From: a virus
Reading direction: 5' to 3' (one strand)
Length of the DNA: 38,366 nucleotides
IMG/VR virus record: IMGVR_UViG_3300043466_001801
Location: 1-38,366 of that record
Below the pieces are notes generated by a model that worked only from the letters and a program-made list of their open reading frames with translations, was not told the origin of the DNA and ran no database searches. Numbering within the stretch: the first letter of the stretch is position 1; every line of letters starts with the position of its first letter. The position numbers and the translations under genes were made by a program. Shown here piece by piece: positions 1-38,366 of this stretch.

Positions 1-195
1 GAATTGAATAAAAATCCTGATATGGATGTTGATACATTTATTTCATTAATTAAGAAATATTCATCCACCATTTATTTGACTAAGGATGAACATAAGAGAA
101 TTACCTTATTAACAAAGGGTAAAGATGTTATGAATTATCTTATGTATGAAGAGGCGGGTATTGAGGTTCCGGGATTGATGGAACATATTGGGTAG
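1..195 (+). CDS. 3' end of an unrecognised gene (5' truncated)
   Basis: The reading frame is open from the first base of the window, so this is probably the C-terminal part of a longer gene. A TTG at position 4 could be a start, but nothing supports it. The visible 64 codons are mixed and helical-looking, with no motif I recognise, and end ...GLMEHIG. A GC-rich 42-bp repeat begins 15 bases after the stop. No function is proposed. Confidence 0.5.
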   Translation, partial: ELNKNPDMDVDTFISLIKKYSSTIYLTKDEHKRITLLTKGKDVMNYLMYEEAGIEVPGLMEHIG

Positions 196-210
196 TTATT
201 CGTATACCGC

Positions 211-252
211 TGTCCGTCCGGACTCACTTCGTTCGATGGAATCCCCAGCCCC
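211..252. repeat. GC-rich 42-bp direct repeat, copy 1
   Basis: This copy differs from the one at 1525-1566 at only two of 42 positions. It contains TCCGGACTCACTTCGTTCGA and ends in a C-rich run. By my count about 62 percent of it is G or C, far above its surroundings. Here it is non-coding, between a stop codon and the promoter of the next gene; the other copy is read as the C-terminus of a protein. Confidence 0.9.
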
Positions 253-283
253 CCTTTTTTTTGGTAGTGTAAAATAATTGTTA

Positions 284-291
284 TATCTTTG
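284..291 (+). promoter_or_regulatory. Bacteroidota-type promoter box TATCTTTG
   Basis: TATCTTTG fits the TAnnTTTG -7 element of Bacteroidota housekeeping promoters. It ends only 6 bases before the ATG at 298, so the transcript would have almost no leader. Confidence 0.65.
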
Positions 292-297
292 TGGTCT

Positions 298-1203
298 ATG
301 GAAAAAATAATCAATAAAATAATTAGTTCATCGGTTGAAGGTTGTGATGTGTATCATCATAAAGGTTCCACTTGGTTAATATTCACGGACACCAAACAAT
401 GGGTTATTGAATTAACCGAAGATAGAACTTTATGGTATGACTATAATTTTTTTAATGGATTATTTGCATATGTTTCAATGGATGTTGTTGAAAATGAACA
501 TTACATTACCAAATGGGTTGAAAATAATCTTATAAATGGGATTCGAGGTATTGCTTGGGGGTCAGTTTTCCACAAAGAGTTTATTGATGATGTAATTGAA
601 AATGGTATTCAAGAACCCCTTAGGGTTCAGGACCTAACGGAAGGTGAGGTTGAGGAGGTTATTGAATTTGGTGTAAAAGAAACTCATAATGATACATACC
701 ACCACAAAGGAAGAATTAACGGAATTATTAAAAATGGTGTGAAAGAAACTAACTCTTGGAACGAGTCAATAATTGGTGACTTAAATCAAAATGGTTGTAT
801 TGATAATGTTATTGATAATGGTATTAAAGAAACTAACCCATTACCGGCTCAAGATGGTAATAGAGATTGGGGTAATTATTATCACAGTAAGAAAAATAGA
901 GTAAAACCGTTTGTCAATTATCTTGACGAAGCAATTATGTTTGGTGTTAAGAAAACCATATCTCGTGAAAATCCTTCCAAAATGGTTGATGATATTATTA
1001 AGAAAACAAAAACACCTAACAAGGGTGGTGATATTTATTTAACATTAGAATGGATGCATCACAATAATACTGATGTGTATGATGTTCCCAAAATGATTAA
1101 TAATGTTATTGATAATGGTGTAAAGAAAACAAAAGCAGATGCGAGCCAAAACCCCATGGGTAAAATCACCGAAGTTCTAAGAGATGGAAAAGTTAGTCAA
1201 TAA
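298..1203 (+). CDS. Repeat-containing protein of unknown function, paralog of the next gene
   Basis: The 301-residue product starts at ATG 298; a TTG at 289 overlaps the promoter box and is not used. Residues 1-80 (MEKIINKIISSSVEG..., with the QWVIEL strand and a Y/F-rich segment) match the start of the overlapping downstream gene at 1184. The rest holds six copies of an 11-residue unit, roughly xx(V/I)IxxG(V/I)K(E/K)T, for example EEVIEFGVKET and DNVIDNGIKET, separated by unrelated polar spacers of varied length. There is no signal peptide or membrane segment. Function unknown; the repeats suggest a binding or scaffold role, which is inference. Confidence 0.85.
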   Translation: MEKIINKIISSSVEGCDVYHHKGSTWLIFTDTKQWVIELTEDRTLWYDYNFFNGLFAYVSMDVVENEHYITKWVENNLINGIRGIAWGSVFHKEFIDDVIENGIQEPLRVQDLTEGEVEEVIEFGVKETHNDTYHHKGRINGIIKNGVKETNSWNESIIGDLNQNGCIDNVIDNGIKETNPLPAQDGNRDWGNYYHSKKNRVKPFVNYLDEAIMFGVKKTISRENPSKMVDDIIKKTKTPNKGGDIYLTLEWMHHNNTDVYDVPKMINNVIDNGVKKTKADASQNPMGKITEVLRDGKVSQ

Positions 1204-1582
1204 AGTTCTTAATACATCGATTGAAGGTTATACCCTATATTATCGTGCTGGTTCTTTTTGGTTAATTAACTCGACCACAAATCAATGGGTGATTAAAGTC
1301 GGATATTCCGGATATACTTATTATAACTATTTCTTTTTTCATGGAATATTTTCTTATTTGTCTTTGGATGTGATTAAAGACAAAAAATATATTTACGATT
1401 GGATTGTTAATGAATTGGGATTTATTGTTAGTGAACATTATTATCCTGATTATCTTCCGGGTGAGTATGATTGGAGAAAGGACTTTGAGGTTGATTTGGT
1501 TATTGAGTATGGAAAGATTATAGATGTTCGTCCGGACTCACTTCGTTCGATGGAATCCCCAACCCCTTTCTTGGAAAATTAA
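1184..1582 (+). CDS. Short paralog of the upstream repeat protein
   Basis: The 132-residue product starts at ATG 1184 inside the last codons of the previous gene, a 20-base overlap that suggests translational coupling. Its N-terminal 80 residues (MEKLVNKVLNTSIEG..., QWVIKV, YYNYFFFHG) are clearly homologous to those of the upstream gene. Only one relic of the repeat unit remains (DLVIEYG). Its last 18 or so residues (DVRPDSLRSMESP...) are encoded by the second 42-bp repeat, so the natural C-terminus seems to have been replaced by repeat sequence. Function unknown. Confidence 0.8.
   Translation: MEKLVNKVLNTSIEGYTLYYRAGSFWLINSTTNQWVIKVGYSGYTYYNYFFFHGIFSYLSLDVIKDKKYIYDWIVNELGFIVSEHYYPDYLPGEYDWRKDFEVDLVIEYGKIIDVRPDSLRSMESPTPFLEN
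1525..1566. repeat. GC-rich 42-bp direct repeat, copy 2
   Basis: This is the second copy of the repeat at 211-252 (40 of 42 bases identical, same orientation). It overlaps the 3' end of the gene at 1184-1582. The two copies bracket the paralogous pair of genes, about 1.3 kb apart. Confidence 0.9.
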
Positions 1583-1593
1583 AATTAATTTCT

Positions 1594-1601
1594 TATCATT
1601 T
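1594..1601 (+). promoter_or_regulatory. Possible promoter box TATCATTT
   Basis: TATCATTT is a variant of TAnnTTTG, 17 bases before the ATG at 1619. The same octamer occurs before the gene at 9714. It is weaker evidence than the canonical boxes. Confidence 0.35.
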
Positions 1602-1618
1602 AATAAAAAAATAATATT

Positions 1619-1921
1619 ATGGGACAAAAAATTAAGGTTATTGAACCTATGAGTGAAATATCATTCATTATTACAAAACAATTTGAGGTGGAAACCGAAA
1701 ATGGGGACCAATACTTATTCCGAATAGTGGAATCTGATAAGTATGGTGAACAAGAATTTTTATATAAACCAAATGGTGCTGACGACTATGAAGGGCATTG
1801 GGGTCAAGACAATAATTATCCTGAAGAAGTTCAAGAATTGGGACAAAAACTTCTTGATAATTTTTGGGACGGATGGTTTGATGAAGAAGGTGAATTTGAT
1901 GTTGATGAATTAAACAATTAA
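1619..1921 (+). CDS. Acidic hypothetical protein
   Basis: This 100-residue, strongly acidic protein has alternating polar and hydrophobic residues in its first half (SFIITKQFEVE) and a W/F/D/E-rich C-terminus (WDGWFDEEGEFDVDE). It has no signal peptide, TM segment or cysteine pair. It is followed after 4 bases by another small acidic protein, so the two are probably cotranscribed. I do not recognise a family. Confidence 0.75.
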   Translation: MGQKIKVIEPMSEISFIITKQFEVETENGDQYLFRIVESDKYGEQEFLYKPNGADDYEGHWGQDNNYPEEVQELGQKLLDNFWDGWFDEEGEFDVDELNN

Positions 1922-1925
1922 AAAT

Positions 1926-2180
1926 ATGAAACTAACTGTTAATGTGGTTGAATCACAAACCACCTATTTTACAAGAGAGTCAATTGAGATTGACACAGAC
2001 AATTATCCTGAATTAAATAATATGACCGAGGATGAGGTTAAAAATTATATCACCAAGAATGCTTGGGATATGAAATCTTTGGATGAAAATTATTATTCTT
2101 TGGGTGAGGAACTTATTGACCAAAATTTAAAATATGATGAATCATCAAATCTTGAAACCGAAATTGAATTTGGGAATTAA
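1926..2180 (+). CDS. Acidic hypothetical protein
   Basis: The product has 84 residues. A beta-strand-like N-terminus (MKLTVNVVESQTTYFTRESI) is followed by an acidic helical part. ATG 1926 lies 4 bases after the preceding stop. The C-terminus is acidic (NLETEIEFGN). No recognisable motif; function unknown. Confidence 0.75.
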   Translation: MKLTVNVVESQTTYFTRESIEIDTDNYPELNNMTEDEVKNYITKNAWDMKSLDENYYSLGEELIDQNLKYDESSNLETEIEFGN

Positions 2181-2204
2181 TTTGGCAGATTAAAAAATAT
2201 TTAA

Positions 2205-2212
2205 TATCTTTG
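2205..2212 (+). promoter_or_regulatory. Bacteroidota-type promoter box TATCTTTG
   Basis: This TAnnTTTG element lies 17 bases before ATG 2230. It should drive the run of three modular paralogs and the gene at 4106. Confidence 0.65.
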
Positions 2213-2229
2213 TCCAAATTAATTTAATT

Positions 2230-3180
2230 ATGAAAAACATTCACATATTACCAACAGATAAGCCAAGTAGATTATATTTTAATACAAAGGCAAAATATTA
2301 CGCATTTAGTTATACAGTTACATCACAAGGAGGGTCGGTAAGTAATAGACACATCTACATCACATCTTCTGATGAACAAATTAAAGAAGGGGATTGGGTA
2401 TTAGTTAATGGATTTATTTTAAGAAAAGTAGATTATATTGATGGATATATGGTAATTGATACTACGGGAGGGAAACACCATAATTCTGTATGTGAAAAAA
2501 TTATTCTAACAACAGACCAAGACTTAATCAAAGATGGTGTACAAGCTATTGATGATGAATTTTTAGAATGGTTTGTTAAGAATCCAAGTTGTGAGAAGGT
2601 TGAAATTGAAAAAGATTACAGTTATGGTAATTTAGAACATTTTGATTACAAAATAATCATTCCAAAAGAAGAACCTAAACAATTATTTACAGACCACCCA
2701 ATTACTGAATTAGGTGATAAAGAATTTGTAGAAGCACCAATAAGAGAATGTGAATTAATTTCTTATGATGATAATAAATATTGCTATGTAAAAGTAGAAG
2801 GTATCGAAAAAGAAATTAAACGTTGTTACATATACCCACAAAAAGGTAGATATGGTGATGTTGATTGTGTATCAATTGAAGAAATAAAAGAATTGTTAGA
2901 AGAAGAACCTAAACAAGAAACAATTGAAGAAGCTGTTGATAGAGCATCATTACTAGAATTTCCAATTAAGGAATGGTATAGGAGTGATGATTACAACAGA
3001 GAAGAAATAACGGCAGCCAGAGATGGCTTTAAAAGAGGAGCTAAATGGCAAGCAGAAAGAATGTATAGTGAGGAAGAAGTATTAGAAATATTGAGAGAAT
3101 TTTATAAAGTAGCTTCTTTAAAAGATTTTCCTTTGGTAACTACTATTCCTTTATGGTTTGAACAATTTAAAAAGAAATAA
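2230..3180 (+). CDS. Modular hypothetical protein (MKNIH-(I/V)-L-P/S-TDKPSR family), long form
   Basis: The 316-residue protein opens with MKNIHILPTDKPSR. It then has a segment ending YITSSDEQIKEGDW, a strongly conserved block (ILTTDQDLIKDGVQAIDDEF followed by LEWFVKNPSC), the linker IIPKEEPKQ, an extra module around residues 155-220 (RECELISYDDNKYC...) and a C-terminal module (MYSEEEVLEIL...WFEQFKKK). The first, middle and last modules recur in the next gene at high DNA identity. I have an impression of this type as widespread in Bacteroidota phages and metagenomes, with no known function. No membrane or signal segment is present. Confidence 0.88.
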   Translation: MKNIHILPTDKPSRLYFNTKAKYYAFSYTVTSQGGSVSNRHIYITSSDEQIKEGDWVLVNGFILRKVDYIDGYMVIDTTGGKHHNSVCEKIILTTDQDLIKDGVQAIDDEFLEWFVKNPSCEKVEIEKDYSYGNLEHFDYKIIIPKEEPKQLFTDHPITELGDKEFVEAPIRECELISYDDNKYCYVKVEGIEKEIKRCYIYPQKGRYGDVDCVSIEEIKELLEEEPKQETIEEAVDRASLLEFPIKEWYRSDDYNREEITAARDGFKRGAKWQAERMYSEEEVLEILREFYKVASLKDFPLVTTIPLWFEQFKKK

Positions 3181-3183
3181 GAT

Positions 3184-3858
3184 ATGAAAAACATACACGT
3201 ATTATCAACAGACAAACCAAGTAGATTAATAAAATCTAAAATTAATGATATTATTGTTTTAGAACCAATAAATGTAACTAATAATACAAGATATTGGGAA
3301 TACTTAAACATCTACATCACTTCTAATGAAGAAATTAAAGAAGGAGATTGGTATATTAATAATGGTCATTTACTAAAATGTACTGAAGTTAAAAAAAGAA
3401 GTAGTTGTAGAAAAATCATTTTAACAACAGACCAAGACTTAATCAAAGATAATGTACAAGCTATTGATGATGAGTTTTTAAAATGGTTTGTTAAGAATCC
3501 AAGTTGTGAGGAGGTTGGTATTGAACCATTAATAGCGGGATTTGTGGATGATGAACCAAGTTATTACGAAAATATGCATGACATCATCATTCCAAAAGAA
3601 GAACCTAAACAAGAAACACTTGAAGAAGCTTCTGAAACAGCTTGGAATTTATATGAACACGTAGAAGGTAATCTATACTCAACATCTTTTAAAAATGGGT
3701 TTAAATTAGGTGCTGAATGGCTACAAGACAAGAAAATGTATAGTGAGGAAGATATGGATAATTATGCTGAATATTGTATTAATCACTTTGCAAAATCACA
3801 GATAGGACAACCATACTTATCTGCAAAAGAATGGTTTGAACAATTTAAAAAGAAATAA
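3184..3858 (+). CDS. Modular hypothetical protein (MKNIH family), short form
   Basis: This 224-residue paralog of the upstream protein starts 3 bases after its stop. It keeps the N-terminal TDKPSR module, the TDQDLIKD/VKNPSC block and the PKEEPKQ linker, and lacks the extra module near the RECELISYDD motif. It ends in an ATAWNLYEHVEG-type helix followed by MYSEEDM...WFEQFKKK. The DNA around its stop codon, including the next ATG, repeats that of the previous gene. Function unknown. Confidence 0.87.
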   Translation: MKNIHVLSTDKPSRLIKSKINDIIVLEPINVTNNTRYWEYLNIYITSNEEIKEGDWYINNGHLLKCTEVKKRSSCRKIILTTDQDLIKDNVQAIDDEFLKWFVKNPSCEEVGIEPLIAGFVDDEPSYYENMHDIIIPKEEPKQETLEEASETAWNLYEHVEGNLYSTSFKNGFKLGAEWLQDKKMYSEEDMDNYAEYCINHFAKSQIGQPYLSAKEWFEQFKKK

Positions 3859-3861
3859 GAT

Positions 3862-4104
3862 ATGGAAAAAACAGCTGTAGAATTTATATTTGATGCGGTG
3901 TATAGAGATATTACGTTCTCTGAACTTTTAGGTATTATAGCACAAGCCAAAGTAATGGAAAAACAACAAGACAAGAAAATGTATAGTGAGGAAGATATGA
4001 AATCATTTGGAGATTGGTGTAGAAATGCTTTACTAAATACAGAGTATAGTTTTGAAAAGTTAGATGAACATTTAAAAACTTGGAAACAAATTAGAAATAA
4101 ATAA
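3862..4104 (+). CDS. Truncated member of the modular paralog set
   Basis: The 80-residue product shares only the C-terminal module (DKKMYSEEDMKSFGDWC) with the two upstream proteins. A 34-base stretch (3966-3999) is identical to 3723-3756 in the preceding gene, so the module was copied by recombination recently enough to be exact. The N-terminal 38 residues are unrelated to the other two proteins. Function unknown. Confidence 0.75.
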   Translation: MEKTAVEFIFDAVYRDITFSELLGIIAQAKVMEKQQDKKMYSEEDMKSFGDWCRNALLNTEYSFEKLDEHLKTWKQIRNK

Positions 4105-4105
4105 T

Positions 4106-4375
4106 ATGACAAAAAAGTATTGTGCATTTCAAGGTGAAAATAATTATCTTGATGAGGTTGGTAAAATAATTGATGAGGGTCAGGACTATTATGTGATTAA
4201 TATCGCCAAAGGTTATTATGGTGGAGGTCAAGAACTTTGGGCTGTTAAAAAAGAGGAGGTTAAATTATTTGACTCACCTGAATTAGCGTCCGAATGGATT
4301 GAGGAACAAGATTATTATTATGACGATGATTATCCATATGGATTACCTCCGGGAATTGAAAGACCAAATAGATAA
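4106..4375 (+). CDS. Hypothetical protein with Tyr/Asp-rich tail
   Basis: The 89-residue product begins one base after the previous stop, as the last gene of this operon. It has an SH3-like run of short strands (GKIIDEGQDYYVINIAKGYY and ELWAVKKEEVKLF) and a very acidic, Tyr-rich tail (EEQDYYYDDDYPYGLPPG). A small beta-barrel domain is possible, but I recognise no family. Confidence 0.75.
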   Translation: MTKKYCAFQGENNYLDEVGKIIDEGQDYYVINIAKGYYGGGQELWAVKKEEVKLFDSPELASEWIEEQDYYYDDDYPYGLPPGIERPNR

Positions 4376-4382
4376 TATTTAT
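4376..4382 (+). promoter_or_regulatory. TATTTAT promoter motif
   Basis: TATTTATA lies right after the stop of the previous gene and 21 bases before the ATG of a 23-codon gene that has its own terminator. Confidence 0.5.
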
Positions 4383-4403
4383 AAAATATAAAACTTAATG
4401 TAT

Positions 4404-4475
4404 ATGAAAACAATTTGTAATTTTATCCAAACAATCACTTTCGGAAGAATTTGTTTCGGTTGGTGTAAGAAGTAA
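4404..4475 (+). CDS. 23-residue Cys-containing microprotein
   Basis: This short ORF encodes a hydrophobic, basic peptide beginning MKTICNFIQTITFG and ending CFGWCKK. It has three cysteines and a net positive charge. It is bounded by a TATTTAT promoter motif at 4376 and a hairpin terminator starting 6 bases after the stop, so it forms a complete monocistronic unit rather than a random ORF. An in-frame upstream ATG is lacking; one at 4398 adds two codons (ATGTAT). Membrane association or a regulatory role is possible; function unknown. Confidence 0.6.
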   Translation: MKTICNFIQTITFGRICFGWCKK

Positions 4476-4480
4476 AAATT

Positions 4481-4507
4481 AACCCACCATAGTTGGTGGG
4501 TTTTTTA
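4481..4507 (+). terminator. Hairpin terminator CCCACC/GGTGGG + T run
   Basis: AACCCACC and GGTGGGTT form a perfect stem around a short loop, followed by TTTTTT. The same stem sequence is reused at 4736, 9283 and 16929. Confidence 0.85.
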
Positions 4508-4518
4508 TTATAACAAAG

Positions 4519-4525
4519 TATTTAT
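4519..4525 (+). promoter_or_regulatory. TATTTAT promoter motif
   Basis: GTATTTATA lies 15 bases before ATG 4541, between a terminator and a short gene. Confidence 0.55.
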
Positions 4526-4540
4526 AATAAAAACTATATT

Positions 4541-4714
4541 ATGAAACACTTATTAAATAATTTATCGGAGGAAGAAAAAAATGCAATCCGTGAACAACAC
4601 GCCGGAGGAATGAAGGTTATGACTGAGAATTTTTCAAAATTAATCAACTCAAAACTTGGTGATGCAAAACCATTGGTTAATGAACAAAATTCCACGGATG
4701 TAAAAGAAAGTTAA
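4541..4714 (+). CDS. 57-residue putative internal-head or scaffold peptide
   Basis: The peptide reads MKHLLNNLSEEEKNAIREQH and then AGGM...MTENFSKLINSKLGDAKPLVNEQ. It contains several L/I-x-E-type sites (LSE, IRE, LVNE). Similar LSEEEK-x-x-IREQH-x-GGM proteins occur, in my recollection, in large phages. It is a separate unit with a TATTTAT motif and a terminator 22 bases after the stop. In T4, small head peptides rich in such sites come from core proteins cut by the prohead protease; that role is inference here. Confidence 0.7.
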   Translation: MKHLLNNLSEEEKNAIREQHAGGMKVMTENFSKLINSKLGDAKPLVNEQNSTDVKES

Positions 4715-4735
4715 AATTTTTAATCATTTATAAAT

Positions 4736-4759
4736 CCCACCCTAATCGGTGGGTTTTTT
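4736..4759 (+). terminator. Hairpin terminator CCCACC/GGTGGG + T run
   Basis: CCCACC...GGTGGG stem followed by TTTTTTA. It ends the unit of the 57-residue peptide, just upstream of another TATTTAT motif. Confidence 0.85.
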
Positions 4760-4770
4760 ATTTATAAAGG

Positions 4771-4777
4771 TATTTAT
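4771..4777 (+). promoter_or_regulatory. TATTTAT promoter motif adjacent to start codon
   Basis: GTATTTATA with only 4 bases before ATG 4782. This decides the start over the upstream in-frame TTG at 4749, which lies inside the terminator region. Confidence 0.6.
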
Positions 4778-4781
4778 AGTT

Positions 4782-5222
4782 ATGGATTATATTATTAGCG
4801 AAAATAAATTATCGAATGTCCTTTCAAAATATTTAAACTTATCTTTTGATGGGTTTGATGATTTAGATTATAATTGGGCGGATTTTAATTGTGGGTGGGG
4901 AGTATGTTGTGATATTTATGCGATTGGGTTTACTCTTCCAGGTAGAGAACACGATGATTATTTATTTAAGTTGGTTGATGGTGAAAACTATGATAGTGGA
5001 GGTGATTACCCTGAAGAACTTAAGGGTGAATTACCGGAACCTTGTTATGATTTACCTAATCCTCAGGAATCCCGATTTAACACCATCGTAATTGGTGCCG
5101 AACTTTTTGACAGAATTGAAGATATGTTTGGAAACATGATGATTTGGGAGGAATCATTTTTGAAAATGATAAATCAAATGTATGGGATAAATACCACTAA
5201 AATAGATATGGATTTTTATTGA
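4782..5222 (+). CDS. Tagged hypothetical protein (MDYIISE N-terminus)
   Basis: The 146-residue product begins MDYIISENKLSNVLSKYL, a divergent form of the MKYIITE leader with the I-S-E triplet at residues 5-7. The body is acidic and aromatic, with WADFNCGWGVCCDIYA near residues 30-45 and three clustered cysteines, and a C-terminal helix ending INQMYGINTTKIDMDFY. Proteins of this set often end with a W/F...Y(G/K)xN-type helix. If the leader is a capsid-targeting signal, cleavage would follow E7. Function unknown. Confidence 0.8.
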   Translation: MDYIISENKLSNVLSKYLNLSFDGFDDLDYNWADFNCGWGVCCDIYAIGFTLPGREHDDYLFKLVDGENYDSGGDYPEELKGELPEPCYDLPNPQESRFNTIVIGAELFDRIEDMFGNMMIWEESFLKMINQMYGINTTKIDMDFY

Positions 5223-5223
5223 T

Positions 5224-6528
5224 ATGAATTTAAATGAACACATAAATAGGATAAAAGAAGTGATGGGTTTAATTGTTGAAGACACAACAATCGAACCTAA
5301 TAAAGATACATTCATAGACTTGAATACTCCGGTTAATTTAAATATAACTTCTATTGATGATTTTAAAACTGCAGTTAAAAAGCAAGGATTACAATATGGT
5401 AAAGATACATTAAGTAGAGGTAGAGGTATTGAGTTAAGTAATTTATTAAAATCAATTGAGAATTTAGAAGATAAAGAAATTTATGAAGATTATTTTGTTA
5501 AAATCTCAAATTTAATTTCCAAATACAAATCAGGTTCATTCTCGTTAAAGAAATTAAGTGAAATTATAAAACAACTTTATTCTAAAGACCCTCAAATAGC
5601 TAAAGCCCAAATTGAGTCAGTTATTTCAATATTTGAAGACCCAAGATTTGGTGAAAATCATAAGAAAAAACTAATATCCATTTTAACAAGTTCTGATGAA
5701 ATAAATTTGGATAAGTTTTATAGAGAAACTTCTTTGGCGTATCAGGACTATGAAAATTCATTAGCCGAAGGAGAGTTGAGTCCATTTAATATATTTAGAA
5801 CATCTCCAAGAATAAAAGTAAATTTATTAGAAGATTATGGTTATAATGATTTAATAATCTATGCTGACAAATTTAACACCCAAGATTCTAACTTAAATAA
5901 GGTTCTCTATATTTTAGATGAAATTTCAAAATCAAAAGATTATTCGGGTGGTGATGAAGTTATTTCTAAAGTTGTGTCATCATTAAAGTTTGGGTTTGAT
6001 TTTGATTTCAGTGAAGATAATGTAAAAGCGGATTTGAAATTAAAAGAAACTTTAATTTATGAAGACAGGACAAATAAAAAAGTTTATGTGGTTGCAAAAA
6101 AAGGTTCGGATATTGAGGTTAAATCCAATTTATACAATAAACCATATTATTTATCTGAATTTTTCAAAATAGATGCCTCGGATAAAAATTATAACATAAT
6201 AGTAAATTCACTTTCAAAAGTCCCAAGAATTAAGGATATTAATTCATCTTTCAAAATATTTATGTCGTCATTGGCGGCAAACCTATCAAATACCATAAAA
6301 TCGACAAATGGAAATCAAATTATGGAACATTTGACAAAAAATATGGGTGGAATGATATTCAAGAATGATATATTCATAAAAAAAGAGGATATTAATTTTT
6401 ATTGGAACGATGTGGGTTATGCAAATAAATCTCGTTTATCATTGTATTATGAGGTAAATGAGGGCGCGACATTATATAAACTCTCAAAAAGTAATTTGGG
6501 ATATTCAAGGTTTGTTCAAAAATTATAA
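5224..6528 (+). CDS. Large hypothetical protein with phage N-terminal helix (MNLNEHINRIKEVM)
   Basis: The 434-residue protein begins MNLNEHINRIKEVMGLIVED, an amphipathic helix ending in an acidic VED; I have seen similar LNEHINRIKxxM starts in large-phage proteins. The rest is Lys/Asp/Ser-rich and mainly helical, with no signal peptide, TM segment or known catalytic motif. It starts one base after the upstream stop and lacks its own TATTTAT, so it is cotranscribed with the gene at 4782. A virion-internal role is possible by context only. Confidence 0.85.
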   Translation: MNLNEHINRIKEVMGLIVEDTTIEPNKDTFIDLNTPVNLNITSIDDFKTAVKKQGLQYGKDTLSRGRGIELSNLLKSIENLEDKEIYEDYFVKISNLISKYKSGSFSLKKLSEIIKQLYSKDPQIAKAQIESVISIFEDPRFGENHKKKLISILTSSDEINLDKFYRETSLAYQDYENSLAEGELSPFNIFRTSPRIKVNLLEDYGYNDLIIYADKFNTQDSNLNKVLYILDEISKSKDYSGGDEVISKVVSSLKFGFDFDFSEDNVKADLKLKETLIYEDRTNKKVYVVAKKGSDIEVKSNLYNKPYYLSEFFKIDASDKNYNIIVNSLSKVPRIKDINSSFKIFMSSLAANLSNTIKSTNGNQIMEHLTKNMGGMIFKNDIFIKKEDINFYWNDVGYANKSRLSLYYEVNEGATLYKLSKSNLGYSRFVQKL

Positions 6529-6531
6529 TCT

Positions 6532-6879
6532 ATGAACAATTTCAATTTCGATAACAACCAAATGCAAAATTTGGAAAAGTTTAATAAGATGATGACTTCA
6601 TTTATGTTTAAGATGATGGATGTCTTTGGTCGTGTCATGAATTTTTTTTCCAAGAACACAAAATTGGTTTATATAATTATTGGTCTTTTTATTTTATTTA
6701 AGATTGGTTCGTATGTTTGGTTTATGGAACCAAAAGGTATTTATGAGATTACCACATCAACCGGTATTATTTATTCCGCAAATGAAATCCAAATTAAAGA
6801 TGGTTGCGTTTATTTCGATAGAATAAGTGATGGTCGTCAAATCATTATTTGTGGTGGGAGCACCATTGTTAAACAATAA
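6532..6879 (+). CDS. Single-pass membrane protein
   Basis: The 115-residue protein has a Met/Phe/Asn-rich N-terminal region (residues 1-42), one clear TM helix (LVYIIIGLFILFKIGSYVWF, about residues 43-63) and a C-terminal domain of short beta strands with two cysteines (DGCVYFDRI, QIIICGGSTIV). The start is 3 bases after the previous stop; it is the last gene of that operon. Function unknown. Confidence 0.8.
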   Translation: MNNFNFDNNQMQNLEKFNKMMTSFMFKMMDVFGRVMNFFSKNTKLVYIIIGLFILFKIGSYVWFMEPKGIYEITTSTGIIYSANEIQIKDGCVYFDRISDGRQIIICGGSTIVKQ

Positions 6880-6887
6880 CTCACAAC

Positions 6888-6894
6888 TATTTAT
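6888..6894 (+). promoter_or_regulatory. TATTTAT promoter motif adjacent to start codon
   Basis: CTATTTATA with 5 bases before ATG 6900. Confidence 0.6.
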
Positions 6895-6899
6895 ATAAT

Positions 6900-7406
6900 A
6901 TGGAAATAATATTAAAACAATCTCAGTATCATTTTTTAATTGAACAGGTTACTTCTGCGACTACTCAATCTACAACCACAAAACCTATGTTCGGAACACC
7001 GGAACAAAGAGCCGTAGCAAAATCTAAACAAATGGCTAATCGTAAAAAGAATTTTGATATTTCTGTTAGTAATGCTTATGGTGTTGGTTTAAATATCCCA
7101 AAATTAAATATTGTTACTAGGATAAGTGATGGTGAGTATAGTAATAGTTGTAGTTCAGATAATAATGAAGAAACTAATTACTTAAATGGAACGACAAGTG
7201 AAGCGCCTAGTGTAGTGTATAGAGAAATGGAAGATGGGACTAAAGTTAAAATTGATATGACTAAATATTTTAAATATATTAGAAAACAAAATAAACGACC
7301 TGATGTACCTTTAGATGGTTTAATGGGGCCTAATTTTAAACCAACTAAATGTGGTATTTCTAAAGATGCTGCTAAACAAAGTAAAATTGATTGGGGTAAG
7401 AAATAA
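6900..7406 (+). CDS. Tagged hypothetical protein (MEIILKQSQ N-terminus)
   Basis: The 168-residue protein opens MEIILKQSQYHFLIEQVTSA. It resembles the MKYIITESQ leader in spacing, with L-I-E at residues 13-15 as a possible cleavage site. After it come a Thr/Ser-rich linker, a basic segment (KSKQMANRKKNFD) and a neutral C-terminal region (KYIRKQNKRPDVPLDGLMGP). It is the first gene of a unit that continues with two MKYIITE genes. Function unknown. Confidence 0.78.
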   Translation: MEIILKQSQYHFLIEQVTSATTQSTTTKPMFGTPEQRAVAKSKQMANRKKNFDISVSNAYGVGLNIPKLNIVTRISDGEYSNSCSSDNNEETNYLNGTTSEAPSVVYREMEDGTKVKIDMTKYFKYIRKQNKRPDVPLDGLMGPNFKPTKCGISKDAAKQSKIDWGKK

Positions 7407-7408
7407 TT

Positions 7409-7708
7409 ATGAAATATATAATAACTGAATCAAGATTAACCAAATTTGCAATTAACTGGTTAAGAGAAAATTTCTCAAATTTGAAAAAGTATCCGTCTGC
7501 TGGTTATACAATTTTAGTCGATGATAATACTCGAGGTTATTTTTCCATAAGTCCTAATAAAGAAGTTTTGGAATTATCTGATGATGTTAAAAATTTTTTC
7601 ATGGACGCAATGAATATGAATCGTGATGAAATCTCGAAAATAATTTTGAAATTTATAAATCAAACTTATGGGTATAAATTGGAACGAATGAGATTTGAAC
7701 GAGAATAA
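7409..7708 (+). CDS. MKYIITES-family protein
   Basis: The 99-residue protein begins MKYIITESRLTKFAINWL. A beta-rich middle (GYTILVDDNTRGYFSI) is followed by a C-terminal helix and MNRDEISKIILKFINQTYGY. Start 3 bases after the previous stop, with no separate promoter motif. The I-T-E triplet at residues 5-7 is the putative processing site shared with six other genes in this window. Function unknown. Confidence 0.8.
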   Translation: MKYIITESRLTKFAINWLRENFSNLKKYPSAGYTILVDDNTRGYFSISPNKEVLELSDDVKNFFMDAMNMNRDEISKIILKFINQTYGYKLERMRFERE

Positions 7709-7710
7709 TT

Positions 7711-7806
7711 ATGAAATATATCATAACTGAAGACCGATTAGAAAAACTTTTTAATACCTATATGAGAGACCATTTTCCGGGTAATCCGATTTTTGGTATA
7801 GAATAA
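7711..7806 (+). CDS. 31-residue MKYIITE relic (leader with almost no body)
   Basis: The ORF begins MKYIITEDRLEKLFNTYM and stops after 31 codons (...NPIFGIE). It is the only member of the set that consists almost entirely of the leader, and directly follows a full-length member. It may be a truncated relic, or a deliberate leader-only peptide. A weak hairpin (CTTCCAATTTGGGAG) with a long T run follows within 10 bases. Confidence 0.6.
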   Translation: MKYIITEDRLEKLFNTYMRDHFPGNPIFGIE

Positions 7807-7832
7807 CCTTCCAATTTGGGAGTTTTTTTTTT
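7807..7832 (+). terminator. Weak hairpin plus long T run
   Basis: CTTCC/GGGAG can pair with one wobble around AATTT, and ten T residues follow. It precedes the promoter at 7853. The stem is short, so confidence is moderate. Confidence 0.5.
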
Positions 7833-7852
7833 GCGGTTAAAATAATTCTCAT

Positions 7853-7860
7853 TATCTTTG
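7853..7860 (+). promoter_or_regulatory. Bacteroidota-type promoter box TATCTTTG
   Basis: AAAATAATTCTCATTATCTTTGTGGTC closely resembles the promoter at 271-295. It lies 17 bases before ATG 7878. Confidence 0.65.
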
Positions 7861-7877
7861 TGGTCAAATTAGTTCAC

Positions 7878-8219
7878 ATGGAAAAATCAGTAAATAAATT
7901 TTTGGATGAATACTTGGGTGATGAAATTATTGTTAGAAAAAATCCAAAACCTATGAAAAATGAACAATATTTTATTTGTTCAAAGAAAAATAATACACCA
8001 ATTGTTTGGTTTTATTATGAACCCAATTCTGATTCTTACACTACGTTTAGAGGTCGTAGGCTAACCGAATTAATTTCAAGTTTCTTTTTGATTTCCGATA
8101 ATGAATCATCCCAATTTATTAAAAAATGGTTCGGAGATAAACATAACATACAAAAATTCGGGGATTTGGGAAAATTTCATTTAATGGATAATAATGGTTT
8201 TTTTAATAATAAAAAATGA
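7878..8219 (+). CDS. Hypothetical protein (MEKSVNKFLDEYL)
   Basis: The 113-residue protein starts at ATG 7878, after the promoter box; an upstream TTG at 7860 overlaps the box. It is basic with alternating hydrophobic residues (YFICSKKNNTPIVWFYYEP) and a C-terminal helix with FIKKWFGDKHNIQKFG. The MEKSVNKFL start resembles those of the genes at 298, 1184 and 11485. Its stop overlaps the next start (ATGA), coupling it to the GMP reductase-like gene. Confidence 0.75.
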   Translation: MEKSVNKFLDEYLGDEIIVRKNPKPMKNEQYFICSKKNNTPIVWFYYEPNSDSYTTFRGRRLTELISSFFLISDNESSQFIKKWFGDKHNIQKFGDLGKFHLMDNNGFFNNKK

Positions 8220-9277
8220 TTATCATTGTGAAAAAAAACAAAATGGAAAAAATGAAAAACCAAAAATTTGATTTTAAAGACATAACAATTGTTCCCGAGA
8301 CAATTTCGACAATATCATCAAGAAGTGAAATAAGTCCATATCATAAAAATTTGTATTTACCAATTATGGTTTCTCCTATGGATACGGTTGTTGATGATAA
8401 AAATTATAGATTATTTGAGGAAAATCTAATTCCGGTTTGTATGCCAAGAGGATATGAACATCACTCTGGAACATTCAAATCAATTTCATTGGATGAATTT
8501 GAAACCTATTTACTATGGTATGTAAAAAGCGAAGTTCGTGGTGAGGTAAAAATCCTTATTGATGTTGCCAACGGACATATGAAAAAATTACACGATTTAT
8601 GTGAGATATTTGTTAAAAATAGAAAAGATAAATCTCACAAATTAATGGTTGGGAATATTGCTAATCCAAAAACTTATAAAAAATTCGCAGAAATGGGTGT
8701 TGATTATGTTAGAGTGGGAATTGGTGGAGGTTCAGGTTGTTTAACCTCAGCAAATACCGGAGTTCATTACCCAATGGCATCTTTAATACACGAATGTTAT
8801 CAATATAAAAAAGAAAATGGTTATAAAACCAAAATTGTTGCGGATGGTGGTTTTAGAAATTATGATGATATTGTAAAAGCAATCATGTTAGGTGCGGATT
8901 ATGTGATGTTGGGAGGTATTTTGAATAAATGTTTAGAATCTTGTTCAACAACCAAGTTATTTGGAATCCCATTAAGTAAAAATACAACAAAATATGTATG
9001 GGAAAATCACAAAAAGTTAAGAAAATACCTAAAAAAATCATTTAGGGGGATGAGCACCAAGGAAGTTCAAAAAAAATGGGGAAGAGAAACCTTAAAAACT
9101 TCGGAAGGTATTGTAAAAACAAATCCGGTGGAATATACTTTGGAACAATGGGTGGAAAATTTTACCGATTATCTAAAATCTGCAATGTCTTATACCAATT
9201 CAAGGACATTAAAAGAGTTTAGGGATTCTGAGTTTGTGTTTATCACAGAAAATGCATTAAACCGATTCAATAAATAA
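8216..9277 (+). CDS. GMP reductase / IMP dehydrogenase-like enzyme
   Basis: The 353-residue TIM-barrel protein has the family landmarks in order: SPMDTV near residues 53-58, IDVANGH near 115-121, GNIANP, the catalytic loop GIGGGSGCLTSANTGVHYP with Cys near residue 175, VADGGFRNYDDI and GADYVMLGG (monophosphate binding), FRGMSTKE, and a C-terminal EGIVK...SAMSY segment. There is no CBS pair, and the spacing and DVANGH fit GMP reductase (GMP to IMP) better than IMP dehydrogenase, though this is not certain. The usual TTR of the loop reads TSA. Alternative ATGs are at 8243 and 8252. It would act in host purine pools. Confidence 0.88.
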   Translation: MIIIVKKNKMEKMKNQKFDFKDITIVPETISTISSRSEISPYHKNLYLPIMVSPMDTVVDDKNYRLFEENLIPVCMPRGYEHHSGTFKSISLDEFETYLLWYVKSEVRGEVKILIDVANGHMKKLHDLCEIFVKNRKDKSHKLMVGNIANPKTYKKFAEMGVDYVRVGIGGGSGCLTSANTGVHYPMASLIHECYQYKKENGYKTKIVADGGFRNYDDIVKAIMLGADYVMLGGILNKCLESCSTTKLFGIPLSKNTTKYVWENHKKLRKYLKKSFRGMSTKEVQKKWGRETLKTSEGIVKTNPVEYTLEQWVENFTDYLKSAMSYTNSRTLKEFRDSEFVFITENALNRFNK

Positions 9278-9282
9278 TATTA

Positions 9283-9308
9283 AACCCACCTTAGTTGGTG
9301 GGTTTTTT
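9283..9308 (+). terminator. Hairpin terminator CCCACC/GGTGGG + T run
   Basis: AACCCACC...GGTGGGTT stem with six T residues, 6 bases after the stop of the GMP reductase-like gene. Confidence 0.85.
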
Positions 9309-9319
9309 GTTGTAAATGA

Positions 9320-9326
9320 TATTTAT
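9320..9326 (+). promoter_or_regulatory. TATTTAT promoter motif adjacent to start codon
   Basis: GATATTTATG with 4 bases before ATG 9331. It selects this ATG over the in-frame codons at 9316 and 9325. Confidence 0.6.
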
Positions 9327-9330
9327 GATT

Positions 9331-9651
9331 ATGAAATATATTATAACTGAATCTCAATATAGTTTATTAACGGAATCATTATCAATTAATGTCCGAAGAA
9401 GATTACCATTCAAAAATTTGATGAATGATATGGAATGGGGAGTTCTTGATGACATCGAAGTTTGCACTTATAATGATATTGGTGAATTTATTGGAGATGC
9501 TTGTGATTCTTTGGTTAATTTATATGACGATTACTTCAGTCAAGAGTTGAATTACGATTTACAATCAGAAGAAAAAGACTCACTTTACTATTATTTTGTT
9601 GATTATTTCCGTGATTTCTTGGTTAAATATTATAAAAATATGTGTGCTTAA
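9331..9651 (+). CDS. MKYIITES-family protein
   Basis: The 106-residue protein begins MKYIITESQYSLLTESL, with I-T-E at 5-7 and a second L-T-E at 13-15. The body is strongly acidic and aromatic and probably helical (YDDYFSQELNYDLQSEEKD), with a Lys/Tyr-rich end (FLVKYYKNMCA). Monocistronic with its own TATTTAT motif. Function unknown. Confidence 0.8.
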   Translation: MKYIITESQYSLLTESLSINVRRRLPFKNLMNDMEWGVLDDIEVCTYNDIGEFIGDACDSLVNLYDDYFSQELNYDLQSEEKDSLYYYFVDYFRDFLVKYYKNMCA

Positions 9652-9684
9652 TTAAACTTATTTGACAATCTCAAAAAAAATATC

Positions 9685-9692
9685 TATCATTT
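9685..9692 (+). promoter_or_regulatory. Possible promoter box TATCATTT
   Basis: TATCATTT, the same variant as at 1594, 21 bases before ATG 9714, with a TTGACA about 20 bases upstream. Confidence 0.35.
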
Positions 9693-9713
9693 AATTCCAT
9701 AAAGCAATATTTT

Positions 9714-10121
9714 ATGGTAAAAACAAAATACTTCTCGTTTCTTAAATTCAATAAATTTAAGTTCGGTGACCAAGTCGTGAGTCAATTCGTATTATTCGAA
9801 TGTAAATGGCTCTTCTCATTAATCTTTTTCTATTTCCACAAATCAAATTCGTCTCAAGACCGATTCCATACCCACGCATTCAACGCTTGGTCCATTAAAA
9901 TATTTGGTGAATATGATGAACACATCTTGGATGATGAAACCACCGGTGAATACCATATCGTTAGAAGAAAAAAAACATTAGTGTATTTCCCTCGAGATTC
10001 ATATCACCGAATCGCCAATAGCAACGGGTGCATGACCCTACTATTCTCAGGTCCATGGAACAAACAATGGAAAGAATATATTGATGGTGAAGTGATTTAT
10101 TATGGGTGGGGTAGAAATTAA
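9714..10121 (+). CDS. Cupin-like protein
   Basis: The 135-residue protein has a cupin-style pattern. RFHTHAFNAWSIKIFGEYDE (about residues 50-69) carries HxH and a Glu like cupin motif 1, and VYFPRDSYHRI (near 92-102) carries the motif 2 His. The first 40 residues are basic and aromatic (MVKTKYFSFLKFNKFKFG) and include a hydrophobic LFSLIFFYF stretch. Cupins bind a metal in a small barrel and may act as dioxygenases, isomerases or binders; the substrate cannot be told. Confidence 0.65.
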   Translation: MVKTKYFSFLKFNKFKFGDQVVSQFVLFECKWLFSLIFFYFHKSNSSQDRFHTHAFNAWSIKIFGEYDEHILDDETTGEYHIVRRKKTLVYFPRDSYHRIANSNGCMTLLFSGPWNKQWKEYIDGEVIYYGWGRN

Positions 10122-10148
10122 ATTTTATTTTATGTATTATTATTGATT

Positions 10149-10487
10149 ATGGAACAAAAATATAAAATACCCGAAGAGTTTAAAGTTGTTGTTAAAAAAC
10201 TTTACAAAGAAATTGAAGAAATTGAAGTCCATGATGTCGAAACAATTATGGTGTATGACGCGATGACTTTTAATCCTATTGAAAGATTTATGATTCATCT
10301 TAAATTAAAACTTGATAACTACGAAAATTATTTACCATTGCGTAAAAAATACGGAGATGATATTATAACCGCATTTACATATACTTATCCTGATATTGAT
10401 TTCATATCATTTTCTGTCCATAGTTTTATTGATGAACCAAAAAAGACAAATCGAGAAATTATGATGGAATTGTTTTCTGTGAAGTAA
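10149..10487 (+). CDS. Hypothetical protein
   Basis: The 112-residue protein starts at ATG 10149 (an in-frame TTG lies at 10143). Charged and Lys/Glu-rich, with strand-like stretches (RFMIHLKLKL, DIDFISFSVHSFI). Similar IxEIEVHD and HLKLKL patterns occur in the gene at 20925, hinting at a shared fold. Upstream lies a TATTATTATTG, a loose version of the TATTTAT motif. Function unknown. Confidence 0.72.
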   Translation: MEQKYKIPEEFKVVVKKLYKEIEEIEVHDVETIMVYDAMTFNPIERFMIHLKLKLDNYENYLPLRKKYGDDIITAFTYTYPDIDFISFSVHSFIDEPKKTNREIMMELFSVK

Positions 10488-10502
10488 ATCAATTCTTTCG
10501 AG

Positions 10503-10509
10503 TATTTAT
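10503..10509 (+). promoter_or_regulatory. TATTTAT promoter motif adjacent to start codon
   Basis: GTATTTATT with 4 bases before ATG 10514. Confidence 0.6.
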
Positions 10510-10513
10510 TGAT

Positions 10514-10843
10514 ATGAACAGAAAAGAAGAAATTGCAATAAATTATTTAGATACTTTATATGACGGATATAAAAAATCCGGAAGAAGACCTACAAGTTAT
10601 GGTAATAATAACGAGGTTTATTATTCTTATGAAAAAAATGGTGATAAGTCATTTGAGTATGATTGGATTAATGCTATAATTAAAATTAAAAGTTCCGATT
10701 ATAATGCAATCCGATATATGTTTGAATTAGACCCTTACCAAATCTTAAGGGTTTATAAACAATTTGTTTTTGATAAAATAGGTGATGAAAGAATATTTAA
10801 TCCTAATACTCGATTTGACCTTCAATTAATGAGAACTTGGTAA
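10514..10843 (+). CDS. Hypothetical protein, first gene of a tagged-protein unit
   Basis: The 109-residue protein begins MNRKEEIAINYLDTLYDGYK and has no obvious I/L-x-E leader. The middle is Tyr-rich (NNEVYYSYEKNGDKSFEYDW) and the C-terminus helical with DPYQILRVYKQFVFDKIG. It shares the overall plan (helix, strands, final helix) with its tagged neighbours and is followed one base later by an MKYIITE gene. Function unknown. Confidence 0.75.
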   Translation: MNRKEEIAINYLDTLYDGYKKSGRRPTSYGNNNEVYYSYEKNGDKSFEYDWINAIIKIKSSDYNAIRYMFELDPYQILRVYKQFVFDKIGDERIFNPNTRFDLQLMRTW

Positions 10844-10844
10844 T

Positions 10845-11171
10845 ATGAAATACATTATAACAGAAGAACAATTCTCCACAATTCAAACAAAAAAACCTGA
10901 ATTTATCGTCAAAATGATAAAAAATCTGTATGAATCTATGGGTATGGAAGGGATTTGCGAATTGGATACAGGATATGATGAGGAAGATAATAATTTTTAT
11001 TGTTATTTAGTTATTGATAAAGATTGGTATTTGGAAAATCCTTTGGAAAAGGACCTCAAAAATGTTAAAATTCGTAAATATGTTAAGGATTTTAAGGAAA
11101 AAATAAACAATTATATGGGGATTTATCTATATGTTGGAACATATGTGAATCCATTACCTTGTGAATCATGA
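10845..11171 (+). CDS. MKYIITEE-family protein
   Basis: The 108-residue protein begins MKYIITEEQFSTIQTKK. An acidic middle with short strands (CELDTGYDEEDNNFYCYLVI) is followed by a basic helix and NYMGIYLYVGTYVNPLP. It lies inside an operon without its own TATTTAT, and its last codons overlap the next MKYIITE gene by an ATGA. Function unknown. Confidence 0.78.
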   Translation: MKYIITEEQFSTIQTKKPEFIVKMIKNLYESMGMEGICELDTGYDEEDNNFYCYLVIDKDWYLENPLEKDLKNVKIRKYVKDFKEKINNYMGIYLYVGTYVNPLPCES

Positions 11172-11470
11172 AATACATTATAACTGAAAGTCAATTAGAT
11201 AAAATTAGAAGAGAATATCTTGAAAATAGAGTTGGGTCTGAATCTAACTTTGAAGATTTTATTATTATTTATTACCCTGGTGAAGTAGATGATATTGAAG
11301 ATGAGGTTATGATGGAGTACGACCATACCGATGGAAGATTATATGTTAATAGTTCATTCGGATATAGTTTTTCGGATTTATTTTTTCCTAACGATGAAGA
11401 AGCTTATAAATTTATTTCCGAATGGTTTGAATGGAAATATGGTGTTAATGTTGAATATACTCAAACTTAA
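11168..11470 (+). CDS. MKYIITES-family protein
   Basis: The 100-residue acidic protein begins MKYIITESQLDKIRREYL. It has FIIIYYPGEVDDIEDEVMME, then SSFGYSFSDLFF and a C-terminal EWFEWKYGVNVEYTQT. The ending is typical of the set (W-F/x-x-K/T-Y-G-x-x-V). The 4-base ATGA overlap couples it to the preceding member. Function unknown. Confidence 0.78.
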   Translation: MKYIITESQLDKIRREYLENRVGSESNFEDFIIIYYPGEVDDIEDEVMMEYDHTDGRLYVNSSFGYSFSDLFFPNDEEAYKFISEWFEWKYGVNVEYTQT

Positions 11471-11471
11471 A

Positions 11472-11478
11472 TATTTAT
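11472..11478 (+). promoter_or_regulatory. TATTTAT promoter motif adjacent to start codon
   Basis: ATATTTATT with 6 bases before ATG 11485, right after the upstream stop. Confidence 0.6.
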
Positions 11479-11484
11479 TAACCT

Positions 11485-11748
11485 ATGGAAAAATCATTAA
11501 AAAAATTATTACTTACAATGTTGAAGGATGAATATCCTCAAATTAAAGATATTGTAATAGAAAAATCAGACCTTGGAGGTTTAATAGTGTATCGAGTAGG
11601 AATTGGTCTTATATATAATGATTTACTTAAGATTACTAAAGACAATCAAGAGATACTAAAATCTAAAATTAAAAGTTTATCTAAATATCTTTTAGATAAA
11701 AATGAGTTTTTGGAAAGTGTTTTTTTCTACGACCCACAACAATATTAA
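11485..11748 (+). CDS. Hypothetical protein (MEKSLKKLLLTML)
   Basis: The 87-residue, Lys-rich protein begins MEKSLKKLLLTMLKDEYPQI. Strand-like VYRVGIGLIYNDLLKI is followed by a helix KSKIKSLSKYLLDKNEF. It has its own TATTTAT motif and a terminator. No I/L-x-E leader is evident. Function unknown. Confidence 0.72.
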   Translation: MEKSLKKLLLTMLKDEYPQIKDIVIEKSDLGGLIVYRVGIGLIYNDLLKITKDNQEILKSKIKSLSKYLLDKNEFLESVFFYDPQQY

Positions 11749-11760
11749 AAAAAAAATACA

Positions 11761-11788
11761 TCTCACCATAACTGGTGAGTTTTTTTTT
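11761..11788 (+). terminator. Hairpin terminator CTCACC/GGTGAG + T run
   Basis: CTCACC...GGTGAG stem followed by nine T residues. Confidence 0.85.
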
Positions 11789-11789
11789 G

Positions 11790-11797
11790 TATATTTG
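11790..11797 (+). promoter_or_regulatory. Bacteroidota-type promoter box TATATTTG
   Basis: A TAnnTTTG element directly after the terminator T run, 20 bases before ATG 11818. Confidence 0.6.
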
Positions 11798-11817
11798 CAT
11801 AATGAACCGCTTATGTT

Positions 11818-12123
11818 ATGACAAATAAAGAATTATTTTTAACATTTTTTGAAGTTGGAAGTGCTACAATTATCGGTGTGAAATATCATAATAATGAACA
11901 AATTCAGTTAATCCTTACTCCGACCGATAAAAACAAATTTATGGATAAACTTCCAATTAGACTTTTAACAGAAGTTAAAGAGTATTATACGAGTGGCGTT
12001 GCAACTACTAATGAGGATGTATTTAATTTATTTAAGTATTTAGGTTTGAACGCATCTGATGTTACGGAAATTTGTCGTGAAATTCACAAAGATTTTGGTT
12101 CCAAAAAACTAATTGTTCCGTAA
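11818..12123 (+). CDS. Hypothetical protein
   Basis: The 101-residue protein, MTNKELFLTFFEVGSATIIG..., has IQLILTPTDKNKFMDKL, a Thr-rich turn and a C-terminal helix (SDVTEICREIHKDFGSKK). It uses a host-type promoter rather than TATTTAT, suggesting different timing from its neighbours. No family recognised. Confidence 0.75.
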   Translation: MTNKELFLTFFEVGSATIIGVKYHNNEQIQLILTPTDKNKFMDKLPIRLLTEVKEYYTSGVATTNEDVFNLFKYLGLNASDVTEICREIHKDFGSKKLIVP

Positions 12124-12126
12124 AGA

Positions 12127-12133
12127 TATTTAT
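12127..12133 (+). promoter_or_regulatory. TATTTAT promoter motif adjacent to start codon
   Basis: GATATTTATT with 4 bases before ATG 12138. Confidence 0.6.
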
Positions 12134-12137
12134 TAGT

Positions 12138-12494
12138 ATGAAATATATAATTAAAGAAGAACGATTAGGTGGAATCATGAAAAAATACTTGGACCAAGTT
12201 TATAGTGATTTAACTTGTAAGGTAACTCCTGATGAGGTTATTTGGTATAAAGAAGGGTCTCCAATTGCAAAAGTTTCAAAAGAATACAAGAGTTATTTAA
12301 GATTAGAAAAAAATAGTTTTGAAGGAATATTAAATATGTTTTCTTTGGAATGGGATGACGAAACTGATAAAATGCTACGAAAATTAATTATACCTTATTT
12401 GAAATTTGACGGAGGAAGTGAAGCAATCCCAATTTTACAAGATTTAAAATTTATAAATCAATTAAAATCAATTGCATTACCAAGTAGATTTTAA
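12138..12494 (+). CDS. MKYIIKE-family protein (variant leader)
   Basis: The 118-residue protein begins MKYIIKEERLGGIMKKYLDQ, a variant leader with I-K-E in place of I-T-E at 5-7. Basic and hydrophobic segments alternate (CKVTPDEVIWYKEGSPIAKV), and the C-terminal half is helical and Leu/Ile-rich. Monocistronic, with its own TATTTAT motif and terminator. Function unknown. Confidence 0.78.
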   Translation: MKYIIKEERLGGIMKKYLDQVYSDLTCKVTPDEVIWYKEGSPIAKVSKEYKSYLRLEKNSFEGILNMFSLEWDDETDKMLRKLIIPYLKFDGGSEAIPILQDLKFINQLKSIALPSRF

Positions 12495-12513
12495 AGAGAA
12501 CGGATAAGAAACT

Positions 12514-12544
12514 AAAACCTCAACTATTTGAGGTTTTTTTTTTT
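12514..12544 (+). terminator. Hairpin terminator AACCTCAA/TTGAGGTT + T run
   Basis: An 8-bp perfect stem with loop CTAT and a long T run. Confidence 0.85.
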
Positions 12545-12564
12545 GTTTATATTTGAAAAATTAT

Positions 12565-12572
12565 TATCTTTG
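12565..12572 (+). promoter_or_regulatory. Bacteroidota-type promoter box TATCTTTG
   Basis: A TAnnTTTG element 15 bases before ATG 12588, after a terminator. Confidence 0.65.
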
Positions 12573-12587
12573 TAAAAAATTTATATT

Positions 12588-12911
12588 ATGCAAAAACATA
12601 CAGTAGAATATTATGAGTGGTTTGATATCCAAAAAGAAATCTGTAAAGAAATGGGTATTGAGGAAGAATACTTCAGAGATTACCATAAAGTAGTTGGTGG
12701 TGAATATAAAGATTGTTGGCATATTTGGTTGGAGTATTTCCAACCGGATATTACAAATGATACGATTGTTTATAACAATTGTGATGAACGAATGGACTAT
12801 AAAATAGAGTGGATTACTGATGAGGGTGATGAATGGTCAATACCATTTGTTGAAGCGGTGTACCGAGTGTGGGATAAGTTTGGGATTGAATACATTAAAT
12901 ATAGTTGGTAA
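12588..12911 (+). CDS. Acidic Trp/Tyr-rich hypothetical protein
   Basis: The 107-residue protein, MQKHTVEYYEWFDIQKEICK..., has an unusually aromatic, acidic composition (DCWHIWLEYFQPDI, EWITDEGDEWSIPF, KYSW end). The helix-strand-helix layout suggests a small globular protein. It begins a four-gene unit from a host-type promoter. Function unknown. Confidence 0.77.
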   Translation: MQKHTVEYYEWFDIQKEICKEMGIEEEYFRDYHKVVGGEYKDCWHIWLEYFQPDITNDTIVYNNCDERMDYKIEWITDEGDEWSIPFVEAVYRVWDKFGIEYIKYSW

Positions 12912-13295
12912 ATGATGGAATTAACTGAAGAACAAGAACAAGGTATTAAAATGTTATCTAAAATATTAACTAAACAATATCCATTTATTATTGACGCATC
13001 TCCAAACATTACAGATTTTGAACAATATGATACATTAATAACTATTAAAATAATCGTGAGTAAATTGAAACTTGAGGATTACTTTATGAAAAGAGTTCAT
13101 TATGATTGGAATGAATTTTGGAGATTTAGTAATATAATTTATCCAAATCCGGACCCTGAAGATTTAATTTCCAAGGAGATAAAAAGTTTATGTGAAATGT
13201 TTTATGAATCAATAACTGATGAATATCAGTTTAAATCCGGATTATCCACACAACCTTTTAGAAGAGTAAAAATAAGTTCATTTTTATTACAATGA
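12912..13295 (+). CDS. Hypothetical protein (MELTEEQEQ start)
   Basis: The 127-residue protein begins MMELTEEQEQGIKMLSKIL (ATG 12912 directly after the upstream TAA, or ATG 12915). It carries an early L-T-E triplet like the tagged set, but without the MKYII part. C-terminal VKISSFLLQ; the gene overlaps the next by ATGA. Pattern of strands (TLITIKIIVSKLKL) then aromatic segment (YDWNEFWRFSNIIYP). Function unknown. Confidence 0.75.
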   Translation: MMELTEEQEQGIKMLSKILTKQYPFIIDASPNITDFEQYDTLITIKIIVSKLKLEDYFMKRVHYDWNEFWRFSNIIYPNPDPEDLISKEIKSLCEMFYESITDEYQFKSGLSTQPFRRVKISSFLLQ

Positions 13296-13555
13296 CACAG
13301 TTAGAAAAACAAATAATAAAAGTAATTGATGATAAATTTGGATTCCCTTACATGACTTATGATAAGGTCGAACAGACATGGACCAATGAATATTTTTTAT
13401 ATGATATAAAAACGGAGACCATTTATAGTTCCAATACTGTTAAAATGACCTTATCAAAAAAATACGGAACGAAGTTTATAGAAAACAACTATTCCAATTT
13501 AATCACCAAATGGTTTAAGATGAGTAATAAATATGATGTAAAGCACGTCGAGTAG
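13292..13555 (+). CDS. Hypothetical protein
   Basis: The 87-residue protein, MTQLEKQIIKVIDDKFGFPY..., ends NLITKWFKMSNKYDVKHVE, resembling the terminal helix of the tagged proteins. Its start overlaps the upstream stop. Function unknown. Confidence 0.73.
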   Translation: MTQLEKQIIKVIDDKFGFPYMTYDKVEQTWTNEYFLYDIKTETIYSSNTVKMTLSKKYGTKFIENNYSNLITKWFKMSNKYDVKHVE

Positions 13556-13562
13556 TATTTAT
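13556..13562 (+). promoter_or_regulatory. TATTTAT promoter motif adjacent to start codon
   Basis: GTATTTATT overlaps the bases after the previous stop and ends 5 bases before ATG 13568, which fixes that start over an in-frame TTG at 13562. Confidence 0.6.
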
Positions 13563-13567
13563 TGTAT

Positions 13568-13891
13568 ATGACAAATAAGGATATAAAACGAACTTTAGAA
13601 AAAATATCTAACACAATTGCCAAACCGGATGGTGTTGAGCAAGTTTATATTCGTCAAATAAAATCTCCCTCGGAATACGATTATATTAGTTATTTCTTTG
13701 TAGTTCCTGATGATAGTGAATTTTTGAAAGACCGAAAAAATAGTTCAAAAATTATGAGGAAGTGGCAAGATAATATTTTGAAATACTATAATTTGTATAT
13801 TGGGGAACCTTTAAATGTTATTCAAAGTAATATGATTAAAAAGTCAGACTTTGAATATTTGATTAAATCAAAGAAAAATGGAATTAAATAA
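13568..13891 (+). CDS. Hypothetical protein upstream of a metallopeptidase-like gene
   Basis: The 107-residue basic protein begins MTNKDIKRTLEKISNTIAKP. Strand-like YISYFFVVPDD is followed by a Lys-rich helix and YNLYIGEPLNVIQ. Its 3' end overlaps the HELMH gene by 14 bases in another frame, so the two are translated together. Function unknown. Confidence 0.75.
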   Translation: MTNKDIKRTLEKISNTIAKPDGVEQVYIRQIKSPSEYDYISYFFVVPDDSEFLKDRKNSSKIMRKWQDNILKYYNLYIGEPLNVIQSNMIKKSDFEYLIKSKKNGIK

Positions 13892-15302
13892 AATCATAAA
13901 GAAAGTATTAAGAGAGACCGTTGGAGTCCCTGATAATATTGTTGAAACTTCTGAATTAATTTACTCTCAGATAATGGATGAATTAAGAGGTTTTGATATG
14001 AATGATAATGTTAGAGACACAATATCTTTTGAATTAAACGGAGATTATAGGATTTCTGATTTTAAGTTTAATACAATTGAAATGGAAATTCAAATTCATA
14101 AGATAAATGAAGTGGATACTCCTCAATTAGCGGGTATGGCGTTTTTATTTGCGGCTGAGTTTGATAATGAATTATTAGGGATAAAGCATAAACCCTCAGA
14201 AGATGTTGTAGAATTACAAATCAGTATTGCATCCCCTGATGACGATAACCAAAATAATTCGGAAATTATTAAATTATTCAATGAAGAAAAGAATAAGATT
14301 ATAGAATCGTTATCTCATGAATTAATGCATGCGTATGATAATTATAAAAAACCAATCTCAAATGTTGCCGATAGGTCTTCATATCACGCATATAAAGGTA
14401 TTAGGTTTGGTATCAAATCGATTGATGATTTTATGTTTAATCTGTATTTTATTCATTCGATTGAAAATATTGTTAGACCAAGTGAAGTGGCCGCAGACCT
14501 AAAATTAGGAAATATTCAAAGAGACGAATTTTTAGAATTTTTGAAAAATAATCGAGTTTATCAAATATTAAAAAAAATCAATAATTTCTCATATGAAGAG
14601 TTTAAGAAAGATTTACTTGAAGATGCCGATACTATTAGATTAAGGTTAAATCAAAGTGGTATTGATGATATTCCGGAAAATGATGAAGAACTTATTGAGA
14701 AAATTTTAGACCTTTTAATGATTAATATTAATAATGGAAAAATCACTAAATTTAAGGATACAATAACGACCGATATGTTTGAAAATTTCTTCGGATTCAA
14801 TGGTAGAAAAGAACAAGTTTTTAGAAATTACATTAAGAAAGTTCAAAAATATAAAAATCATAATGATTTTTTCAGAAATGAAGAAAAAATGTTTAAAAAA
14901 ATTACAAATAATTTAATTCGAAAAATACATAAACTATATTCATTGATTAAACACAAACAAACTAACGAATCAATTATTGATTGGGATTTATATCATAAGA
15001 TAAATAAAACTCCAACAATTTTTGAATCCGAGAATCAATACACTCCGGAGAATCGAAAATTAAAGTTAATTCAAAATTACTTGGATAATATTTTGGTTCC
15101 GGGAAATGATTTGATTTGTGAAGCTAAAGTATATTTTTTAACAAAAACTGAACAATATACAATAAACCTTTGGGTTAATTATGATGAGAATAGTCCTATG
15201 AGTTTTGATGATTATGACGATTTGGTTGACACGACATGGGATGAAATATACAATATGTTTGAAATACCCGTTTCAGTTCAAAGAGTTAAATCTGAATGTT
15301 AA
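13878..15302 (+). CDS. Zinc metallopeptidase-like protein (HELMH)
   Basis: The 474-residue protein has HELMH at residues 147-151 (context ESLSHELMHAYDN) and a candidate third ligand Glu near 203 in RPSEVAAD, a layout seen in small gluzincin peptidases. The N-terminus MELNKIIKKVLRETVG has an L-R-E triplet at 11-13, so it may belong to the tagged group. Residues 210-360 are Lys/Asn-rich and helical and the last 80 form a mixed domain. There is no signal peptide. It could cut phage or host proteins or be carried in the virion; that is inference. Confidence 0.75.
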   Translation: MELNKIIKKVLRETVGVPDNIVETSELIYSQIMDELRGFDMNDNVRDTISFELNGDYRISDFKFNTIEMEIQIHKINEVDTPQLAGMAFLFAAEFDNELLGIKHKPSEDVVELQISIASPDDDNQNNSEIIKLFNEEKNKIIESLSHELMHAYDNYKKPISNVADRSSYHAYKGIRFGIKSIDDFMFNLYFIHSIENIVRPSEVAADLKLGNIQRDEFLEFLKNNRVYQILKKINNFSYEEFKKDLLEDADTIRLRLNQSGIDDIPENDEELIEKILDLLMININNGKITKFKDTITTDMFENFFGFNGRKEQVFRNYIKKVQKYKNHNDFFRNEEKMFKKITNNLIRKIHKLYSLIKHKQTNESIIDWDLYHKINKTPTIFESENQYTPENRKLKLIQNYLDNILVPGNDLICEAKVYFLTKTEQYTINLWVNYDENSPMSFDDYDDLVDTTWDEIYNMFEIPVSVQRVKSEC

Positions 15303-15310
15303 AAAAATTC

Positions 15311-15340
15311 AACCCTCCTTTCCCGGAGGGTTTTTTATTT
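15311..15340 (+). terminator. Hairpin terminator AACCCTCC/GGAGGGTT + T run
   Basis: An 8-bp GC-containing stem with a short loop and TTTTTTATTT. Confidence 0.87.
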
Positions 15341-15353
15341 AAAAATAATTTCT

Positions 15354-15361
15354 TATCTTTA
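15354..15361 (+). promoter_or_regulatory. Promoter box TATCTTTA (variant)
   Basis: One mismatch from TAnnTTTG in an AAAATAATTTCT context like those at 271 and 7840; 14 bases before ATG 15376. Confidence 0.5.
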
Positions 15362-15375
15362 CCAAAAAATAATTT

Positions 15376-15825
15376 ATGGAAAACTCACATATAGTAGAAT
15401 GGGATTTAAGAGGTTGGATGGGAGTTCACGAACCAACACCTAACGCACAACGAGATTGGAATAAAACATTAATTTCATCGATAAATTTAATTTCAAGTAA
15501 AATCCATCAGTCATCACTAAGAGGTGGCGCGGATACAATCATTTTACATCCAGACCTTGAAATAATTCTTCACCCTGATGTTTATGATGACCATACTAAA
15601 AAATTGATGGGTATGAATGTGATTTTGGACTCAACCATGGAAAGAGACCGAATTGAAATTAATAACCGAAAATCATTGGAGGATTTAAGATTTATCCCTG
15701 TTATTACAGAAACTGATGATGGTATAAGAATGGTTGAGTTTAAACCTATTAGTTCTTTCAGTGAGGAAGAGGTGGTAAAATATATTGAAAGTCTTGTCGG
15801 ATTTGTTTTAATTGAAAACATTTAA
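15376..15825 (+). CDS. Hypothetical protein with LHPD repeats
   Basis: The 149-residue protein, MENSHIVEWDLRGWMGVHEP..., contains RGGADTIILHPDLEIILHPD (near residues 49-68), then KKLMGMNVILDSTMERDRIE. The two closely spaced LHPD motifs and the ERDRIEI strand are distinctive, but I cannot tie them to a family. Some resemblance to capsid-type ADTI segments was considered and is too weak. First gene of a three-gene unit. Confidence 0.75.
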   Translation: MENSHIVEWDLRGWMGVHEPTPNAQRDWNKTLISSINLISSKIHQSSLRGGADTIILHPDLEIILHPDVYDDHTKKLMGMNVILDSTMERDRIEINNRKSLEDLRFIPVITETDDGIRMVEFKPISSFSEEEVVKYIESLVGFVLIENI

Positions 15826-15826
15826 T

Positions 15827-16111
15827 ATGAATCAGTGGGAACAATTTGAATATATCCTTAAACAAGTTTTACCCTCATACATCCATTTCACCCGTTTGTC
15901 TTGCAATGTGGAATTAAATTATGAGACCAACAATACATTCGAATATGAATGGACTTTGGAAGTTAAAAAAGATTGTGGATTATACGAAGAAATTATAAAT
16001 TTATCCAAATTTTGTGATATAAAATGGGACGAAATGTTTTGGTCTCCCGAATATATGAAATTAGTGTCCTATATAGGTTCAAATAAAAAAATAACACCAG
16101 TTTATTGGTAA
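15827..16111 (+). CDS. Hypothetical protein
   Basis: The 94-residue aromatic protein, MNQWEQFEYILKQVLPSYIH..., starts at ATG 15827, one base after the previous stop (the in-frame TTG at 15812 lies inside that gene). Strands NVELNY and YEWTLEVKKD precede a Trp/Phe-rich end (KWDEMFWSPEYM). Function unknown. Confidence 0.72.
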   Translation: MNQWEQFEYILKQVLPSYIHFTRLSCNVELNYETNNTFEYEWTLEVKKDCGLYEEIINLSKFCDIKWDEMFWSPEYMKLVSYIGSNKKITPVYW

Positions 16112-16131
16112 GTAATTAAAAAATAGAAAAT

Positions 16132-16314
16132 ATGAATAACGATGCTTTACAGGATTTAACCGAATATTATGATAATGTTTATGGTCAATTAATGAGTGAT
16201 TTTCTAATCAGAGAATCAAATTCATTTCGAGGAAATAGTAATCCTTGTTGTGAGATAGAATTACCTAAAGAAAAAAAATCGGAAAAACCAAACTTCAATC
16301 AAACAAAAAAATAG
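16132..16314 (+). CDS. Small hypothetical protein with basic tail
   Basis: The 60-residue product has an acidic helical N-terminus (MNNDALQDLTEYYDNVYGQL), a CC pair (NPCCEIELPKE) and a Lys-rich disordered tail (KKSEKPNFNQTKK). Last gene before a TATTTAT unit. Function unknown. Confidence 0.65.
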   Translation: MNNDALQDLTEYYDNVYGQLMSDFLIRESNSFRGNSNPCCEIELPKEKKSEKPNFNQTKK

Positions 16315-16326
16315 TATTATCTGTGG

Positions 16327-16333
16327 TATTTAT
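16327..16333 (+). promoter_or_regulatory. TATTTAT promoter motif adjacent to start codon
   Basis: GTATTTATA with 5 bases before ATG 16339. Confidence 0.6.
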
Positions 16334-16338
16334 ATTAT

Positions 16339-16725
16339 ATGAAATACATTATAACAGAATCACAATATAATTTTCTAACGGAACAACGAAAAAGTGTTAT
16401 ACAATATTATTTCGACTCCAAGTATCCGGGTATGAAAAGATTACGAAAACGACCAACAAATAATAGATTTTTTGGTCGTGGGTTTAAATATTTTGACCCT
16501 GATTCTAATGAAGTATTGTTTCATTTAGTTTATGGAGGTCCTTCAATTTATGAAAAAGGAGATGGGTATAGACCTTTATATCCTGGCATTAGACTATATG
16601 TGGATAATGATTTATATAGGGACTTAGAGAATTATTTAGGTAATTTCGAAGATGATTTGTTAAAATGGTTTAATGAAACATATAAACAGGATGCCGATAG
16701 GATAATTCCGGGGATTAGAAAGTAA
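16339..16725 (+). CDS. MKYIITES-family protein
   Basis: The 128-residue protein begins MKYIITESQYNFLTEQRKS, with I-T-E at 5-7 and L-T-E at 13-15. A basic segment (KRLRKRPTNNRFFGRGFKYF) follows, then FHLVYGGPSIYEKGDGYRPL and a C-terminal helix with DLLKWFNETYKQDADRI. The basic stretch after the cleavable leader would suit a DNA-contacting internal head protein, which is inference. Confidence 0.8.
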   Translation: MKYIITESQYNFLTEQRKSVIQYYFDSKYPGMKRLRKRPTNNRFFGRGFKYFDPDSNEVLFHLVYGGPSIYEKGDGYRPLYPGIRLYVDNDLYRDLENYLGNFEDDLLKWFNETYKQDADRIIPGIRK

Positions 16726-16730
16726 TAAAT

Positions 16731-16744
16731 TATTTATTATTTAT
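16731..16744 (+). promoter_or_regulatory. Two overlapping TATTTAT motifs
   Basis: TATTTATTATTTAT gives two motif copies (16731-16737, 16738-16744), the second 21 bases before ATG 16766. Confidence 0.5.
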
Positions 16745-16765
16745 TCTAATTGTTTATAATTAAGT

Positions 16766-16927
16766 ATGAGAGACACAATAGGAATAATACAATTTAAAGA
16801 TAATACGATTATCTTAAAACCATTTGAAGGTAATGAAGAAATTTGGGAAGAATCTAAGTCTTTGATAAACACGGTAGGAACTAAGTTTATAAAATTTGAA
16901 GGTAAGAAGTATTATCCAAAAAAATAA
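16766..16927 (+). CDS. 53-residue hypothetical protein
   Basis: This short ORF encodes a peptide starting MRDTIGIIQFKDNTIILKPF and ending KKYYPKK. It has strands followed by a helix (NEEIWEESKSLI) and a beta-like end (TKFIKFEGKKYY). It sits in its own unit between TATTTAT motifs and a terminator. Function unknown. Confidence 0.6.
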   Translation: MRDTIGIIQFKDNTIILKPFEGNEEIWEESKSLINTVGTKFIKFEGKKYYPKK

Positions 16928-16928
16928 A

Positions 16929-16957
16929 AAAACCCACCAACTAAGGTGGGTTTTTCT
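16929..16957. terminator. Bidirectional hairpin terminator
   Basis: AAACCCACC...GGTGGGTTT, with A-rich flank on one side and TTTTTC on the other, between convergent genes. The minus-strand kinase ends at 16958, immediately beside it. Confidence 0.82.
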
Positions 16958-17392
16958 TTATAATTTAACTTCGAAACGATTTTTCATTATTTCAAGTTTG
17001 TCTTCCGGAACCCCGTGTTCGTTGACGCCTCCGTGTCTATTTTCAACAATTAAAGAATAAACTTTATATCCGTATTTTTCTGCCAAGTCAAAATAAGGTT
17101 TCATTTCCCACTCTTGGGTAAATGTGTTTGATACAACAACTGGTGAATGTTCCAGTCTCATAACAAATTCAATTTCTTCTTGGCACCATTGATGAGCATC
17201 TTTTAGTTGGGAAGGTTTAAAGTTATAGTTACCTTCGCTATCTACAAAATACATATCAGTCTCTTTGTGACAATAGTCTTTATCACCAACTAACTGTTTA
17301 GCCAATGTTGATTTACCACTTCCTGGTTACGGAACCCCCCTTAAAAGGAATAATTCCTTCAGGGGGGTTATATTTTTTGTTAATTTATACAT
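16958..17392 (-). pseudogene. N4BP2-like P-loop kinase with an in-frame TAA inside Walker A
   Basis: Read from ATG 17392, the frame gives MYKLTKNITPLKELFLLRGV, then P, a TAA stop (17327-17329), then PGSGKSTLAKQLVGDKDY. Removing TAA plus one proline codon gives RGVPGSGKST, a canonical Walker A. Downstream are ETDMYF, AHQWCQEEIE, SPVVVSNTFTQEWEMKPYF and NEHGVPEDKLEIMKNRFE, typical of N4BP2-like ATPase/polynucleotide kinase domains that phosphorylate nucleotides or RNA ends. The frame is intact for 145 codons except for the TAA. A strong hairpin (17333-17369) ends just before the CCG preceding the stop. Either a 6-base insertion killed the gene or ribosomes skip CCG-TAA-CCA. Ribosomal readthrough would not restore Walker A. 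Confidence 0.75.
17333..17369 (-). other. Strong hairpin inside the kinase coding start
   Basis: AACCCCCCT (17333-17341) pairs perfectly with AGGGGGGTT (17361-17369), and an inner AAGGAA/TTCCTT stem is closed by a TAA loop. On the coding strand it spans codons 8-20 of the kinase frame and ends directly before CCG-TAA-CCA. On the plus strand it is followed by TTATATTTTTT and would look like a terminator, but no plus-strand gene reads into it. Confidence 0.85.
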
Positions 17393-17402
17393 AATTTACG
17401 TC

Positions 17403-17606
17403 TTATTTAATGTATTGTCGTTTAAATCTTGTTTGTTTCTCATTTAATACAATGATGTATTTCTTCCCGGATTTAGTTTTATAAACTTGGAATCTCATCG
17501 TATCAATGTAATACCATTCATTGGTATATGAATAATCCTTAATCCTTTGTTCTACACCACATGAAAGTAATGTGAATAAAAACGCAAAGATAATAATTTT
17601 TTTCAT
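17403..17606 (-). CDS. Small lipoprotein
   Basis: The 67-residue protein begins MKKIIIFAFLFTLLSCGVEQ, a lipoprotein signal peptide with lipobox LLSC (Cys16). The mature part, about 50 residues, is basic and beta-like (YYIDTMRFQVYKTKSGKKYI, ending KRQYIK). It is expected in the membrane of an infected cell. It lies between a membrane protein gene and the kinase, as an operon. It could help exclude other phages or act at lysis, but nothing shows this. Confidence 0.8.
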   Translation of the reverse strand: MKKIIIFAFLFTLLSCGVEQRIKDYSYTNEWYYIDTMRFQVYKTKSGKKYIIVLNEKQTRFKRQYIK

Positions 17607-17607
17607 T

Positions 17608-17838
17608 TTATTTTTTTGTAAAAAGGTCTCTCATCATTTTGTTAGCCATTTCGGTCATTTTATCAAGTTCTTCTTTATTTCCGAAATTCATGTTGGATGG
17701 TTTATTCCAATCCATGTTTAATTGGTTAGGTAAGTTTTTAATTTTATTTTTATATTCTTTCACCAAATAAAGTGCTAAGATAAAAAAAGAAATTAAAATA
17801 ATACAAAGAATTGTTAGAATAATGTTTAAGTATATCAT
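17608..17838 (-). CDS. Small N-terminal membrane-anchored protein
   Basis: The 76-residue protein has one TM helix (residues 3-27, IILTILCIILISFFILALYL) and a charged cytoplasmic or periplasmic tail with Met-rich end (KMTEMANKMMRDLFTKK). It starts the three-gene minus-strand unit. Its upstream side carries one arm of the inverted repeat at 17869-17914. Function unknown. Confidence 0.78.
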   Translation of the reverse strand: MIYLNIILTILCIILISFFILALYLVKEYKNKIKNLPNQLNMDWNKPSNMNFGNKEELDKMTEMANKMMRDLFTKK

Positions 17839-17868
17839 ATTTTTTTTTGGTAAAAATAAAACAAATAT

Positions 17869-17914
17869 TTTTATGTGTCAAATAATATTTTTTTAGTATC
17901 TTTGACACATAAAA
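17869..17914. promoter_or_regulatory. Perfect 14-bp inverted repeat over a divergent promoter
   Basis: TTTTATGTGTCAAA (17869-17882) and TTTGACACATAAAA (17901-17914) are exact reverse complements 18 bases apart. The right arm overlaps the plus-strand -7 box TATCTTTG; the left arm, read on the minus strand, follows TATTA and again gives ...TTTGACACAT. This fits a pair of operator half sites, or two operators, controlling genes on both sides. Confidence 0.75.
17897..17904 (+). promoter_or_regulatory. Bacteroidota-type promoter box TATCTTTG
   Basis: A TAnnTTTG element 19 bases before ATG 17924, overlapping the right arm of the inverted repeat. Confidence 0.65.
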
Positions 17915-17923
17915 TTATTTCAT

Positions 17924-18316
17924 ATGGAAAACCAAACTCAAATAGAATACAATAGTGAATTTTTAACTGATGTGGTTGTTGTTGTTGTATTTAATGATGA
18001 CCCATTATATTCCCAAGTTAAACCATTTTTTGAAGAATATGGTTTTGGGTTTATGGTACCGGGAAAAAACCTAATGATAATTGATGGCAAGATTTTGGTA
18101 GGAGAACCGGACTCAAAAGATATTCTAAAATTTATCGAAGCCCATGAAGTTGCTCATATATTGTTAGGTCATGACGGACCAAGAAATGACAAAGATGAAA
18201 TTGAGGCTGATTTGAAAGCGTTAGACTTGTTAATTGAAAAAGGATATGATAAATCCATAAAAATATTATTAGACAAATTCCAAGAAAGACACGGAGTTGA
18301 GTTTAATAAAGTATAA
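17924..18316 (+). CDS. ImmA/IrrE-like zinc metallopeptidase
   Basis: The 130-residue protein has HEVAH at residues 74-78 (AHEVAHILLGHDG), a further His at 83, and an acidic DEIEADLKAL (92-100) that supplies a third zinc ligand, the arrangement of ImmA/IrrE-type (M78) peptidases. ImmA cuts phage repressors in Bacillus ICEBs1 and IrrE-type proteins cut DdrO-type repressors. There is no HTH here, and the neighbours are not obvious repressor genes. The promoter carries a palindrome, so a regulator is expected. Substrate unknown. Confidence 0.75.
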   Translation: MENQTQIEYNSEFLTDVVVVVVFNDDPLYSQVKPFFEEYGFGFMVPGKNLMIIDGKILVGEPDSKDILKFIEAHEVAHILLGHDGPRNDKDEIEADLKALDLLIEKGYDKSIKILLDKFQERHGVEFNKV

Positions 18317-18340
18317 TCTATCACTAATTAAAAGTTTAGA

Positions 18341-18347
18341 TATTTAT
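18341..18347 (+). promoter_or_regulatory. TATTTAT promoter motif adjacent to start codon
   Basis: GATATTTATT with 4 bases before ATG 18352. Confidence 0.6.
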
Positions 18348-18351
18348 TAAT

Positions 18352-18612
18352 ATGGATGTGATTATTAGTGAGAAACAAAAAGAGAGGTTAAAGTCTGTTA
18401 TTATTAAATTAGTTGAAGATTTAAAGGTACCATTGTCATCAAGAATTGCTGTTGAAATTCCCGATGAAAAAACAATAGTTGTTATTATTGTTTTAAAAAA
18501 TTTTGTAGGATTTAGAGTCAAAGAAAAGTACGAGTCATTAATCCGTGATAGAATAAAAAACTACATCGGATTAAAAGTTGATGTTTTAATGTTTGAAAAG
18601 AATAAAGAATAA
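18352..18612 (+). CDS. Tagged hypothetical protein (MDVIISE N-terminus)
   Basis: The 86-residue protein begins MDVIISEKQKERLKSVIIKL, with I-S-E at 5-7 as in the gene at 4782. It is otherwise basic, with strands (RIAVEIPDEKTIVVIIVL) and a helix ending IGLKVDVLMFEKNKE. Monocistronic with TATTTAT motif and terminator. Function unknown. Confidence 0.78.
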   Translation: MDVIISEKQKERLKSVIIKLVEDLKVPLSSRIAVEIPDEKTIVVIIVLKNFVGFRVKEKYESLIRDRIKNYIGLKVDVLMFEKNKE

Positions 18613-18645
18613 AAAAAAAACCTCCATAATGGAGGTTTTTTTTTT
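18613..18645. terminator. Bidirectional hairpin terminator AACCTCC/GGAGGTT
   Basis: A 7-bp stem between A-rich and T-rich runs, separating the convergent genes 18352-18612 and 18659-18988. Confidence 0.85.
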
Positions 18646-18658
18646 AATAAGTTTTTAA

Positions 18659-18988
18659 TTATAAATTTCTTTGTGGAACTTCAACAATTTCTAACACTTC
18701 AACGCCTAATTTATTTGCAACCACATTTAATAATACATCATCATTTGTTCCCCAATTAGATAACTCTTCACTAGATAATGTTAATTGGTTATTCAATTCT
18801 GATGAGAATTTCATTTTATCATTATTAGATGATAAAGTCCCAAATTGAATTTGGAAATTAGTTGATTCAGACCCTGGTATATAAGGTCTTGCGATTGCCG
18901 TCATATATTCTAATTCTACGGTCGTTGAGCTAAATGGAGTTACTTCAATAACTTTTTTAGCCGATGGGTTGATTTTTGCTACTAACAT
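18659..18988 (-). CDS. Hypothetical protein (possible virion component)
   Basis: The 109-residue neutral protein, MLVAKINPSAKKVIEVTPFS..., is Ser/Thr/Asn-rich with strand-like stretches (TTVELEYMTAIARPYIPG, FQIQFGTL) and a helical ending (LLNVVANKLGVEVLEIVEVP). Composition is typical of a beta-rich phage structural protein. A minus-strand TATTTAT lies 38 bases before its ATG. Not recognised at family level. Confidence 0.72.
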   Translation of the reverse strand: MLVAKINPSAKKVIEVTPFSSTTVELEYMTAIARPYIPGSESTNFQIQFGTLSSNNDKMKFSSELNNQLTLSSEELSNWGTNDDVLLNVVANKLGVEVLEIVEVPQRNL

Positions 18989-19026
18989 ATTTTTTTTTTA
19001 TTAATTATAATTTATTGTGTTTTTTA

Positions 19027-19033
19027 ATAAATA
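19027..19033 (-). promoter_or_regulatory. TATTTAT promoter motif (minus strand)
   Basis: TATTTAT on the minus strand, 38 bases before ATG 18988. Confidence 0.4.
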
Positions 19034-19067
19034 GTTGTTATTTTGGATTTGGAAAAGTATTTTATTT

Positions 19068-19074
19068 TATTTAT
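19068..19074 (+). promoter_or_regulatory. TATTTAT promoter motif
   Basis: TATTTATA, overlapping a TATATTTC, lies 19 bases before the cyclophilin ATG 19094. Either could be the functional element. Confidence 0.45.
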
Positions 19075-19093
19075 ATTTCCAAAAACATAAAAT

Positions 19094-19528
19094 ATGAGTA
19101 GAGTAAAAATTTCAACAGACAAAGGTGATATGATTGCGGAGTTATACGACAACGAAACACCTATCACCACAGACAACTTTAAAAAATTAATTAATGAGAA
19201 ATTCTATGATGGATTGAATTTCCATAGAGTTATTCCGAATTTCGTAATTCAAGGTGGATGTCCTAATGGAACGGGAACCGGAGGACCGGGATATAATATT
19301 CCTTGTGAAGTTACAGCTCCTAAACAATTTCATGAAAGAGGGGTATTATCAATGGCTCACGCAGGGCGTAACACGGGAGGTTCACAATTCTTTATTTGTC
19401 ATAACCGACAAGGAACCCAACATTTAGATGGTAATCACACTTGTTTTGGTCGAGTTGTTGAAGGATTAGAAATAATTGATTCAATTCAAGCCGGAGATAA
19501 AATCAACTCCATTACAATTTTAGATTAA
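19094..19528 (+). CDS. Cyclophilin-type peptidyl-prolyl cis-trans isomerase
   Basis: The 144-residue protein is a complete single-domain cyclophilin. It has GLNFHRVIPNFVIQGG (catalytic Arg45, Phe50, Gln53), GTGTGGPGY, GVLSMAHAGRNTGGSQFF (Gln98, Phe100) and HLDGNHTCFGRV (His115 matching human CypA His126). The usual Trp121 position is His110, as non-mammalian members often differ there. It lacks a signal peptide, so it acts in the host cytoplasm on protein folding or assembly. Cyclophilins are uncommon in phage genomes; a role in virion assembly is inference. It has its own promoter region and terminator. Confidence 0.95.
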   Translation: MSRVKISTDKGDMIAELYDNETPITTDNFKKLINEKFYDGLNFHRVIPNFVIQGGCPNGTGTGGPGYNIPCEVTAPKQFHERGVLSMAHAGRNTGGSQFFICHNRQGTQHLDGNHTCFGRVVEGLEIIDSIQAGDKINSITILD

Positions 19529-19538
19529 TTTAATAATT

Positions 19539-19563
19539 AACCCCCACATTTGGGGGTTTTTTG
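19539..19563 (+). terminator. Hairpin terminator AACCCCCA/TGGGGGTT + T run
   Basis: A strong stem with loop CATT and TTTTTTG. Confidence 0.87.
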
Positions 19564-19583
19564 TTGTATTTATCAAATAAAGG

Positions 19584-19590
19584 TATTTAT
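19584..19590 (+). promoter_or_regulatory. TATTTAT promoter motif adjacent to start codon
   Basis: GTATTTATT with 4 bases before ATG 19595, selecting it over the upstream in-frame ATG-like codons from 19550. Confidence 0.6.
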
Positions 19591-19594
19591 TATT

Positions 19595-20293
19595 ATGGGA
19601 AAGAAATACAAAATCAGGTTGACTGAACAAGAATTTATTGATTTACTTACAAAACAAGTTACAGGTAAGGGAACTTCAGATATTATTCAAGATTATATTA
19701 AACAATTAACGGGAACTGATTCAAGTAAAACCGCAAGTTCGGATTCTCCAATAATTTCATCCAATAGTGATTTTACTCAGTTGGATTTGAATACAACTGA
19801 AGGTTATAAAGCGTATGAAAACATTGTTGATAAATTCATTAATACTCGAAGTTCAAATCTTCTAAGTATTAATGGACGTATGTTAGCTGATGCTGCCAAA
19901 AATGCGTTTAATAAACACAAATCTTATGTTCCTCCTGAATTAGCTTTAGCTCAATTAGCCGCTGAAGGTGGATTTTCAAACAATCCAAATTCCAGACCAA
20001 TTAGAACTAAAAACCCATTTAATGTTGGAAATGTTGATAGTGGTAAGAACGTAAGTCACAGTTCAGTTCAAAGCGGTATTCAAAGCTATTATGATTTAAT
20101 GGCAAAAAATTATTTATCAGGGGGTAAAAACCCGTCAGATTTAATCGATAATTTTGTGAATACTAAAGGTCAACGATATGCGTCAAGTAGAGATTATGAA
20201 AATATGGTTAAAAAAATATCATCACAAGTAAATCAAATGTCTCAACCAATATATGCGTCACTAGTAGATAAATCACAAACCGGTTTGGTGTAA
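19595..20293 (+). CDS. Tagged lysozyme/glucosaminidase-like protein
   Basis: The 232-residue protein begins MGKKYKIRLTEQEFIDLLTK, with L-T-E at 9-11, then a Ser/Thr-rich linker (40-65). From about residue 112 comes a lysozyme-superfamily domain: PPELALAQLAAEGGFSNNP with candidate catalytic Glu124, TKNPFNVGN, SGIQSYYDLMAKNY and NFVNTKGQRYASSRDYENMV, resembling glucosaminidase/lytic transglycosylase domains. It has no signal peptide and lies away from the endolysin. With the tag it may be carried in the particle to open peptidoglycan at entry, which is inference. A three-base gap couples it to the next gene. Confidence 0.8.
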   Translation: MGKKYKIRLTEQEFIDLLTKQVTGKGTSDIIQDYIKQLTGTDSSKTASSDSPIISSNSDFTQLDLNTTEGYKAYENIVDKFINTRSSNLLSINGRMLADAAKNAFNKHKSYVPPELALAQLAAEGGFSNNPNSRPIRTKNPFNVGNVDSGKNVSHSSVQSGIQSYYDLMAKNYLSGGKNPSDLIDNFVNTKGQRYASSRDYENMVKKISSQVNQMSQPIYASLVDKSQTGLV

Positions 20294-20294
20294 T

Positions 20295-20558
20295 ATGAAT
20301 AAAAATACTCGTAGAGTTGAAAAATTATTGGATGCGTTTTTCGAACATAATACGGTTCATAGTTATCCTGTTATTAGAATCGAAAAAGAAACGAGGTCAA
20401 CCTACGATGGTGATTATCCTTTTTTTGGTATAGTTTATAATGCGTTTGATTACAAAGAAGGTCATGTCGATATTTTAATTGAACAGGTTAATAAATACAC
20501 CGGACTAAAAGAAGGTAAGGATTATTGGTTGGGAATAACTTGGGAATTAATAGATTAA
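20295..20558 (+). CDS. Hypothetical protein
   Basis: The 87-residue protein, MNKNTRRVEKLLDAFFEHNT..., starts one base after the lysozyme-like gene. A basic N-terminal helix is followed by strands (YPVIRIEKETRSTY, YPFFGIVYNAFD) and an acidic-aromatic end (KDYWLGITWELID). It probably shares the fold of neighbouring members without the leader. Function unknown. Confidence 0.75.
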   Translation: MNKNTRRVEKLLDAFFEHNTVHSYPVIRIEKETRSTYDGDYPFFGIVYNAFDYKEGHVDILIEQVNKYTGLKEGKDYWLGITWELID

Positions 20559-20562
20559 TAAT

Positions 20563-20928
20563 ATGAAATACATAATAACGGAAACTAAATTAAATCAAAC
20601 GGTTAAAAATTATCTAAACCGCACTTTGAATGTTGAGAATATTAATTGGACTCGTTTAACCGATGAATGGGGTGATGAACAAGATGCGATTGAATTTTAT
20701 TCAGGTGATTATATAGATGATGAAACATTATTTAGATTGTATGGTAAAGACTATTGGAATAAAAATTCCGACTATAGAAAACCATTAAGCCCAATGTTAT
20801 ATATCGAAAACCAAGAGCTTCTTAACTCATTAGAAGGTTATTTTAACGATAATTGGAAAGAAGGATTTAAAGAATGGTTTGTTGAAACTTTCAAAATGCC
20901 AGTTAACACAGTAGATTATTACTTATGA
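20563..20928 (+). CDS. MKYIITET-family protein
   Basis: The 121-residue protein begins MKYIITETKLNQTVKNYLNR. An acidic, aromatic body (DEWGDEQDAIEFYSGDYIDD) leads to a C-terminal NWKEGFKEWFVETFKMPV. Cotranscribed within a five-gene run and overlapping the next start by ATGA. Function unknown. Confidence 0.8.
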   Translation: MKYIITETKLNQTVKNYLNRTLNVENINWTRLTDEWGDEQDAIEFYSGDYIDDETLFRLYGKDYWNKNSDYRKPLSPMLYIENQELLNSLEGYFNDNWKEGFKEWFVETFKMPVNTVDYYL

Positions 20929-21257
20929 TAAACGATTCTCAAATTAAAGGACTTGAAAAATTAGTTAATAGTGATGTTATTAAAAGCATCTATCCGGTTA
21001 TTGATGAGATTGAAATCCATAATAGTGATAACCCTTTTGAATATCTTGAAGATACATTACATCTGAACATTTATTTGAATAACCCTGAGGCAAATAAAAA
21101 TAATCTATGGGATAAATTTAATTTTGATGAACATTACTTGGCCGACCATCACATTCGAAAATTATTACCTTATCTTGGAATTGATAATAATAAAACATCA
21201 ATAAGGTTTAGAGTATATGATACAAATTTTGATGTGATTAGCACTAACGATTTTTAA
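20925..21257 (+). CDS. Hypothetical protein
   Basis: The 110-residue acidic protein, MINDSQIKGLEKLVNSDVIK..., has EIEIHNSDNPFEYLEDTLHL then NIYLNNPEANKN, comparable in pattern to the protein at 10149. It ends RFRVYDTNFDVIST. Function unknown. Confidence 0.74.
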   Translation: MINDSQIKGLEKLVNSDVIKSIYPVIDEIEIHNSDNPFEYLEDTLHLNIYLNNPEANKNNLWDKFNFDEHYLADHHIRKLLPYLGIDNNKTSIRFRVYDTNFDVISTNDF

Positions 21258-21258
21258 T

Positions 21259-21465
21259 ATGGATTTTTTAAAATTTGCAATAGTTTGGATGGGTTCCAAT
21301 TTGGCGGTTCCATTTTGGGTTGTCGGTCATGTTCATTTAACTGTGAATGTTTATGAAGATATTCATGAAATAATTGCATCATTCGGAATGAATATTTTGG
21401 TTTTGATGGCATTTTGGTTGGAATGGAAAAAACATAAAAAAGAGGGTGATGAAAGTAATAGTTAA
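21259..21465 (+). CDS. Small two-helix membrane protein
   Basis: The 68-residue protein has two hydrophobic stretches (FAIVWMGSNLAVPFWVVGHV, residues 6-25; and a second at about 39-55, ASFGMNILVLMAFWLEW) and a short charged tail (KKHKKEGDESNS). The first carries a His-Val-His in its end. The size and topology fit a small inner-membrane protein, possibly holin-like or superinfection-related, without proof. It overlaps the next gene by 17 bases. Confidence 0.75.
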   Translation: MDFLKFAIVWMGSNLAVPFWVVGHVHLTVNVYEDIHEIIASFGMNILVLMAFWLEWKKHKKEGDESNS

Positions 21466-21844
21466 ACAAAATCAATTAAGTAAATTTCTTACTAAGTTTT
21501 TAAGTGAGGATGGGAAAGAATATAACCCAACAATGATTGTGAAATTTTTAAAATATCTTCATATAATTGGTAAAGATGAGGAAATTGGTTTATATATACT
21601 TAATCAAATCAAAAAAGAAAATTTAACAAATTATGACATCAATCATGATTTTTTAAATACGGAAATAACATTTTCAATTAAAAGTTTCCCTTTCAAATTA
21701 TTAGCAGATAAAATAATATTTAACGGAGGTGGTCGTGATATGGAATTTACTTTAACATCCCCAATCCTCGGAAATGATGTTGAATTGGATGTTAGTTATC
21801 GTGTATTGAAAAAAATACACTCACAATTATTTAATTATCGATAA
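21449..21844 (+). CDS. Tagged hypothetical protein (MKVIVKQNQ N-terminus)
   Basis: The 131-residue protein starts at ATG 21449 (a GTG lies 3 bases earlier), inside the preceding gene. The leader MKVIVKQNQLSKFLTKFLSE resembles MEIILKQSQ at 6900, with L-S-E at 18-20. The body has a helical first half and strands (TEITFSIKSFPFKLLADKII, ELDVSYRVLKKI). Function unknown. Confidence 0.75.
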   Translation: MKVIVKQNQLSKFLTKFLSEDGKEYNPTMIVKFLKYLHIIGKDEEIGLYILNQIKKENLTNYDINHDFLNTEITFSIKSFPFKLLADKIIFNGGGRDMEFTLTSPILGNDVELDVSYRVLKKIHSQLFNYR

Positions 21845-21895
21845 CTAATTACATTCTACAATTAAAGATTATATTACAAAAAAAAACAAGATATT

Positions 21896-22090
21896 ATGTC
21901 AAATTTAACACAAGCGGAAAAAGCAAGATTATATAATGATATGCTTTTCAGATATCAAAGATTACAAGAGGAAGTAAGACAAATAAAAGCGGCGAACTTC
22001 GAATTGTCAGATAAAGACCAACAAAGAGTTAATCAACTTGAAACAACAATGAAAAGATTGTATAATGATACTCAAAAATTATATCTTTAA
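21896..22090 (+). CDS. Small coiled-coil protein
   Basis: The 64-residue protein is almost entirely helical: MSNLTQAEKARLYNDMLFRY, then heptad-like QEEVRQIKAANFELSDKDQQ and a final helix with KRLYNDTQKLYL. The clean pattern argues for a real gene with its own terminator. A small oligomerising phage protein is likely; function unknown. Confidence 0.78.
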   Translation: MSNLTQAEKARLYNDMLFRYQRLQEEVRQIKAANFELSDKDQQRVNQLETTMKRLYNDTQKLYL

Positions 22091-22092
22091 AA

Positions 22093-22121
22093 AAAAAACC
22101 TAATATAATAGGTTTTTTTTT
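22093..22121 (+). terminator. Hairpin terminator AAACCTA/TAGGTTT + T run
   Basis: A short stem flanked by A and T runs, so it could work in both directions. Confidence 0.75.
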
Positions 22122-22148
22122 GTTTTGAATATTTATCTAATAACAATA

Positions 22149-22155
22149 TATTTAT
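22149..22155 (+). promoter_or_regulatory. TATTTAT promoter motif adjacent to start codon
   Basis: ATATTTATT with 4 bases before ATG 22160. Confidence 0.6.
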
Positions 22156-22159
22156 TAGT

Positions 22160-22660
22160 ATGGGAAGTAGAAGATTTACAATTACAGAATCAGAAAAAAA
22201 AACAATCAAAAAATTATATATGATTGAACAATCTGAAGAAAAAGATGATAGAAAATTCTGTCATAGTGGAAATGTTAAAAATTTAGAAGATATTGTGGGT
22301 AATGACGATATGGAGGATTATATCGAAGGAGTTTCTATTCGTAAAAACGGTATTAATGGTTTAGTCGACAGATTAGAATTGTTGAAAACTCTTAGATTAC
22401 ACCCAAAAATTTCGGACGGTGGAGAACATTTATCATCTGAAATAATGAATCACCTTAAAGCTTATAAACCTTACAATTATTTTGATGAAACTAAAAAAGA
22501 GTGTAATAAAGTGATGGATAAGATTATTGAACTTTATAAAGAAAATGAATATGGTGAAGAGTTAGTTAAAGATATTGAAAAAGTTTATGCGATGCATCAC
22601 TTATCCCCAAGAGCAAAAGAATTTTTAAAACACGGAATTTCAATTATTAAAGGTCAATAA
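22160..22660 (+). CDS. Tagged hypothetical protein (FTITESE N-terminus)
   Basis: The 166-residue protein begins MGSRRFTITESEKKTIKKLY, with I-T-E at 8-10 shifted three residues relative to MKYIITE, and LYMIEQ soon after. The rest is charged and helical, with DRKFCHSGNVKNLEDIVGND and MHHLSPRAKEFLKHG. I recall similar F-x-I-(T/S)-E-S-E starts in large-phage proteins. Function unknown. Confidence 0.78.
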   Translation: MGSRRFTITESEKKTIKKLYMIEQSEEKDDRKFCHSGNVKNLEDIVGNDDMEDYIEGVSIRKNGINGLVDRLELLKTLRLHPKISDGGEHLSSEIMNHLKAYKPYNYFDETKKECNKVMDKIIELYKENEYGEELVKDIEKVYAMHHLSPRAKEFLKHGISIIKGQ

Positions 22661-22680
22661 GTTGAATTTATAAAAAAAAA

Positions 22681-22687
22681 TATTTAT
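22681..22687 (+). promoter_or_regulatory. TATTTAT motif before a leader hairpin
   Basis: TATTTATCAT lies 34 bases before ATG 22722, with a terminator-like hairpin in between. Confidence 0.4.
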
Positions 22688-22691
22688 CATT

Positions 22692-22720
22692 AGTGTTCCA
22701 TTTAGGGACACTTTTTTTTT
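22692..22720 (+). terminator. Hairpin + T run directly before a start codon
   Basis: AGTGTTCC (22692-22699) pairs with GGGACACT (22705-22712), with one G-T wobble, around ATTTA, then nine T residues up to TATG. It may end the upstream unit, or act in the leader of the DUF2452-like gene. Confidence 0.7.
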
Positions 22721-22721
22721 T

Positions 22722-23105
22722 ATGTCAACACAATCACACATTGATAAGGTAGAATTAAAAACGAATTTACTTTCGTATCCGTCTCATGTCGGTGCTCCAA
22801 AAATAGAACCGACCGATTTAACATCGTTTAAAAGAAACGGAACCGACCGGGTAAATAAGATTTACAACACAAAATATAAAGAACTACTACGAGACGCTGA
22901 GAACCTCTATAATACATTTTTAATCAATCAAGAGGTCTATGAGTCATCTTATAGATTTGAACCGATTATAGGTCAAATTTACCACTTATATAAAGATAAT
23001 AAAGGTAGGAAGTTCTTGTCTTTAATTGAACCATCAACATGGAGACAACAACATCTCTATTCGGTAATTTTAAATTCTGATATGACATGGACAAAGATAG
23101 AGTAA
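22722..23105 (+). CDS. DUF2452-like protein
   Basis: The 127-residue protein shows the order of conserved segments of DUF2452 (human C1orf50-type) proteins: an N-terminal region with YPSHVGAPKIEPTD, a helix AENLYNTFLINQEVY, then RFEPIIGQIYHLYKDNKG, FLSLIEPSTW and a final YSVILNSDMTWTKIE. Members are known from Bacteroidota and eukaryotes with no assigned activity. Length is normal. The next gene overlaps its 3' end by 19 bases. Confidence 0.75.
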   Translation: MSTQSHIDKVELKTNLLSYPSHVGAPKIEPTDLTSFKRNGTDRVNKIYNTKYKELLRDAENLYNTFLINQEVYESSYRFEPIIGQIYHLYKDNKGRKFLSLIEPSTWRQQHLYSVILNSDMTWTKIE

Positions 23106-23341
23106 AACAATTATGTGAGACAATTTTGGAGATGTCATTTAGTGGAACGACAATATGTGATTTTGATATGACACCAACTTATGATTACGACAATAAGAAT
23201 AATATGTGGGTTCCGTATTCACACGCATTATTTATTCAAGTTAAGTCAGATAATTCAATGATGATAGGTCAAGGTACAAGAGACATACAAACCACCTTAG
23301 AAGGTTTGTTGGGTTTCGAGTGTTGTATAGATTTTGCCTAA
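23087..23341 (+). CDS. Hypothetical protein
   Basis: The 84-residue acidic protein starts at ATG 23087 within the DUF2452-like gene. It has CDFDMTPTYDYDNKNNMWVP, SHALFIQVKSDNSMMIGQG and a C-terminal LLGFECCIDFA. It contains four cysteines, two adjacent. Function unknown. Confidence 0.72.
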   Translation: MDKDRVKQLCETILEMSFSGTTICDFDMTPTYDYDNKNNMWVPYSHALFIQVKSDNSMMIGQGTRDIQTTLEGLLGFECCIDFA

Positions 23342-23358
23342 CTAGTTCTAGTACTAGT
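23341..23358. repeat. Three CTAGT hexamers (ACTAGT-TCTAGT-ACTAGT)
   Basis: Tandem hexamers right after the previous stop; the outer two are self-complementary and can pair. A T-rich stretch follows (TTATTTTTGTTTTTTTA), so the element may be a terminator. Confidence 0.5.
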
Positions 23359-23464
23359 GCTTATTTTTGTTTTTTTATTAATTTTATTATTATATTATTA
23401 TTCTATTAAGAATAATAATTATTCCCGTAATGACCAAAATTCTAATTTTTTATTAACATTCGTA
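23359..23464. other. AT-rich intergenic segment with an 11-bp hairpin
   Basis: No gene is seen. ATTATTATTCT (23394-23404) and AGAATAATAAT (23409-23419) form a perfect stem around ATTA. No protein-coding or tRNA signal is seen. Confidence 0.5.
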
Positions 23465-23475
23465 TATTTATTTAT
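23465..23475 (+). promoter_or_regulatory. Two overlapping TATTTAT motifs
   Basis: TATTTATTTAT gives copies at 23465-23471 and 23469-23475, 14 bases before ATG 23490. Confidence 0.5.
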
Positions 23476-23489
23476 AAAATGTTGAGAAT

Positions 23490-23792
23490 ATGCAAAATGA
23501 TTCCCTTTGGACAGTTTTAATAACCGCAATCACCGTATTAGGTTCGGCAAGTGCTTGGAGATTTTACGAAAAAAGAGCTATAAGAAAAGAAAAAGATGAA
23601 GATTTTATCAGACATGATTGTCGTGATAGAATTGGAAAATTAGAGGTATTATTACAAGAAAGTTCAAAAGAAAAAGATAGTATGAGAGAAACTATTTTGA
23701 AACTTACCGAACAAGTTGCTCAATTGGCAATCAAAGTTGAATTTTTACAAAAAGAAAATAACGAATTACATCAAGCGTTAAATACAAAATAA
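23490..23792 (+). CDS. Membrane-anchored coiled-coil protein
   Basis: The 100-residue protein has an N-terminal hydrophobic helix (LWTVLITAITVLGSASAWRF, residues 6-25), a basic hinge (EKRAIRKEKDED) and a coiled coil over residues 45-97 (GKLEVLLQESSKEKDSMRET and QLAIKVEFLQKENNELHQAL). This layout is common in phage spanin- and lysis-related proteins and in small structural proteins. It is not next to the endolysin. Function unknown. Confidence 0.78.
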   Translation: MQNDSLWTVLITAITVLGSASAWRFYEKRAIRKEKDEDFIRHDCRDRIGKLEVLLQESSKEKDSMRETILKLTEQVAQLAIKVEFLQKENNELHQALNTK

Positions 23793-23793
23793 T

Positions 23794-24078
23794 TTAGACA
23801 TCAAACCTAACATAGGTTTTAAGATTTAATTCCGGAAAAAAATATACCACGGCATCTTGTAATAGAATATGAGCTAAAACATCATTAGTAGTTTCTTCTG
23901 TTATTATATCTCCCAAAATTACCACCGCTTCTATCATAATACAATTATCCTTCACACCCATATTAAGGGTGTGAAGTTTAATTCGAGAATTTTTCCCATA
24001 AAATTCTTGAACCGCATCACCACGAAAGTCATTAATGTAGTTCTCAATTAATTTAAAAAATCTGCGTTTATTGTCCAT
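23794..24078 (-). CDS. Hypothetical protein
   Basis: The 94-residue protein starts at ATG 24078 (MDNKRRFFKLIENYINDFRG), chosen because TATTTAT on the minus strand ends 7 bases upstream. It has helical starts, then KLHTLNMGVKDNCIMIEAVV (near 45-64) and a C-terminal YFFPELNLKTYVRFDV. A convergent plus-strand gene ends one base away. Function unknown. Confidence 0.75.
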   Translation of the reverse strand: MDNKRRFFKLIENYINDFRGDAVQEFYGKNSRIKLHTLNMGVKDNCIMIEAVVILGDIITEETTNDVLAHILLQDAVVYFFPELNLKTYVRFDV

Positions 24079-24085
24079 TATAACA

Positions 24086-24092
24086 ATAAATA
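24086..24092 (-). promoter_or_regulatory. TATTTAT promoter motif (minus strand)
   Basis: Seven bases before ATG 24078. Confidence 0.55.
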
Positions 24093-24119
24093 TAAGATTT
24101 TTTAACCGATAAAACAATA

Positions 24120-24272
24120 CTATCGTTTCTTACCCTGTCCAACGTTCTTTTTCAAATAATTTTTTGAACTTTTTAACTTTGAACTTTTTGTTTTGGAATG
24201 AATTCCCGGACGTTTAACTTTCGGTTTATCTAATTTTACTGAAGAGTTCGAAGATGTGTTTGACTTTGCCAT
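24120..24272 (-). CDS. 50-residue basic conserved-type phage peptide
   Basis: The peptide begins MAKSNTSSNSSVKLDKPKVK, continues RPGIHSKTKSSKLKSS and ends KNYLKKNVGQGKKR. It is Lys/Ser-rich and has no hydrophobic core, so it is likely disordered or nucleic-acid binding. I recall similar KRPGIHSKTK peptides in Bacteroidota phages. It has its own TATTTAT region. Function unknown. Confidence 0.7.
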   Translation of the reverse strand: MAKSNTSSNSSVKLDKPKVKRPGIHSKTKSSKLKSSKNYLKKNVGQGKKR

Positions 24273-24285
24273 TATTTTAACTTTT

Positions 24286-24296
24286 ATAAATAAATA
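24286..24296 (-). promoter_or_regulatory. Two overlapping TATTTAT motifs (minus strand)
   Basis: ATAAATAAATA on the plus strand, 13 bases before ATG 24272 on the minus strand. Confidence 0.5.
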
Positions 24297-24411
24297 TCAC
24301 AATACTAAATCTTTATAATGGAAAATTTTTGTGAAAAACAGGTGTTTAATGGAAAAAAAGATTAAAATTGGGCGATAATAGAATTTATAATGGAAAATGA
24401 AATTTTTTTGA

Positions 24412-24418
24412 TATTTAT
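24412..24418 (+). promoter_or_regulatory. TATTTAT promoter motif
   Basis: GATATTTATA, 23 bases before ATG 24442. Confidence 0.5.
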
Positions 24419-24441
24419 AAGTAAGTAAATTACCAAATATT

Positions 24442-24693
24442 ATGAAAAAATTTTTTAGTGAGTTATTCAATGATAATAACTCAATTAACGAGAAAAGCGT
24501 TGTTGGATTTTTAGCTTTTGTTATGATGGTTATTTTCGCATTAGCGGATATAATTACCGGATACATTGGTAAAGACCTAGTGATTAATGATTTTATATTT
24601 AACGCATTTATGTGGTTAGTGTTAGGGTCATTTGGTATCGGTTCAGTTGACAAATGGATTAATAAAACTAAAGACGAAACAACGGAAGATTAA
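24442..24693 (+). CDS. Holin candidate, two TM helices
   Basis: The 83-residue protein has a short charged N-terminus (MKKFFSELFNDNNSINEKS), TM1 near residues 20-40 (VVGFLAFVMMVIFALADIIT), a short loop and TM2 near 50-68 (FIFNAFMWLVLGSFGIGSVD), ending with the charged KWINKTKDETTED. Size, topology and charged tail fit a phage holin, and it lies 3.6 kb from the endolysin. Holins have no conserved sequence, so this rests on topology only. Confidence 0.65.
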   Translation: MKKFFSELFNDNNSINEKSVVGFLAFVMMVIFALADIITGYIGKDLVINDFIFNAFMWLVLGSFGIGSVDKWINKTKDETTED

Positions 24694-24696
24694 ACC

Positions 24697-24722
24697 AAAA
24701 CCCCTTATTAAAGGGGTTTTTT
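24697..24722 (+). terminator. Hairpin terminator AAAACCCCTT/AAGGGGTTTT
   Basis: A 10-bp perfect stem with loop ATTA and TTTTTT. It follows the holin candidate. Confidence 0.88.
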
Positions 24723-24739
24723 ATTTTGAAATAATATTG

Positions 24740-24747
24740 TATATTTG
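24740..24747 (+). promoter_or_regulatory. Bacteroidota-type promoter box TATATTTG
   Basis: TATATTTG with just 4 bases before ATG 24752, implying a leaderless transcript. Confidence 0.65.
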
Positions 24748-24751
24748 TCCC

Positions 24752-24976
24752 ATGGCAATACAAATAGAAAAAAACACAAAAAGACAAGTAGTTTACGAGG
24801 ATAAAGAAACAACTACCATTTGGAAGTATGACTCATCTATAACAACTTTTGGACCTGTGGAGGTCGAAATTCGGTATAAAAAGGGGTATGAATGGTCTGA
24901 CCCAACTAAAAAGAAAACTTTAGGAGAATTAGTGAAAGAAGATAAGAAAACAAAAAGAAAATCAAAGAGTTCTTAA
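24752..24976 (+). CDS. Small basic hypothetical protein
   Basis: The 74-residue protein starts at ATG 24752, after the promoter. MAIQIEKNTKRQVVYEDKET is followed by strands (TTIWKYDSS, GPVEVEIRYKKGYEW) and a Lys-rich tail (KEDKKTKRKSKSS). It is probably a small beta-domain with a basic tail, perhaps nucleic-acid binding. It overlaps the convergent minus gene by 15 bases. Confidence 0.72.
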   Translation: MAIQIEKNTKRQVVYEDKETTTIWKYDSSITTFGPVEVEIRYKKGYEWSDPTKKKTLGELVKEDKKTKRKSKSS

Positions 24977-25600
24977 TTGTTTATCTATAAGTCGTTTTAA
25001 TGATATTAGAGTTTTCTTATCTAATTTTGGGATAAGTTTTTCGGTGTTTTCTAATAATTTTCTTGGACTACTGGATTCTTGAGTATTATTTGGAATATCC
25101 TTAACGGTTTGCACTTCCCAATTTTCGCTTTCCCAATTATCATAATCAGTATTTTTTAAAGTCCCACTGTAAGTATCCCAATCACCATTGCGGTATTGAT
25201 GGTAAAGAGAATCATAAACCCATCTTTTATCATATGATGAAAAAGTATTTTCATAAAATTCTGTGAAAGAGCAACGACCATCAACAGTGTATTCTACTAA
25301 ATAATCATTGGATTGAGGGATTACTAGACGTTCGATTAAAGAACTGTCATTAGTTTCATTTATTTTGGTAAGTAAATCCTGATTAGTTTCAATAAATTTA
25401 ATAAAAAATTGAATATCTTCCTCGACTACCGACTCATTAAAATAACTAGCAACTGATTCGAGAATCGATTCATTTTTCTCAATTACTGACTCATAATCAT
25501 CAGTAATATCGTTCCAATCAAATTCATCCTCAATAAGTTTATTTGAGATGAAGACTAATTGTTTTTTAGGGAATCTTGAAAATGTACTTTGGTCTGCCAT
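24962..25600 (-). CDS. Acidic hypothetical protein
   Basis: The 212-residue, strongly acidic protein, MADQSTFSRFPKKQLVFISN..., is helical in its first half (ESILESVASYFNESVVEEDI), has an aromatic middle (RWVYDSLYHQYRNGDWDTYS) and a Lys/Leu-rich terminal helix (TLISLKRLIDKQLRTL). A minus-strand TATTTAT lies 4 bases before its ATG. Not recognised. Confidence 0.78.
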   Translation of the reverse strand: MADQSTFSRFPKKQLVFISNKLIEDEFDWNDITDDYESVIEKNESILESVASYFNESVVEEDIQFFIKFIETNQDLLTKINETNDSSLIERLVIPQSNDYLVEYTVDGRCSFTEFYENTFSSYDKRWVYDSLYHQYRNGDWDTYSGTLKNTDYDNWESENWEVQTVKDIPNNTQESSSPRKLLENTEKLIPKLDKKTLISLKRLIDKQLRTL

Positions 25601-25604
25601 ACTA

Positions 25605-25611
25605 ATAAATA
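25605..25611 (-). promoter_or_regulatory. TATTTAT promoter motif adjacent to start codon (minus strand)
   Basis: TATTTATTAGTATG on the minus strand, 4 bases before ATG 25600; sequence is the same as at 12127 and 22149. Confidence 0.6.
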
Positions 25612-25616
25612 TAACA

Positions 25617-25639
25617 AAAGGTGGTTATTTACCACCTTT
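25617..25639 (-). terminator. Hairpin enclosing the stop codon of the upstream gene
   Basis: AAAGGTGGT/ACCACCTTT 9-bp stem around a loop that contains the TAA of the gene ending at 25625, then TTGTTATATTTATT on the minus strand. It probably ends the upstream operon before the TATTTAT unit. Confidence 0.55.
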
Positions 25640-25918
25640 CATATCTTTTAAATAATCCACAATTTCTTGTAGTTTATCCGAGTTTTCCGGATTTATGATA
25701 AATTCATCGAACGCTCCAAATCTTGATTGTCTTCCCAAAATATATTTAACACCATATTTAACTCGTTCCCAAAAAGGTCTCTTAGTTAAGTGAATGTGAA
25801 AATAACACATTGGATATGTTAGACCATAATCATCTTCACCATTATCATAATAAACAACTACTTGATGTTCAGTTGAATGGCATTCACATATGAATAAATC
25901 AGTTTTTTTATTTCCCAT
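25625..25918 (-). CDS. Small protein with CxC-H motif
   Basis: The 97-residue protein begins MGNKKTDLFICECHSTEHQV, giving C-E-C-H near residues 11-14 and two more His residues (EH, FHIH at about 41-44). This pattern could hold a metal. Later basic segments (TKRPFWERVKYGVKYILGRQ) precede an acidic helix. I recall similar short proteins in phages, with no function. It sits 1 base after the phosphoesterase gene in the same operon. Confidence 0.77.
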   Translation of the reverse strand: MGNKKTDLFICECHSTEHQVVVYYDNGEDDYGLTYPMCYFHIHLTKRPFWERVKYGVKYILGRQSRFGAFDEFIINPENSDKLQEIVDYLKDMKGGK

Positions 25919-25919
25919 A

Positions 25920-26684
25920 TTATATAAAATTTACTTCATTAGTTTCCGGGTTCCAATCAATAGTCATTGGTTTTTGAGTGTAGATGTATCTTTCATCTAA
26001 TACCGCAGAGTTAAAGTGATGTGTGTCACCTTTTTTAACGTAACCATATCCGGTGTGGATGTGACCAACATTATGAATTTTAACATTTAATCTCTCTAAT
26101 CTTTCAACCAATAACTCACAACCCAAGTTATCATATCTGCGACCATCAACAGTATCTAAAATACCAAAAGCCGGACCGTGAGTTAATAAAATATCGGTAT
26201 CTTCAGGTATTCCTTCCCATTTACCAGCAAGTCCAAAACCATTTTTAGGTAGGTTAAATGCCCATCCGTGGAACTCAGGTTGCCAAGGACTACCATAAAT
26301 CTTAACTTCTCTCTCATCACCTACTTTAATTACCAATTCACTATCTTGAAGGTAAGTAATCCCTGAGTAGAACTCCAAAATTTCTTTTACTTTATCAACA
26401 TTGTCTTGGAATCCCCAATCGTGGTTCCCGGCAATAAATACCTTGTGAGTGTATCCCTCAATATTATTAAACCACTTACAGAACTCTCTGATTTCGTGTT
26501 CATAACCCATTGATGATAAATCCCCACTATGAAGTAATAAATCACCACCAGGTAAATCACCTGTGATTTGTTTATGTTTGTTGTGAGTGTCGCTCACCAT
26601 TGTTATTCTCATAATTTCTTTATTTTTTATTGGCCATTCTTTCGCTTTGTGTCTCGTTGAATGTCCTTTTGTGTTTTTATCCAT
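25920..26684 (-). CDS. Calcineurin-like metallophosphoesterase
   Basis: The 254-residue protein has the family signature in order: SDTH (Asp32, His34), LHSGDLS (Asp55), AGNHDWGF (Asn87, His88, Asp89), LLTHGPAF, and GHIHTGYG. These bind two metals in phosphatases and nucleases; the arrangement with FIAGNHDWGFQ and HGPAFGILDTV resembles the MPPED-type branch. Substrates may be phosphomonoesters, phosphodiesters or cyclic nucleotides, which the sequence does not decide. The first 25 residues are extra and polar. It overlaps the SGNH gene by 8 bases and is cotranscribed. Confidence 0.92.
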   Translation of the reverse strand: MDKNTKGHSTRHKAKEWPIKNKEIMRITMVSDTHNKHKQITGDLPGGDLLLHSGDLSSMGYEHEIREFCKWFNNIEGYTHKVFIAGNHDWGFQDNVDKVKEILEFYSGITYLQDSELVIKVGDEREVKIYGSPWQPEFHGWAFNLPKNGFGLAGKWEGIPEDTDILLTHGPAFGILDTVDGRRYDNLGCELLVERLERLNVKIHNVGHIHTGYGYVKKGDTHHFNSAVLDERYIYTQKPMTIDWNPETNEVNFI

Positions 26685-27183
26685 GTAAATTTATAATTTC
26701 CTCCTCAATTATTTTTATTATTTTTTTATAAATTGTTTTACTAATATGTGGGTCTCCGTACCCGATTGGAAGATTAATGATTTCCCCTCCCATATCCTCA
26801 AATTTCTTATAATATTTTTGGATTGTATTTTGATTATGTTTTCTAACATTTCCCCACCCCCATGAACCTTGAATAATGAAAATTTCAGCATTTGGAAAAG
26901 TTCGTTTTAGGGTTCTCATAAGTGTATCAATTCCTTTATCAATATAATAATCATTAACGCCTATACATACCGAAACTGATTTTATTTTTTTTGAGGTTGG
27001 GTATGATATCACTTTTTTATTTAATTCTTGAACCCCAATTCCTGCTTTTGATAATTTTCTAATATGTGTGATTTTAGTTGAGTATTTCGACATATAAAAC
27101 GTTTGTGAATCACCTATCAATATATGTTCTTGACCATAGGACAAAAATACAAAAAAGAATAATATCAACCTAATTAATATCAA
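26677..27183 (-). CDS. SGNH/GDSL hydrolase with signal peptide
   Basis: The 168-residue protein starts at TTG 27183 (no ATG nearby) and its first 17 residues, ILIRLILFFFVFLSYG, form a signal peptide. Motifs follow: LIGDSQTF (Ser26 in block I), GIGVQELN, IGVNDYY (block III, Asn77) and GDPHIS (Asp144, His146; the usual D-x-x-H is here D-x-H). The enzyme would be exported as an esterase or deacylase, perhaps on cell-envelope or capsule acyl groups. It overlaps the phosphoesterase gene. Confidence 0.82.
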   Translation of the reverse strand: MILIRLILFFFVFLSYGQEHILIGDSQTFYMSKYSTKITHIRKLSKAGIGVQELNKKVISYPTSKKIKSVSVCIGVNDYYIDKGIDTLMRTLKRTFPNAEIFIIQGSWGWGNVRKHNQNTIQKYYKKFEDMGGEIINLPIGYGDPHISKTIYKKIIKIIEEEIINLHG

Positions 27184-27202
27184 AATTATTTAAATTTAAA
27201 TT

Positions 27203-27838
27203 TTAGTCCCACCATTTTTCGATGTTCTCTTCCATTATTTTGAATAACAATTTTCTTGCTCTGTCGTGATTAATGTGTCCGATATTCATTGCAATAATTT
27301 GTTTATCTCCCTCACGACCTTCTCTATTGATAATCCCCTCACCATTTAATACTCGTTTGTAGATTAGTGGGTATTTTTTGAAATAATCATCAAAATTTTC
27401 CTCCAATAATTTAGATTCCCAAGATGAATAACCCGGTTTTTCCGGTAAATCCTGAAACCAATGTTTGGTTTTATGATAATCCATGTATTCTGAAGAATAA
27501 AACTCATCTTGGACTAAACCCATCAATTTTACACACAATCTCATTCTTTTCGCGTCTAATTGAGCTCGGGTATGTCTATCTCTACCACCAATATGGTCGG
27601 CTTGAGCGGATAATTTGTGTTTCATTATCTCAAAAATGTAATGACTATCCCAATTTCTGTCTTTCCATATGATTGGAAACCAATAAATAAGGTTTCTAAC
27701 ACCTTGTTTAATGTATTTGTGGTAATATTTACCATCGTTATTCCACCATAACGGAATAAATCGTAATTTTCTAATAATCCAAGGTTGTTTGGCTCTTTCG
27801 TCCGCCCATTGTTCAAATATGTCTTTTTCTGGCTCCAT
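27203..27838 (-). CDS. Conserved phage hypothetical protein
   Basis: The 211-residue protein starts at ATG 27838 (MEPEKDIFEQWADERAKQPW), right after a minus-strand promoter box. It has FIPLWWNNDGKYYHKY, then RNLIYWFPIIWKDRNWDSHY, and a His/Arg/Lys-rich helical region (HIGGRDRHTRAQLDAKRMRL). The WFPIIWKDR-WD-type segment is, in my recollection, widespread in tailed phages with no function assigned. It begins the operon of SGNH, phosphoesterase and 25625 genes. Confidence 0.8.
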   Translation of the reverse strand: MEPEKDIFEQWADERAKQPWIIRKLRFIPLWWNNDGKYYHKYIKQGVRNLIYWFPIIWKDRNWDSHYIFEIMKHKLSAQADHIGGRDRHTRAQLDAKRMRLCVKLMGLVQDEFYSSEYMDYHKTKHWFQDLPEKPGYSSWESKLLEENFDDYFKKYPLIYKRVLNGEGIINREGREGDKQIIAMNIGHINHDRARKLLFKIMEENIEKWWD

Positions 27839-27853
27839 TTTAAATATTTTAAG

Positions 27854-27861
27854 CAAATATA
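27854..27861 (-). promoter_or_regulatory. Bacteroidota-type promoter box TATATTTG (minus strand)
   Basis: 15 bases before ATG 27838. Confidence 0.6.
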
Positions 27862-27869
27862 AGAAAAAA

Positions 27870-27903
27870 ATAAGACCCGTCAAAATAAATTTTCGGGTCT
27901 TTT
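27870..27903 (-). terminator. Hairpin AAGACCCG/CGGGTCTT
   Basis: An 8-bp stem followed on the minus strand by ATTTTTTTC, so it reads as a terminator upstream of the 27854 promoter; it would work less well on the plus strand (TTTTGG). Confidence 0.7.
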
Positions 27904-27970
27904 GGAAAAAGATATATGAGAACACTCTCAAAAGGAGTGGTGTATATAGAATAAATATACAAATAATTTA

Positions 27971-28010
27971 AAAAAGTTCATTTAACATCATTGTGAACGA
28001 ACTTTTTTTT
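27971..28010 (-). terminator. A/T-flanked hairpin over the stop codon
   Basis: AAAAAGTTC/GAACTTTTT, with an alternative inner GTTCA/TGAAC pairing. The TGA stop of the gene 27978-28241 lies inside it. Confidence 0.6.
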
Positions 28011-28241
28011 GAATGTTATAGAAATTCTTTTTTGATGAAAACTACTCCAAAAATTATTTCTTAATCTCATTAAAAATTTATTCTCAACACTATTACTTCC
28101 AGTTTCTAAATGGTTGTTAATCCAAAGATTAAAACATTTTTCCGCACAATCTAAATGTTCTCTTGTTTGAGAAGATTCTAAAACTTTTACCACCCATTTG
28201 TAGTTGGTAAGTGCATCTTTTAAGTTAGTTGATGTTGCCAT
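27978..28241 (-). CDS. Hypothetical protein
   Basis: The 87-residue helical protein, MATSTNLKDALTNYKWVVKV..., has two cysteines near residues 32 and 36 (DCAEKCFNLWI) and a basic, aromatic second half (RLRNNFWSSFHQKRISITFK). It has its own host-type promoter. Function unknown. Confidence 0.75.
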   Translation of the reverse strand: MATSTNLKDALTNYKWVVKVLESSQTREHLDCAEKCFNLWINNHLETGSNSVENKFLMRLRNNFWSSFHQKRISITFKKKFVHNDVK

Positions 28242-28256
28242 AATTTTATTTTTTTA

Positions 28257-28264
28257 CAAAGATA
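28257..28264 (-). promoter_or_regulatory. Bacteroidota-type promoter box TATCTTTG (minus strand)
   Basis: TATCTTTG ending 15 bases before ATG 28241. Confidence 0.65.
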
Positions 28265-28288
28265 AAGAAAAAAATAAAATATCAAAAA

Positions 28289-29110
28289 TTATTTTAATAA
28301 ATTATAGTATTCTTTGAAATGTTTGATTCTATCTGCAAGTCCAATAGTACCGCCATTTACTCTTCTAGTAACCGCAGTTACTGTAGCGTCATCAGCACCT
28401 TTATCACAAATAGACCAAAGTTTATTTGAATCAAAGAAAAATGCCGCAGATGCTAATGGATATTTTGTTGCAACTAAATCAGGATTTGATACTGTGTCCT
28501 CACCAATAAATTTAGCAAAGTTAGTATAATTTTGTTTTCCTGTTAATTGAATATAACCACGACCTCTAAATTTGAACCCTTCTTTTGTTGATTCATTACC
28601 ATTACCCATTCTTCCACCATAAACTTTTGATGCAATTTTTTCAGGATTTCTTGCATAACTTTCAGATAAATTACCCGGGAAATATTTTGGGAATATTTTT
28701 TTTAAACCATCAGCGGAATAATTCAAGTTTTCTGACACCGCTTTGAATCCACCTGATTCGTGACCACATTGAGCCAAGAAATGAGCCAATCTTAACGGAT
28801 TAGTAATGTTGAATTTTTTTGCGGTATCAGGAATCTGAGCAATTACCGACTCAGGAATGTGTCCTTTTAATTTTTCTAATTTGAACGGTCCTCCCGATGG
28901 AATAACAACGTCTTCTTTAATTACTTCACCCGGAAACATTTTTCCCCAAGTTCCTTCACCAACGATTCCGTCGGCGGTTAATCCATTTTTGGTTTGCCAT
29001 TCTTTAACCAATTTTTCAGTACCAGGTCCAAAAGCACCATCCGCTGCGGTTCCTAATTTAGCCTGTAGTTTTTTAACATCGTCTCCTTTTGAGCCTACCT
29101 TTAATAACAT
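28289..29110 (-). CDS. Endolysin: peptidoglycan-binding domain + GH19 domain
   Basis: The 273-residue protein has an N-terminal peptidoglycan-binding domain (residues 1-60: GSKGDDVKKLQAKLG, ADGAFGPGTEKLVKEW, ADGIVGEGTWGKMF) and a C-terminal GH19 chitinase/lysozyme-type domain from about residue 85. The latter shows HFLAQCGHESGGF (catalytic Glu118), SENLNYSADGLKKIF with a likely second acid at Glu127, YGGRMGNG and KFRGRGYIQLTGKQNY. It cleaves peptidoglycan at lysis. It has no signal peptide, so it needs a holin. Separated by about 180 bases from the spanin-like operon, it has a minus-strand TATTTAT of its own. Confidence 0.95.
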   Translation of the reverse strand: MLLKVGSKGDDVKKLQAKLGTAADGAFGPGTEKLVKEWQTKNGLTADGIVGEGTWGKMFPGEVIKEDVVIPSGGPFKLEKLKGHIPESVIAQIPDTAKKFNITNPLRLAHFLAQCGHESGGFKAVSENLNYSADGLKKIFPKYFPGNLSESYARNPEKIASKVYGGRMGNGNESTKEGFKFRGRGYIQLTGKQNYTNFAKFIGEDTVSNPDLVATKYPLASAAFFFDSNKLWSICDKGADDATVTAVTRRVNGGTIGLADRIKHFKEYYNLLK

Positions 29111-29142
29111 AATTTTTAATTTTACAATTGTTTATTTTTATA

Positions 29143-29149
29143 ATAAATA
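29143..29149 (-). promoter_or_regulatory. TATTTAT promoter motif (minus strand)
   Basis: TATTTAT 32 bases before the endolysin ATG 29110. Confidence 0.45.
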
Positions 29150-29152
29150 TCA

Positions 29153-29189
29153 TAAAAAAAAGTCCCAAATCATTTATTTTTTGGGACTT
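29153..29189 (-). terminator. Hairpin terminator AAGTCCCAAA/TTTGGGACTT
   Basis: A 10-bp stem followed on the minus strand by a long T run, ending the spanin/PAS/lipoprotein operon. Confidence 0.85.
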
Positions 29190-29302
29190 GTGAATTTTAG
29201 TTATTATTTGTGAATTTAACTTAATCTAATATTCTTTTTGTGAATTTTAATTATTCGTGTGTTTATTAGTTTTTGGTGTTGTGTAAAAATTAGTTTTTGG
29301 TG
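29188..29302. repeat. Short direct repeats downstream of the lipoprotein gene
   Basis: TTGTGAATTT occurs at 29188, 29208 and 29238. ATTAGTTTTTGGTG occurs at 29265-29278 and 29289-29302; the second covers the last codons and stop of the lipoprotein gene, so the gene end has been duplicated. No gene is seen between 29190 and 29289. Confidence 0.75.
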
Positions 29303-29718
29303 ATGGTATCTAAAACTTTAGTTGATGATGAGTCAATAGTTTCAATATCTTGAGTGTCTGTTTTAGTTTTTATAGTTTTCTTTTCTTTACCCCAAAAACT
29401 TTTTTTAGTTTCAATAAATACTGTATCAATTCTCACGTTTTGTTTAGATATTTTTAACTCTTTAGATAATTGTAATTTTTCAATTTTTAATTTTTCAACG
29501 GTATTTGTTAAATATTTTATATCAGTGATTACTTTTACCACTTTTTCGTGTGTTATAGAATCACTTTTTTTCTGAACAGTATCGTAAACCATAATATTGT
29601 TTTGACTATTGACTATAGCGGAATCGACTATTACAATAGATTCATTTTTAATTTTATTGTCTTCTTTGTTACCACAAGAAATCAATAAAAAAACTATAAA
29701 AAGTATAATATTTTTCAT
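29290..29718 (-). CDS. Lipoprotein, o-spanin candidate
   Basis: The 142-residue protein starts at ATG 29718 (MKNIILFIVFLLISCGNKED), a lipoprotein signal peptide with lipobox LISC (Cys15). The mature part is Lys/Asp/Ser-rich with a predicted coiled coil near residues 80-105 (YLTNTVEKLKIEKLQLSKEL) and a Lys/Thr-rich end. No C-terminal TM is present, so it is not a u-spanin. Position beside a PAS/TM protein, an i-spanin-like protein and the endolysin suggests an outer-membrane spanin subunit. Confidence 0.72.
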   Translation of the reverse strand: MKNIILFIVFLLISCGNKEDNKIKNESIVIVDSAIVNSQNNIMVYDTVQKKSDSITHEKVVKVITDIKYLTNTVEKLKIEKLQLSKELKISKQNVRIDTVFIETKKSFWGKEKKTIKTKTDTQDIETIDSSSTKVLDTITKN

Positions 29719-29725
29719 ATATTGT

Positions 29726-30841
29726 TTAATTTTGTTTATTACTACCATCCTGTGTAGCATATTTTATCCCCATAATTGTACCAACTATTGAAAATGCGTT
29801 AGTTAACAAAACACTAAACATATTACTCCAAGTGGAACCAATTATTTGTGTATCTTGATTTGTCACAATAGCAACCCAATATAATATAGTTGTTACAATA
29901 CCAACACCTATTATGACAGCTAAAGCACACTTAACAATTACTTTTATTAACTCACTTTGACCTTTTTTTATAATTACATCTAAATCATTCAAAGCGGCAT
30001 CCTTTTCTAATTCTATCGCATTTTTAAGTTTTTGTGAGTTTTCCAATTCTATCGTCAAATTCTTTGTAAGTTCGTCTATTTTCTTCTTATCGTTTACCGC
30101 TTCAGTCACATCAGTTGCAATTTTAACTACATCAGTGATATTCCCTTTACTATCAACAACTGGATTATAAGATGCCTGTAAATAAATAATAGAACCATCT
30201 ACTTTTCTTCTTTCGAATATTCCATCAAAGAATTTACCTTTTTTTAACTTTTCCCAAAACTTAATATATTCATCAGAATTTGAGTACTCATAACTTACAA
30301 ACATACTATGATGCTTTCCAACGATTTTATCTTTTTCATTGGACTTATACCCCATAGTTTCCAAAAATATAGAATTTGCATTTGTTATAATTCCATCAGT
30401 AGTAAAACTAATAAGGGCGGTACTTCGGTTAATTGCGTCTATTTGTTTTTTACTCTCAACAATTGATGTAATGTCAGTGGCAATTTTCATTATTTTTGTA
30501 ATCTTACCACTATCATCAAAAATAGGATTATAAGTTGCTTGAAGATTTATAAGACTCCCATCTTTTCTTCTTCTTTCAAATTCCCCCTGGTAGTACTTAC
30601 CACTTCTTAATATGTCCCAAAATTTTTCATATTCAGGTGACTTTGCATATTCTTCACATACAAAAATACTATGGTGTTTACCAATGAGTTCTTCGTGAGT
30701 ACCTATTCCATATCCCATCGCCTCTAAAAAAATGTCATTGACACCTAATATAATTCCCGATAAATCGAAATAAATAATAGCGTTACTTCTATTAATCGCC
30801 TCAAGACGACTTAATAGTTCTTCTTTTGATAGGTTTTTCAT
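29726..30841 (-). CDS. Tandem-PAS protein with C-terminal two-TM (holin-like) domain
   Basis: The 371-residue protein has two homologous PAS domains (about 15-130 and 135-250), each with a GKHHS(I/M)FV motif, E(F)xRR-(K)xDG, LQA(T/S)YNP and KIATD(I/V)T. A coiled-coil linker (247-296) precedes TM1 (299-325) and TM2 (338-360) with a short polar tail. The PAS sequences resemble those in chemoreceptors such as Aer/BdlA; the usual signalling domain is absent and hydrophobic helices take its place. It lies 2 bases after the i-spanin-like gene and 7 before the lipoprotein gene. PAS domains sense redox, light or ligands; a lysis-gating role is inference. Confidence 0.85.
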   Translation of the reverse strand: MKNLSKEELLSRLEAINRSNAIIYFDLSGIILGVNDIFLEAMGYGIGTHEELIGKHHSIFVCEEYAKSPEYEKFWDILRSGKYYQGEFERRRKDGSLINLQATYNPIFDDSGKITKIMKIATDITSIVESKKQIDAINRSTALISFTTDGIITNANSIFLETMGYKSNEKDKIVGKHHSMFVSYEYSNSDEYIKFWEKLKKGKFFDGIFERRKVDGSIIYLQASYNPVVDSKGNITDVVKIATDVTEAVNDKKKIDELTKNLTIELENSQKLKNAIELEKDAALNDLDVIIKKGQSELIKVIVKCALAVIIGVGIVTTILYWVAIVTNQDTQIIGSTWSNMFSVLLTNAFSIVGTIMGIKYATQDGSNKQN

Positions 30842-30843
30842 TA

Positions 30844-31152
30844 TTATTTTATTTTACCTAATTCTTGAAGAACTTTTATTTTTGATGATGCTGCGGATAA
30901 TGCGCTGTCCGATTTTCTTAACTGTAGGGTTAATTGGTCAACTTTAACTTCTAATGTCTCAATTTTTTGATTTTGACTTGTCTGAATTTCTTTGTTAGAT
31001 AATTTGATATCAACATATAAATAACCAATAGCTAAAAGGACAATGAATAATAACCCTTTTACCGGGTCTTTTGAAAATTCTTTGAAATTGATTGGTGATT
31101 TAATTGCATTTACCGCAGAATCAACTGCGGTAGTTTTTTTTGGTGCTGCCAT
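30844..31152 (-). CDS. i-spanin-like membrane-anchored coiled-coil protein
   Basis: The 102-residue protein has a cytoplasmic N-terminal part (residues 1-31, AAPKKTTAVDSAVNAIKSPI), one TM helix (32-50, GLLFIVLLAIGYLYVDIKL) and a C-terminal periplasmic coiled coil (55-100, QNQKIETLEVKVDQLTLQLR). This N-in C-out layout matches an inner-membrane spanin. It begins an operon with the PAS protein and a lipoprotein, in front of the endolysin. Sequence is not diagnostic, so the call rests on topology and context. Confidence 0.72.
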   Translation of the reverse strand: MAAPKKTTAVDSAVNAIKSPINFKEFSKDPVKGLLFIVLLAIGYLYVDIKLSNKEIQTSQNQKIETLEVKVDQLTLQLRKSDSALSAASSKIKVLQELGKIK

Positions 31153-31185
31153 TTTATTTTATTTAAGTTAATACAAAAAACTATG

Positions 31186-31199
31186 CCACATAAGTGTGG
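31186..31199. other. Small hairpin CCACA/TGTGG in divergent leader
   Basis: A 5-bp stem with loop TAAG between the divergent start regions. It is too weak to assign a role. Confidence 0.35.
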
Positions 31200-31224
31200 T
31201 TTTATGTATAGTATCTTGGTAATA

Positions 31225-31231
31225 ATAAATA
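31225..31231 (-). promoter_or_regulatory. TATTTAT motif (minus strand)
   Basis: 72 bases before ATG 31152 of the i-spanin-like gene; the most distant case listed. Confidence 0.35.
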
Positions 31232-31267
31232 TTATGATTTTATGATTTAATTAGTGAAAAACATAAC

Positions 31268-31274
31268 TATTTAT
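31268..31274 (+). promoter_or_regulatory. TATTTAT promoter motif
   Basis: CTATTTATT, 15 bases before ATG 31290. An upstream GTG at 31254 would place the motif within coding sequence, so ATG 31290 is preferred. Confidence 0.55.
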
Positions 31275-31289
31275 TATAAAACGATTGAT

Positions 31290-31916
31290 ATGAATAATTT
31301 AAAAGAAATAATAAAAGAGGCGTTGATTTCCCATTTAGATAAAAGTTTGATTTTAACTGAAGAAGTTAAGATTTCAAAAGAATTGGAATACCATATTAAT
31401 GAAGGTTTGTCATTAACTAATAATGTCTTTAGAACTTATTCTGAAAAATATTTTGATTTGGTAAATGAAGTTAGAAAACTTTGGAATGAAGGTAAAATAA
31501 CTTTAAATGAAGAAGACCGAATGATGGTTGAATCTGATTTGGGAGTTAAAGTAAAAATTGGTGAAGAATATGTTTATTTGGATGCACCATTTATTTACGA
31601 AACTGAAACTGAAGAAGATATTTTACAAGAGGCGAAACACAGAGGTAAAAATGTTAAATTAAACAAACCATTTAGAACTCCGGGAGGTCCTAAAAAATTC
31701 GCAGTATATGTTAAAACACCAAGTGGTGGTGTTAAAAAAGTTACATTTGGTGACCCTGGACTTAAAGTTAAAAATTCAAATAAAAAAGCTGCTAAATCGT
31801 TTAGAGCTAGACATAAATGTGACCAAAAGAAAGACAGAACAACGGCGGGGTATTGGAGTTGCTCAGTCGGACGTTATGCAAAACAATTAGGATTGTCATC
31901 TTCAAATTCATGGTAA
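31290..31916 (+). CDS. Tagged protein with conserved FRARHxCD/YWSC phage domain
   Basis: The 208-residue protein begins MNNLKEIIKEALISHLDKSL followed by ILTEEV, giving L-T-E near residues 22-24. An acidic helical middle comes next. From about residue 120 there is a basic domain: AKHRGKNVKLNKPFRTPGGP, KKFAVYVKTPSGGVKKVTFG, KSFRARHKCDQKKDRT and GYWSCSVGRYAKQLG. This FRARHxCD...YWSC module is, in my recollection, found in T4-like and other large phages, with paired Cys/His residues that may bind zinc. Function not established. Confidence 0.8.
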   Translation: MNNLKEIIKEALISHLDKSLILTEEVKISKELEYHINEGLSLTNNVFRTYSEKYFDLVNEVRKLWNEGKITLNEEDRMMVESDLGVKVKIGEEYVYLDAPFIYETETEEDILQEAKHRGKNVKLNKPFRTPGGPKKFAVYVKTPSGGVKKVTFGDPGLKVKNSNKKAAKSFRARHKCDQKKDRTTAGYWSCSVGRYAKQLGLSSSNSW

Positions 31917-32185
31917 TGGAATATCCGTTTGAACAAATAGAAAAAGACGGAAAACTTTTTAGAACTTTTAGTCCTGATGTAGATTCTGATGAATTAAAAT
32001 GGCATCAAGATTTGAAAGACCGAAAAGTTAAAATAATTGAATCCGGAGGATGGATGTTTCAAATGGATGAACAATTACCAACCAAATTAGAAAATAATGA
32101 TGAAGTTTTTATTCCAAAACTTGTTTGGCATAGAGTAATTAAAGGTAATAATGAATTAAAAATTGAAATAGAAGAATTTGAATAA
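31916..32185 (+). CDS. Cupin-like small protein
   Basis: The 89-residue protein starts at ATG 31916, overlapping the upstream stop (TAATG). Segments ELKWHQDLKDRKVKIIESGG, GWMFQMDEQLP, DEVFIPKLVWHRVIKG and LKIEIEEFE form the strand pattern of a small cupin, with WH and WHR histidines. The metal site is incomplete by eye (no HxH), so it may be a structural cupin fold. Cotranscribed with the FRARH protein. Confidence 0.65.
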   Translation: MEYPFEQIEKDGKLFRTFSPDVDSDELKWHQDLKDRKVKIIESGGWMFQMDEQLPTKLENNDEVFIPKLVWHRVIKGNNELKIEIEEFE

Positions 32186-32186
32186 A

Positions 32187-32218
32187 AAAAAAACCACCAA
32201 TCGGTGGTTTTTTTTTTA
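32187..32218. terminator. Bidirectional hairpin terminator AAACCACC/GGTGGTTT
   Basis: An 8-bp stem with A and T runs between convergent genes; it overlaps the stop of the minus gene at 32216. Confidence 0.86.
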
Positions 32219-33226
32219 TCTTAAAGGATTAAGTTGTATTACACCTACTTCGTCTCTTATTTCATATTGTGTTTGTTCTTCCATCATTGTTTCCTCTTCC
32301 AACAACTCATCCTCAAATACTTCATTATGAGAAATTGGATGTTCTTCAATCTCAAACATACGAGACCTTCTTACAATAGATGGGTCATCTATTGATTTTG
32401 TTGGATAACCACATTCAATTTCAACTGAAGTAATTAATTTATTATCACAAAAATCTTTATTTGTTTTTTTTGATTTTAAGATATTTTTAATAACTGAGTA
32501 CATATAATCTTCAATTTCAACTTCTAAGAAATCAATTCTTTGGTCTGTGGCGTTCCAAAAACTTAATTCTTGTTCACCATCTAACGATTTGAATGTTGCA
32601 AATTTATAACCTGTTATTTTATTGATTGAATATATTAATATTCCTCTCTCCCAATATCTTTTAAAATATTGCTTGTCGTTTTTATAAGTTGTACACCACT
32701 TGGTTGCCGCCCCGTATTTAGAAGAGGATGAAAAAGTTAAAGGTCTGATAATTAACCAAGTATCATCTTCATATTCTTTCACGATTTGATGTGACATTTC
32801 TTTTTCATACATTTTAATTTCCGCCAATGAAACCGAATTTCCTATTTCTTCAAAATTTTTATACGAGGTGATATCATTGTTGGTGATTAAGTTTCTTTCA
32901 TTCAAATCCTTAAATGTTTTAAATAATTGTAAATCAAGTTCATTAAAAAACCCAAGAAATATATCTAATTGGTAAACTTCATTATTTGATAAACCTGAAG
33001 TGTTTAATATTTTTGACACCTTATTTCGAATGTAGTTTATCTCATTATCTAATTCACCTTTTTTAAAATTTTTAAATTGCTCATCTAATGAGAATCTACT
33101 TGAGAATAATTTACATAATAAGGGTAAGTATTTGTATGATTTAGACCCATCAATTTTGTTAAACACATCAATAATTGATACATTCAATTCCGGATATTGT
33201 TTTTTAAGTTCAGTTAATCTTGACAT
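32216..33226 (-). CDS. Phage protein with ATKWCT segment
   Basis: The 336-residue protein has a helical N-terminal half, then WLIIRPLTFSSSSKYGAATK with WCTTYKNDKQYFKRYWERGI and LIYSINKITGYKFATFKS. The order WCT(A/T)...N...Y...G-x-L-(I/Y) resembles a domain I associate with large phages, function unknown. The C-terminal 60 residues are acidic and low in hydrophobics (EDELLEEETMMEEQTQYEIR), likely disordered. No promoter box stands out upstream. Its TAA stop lies beside the terminator. Confidence 0.78.
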   Translation of the reverse strand: MSRLTELKKQYPELNVSIIDVFNKIDGSKSYKYLPLLCKLFSSRFSLDEQFKNFKKGELDNEINYIRNKVSKILNTSGLSNNEVYQLDIFLGFFNELDLQLFKTFKDLNERNLITNNDITSYKNFEEIGNSVSLAEIKMYEKEMSHQIVKEYEDDTWLIIRPLTFSSSSKYGAATKWCTTYKNDKQYFKRYWERGILIYSINKITGYKFATFKSLDGEQELSFWNATDQRIDFLEVEIEDYMYSVIKNILKSKKTNKDFCDNKLITSVEIECGYPTKSIDDPSIVRRSRMFEIEEHPISHNEVFEDELLEEETMMEEQTQYEIRDEVGVIQLNPLR

Positions 33227-33262
33227 AAGTTATTATTTTTTATCAATTATACTTTAAATTAT

Positions 33263-33493
33263 TTAATCTGTCAAATTTTGAGAGAAGTATTTTTCTAAAA
33301 TATCTAATCGGTCATCGGCATCTGCCAACATATTTAACGCTTCATTCGCATTATTATAAAAATCTTTTGTTGAGTGGTCTCCAATACCTACTGATTTATT
33401 CCCTAATAGGTCAAGTGATAATAAAGCCATTTTTTTATCGGCCTCCGCAGATGATTTTAACATCTCAAATAGTTTTTGGTTCATTTTTTCCAT
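33263..33493 (-). CDS. Small helical hypothetical protein
   Basis: The 76-residue protein, MEKMNQKLFEMLKSSAEADK..., is acidic and helical throughout (LGNKSVGIGDHSTKDFYNNA, LADADDRLDILEKYF). An ATG at 33484 is a possible alternative start. A minus-strand TATTTAT lies 20 bases upstream. Function unknown. Confidence 0.75.
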   Translation of the reverse strand: MEKMNQKLFEMLKSSAEADKKMALLSLDLLGNKSVGIGDHSTKDFYNNANEALNMLADADDRLDILEKYFSQNLTD

Positions 33494-33513
33494 AATATTT
33501 TTTTTTATTTGAA

Positions 33514-33520
33514 ATAAATA
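33514..33520 (-). promoter_or_regulatory. TATTTAT promoter motif (minus strand)
   Basis: 20 bases before ATG 33493. It abuts a plus-strand box, giving back-to-back promoters. Confidence 0.45.
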
Positions 33521-33523
33521 TAG

Positions 33524-33531
33524 TAAATTTG
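33524..33531 (+). promoter_or_regulatory. Bacteroidota-type promoter box TAAATTTG
   Basis: Only 4 bases before ATG 33536, so a leaderless transcript is expected. Confidence 0.6.
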
Positions 33532-33535
33532 CTTT

Positions 33536-33961
33536 ATGAAAACAATATACTCACTCTTATTTTTAATCATTCCATTTTTGGGAATGTCTCAGGATGCGGA
33601 CTTTATGTATGTTCCAAACCAAAACACAATTGTTGCGACTTATAACAACCACCACACTTCCGTTGGTTTTTATGTTGGAGGTTACATAACAACAACTTTA
33701 CCTCAACCCTACATTTATACCACTCCGATGTCAATGTTGAATCGTGTTGGTGGGAGTTTAACTAACCATAAAATTAGTGTTATGGGTGGTGTATTCATGG
33801 AAACATATATTGATGAAGTTAAATTTAAACCTGATGTGTGGGTTAAGGTATATCCATTAAGGATACTTACAGATACTGATAGAGGTTTCGATTTTGTCGT
33901 TGGTGTGAATTATATGGATGGATTTAGATATGGTGTCGGAATAGTAATACCATTTAGGTAG
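33536..33961 (+). CDS. Secreted beta-rich protein
   Basis: The 141-residue protein has a classic signal peptide (MKTIYSLLFLIIPFLGMSQD; cut near MSQ). The mature part has alternating strands: TSVGFYVGGYITTTLPQPYI, HKISVMGGVFMETYI, VWVKVYPLRILT, GFDFVVGVNYMDGFRYGVGI and the end IVIPFR. This resembles an outer-membrane beta-barrel fragment or a periplasmic beta-sandwich. A phage could use it to alter the cell surface, for example to block other phages. No family recognised. Confidence 0.8.
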   Translation: MKTIYSLLFLIIPFLGMSQDADFMYVPNQNTIVATYNNHHTSVGFYVGGYITTTLPQPYIYTTPMSMLNRVGGSLTNHKISVMGGVFMETYIDEVKFKPDVWVKVYPLRILTDTDRGFDFVVGVNYMDGFRYGVGIVIPFR

Positions 33962-33968
33962 TATTTAT
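33962..33968 (+). promoter_or_regulatory. TATTTAT promoter motif adjacent to start codon
   Basis: GTATTTATA directly after a stop codon, 5 bases before ATG 33974. Confidence 0.6.
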
Positions 33969-33973
33969 ATGGT

Positions 33974-34954
33974 ATGGAAGATATCAAACCTATTATAGAC
34001 CGATTAAATCAATTTTTTCAAAATCATACTTTTGAAGTTGTCGTTCAACCTACTCACGATGAAGATTATAATATAAAAACCAATGTAAAGGTTGAAATAA
34101 CCGGAACAAAAGATTATATTCGTATTGGTGATTGGACAACATTCGTTCAATACACTTTATATATTTTGAAAACAGATTTTGTTTCGGATAAGTGGTACTC
34201 ACTTTATGCTAATATATATGGTACTGATGTCCCAATTTCCACAACAGATAATGCTTACCATCAATTACGATGGGTTATGGACCAAAAATTAGAAGAATTT
34301 TTAAAAATATTTTCAATCAATCACCCCACTATATGTACAAGGGTTATAAATGAAGTAGAACCTATGAAATTAAACGAATCAGAAAATCCAACTAACCAGT
34401 TAAATGATTTAACCAAACTTTTGGTTGGAGATATTCTTAAAGTTATAAATGAAAATGAATTTGGTAAATTTTCATTACCGGAATATTTCGGTGATGAGAA
34501 TCGTATGGTTTATACTCTATTCCCAATTGATGGGTTTACCTTAGACCTTGATTTAGAGATTAGTGAAGATGTGAATGATTTTGAGGTTGATGGTGATTTG
34601 TACTATGATGACGATGTAATTTATATTAATGTAGTATTAAACCCTAACACGACTAAAGAATCTATGGAGGAATTAATTGGTGAATTAATTGAAACTGTTA
34701 GACATGAGATTGAACATATTAAACAAATTAATGATGGAATGGTGATGGGTGAAGAAGTTGGAGGCTCAGAGAATTATTATACTCAAGATAAAGAAATTGG
34801 AGCTCAAAGGGCTGGGTTCAAAATGAGGTCTCAAGAAAAAAATGATAATTTTGAAACTTTAGTTAGAAATTGGTTTGAAAAATATCAACACAAACATTCT
34901 TTAACTCCTGAACAAAAAGAAAGGGTAATCCAAAAAATATTAGAAGACAAATAA
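33974..34954 (+). CDS. Zinc metallopeptidase-like protein (HEIEH)
   Basis: The 326-residue protein has HEIEH at residues 244-248 (ETVRHEIEHIKQINDG) and a candidate third ligand Glu274 in QDKEIGAQRAGF, like the arrangement in the protein at 13878 (HELMH then SEVAAD). The N-terminal 130 residues form a beta-rich domain (EVVVQPTHDEDYNIKTNVKV). KLNESENPTNQL follows at 132-143. No signal peptide. It may process phage proteins or be delivered in the virion. Its 3' end meets the convergent membrane-protein gene with no gap. Confidence 0.76.
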   Translation: MEDIKPIIDRLNQFFQNHTFEVVVQPTHDEDYNIKTNVKVEITGTKDYIRIGDWTTFVQYTLYILKTDFVSDKWYSLYANIYGTDVPISTTDNAYHQLRWVMDQKLEEFLKIFSINHPTICTRVINEVEPMKLNESENPTNQLNDLTKLLVGDILKVINENEFGKFSLPEYFGDENRMVYTLFPIDGFTLDLDLEISEDVNDFEVDGDLYYDDDVIYINVVLNPNTTKESMEELIGELIETVRHEIEHIKQINDGMVMGEEVGGSENYYTQDKEIGAQRAGFKMRSQEKNDNFETLVRNWFEKYQHKHSLTPEQKERVIQKILEDK

Positions 34955-35575
34955 TTATATTATTCTTTTGATAATTTTTCTTATTAAATTATAAATTGAT
35001 TCTCGGGCGATAAAAATTAACCCTGATGCCATAATTCTTTCGGCAATCAATAACGACCCTTGACGAATACTGGTTGATTGGTCAGCAACATTAAGAATAT
35101 CGAATAAAATTGGGATTAAAAAGGCGTAAGCGGTCATTTCCATAAAACTACCGATACTAACTTTTAATGACTTAAGAAACTCAACAAAAGATGTTTTAAG
35201 TTCTTCACCTTTGTTTAATATTATTTGAAAAACATCAGTCAAACCATCTTCTTTTATTTTTTTCAGTAAAGTAGTAATATTTCTTTGATTTTCAGAAAAA
35301 AGTATTGATGCCACCGCGCCCAATATCAATATCTCTTGTTGGTTATCTAAATTAAAATTTCCGGATTTTATAAAATTATCCAACGGCATCATTAAACCTC
35401 CAACTGAAGCTCCCCAAGTCAATAACATTTTAAAATTTAAACCATAAAATGTTTTAAGTTTCTTAACTAAATTAACGGTGTAATCATTCATGATTTTGAT
35501 TGATTCCGTTAATCGAGAACTTTGTTCTTCGGTTAATATAAGTTTTAATTGTGATTCGTTAATTAAAAATTCCAT
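34955..35575 (-). CDS. Tagged membrane protein (MEFLINESQ N-terminus)
   Basis: The 206-residue protein begins MEFLINESQLKLILTEEQSS, with I-N-E at 5-7 and L-T-E at 14-16, and then RLTESI. Hydrophobic segments follow: MLLTWGASVGGLMM (about 50-63), EILILGAVASILF (near 81-93), MEMTAYAFLIPILFDIL (about 143-159) and RIMASGLIFIARES (near 180-193), with Lys-rich loops. It is odd in combining a leader of this type with several membrane segments. Function unknown; TATTTAT lies 4 bases before the ATG. Confidence 0.78.
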   Translation of the reverse strand: MEFLINESQLKLILTEEQSSRLTESIKIMNDYTVNLVKKLKTFYGLNFKMLLTWGASVGGLMMPLDNFIKSGNFNLDNQQEILILGAVASILFSENQRNITTLLKKIKEDGLTDVFQIILNKGEELKTSFVEFLKSLKVSIGSFMEMTAYAFLIPILFDILNVADQSTSIRQGSLLIAERIMASGLIFIARESIYNLIRKIIKRII

Positions 35576-35579
35576 ACTA

Positions 35580-35586
35580 ATAAATA
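35580..35586 (-). promoter_or_regulatory. TATTTAT promoter motif adjacent to start codon (minus strand)
   Basis: TATTTATTAGTATG, 4 bases before ATG 35575; divergent from the motif at 35596. Confidence 0.6.
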
Positions 35587-35595
35587 TATTGATAA

Positions 35596-35602
35596 TATTT
35601 AT
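35596..35602 (+). promoter_or_regulatory. TATTTAT promoter motif adjacent to start codon
   Basis: ATATTTATA with 4 bases before ATG 35607; selects this start over an open frame running from 35490. Confidence 0.6.
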
Positions 35603-35606
35603 AAAT

Positions 35607-36212
35607 ATGAAAGGAATGTTAAATCCTCCCTTAAAAGTGGGAGATAGAGTAATTTGTTATCACATGGACGGAGAAACTTCAGTTCCTCCGGGGACTATGG
35701 GTACTGTGACTAAAATTCAAAAAGACCCATTTGAACCAAATGAGGACGATGTATTGATTAGTGTTGATTGGGATAATGGTAGTAAATTATCTTTAGTTAG
35801 TGTCACTGACGCTTGGAAGAAAATTTATGAAGAACGAATTGAAGAACAAACAGGTGATAATAGATTTGATTTTGCCACTAAAAATCCTGAAATTTTTGAA
35901 AATTTTGATTGGAAATTTTTAAAAGAATACCTTAAGAAAGTTCAAAAGGCCGGTCCTGTGAATATGTTTCAATCAGGACCGTTCTTATATTCCGGTAAAA
36001 AATGGATTGACCGATATTATGGTGAAAATCAGGAAGACAATGAAGATTTTCAAGACATGTTAGACAGTGCTGAAGAATCTAAAGACATAATGATTCAGGG
36101 TACGATAAAATGGATGGAATCAAAAGGTAAGGAAATTGATTTAGATGATGTTAATAGAACTATTGGTAGATTAGCAACAAAAATAGTTGAACTATATATG
36201 AAGTTTTATTAA
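35607..36212 (+). CDS. Hypothetical protein with SH3/KOW-like N-terminal domain
   Basis: The 201-residue protein begins MKGMLNPPLKVGDRVICYHM. Residues 8-70 read as a small barrel (VPPGTMGTVTKIQKDPFEP, VLISVDWDNGSKLSLVSVTD), resembling SH3/KOW-type domains. The C-terminal half is charged and helical (FENFDWKFLKEYLKKVQKAG, FLYSGKKWIDRYYG). I recall similar VGDRV...GT-G-V proteins in large phages. Function unknown. Its stop overlaps the convergent gene by 4 bases. Confidence 0.77.
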   Translation: MKGMLNPPLKVGDRVICYHMDGETSVPPGTMGTVTKIQKDPFEPNEDDVLISVDWDNGSKLSLVSVTDAWKKIYEERIEEQTGDNRFDFATKNPEIFENFDWKFLKEYLKKVQKAGPVNMFQSGPFLYSGKKWIDRYYGENQEDNEDFQDMLDSAEESKDIMIQGTIKWMESKGKEIDLDDVNRTIGRLATKIVELYMKFY

Positions 36213-36397
36213 CTAATCTCATATTTGGATACCCCATCTAATGATTCTGCGTTAAATTTGGTTTTATCCATAAATGTCAATTCTAATTGACAACTTTGAA
36301 TTAAAAGATTCTCAACTTGTTCCCAAGTTATTAGATTATCAATCCATAAAGTATGGAGAGTTCTCATTATTTCAAATTCTGTTGCTGGTTGTATCAT
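36209..36397 (-). CDS. Small hypothetical protein
   Basis: The 62-residue protein, MIQPATEFEIMRTLHTLWID..., has a helical N-terminal part with QVENLLIQSCQLELTFMDKT. Its start overlaps the upstream stop (ATGA), so it is part of the thymidylate synthase operon. Function unknown. Confidence 0.7.
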   Translation of the reverse strand: MIQPATEFEIMRTLHTLWIDNLITWEQVENLLIQSCQLELTFMDKTKFNAESLDGVSKYEIS

Positions 36398-36672
36398 TTT
36401 ATTTCTTGTTTATCTTTACCCTCATATAGGGTTGCTATGTTAATTTTTCTCTCGTCACTATCTAAAAGACCACATTCATCAAAAAAATCAAGTTTGACTT
36501 GTTTGTTTAGTTCCAATAAATTCATCTCATCCAATTCTGTGGTGGTAAATTTTTCATTAGTTAGTTCACATAAATAATGATGATGGATTACATTGTATGT
36601 TTTACCTTTGTAATCCATCGTTGATGGTTCTGACACCAATTTCATTTCTTTTCCGGTTAATGGACTTTTCAT
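36394..36672 (-). CDS. YgiT/MqsA-like N-terminal domain protein lacking zinc cysteines
   Basis: The 92-residue protein starts at ATG 36672, just after the thymidylate synthase stop. MKSPLTGKEMKLVSEPSTMD, YKGKTYNVIHHHYLCELTNE, KFTTTELDEMNLLELNKQ resemble the zinc-ribbon half of MqsA/YgiT-type antitoxins, but SPLTGKEM replaces CPxCG and only one YxC remains. No HTH is present. The family resemblance is moderate, and I do not claim an antitoxin function. Confidence 0.55.
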   Translation of the reverse strand: MKSPLTGKEMKLVSEPSTMDYKGKTYNVIHHHYLCELTNEKFTTTELDEMNLLELNKQVKLDFFDECGLLDSDERKINIATLYEGKDKQEIK

Positions 36673-36673
36673 A

Positions 36674-37909
36674 TTAGTTGGATAATGGAGCTTTAATTGT
36701 TGGGTGTGATTGATAATTTTCCAAAATAAAATCATCCGGTTTTAATGATTTAATCCAATCATTAAATACTATTGACGAATGTTGTTCTTCATTCGCATTC
36801 TTATACCAATTAGAAAATTTTAATGTTGGTAATGGGAATGGTTCTCTAGTTCTTTTTGGTATTTTCAAGGTATCATCAATATAACTCATACCAATACTTG
36901 TTTGATGTTTAAGGTTACCATTAATTTCTTCAGATAAACGTACTCTTTCACTTAGTGCATACTCCCTACCAATCTGTTCTTTTGCCTGTTCAATATGATT
37001 TAAATACAAATGAACATCACCAAGATTTCCAATCAACTGGTCAGGAACCATATTTACTTCTTTTGCAATTATTTCTAATAACAATCCATAAGAAGCGATG
37101 TTAAATGGTAAACCTAAGAATGTATCTACTGAACGTTGATTCCACATTAAAGAGATTGCTCTTGTCGGGATGTTATCTTCGTTTAGTAAATCTATAATAT
37201 CGTGTTCTTCCATATTATGCCACGACATATCTTGACTGAAGTTGTTTTTATTCCAAATATCTTTTCTTTCTTCACCACTCAACTCTCTTGTATAAACTTG
37301 AAATCCATAATGACAAGGTGGAAGCACCGTTTGGTCTAATTCTCCAACATTCCAAGCATTAACCATTAATCGTCTTGAGTCTGGATTTATTTTAAGTTTG
37401 TTAATTAGGTTTTGGATTTGGTCTATTTGTTCGATATTCCATCCACCGCCATATTCACCATTTCCAAAATCATTATCAACGGTAAAATTATATTTTCCCC
37501 AACTTCTCCATTGCTTACCATAAATTGGACCTAACTCACCCCACTTCTTAGCAAACCCACTATCGTTTTTGATTTTGTTGATGAATTCTTCTTGAGTTAG
37601 ACTATCACCTTTAGAAGTTAAATTTTTACTTCTATAATTCTTGTAAGCATCGCCATCCCATATATGACAATTATTATCAACAAGGAACTCAATATTAGTA
37701 TCGCCTCGTAAGAACCAAAGAAGTTCTGTTACAATTGTTTTAAATGGCATCTTCTTTGTAGTAAGAAGTGGAAAACCATCCTTCATATTGTGACGTATCT
37801 GTCTTCCGAATACTGAGATTGTTCCTGTACCGGTTCTGTCTTGTTTTGTTGCTCCGTTGTTAAGAATGTCTTGGAGTAAGTCCTGATATTGTTTATCTAA
37901 TGTGTTCAT
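36674..37909 (-). CDS. thyA: Thymidylate synthase (ThyA type)
   Basis: The 411-residue enzyme converts dUMP to dTMP with methylenetetrahydrofolate. Motifs: DRTGTGTISVFGRQ near 24-37, TTKKMPFKTIVTELLWFLRG, LGPIYGKQWR near 126-135, PDSRRLMVNAWNV, LPPCHYGFQVY with catalytic Cys199, RSVDTFLGLPFNIASYG and GDVHLYLNH. It is longer than the typical 264-residue enzyme, with inserts around 95-125 and after 206. Start ATG 37909 matches family alignment; an ATG at 37966 overlapping the upstream stop would add 19 residues. Confidence 0.95.
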   Translation of the reverse strand: MNTLDKQYQDLLQDILNNGATKQDRTGTGTISVFGRQIRHNMKDGFPLLTTKKMPFKTIVTELLWFLRGDTNIEFLVDNNCHIWDGDAYKNYRSKNLTSKGDSLTQEEFINKIKNDSGFAKKWGELGPIYGKQWRSWGKYNFTVDNDFGNGEYGGGWNIEQIDQIQNLINKLKINPDSRRLMVNAWNVGELDQTVLPPCHYGFQVYTRELSGEERKDIWNKNNFSQDMSWHNMEEHDIIDLLNEDNIPTRAISLMWNQRSVDTFLGLPFNIASYGLLLEIIAKEVNMVPDQLIGNLGDVHLYLNHIEQAKEQIGREYALSERVRLSEEINGNLKHQTSIGMSYIDDTLKIPKRTREPFPLPTLKFSNWYKNANEEQHSSIVFNDWIKSLKPDDFILENYQSHPTIKAPLSN

Positions 37910-37958
37910 GCACTTATTTCTTTGTTTAGGGTGTCTCCACTTTCCGTAGTTAGACCAT

Positions 37959-38240
37959 TTATTCATTTCTATTTTGTTTTGATATGTAAATATAAAGTGT
38001 GGCGATGGCTTTATCCCACTCTTTATACAATTCACTATTTGTATTCATCTCATTATAGAATTCTTCTTTTGTTAAAAGTTTTCCAGGATTAGATGGTTGA
38101 CAGGAATTATCCTCACTATAAGTTCCATTTTGAAACATTGGGTGAATCCACCGAGCAGTTGACATACTATGTTCTGTTTCATAACATTCATATACTTGGT
38201 CCAAGGTCTCAACCATATTGGGGTCTAAATTACTTTCCAT
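37959..38240 (-). CDS. Acidic hypothetical protein upstream of thymidylate synthase
   Basis: The 93-residue protein starts at ATG 38240 (MESNLDPNMVETLDQVYECY). It has EHSMSTARWIHPMFQNG, then KLLTKEEFYNEMNTNSELYK and an aromatic-basic end (ATLYIYISKQNRNE). The LTKEEFxNEMxxNxxxYKEW stretch resembles the SLTQEEFINKIKNDSGFAKK insert of the following thymidylate synthase, a curious parallel. Function unknown. Confidence 0.72.
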   Translation of the reverse strand: MESNLDPNMVETLDQVYECYETEHSMSTARWIHPMFQNGTYSEDNSCQPSNPGKLLTKEEFYNEMNTNSELYKEWDKAIATLYIYISKQNRNE

Positions 38241-38366
38241 TATCAATAGGTTTTAACGATTGTAATTCACCCCCCAAAGTTTTAGGGTTCACATTTTTTA
38301 TAACCGGAAATGTGATATCCCCTCAATTTATATCATATGTTTTTGGTTTCTCAATTATAACAAATC
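38241..38366. other. Window end, no feature seen
   Basis: The last 126 bases hold no convincing gene. A C-rich run (CACCCCCCAAAG) and GATATCCCCTC occur, but no hairpin terminator or promoter box is clear. A gene may enter from beyond the window edge. Confidence 0.4.

Follow-up and report, generated by a model that had tools for sequence, protein, structure and literature searches.

The locus described here raises the question of whether a phage kinase gene with a stop codon inside its Walker A motif is dead or is still translated into a complete enzyme. The window, meaning the whole stretch of 38,366 nucleotides that was analysed (IMG/VR record IMGVR_UViG_3300043466_001801, positions 1 to 38,366), carries this gene on the minus strand. 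A first-pass annotation had proposed that peptidyl-tRNA-Pro hops from CCG to CCA over a TAA, restoring the motif RGVPGSGKST, and had named a pseudogene as the simpler alternative. The relatives, the covariation and the selection described below support the hop, and a programmed in-frame "stop hop" carried by a mobile cassette is, judged from sequence comparison, very probably the best explanation. The features of the locus are the following.

16958-17392, minus strand: polynucleotide-kinase-type gene (Pfam AAA_33, 2.3e-12), broken in Walker A
17403-17606, minus strand: 67-aa gene upstream of the kinase, left edge of the short cassette of the window (alignment to L005, blastn to L034)
17330-17392, minus strand: first ORF, 21 codons from ATG to CCG, apparent replacement 5' end of the kinase (length constancy in family 1)
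17333-17369, minus strand: RNA hairpin with a putative stimulatory role (fold, covariation in relatives, covariance model match)
17330-17332, minus strand: proposed take-off codon CCG (Pro; CCN in all distinct homologues when this codon is left free)
17327-17329, minus strand: stop codon TAA, predicted to occupy the A site when the tRNA leaves CCG (all 33 distinct sequences have a stop here with this codon left free)
17324-17326, minus strand: proposed landing codon CCA (YYN in 49/50 distinct sequences)
16958-17323, minus strand: second ORF of 121 codons plus stop, with the rest of Walker A (GSGKST) and the kinase body (dN/dS to relatives of about 0.05-0.16, with a family median of 0.16)

Read on the minus strand, 17392-16958 encodes MYKLTKNITPLKELFLLRGVP-TAA-PGSGKSTLAKQ..., after which the frame is open to 16958. 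The stop between the CCG and CCA codons is thus confirmed, and the frame is otherwise as clean as first described, with no second stop; the predicted hop product has 142 aa. The AlphaFold2 model of an intact homologue matches polynucleotide kinases in the PDB, for example a bacterial enzyme (PDB ID 4jt2) and that of T4 (PDB ID 2ia5), and by this modelled fold together with the Pfam match the gene is a P-loop kinase of the polynucleotide-kinase type. The six-base insertion noted in the first-pass annotation is present, but intact alleles differ from the window in more than this. An N-terminal extension in the window supplies the 5' arm of the hairpin, and the KELFLLRGVP codons carry synonymous or conservative changes, which build the hairpin.

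Elsewhere in the window, a GC-rich inverted repeat followed by a T run lies just past the kinase stop (16927-16953) and is likely a bidirectional terminator between convergent genes. A thymidylate-synthase-like ORF of 453 aa (36674-38035, minus strand) matches its Pfam family with 321 residues over 235 profile positions and may carry an insertion of about 85 residues, and a phage protein bearing two PAS domains is encoded at 29726-30841 (minus strand). Scans of the window against Rfam and for tRNAs gave no hit, neither to an intron nor to another curated RNA family.

According to the proposed mechanism, the ribosome would make 21 codons and arrive with peptidyl-tRNA-Pro on CCG and UAA in the A site. 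Termination and release after proline are slow. The hairpin behind the ribosome could complete its pairing only if the mRNA moved 5'-ward, and slow termination and hairpin completion together would favour letting go of CCG. The tRNA-Pro would then re-pair six nucleotides on, at CCA, and decoding would restart at GGA. The product would then carry RGVPGSGKST, the Walker A of a phage polynucleotide kinase in its intact form. The constant length of the first ORF may stop a trailing ribosome from melting the hairpin; polysome crowding is described to weaken the 5' stem-loop of T4 gene 60 (PMC11194080).

The first-pass annotation had suggested looking for the stop and the hairpin in relatives. Most of the about 80 related loci that we compared are uninterrupted, start with MKELFLLRGLPGSGKST and lack the hairpin, and the architecture of the window recurs with varying codons, namely CCT TAG CCA (L013), CCG TAA CCA (L036), CCT TGA CCG (L056) and CCT TAA CTA (L067). 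Pattern scans of IMG/VR yielded 50 distinct hop contexts, so that at least 50 distinct sequences share one design: a strong hairpin reaching the Walker A proline codon, a stop, a codon that tRNA-Pro(UGG) can pair with, and GxGK[ST]. Dozens of relatives therefore carry the interruption, with different stops (TAA in 25, TGA in 16 and TAG in 9 of the 50) and a covarying hairpin, which favours the hop.

The design also holds when its codons are not prescribed. With the middle and landing codons left free, the IMG/VR scan returned a stop codon in all 33 distinct sequences (47 contigs plus the window) and a sense codon in none, and with the stop fixed but the take-off and landing codons free, the same 47 contigs came back, always with CCN before the stop. 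The landing codons of the 50 distinct sequences are CTA (15), CCA (13), CCG (8), CTT (5), CCT (3), TCA (2), CTG (2), TTA (1) and ACA (1), and the 49 YYN codons among them can pair with tRNA-Pro(UGG), anticodon 3'-GGU-5', by Watson-Crick or G.U pairs. This suggests that the landing codon needs only to pair with tRNA-Pro, not to match the take-off codon exactly. The sole exception to the pairing rule is ACA (L148:1509-1578, plus strand), whose first base should not pair with tRNA-Pro; in L148, a relative of the nuclease described below lies directly upstream of the hop gene. The third base of the take-off codon is T or G in 48 of the 50 hop genes and A in only 2, whereas the same proline codon is CCA in 23 of 55 intact genes (p = 3e-6). 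Weak pairing at take-off with better pairing at landing is a prediction of the P-site re-pairing model. The distance from start to take-off is exactly 21 codons in 27 of the 34 family-1 hop genes, with a variable N-terminal sequence.

Three loci have a Walker A motif interrupted by CCT-TAG-CCT or CCT-TAA-CTG (L087:3129-3167, minus strand; L091:2580-2618, minus strand; L154:10899-10954, plus strand). Their start lies merely 12 codons upstream and their hairpins are weak or unusual; the L154 stem, GATGCC/GGCATC, includes the ATG, and a Shine-Dalgarno-like AAGGAG is present in L087 and L091. They are possibly a separate, shorter hop type, perhaps from other hosts, and their membership in the hop family is uncertain. 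A search of the retrieved loci (about 1.4 Mb) for further genes with the hop architecture matched almost only kinase Walker A sites, and a scan of prokaryotic genomes for the hop pattern gave six chance hits. No hop was found among the inspected cultured-phage matches, all hop genes being on metagenomic phage contigs.

The hairpin placed by the first-pass annotation at 17333-17369, just before CCG, is present and larger than described. Besides the GC-rich outer stem of 9 bp (17369-17361 with 17341-17333), which abuts CCG, it has an inner stem of 7 bp (17360-17354 with 17350-17344). The region 17300-17400 folds with a minimum free energy of -26.4 kcal/mol, which corresponds to z = -2.5 when compared with dinucleotide shuffles. 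When a covariance model is trained on 17 relatives, with the window excluded, it scores the window site at 54.6 bits (E = 2e-12), and no intact kinase reaches 20 bits with the same model. The 52 nt upstream fold with -16.8 or stronger in 46 of the 50 hop genes, compared with -8.9 or weaker in 36 intact homologues. Single positions of the outer stem exchange CG, GC, UA and AU among hop sequences, and 338 of 344 cells of this stem are paired, against 291 +/- 4 when the right arms are swapped between sequences. The covariation score of 0.368 compares with 0.195 for shuffled alignments, none of 500 shuffles being as high, and also beats all slid versions. All outer-stem positions are paired (100%) in the register of 17 sequences, and in all 50 hop sequences the last paired base is 0 or 1 nt from the take-off codon. 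Hop genes thus have a covarying hairpin that uninterrupted homologues lack.

The inner stem of the window hairpin is separated from the P-site codon, on its 5' side, by about 12 nt or more and would lie outside the ribosome, with the outer stem within the exit channel; such a geometry has been proposed for the 5' stem-loop "motor" of T4 gene 60 (PMC5009743). A mini-hairpin around the take-off codon of the window (GGTT-CCGT-AACC) was dropped as a candidate, as it is not kept in L056 or L067. Neither a take-off stem-loop from the gap sequence nor a 3' stem-loop was seen: the gap has 6 nt, and RNAalifold shows only a 3-bp CCN/NGG pairing, which is dictated by the codons.

Beyond the stop, the kinase body is under purifying selection equal to that on intact genes, with a post-stop dN/dS of 0.161 for hop versus 0.146 for intact genes in family 1 and of 0.179 versus 0.144 in family 2, which indicates that the body is translated. 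In all 23 hop-phage records there is a single kinase gene, which contains exactly one stop, so these records, which may be incomplete, contain no intact back-up. The interrupted kinases include single-domain proteins, a kinase with a cyclic-phosphodiesterase-like domain (L151) and a kinase with a HAD_PNKP phosphatase (L153). On kinase-body trees, the hop trait is scattered among intact genes (9 and 5 changes, with well-supported branches forcing 2 and 4), a pattern that fits a moving cassette; a single origin is unsupported on these trees.

A candidate for the mobile part adjoins many hop genes upstream. It is a protein of ~290 aa with NUMOD3 repeats and a TnsA-like PD-(D/E)XK domain containing a PD..ExK motif, whose predicted fold resembles TnsA and I-Bth0305I with weak E-values (0.02 for TnsA). 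Its gene lies within about 115 nt upstream of the hop in 23 of the 40 hop genes with enough flank, being missing in the other 17, versus 1 of 57 intact kinases (p = 1.5e-10); in this single intact case, a diverged relative of the nuclease (L074:2252-3256, plus strand) is 1.8 kb upstream. The nuclease gene is usually divergent from the kinase gene, while family 2, L148 and L152 have both genes on one strand. A search of cultured phages with the nuclease gave only weak NUMOD3 hits.

Nuclease, leader and hop form one block, with up to 98-100% DNA identity that ends at the hop, while flanks and kinase body are diverged. Between L115 and L122, for example, identity is mostly 93-100% from -960 to 0, the DNA beyond -1020 is unrelated and the body is 71-91% identical. 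The left flank of L147 is 91-94% identical to that of the intact L197 up to +19 nt inside Walker A, and displaced old 5' ends are retained in L187 (...RGIPGA), L110 (...RGIPGSG) and L013 (MKELFLLRGI). This edge and these remnants indicate that a block of ~1 kb sits in the Walker A codons and brings a substitute 5' end. Empty and occupied sites with co-conversion edges are thus found in related genomes. The nuclease would act as a homing-type endonuclease; the insert of stop plus landing codon would probably split its own target and so prevent recutting, and the hop would keep the kinase working despite the inserted cassette.

No nuclease gene was found in the window. The 67-aa gene upstream of the window kinase is common to the window and to its intact-kinase relatives L034 and L005, and because this upstream gene is continuous with theirs, the window is, on the alignments, a short, nuclease-less ("hop only") derivative of the cassette.

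Several other readings of the interruption have to be weighed. For a lone case, the default reading would be a pseudogene, inactivated by an in-frame insertion of 6 bp, and L034, the closest overall relative of the window, does have an intact kinase. Dozens of genes share the interruption, however, with various stop codons and with a hairpin that covaries; their bodies keep length and frame and evolve under the same purifying selection as intact genes, and there is no second kinase copy in the record. These observations make this alternative very improbable. An assembly error was rejected on the many independent contigs, the covariation and the dN/dS. Reassignment of the stop was likewise rejected, since all three stops occur at the site and all of them also end other genes. 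Stop-codon readthrough, in which a near-cognate tRNA decodes the stop and the kinase gains two residues (RGVP-X-P/L/S-GSGKST), deserves more attention. C follows the stop in nearly all cases, which is a weak termination context, stop-CUA is a known readthrough context in eukaryotic viruses, and a strong RNA structure is present. However, readthrough would put two residues into the middle of Walker A and replace the first glycine, and none of the 33 distinct sequences turned out to be an uninterrupted homologue with a sense codon at the stop position. It also leaves unexplained why proline always precedes the stop, why a YYN codon pairable with tRNA-Pro follows it in 49 of 50 sequences and why the hairpin is 5' of the take-off codon and abuts it, so that we consider readthrough improbable.

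The short first ORF of constant length with its hairpin also recalls a leader-peptide attenuator, where the ORF would end at the stop by design and the downstream ORF would be started separately. Here, the "leader" codes for part of the kinase itself, namely its first beta strand and the first half of Walker A. No start codon lies between the stop and GxGK, and a product started later would have no P-loop; this explanation is highly unlikely. Equally hard to credit is removal of the six bases at the DNA or RNA level instead of by the ribosome. Mobile cassettes of such a kind are often introns or inteins, and these phages encode RNA-repair enzymes, but the window has no intron or Rfam family, no mechanism is known to excise 6 nt, and the pairing rule of the landing codon would be meaningless for such a process.

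The preferred reading, a stop hop carried by a cassette, would probably add a third widespread lifestyle of homing elements to those of introns and inteins, in which the element sits in active-site codons of a conserved gene, supplies a substitute 5' end and is neutralised by ribosomes that hop over a stop. Such elements would have spread among several families of phage RNA-repair kinases and would provide the first natural in-frame stop hop. A 2010 review described bypassing as one that "appears to be unique to T4 gene 60" (PMC3014915), and a 2016 review knew of no occurrences of natural in-frame stop hopping (PMC5009743). Our search of open-access PMC articles up to August 2026, without preprints, found close parallels in T4 gene 60 and mobA only. 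For more than 30 years, a single gene had represented programmed bypassing in phages. A set of at least 50 distinct natural cases, which combine a 6-nt gap with a simple hairpin on the 5' side, opens a comparative study of how the ribosome leaves and regains the message, and the existence of natural stop hops becomes a simple reporter question. The results further suggest that mobile elements combining a homing endonuclease with bypassing are a recurrent type, and that such genes will have been taken for broken ones by gene callers and in catalogues of readthrough.

The closest known system, T4 gene 60 with mobA (PMC3014915, PMC5009743, PMC11194080, PMC2988022), shares with the hop genes a take-off codon directly before a stop, a landing codon paired by the same tRNA, a 5' stem-loop behind the ribosome, a homing endonuclease gene beside the bypass and an insertion in a conserved functional part of an enzyme. 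The hop genes differ in their gap, which has 6 nt in frame and no take-off stem-loop, versus 50 nt in gene 60, in taking off from proline instead of glycine, and in a landing codon that need not equal the take-off codon. A nascent-peptide signal about 30 residues from the P site, as in gene 60, does not fit the hop genes, whose first ORF is too short for this spacing and has a variable N-terminus. The nuclease is of the NUMOD3 and PD-(D/E)XK type, whereas MobA is HNH, and hops occur in dozens of phages and several kinase families, whereas gene 60 is a single gene.

Synthetic "stop hops" in E. coli reporters (Weiss et al. 1987, as summarised in PMC5009743) are a second parallel, to which the hop genes would add natural, conserved cases with a putative stimulatory hairpin. 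The mitochondrial byp elements of Magnusiomyces capitatus, as presented in the part of the same review that covers them (PMC5009743), are also inserted, apparently mobile blocks that are bypassed in translation and tolerate an imperfect match of take-off and landing codons. Unlike the hop cassette, they occur in mitochondria, are longer and often out of frame, and are described as not depending on mRNA context, and that part of the review describes no linked nuclease. Inteins and intron-borne homing endonucleases, finally, resemble the cassette as selfish elements in the active-site codons of a conserved gene that are neutralised at expression; they achieve this by splicing, whereas the cassette would do so by ribosome hopping and a substitute 5' end.
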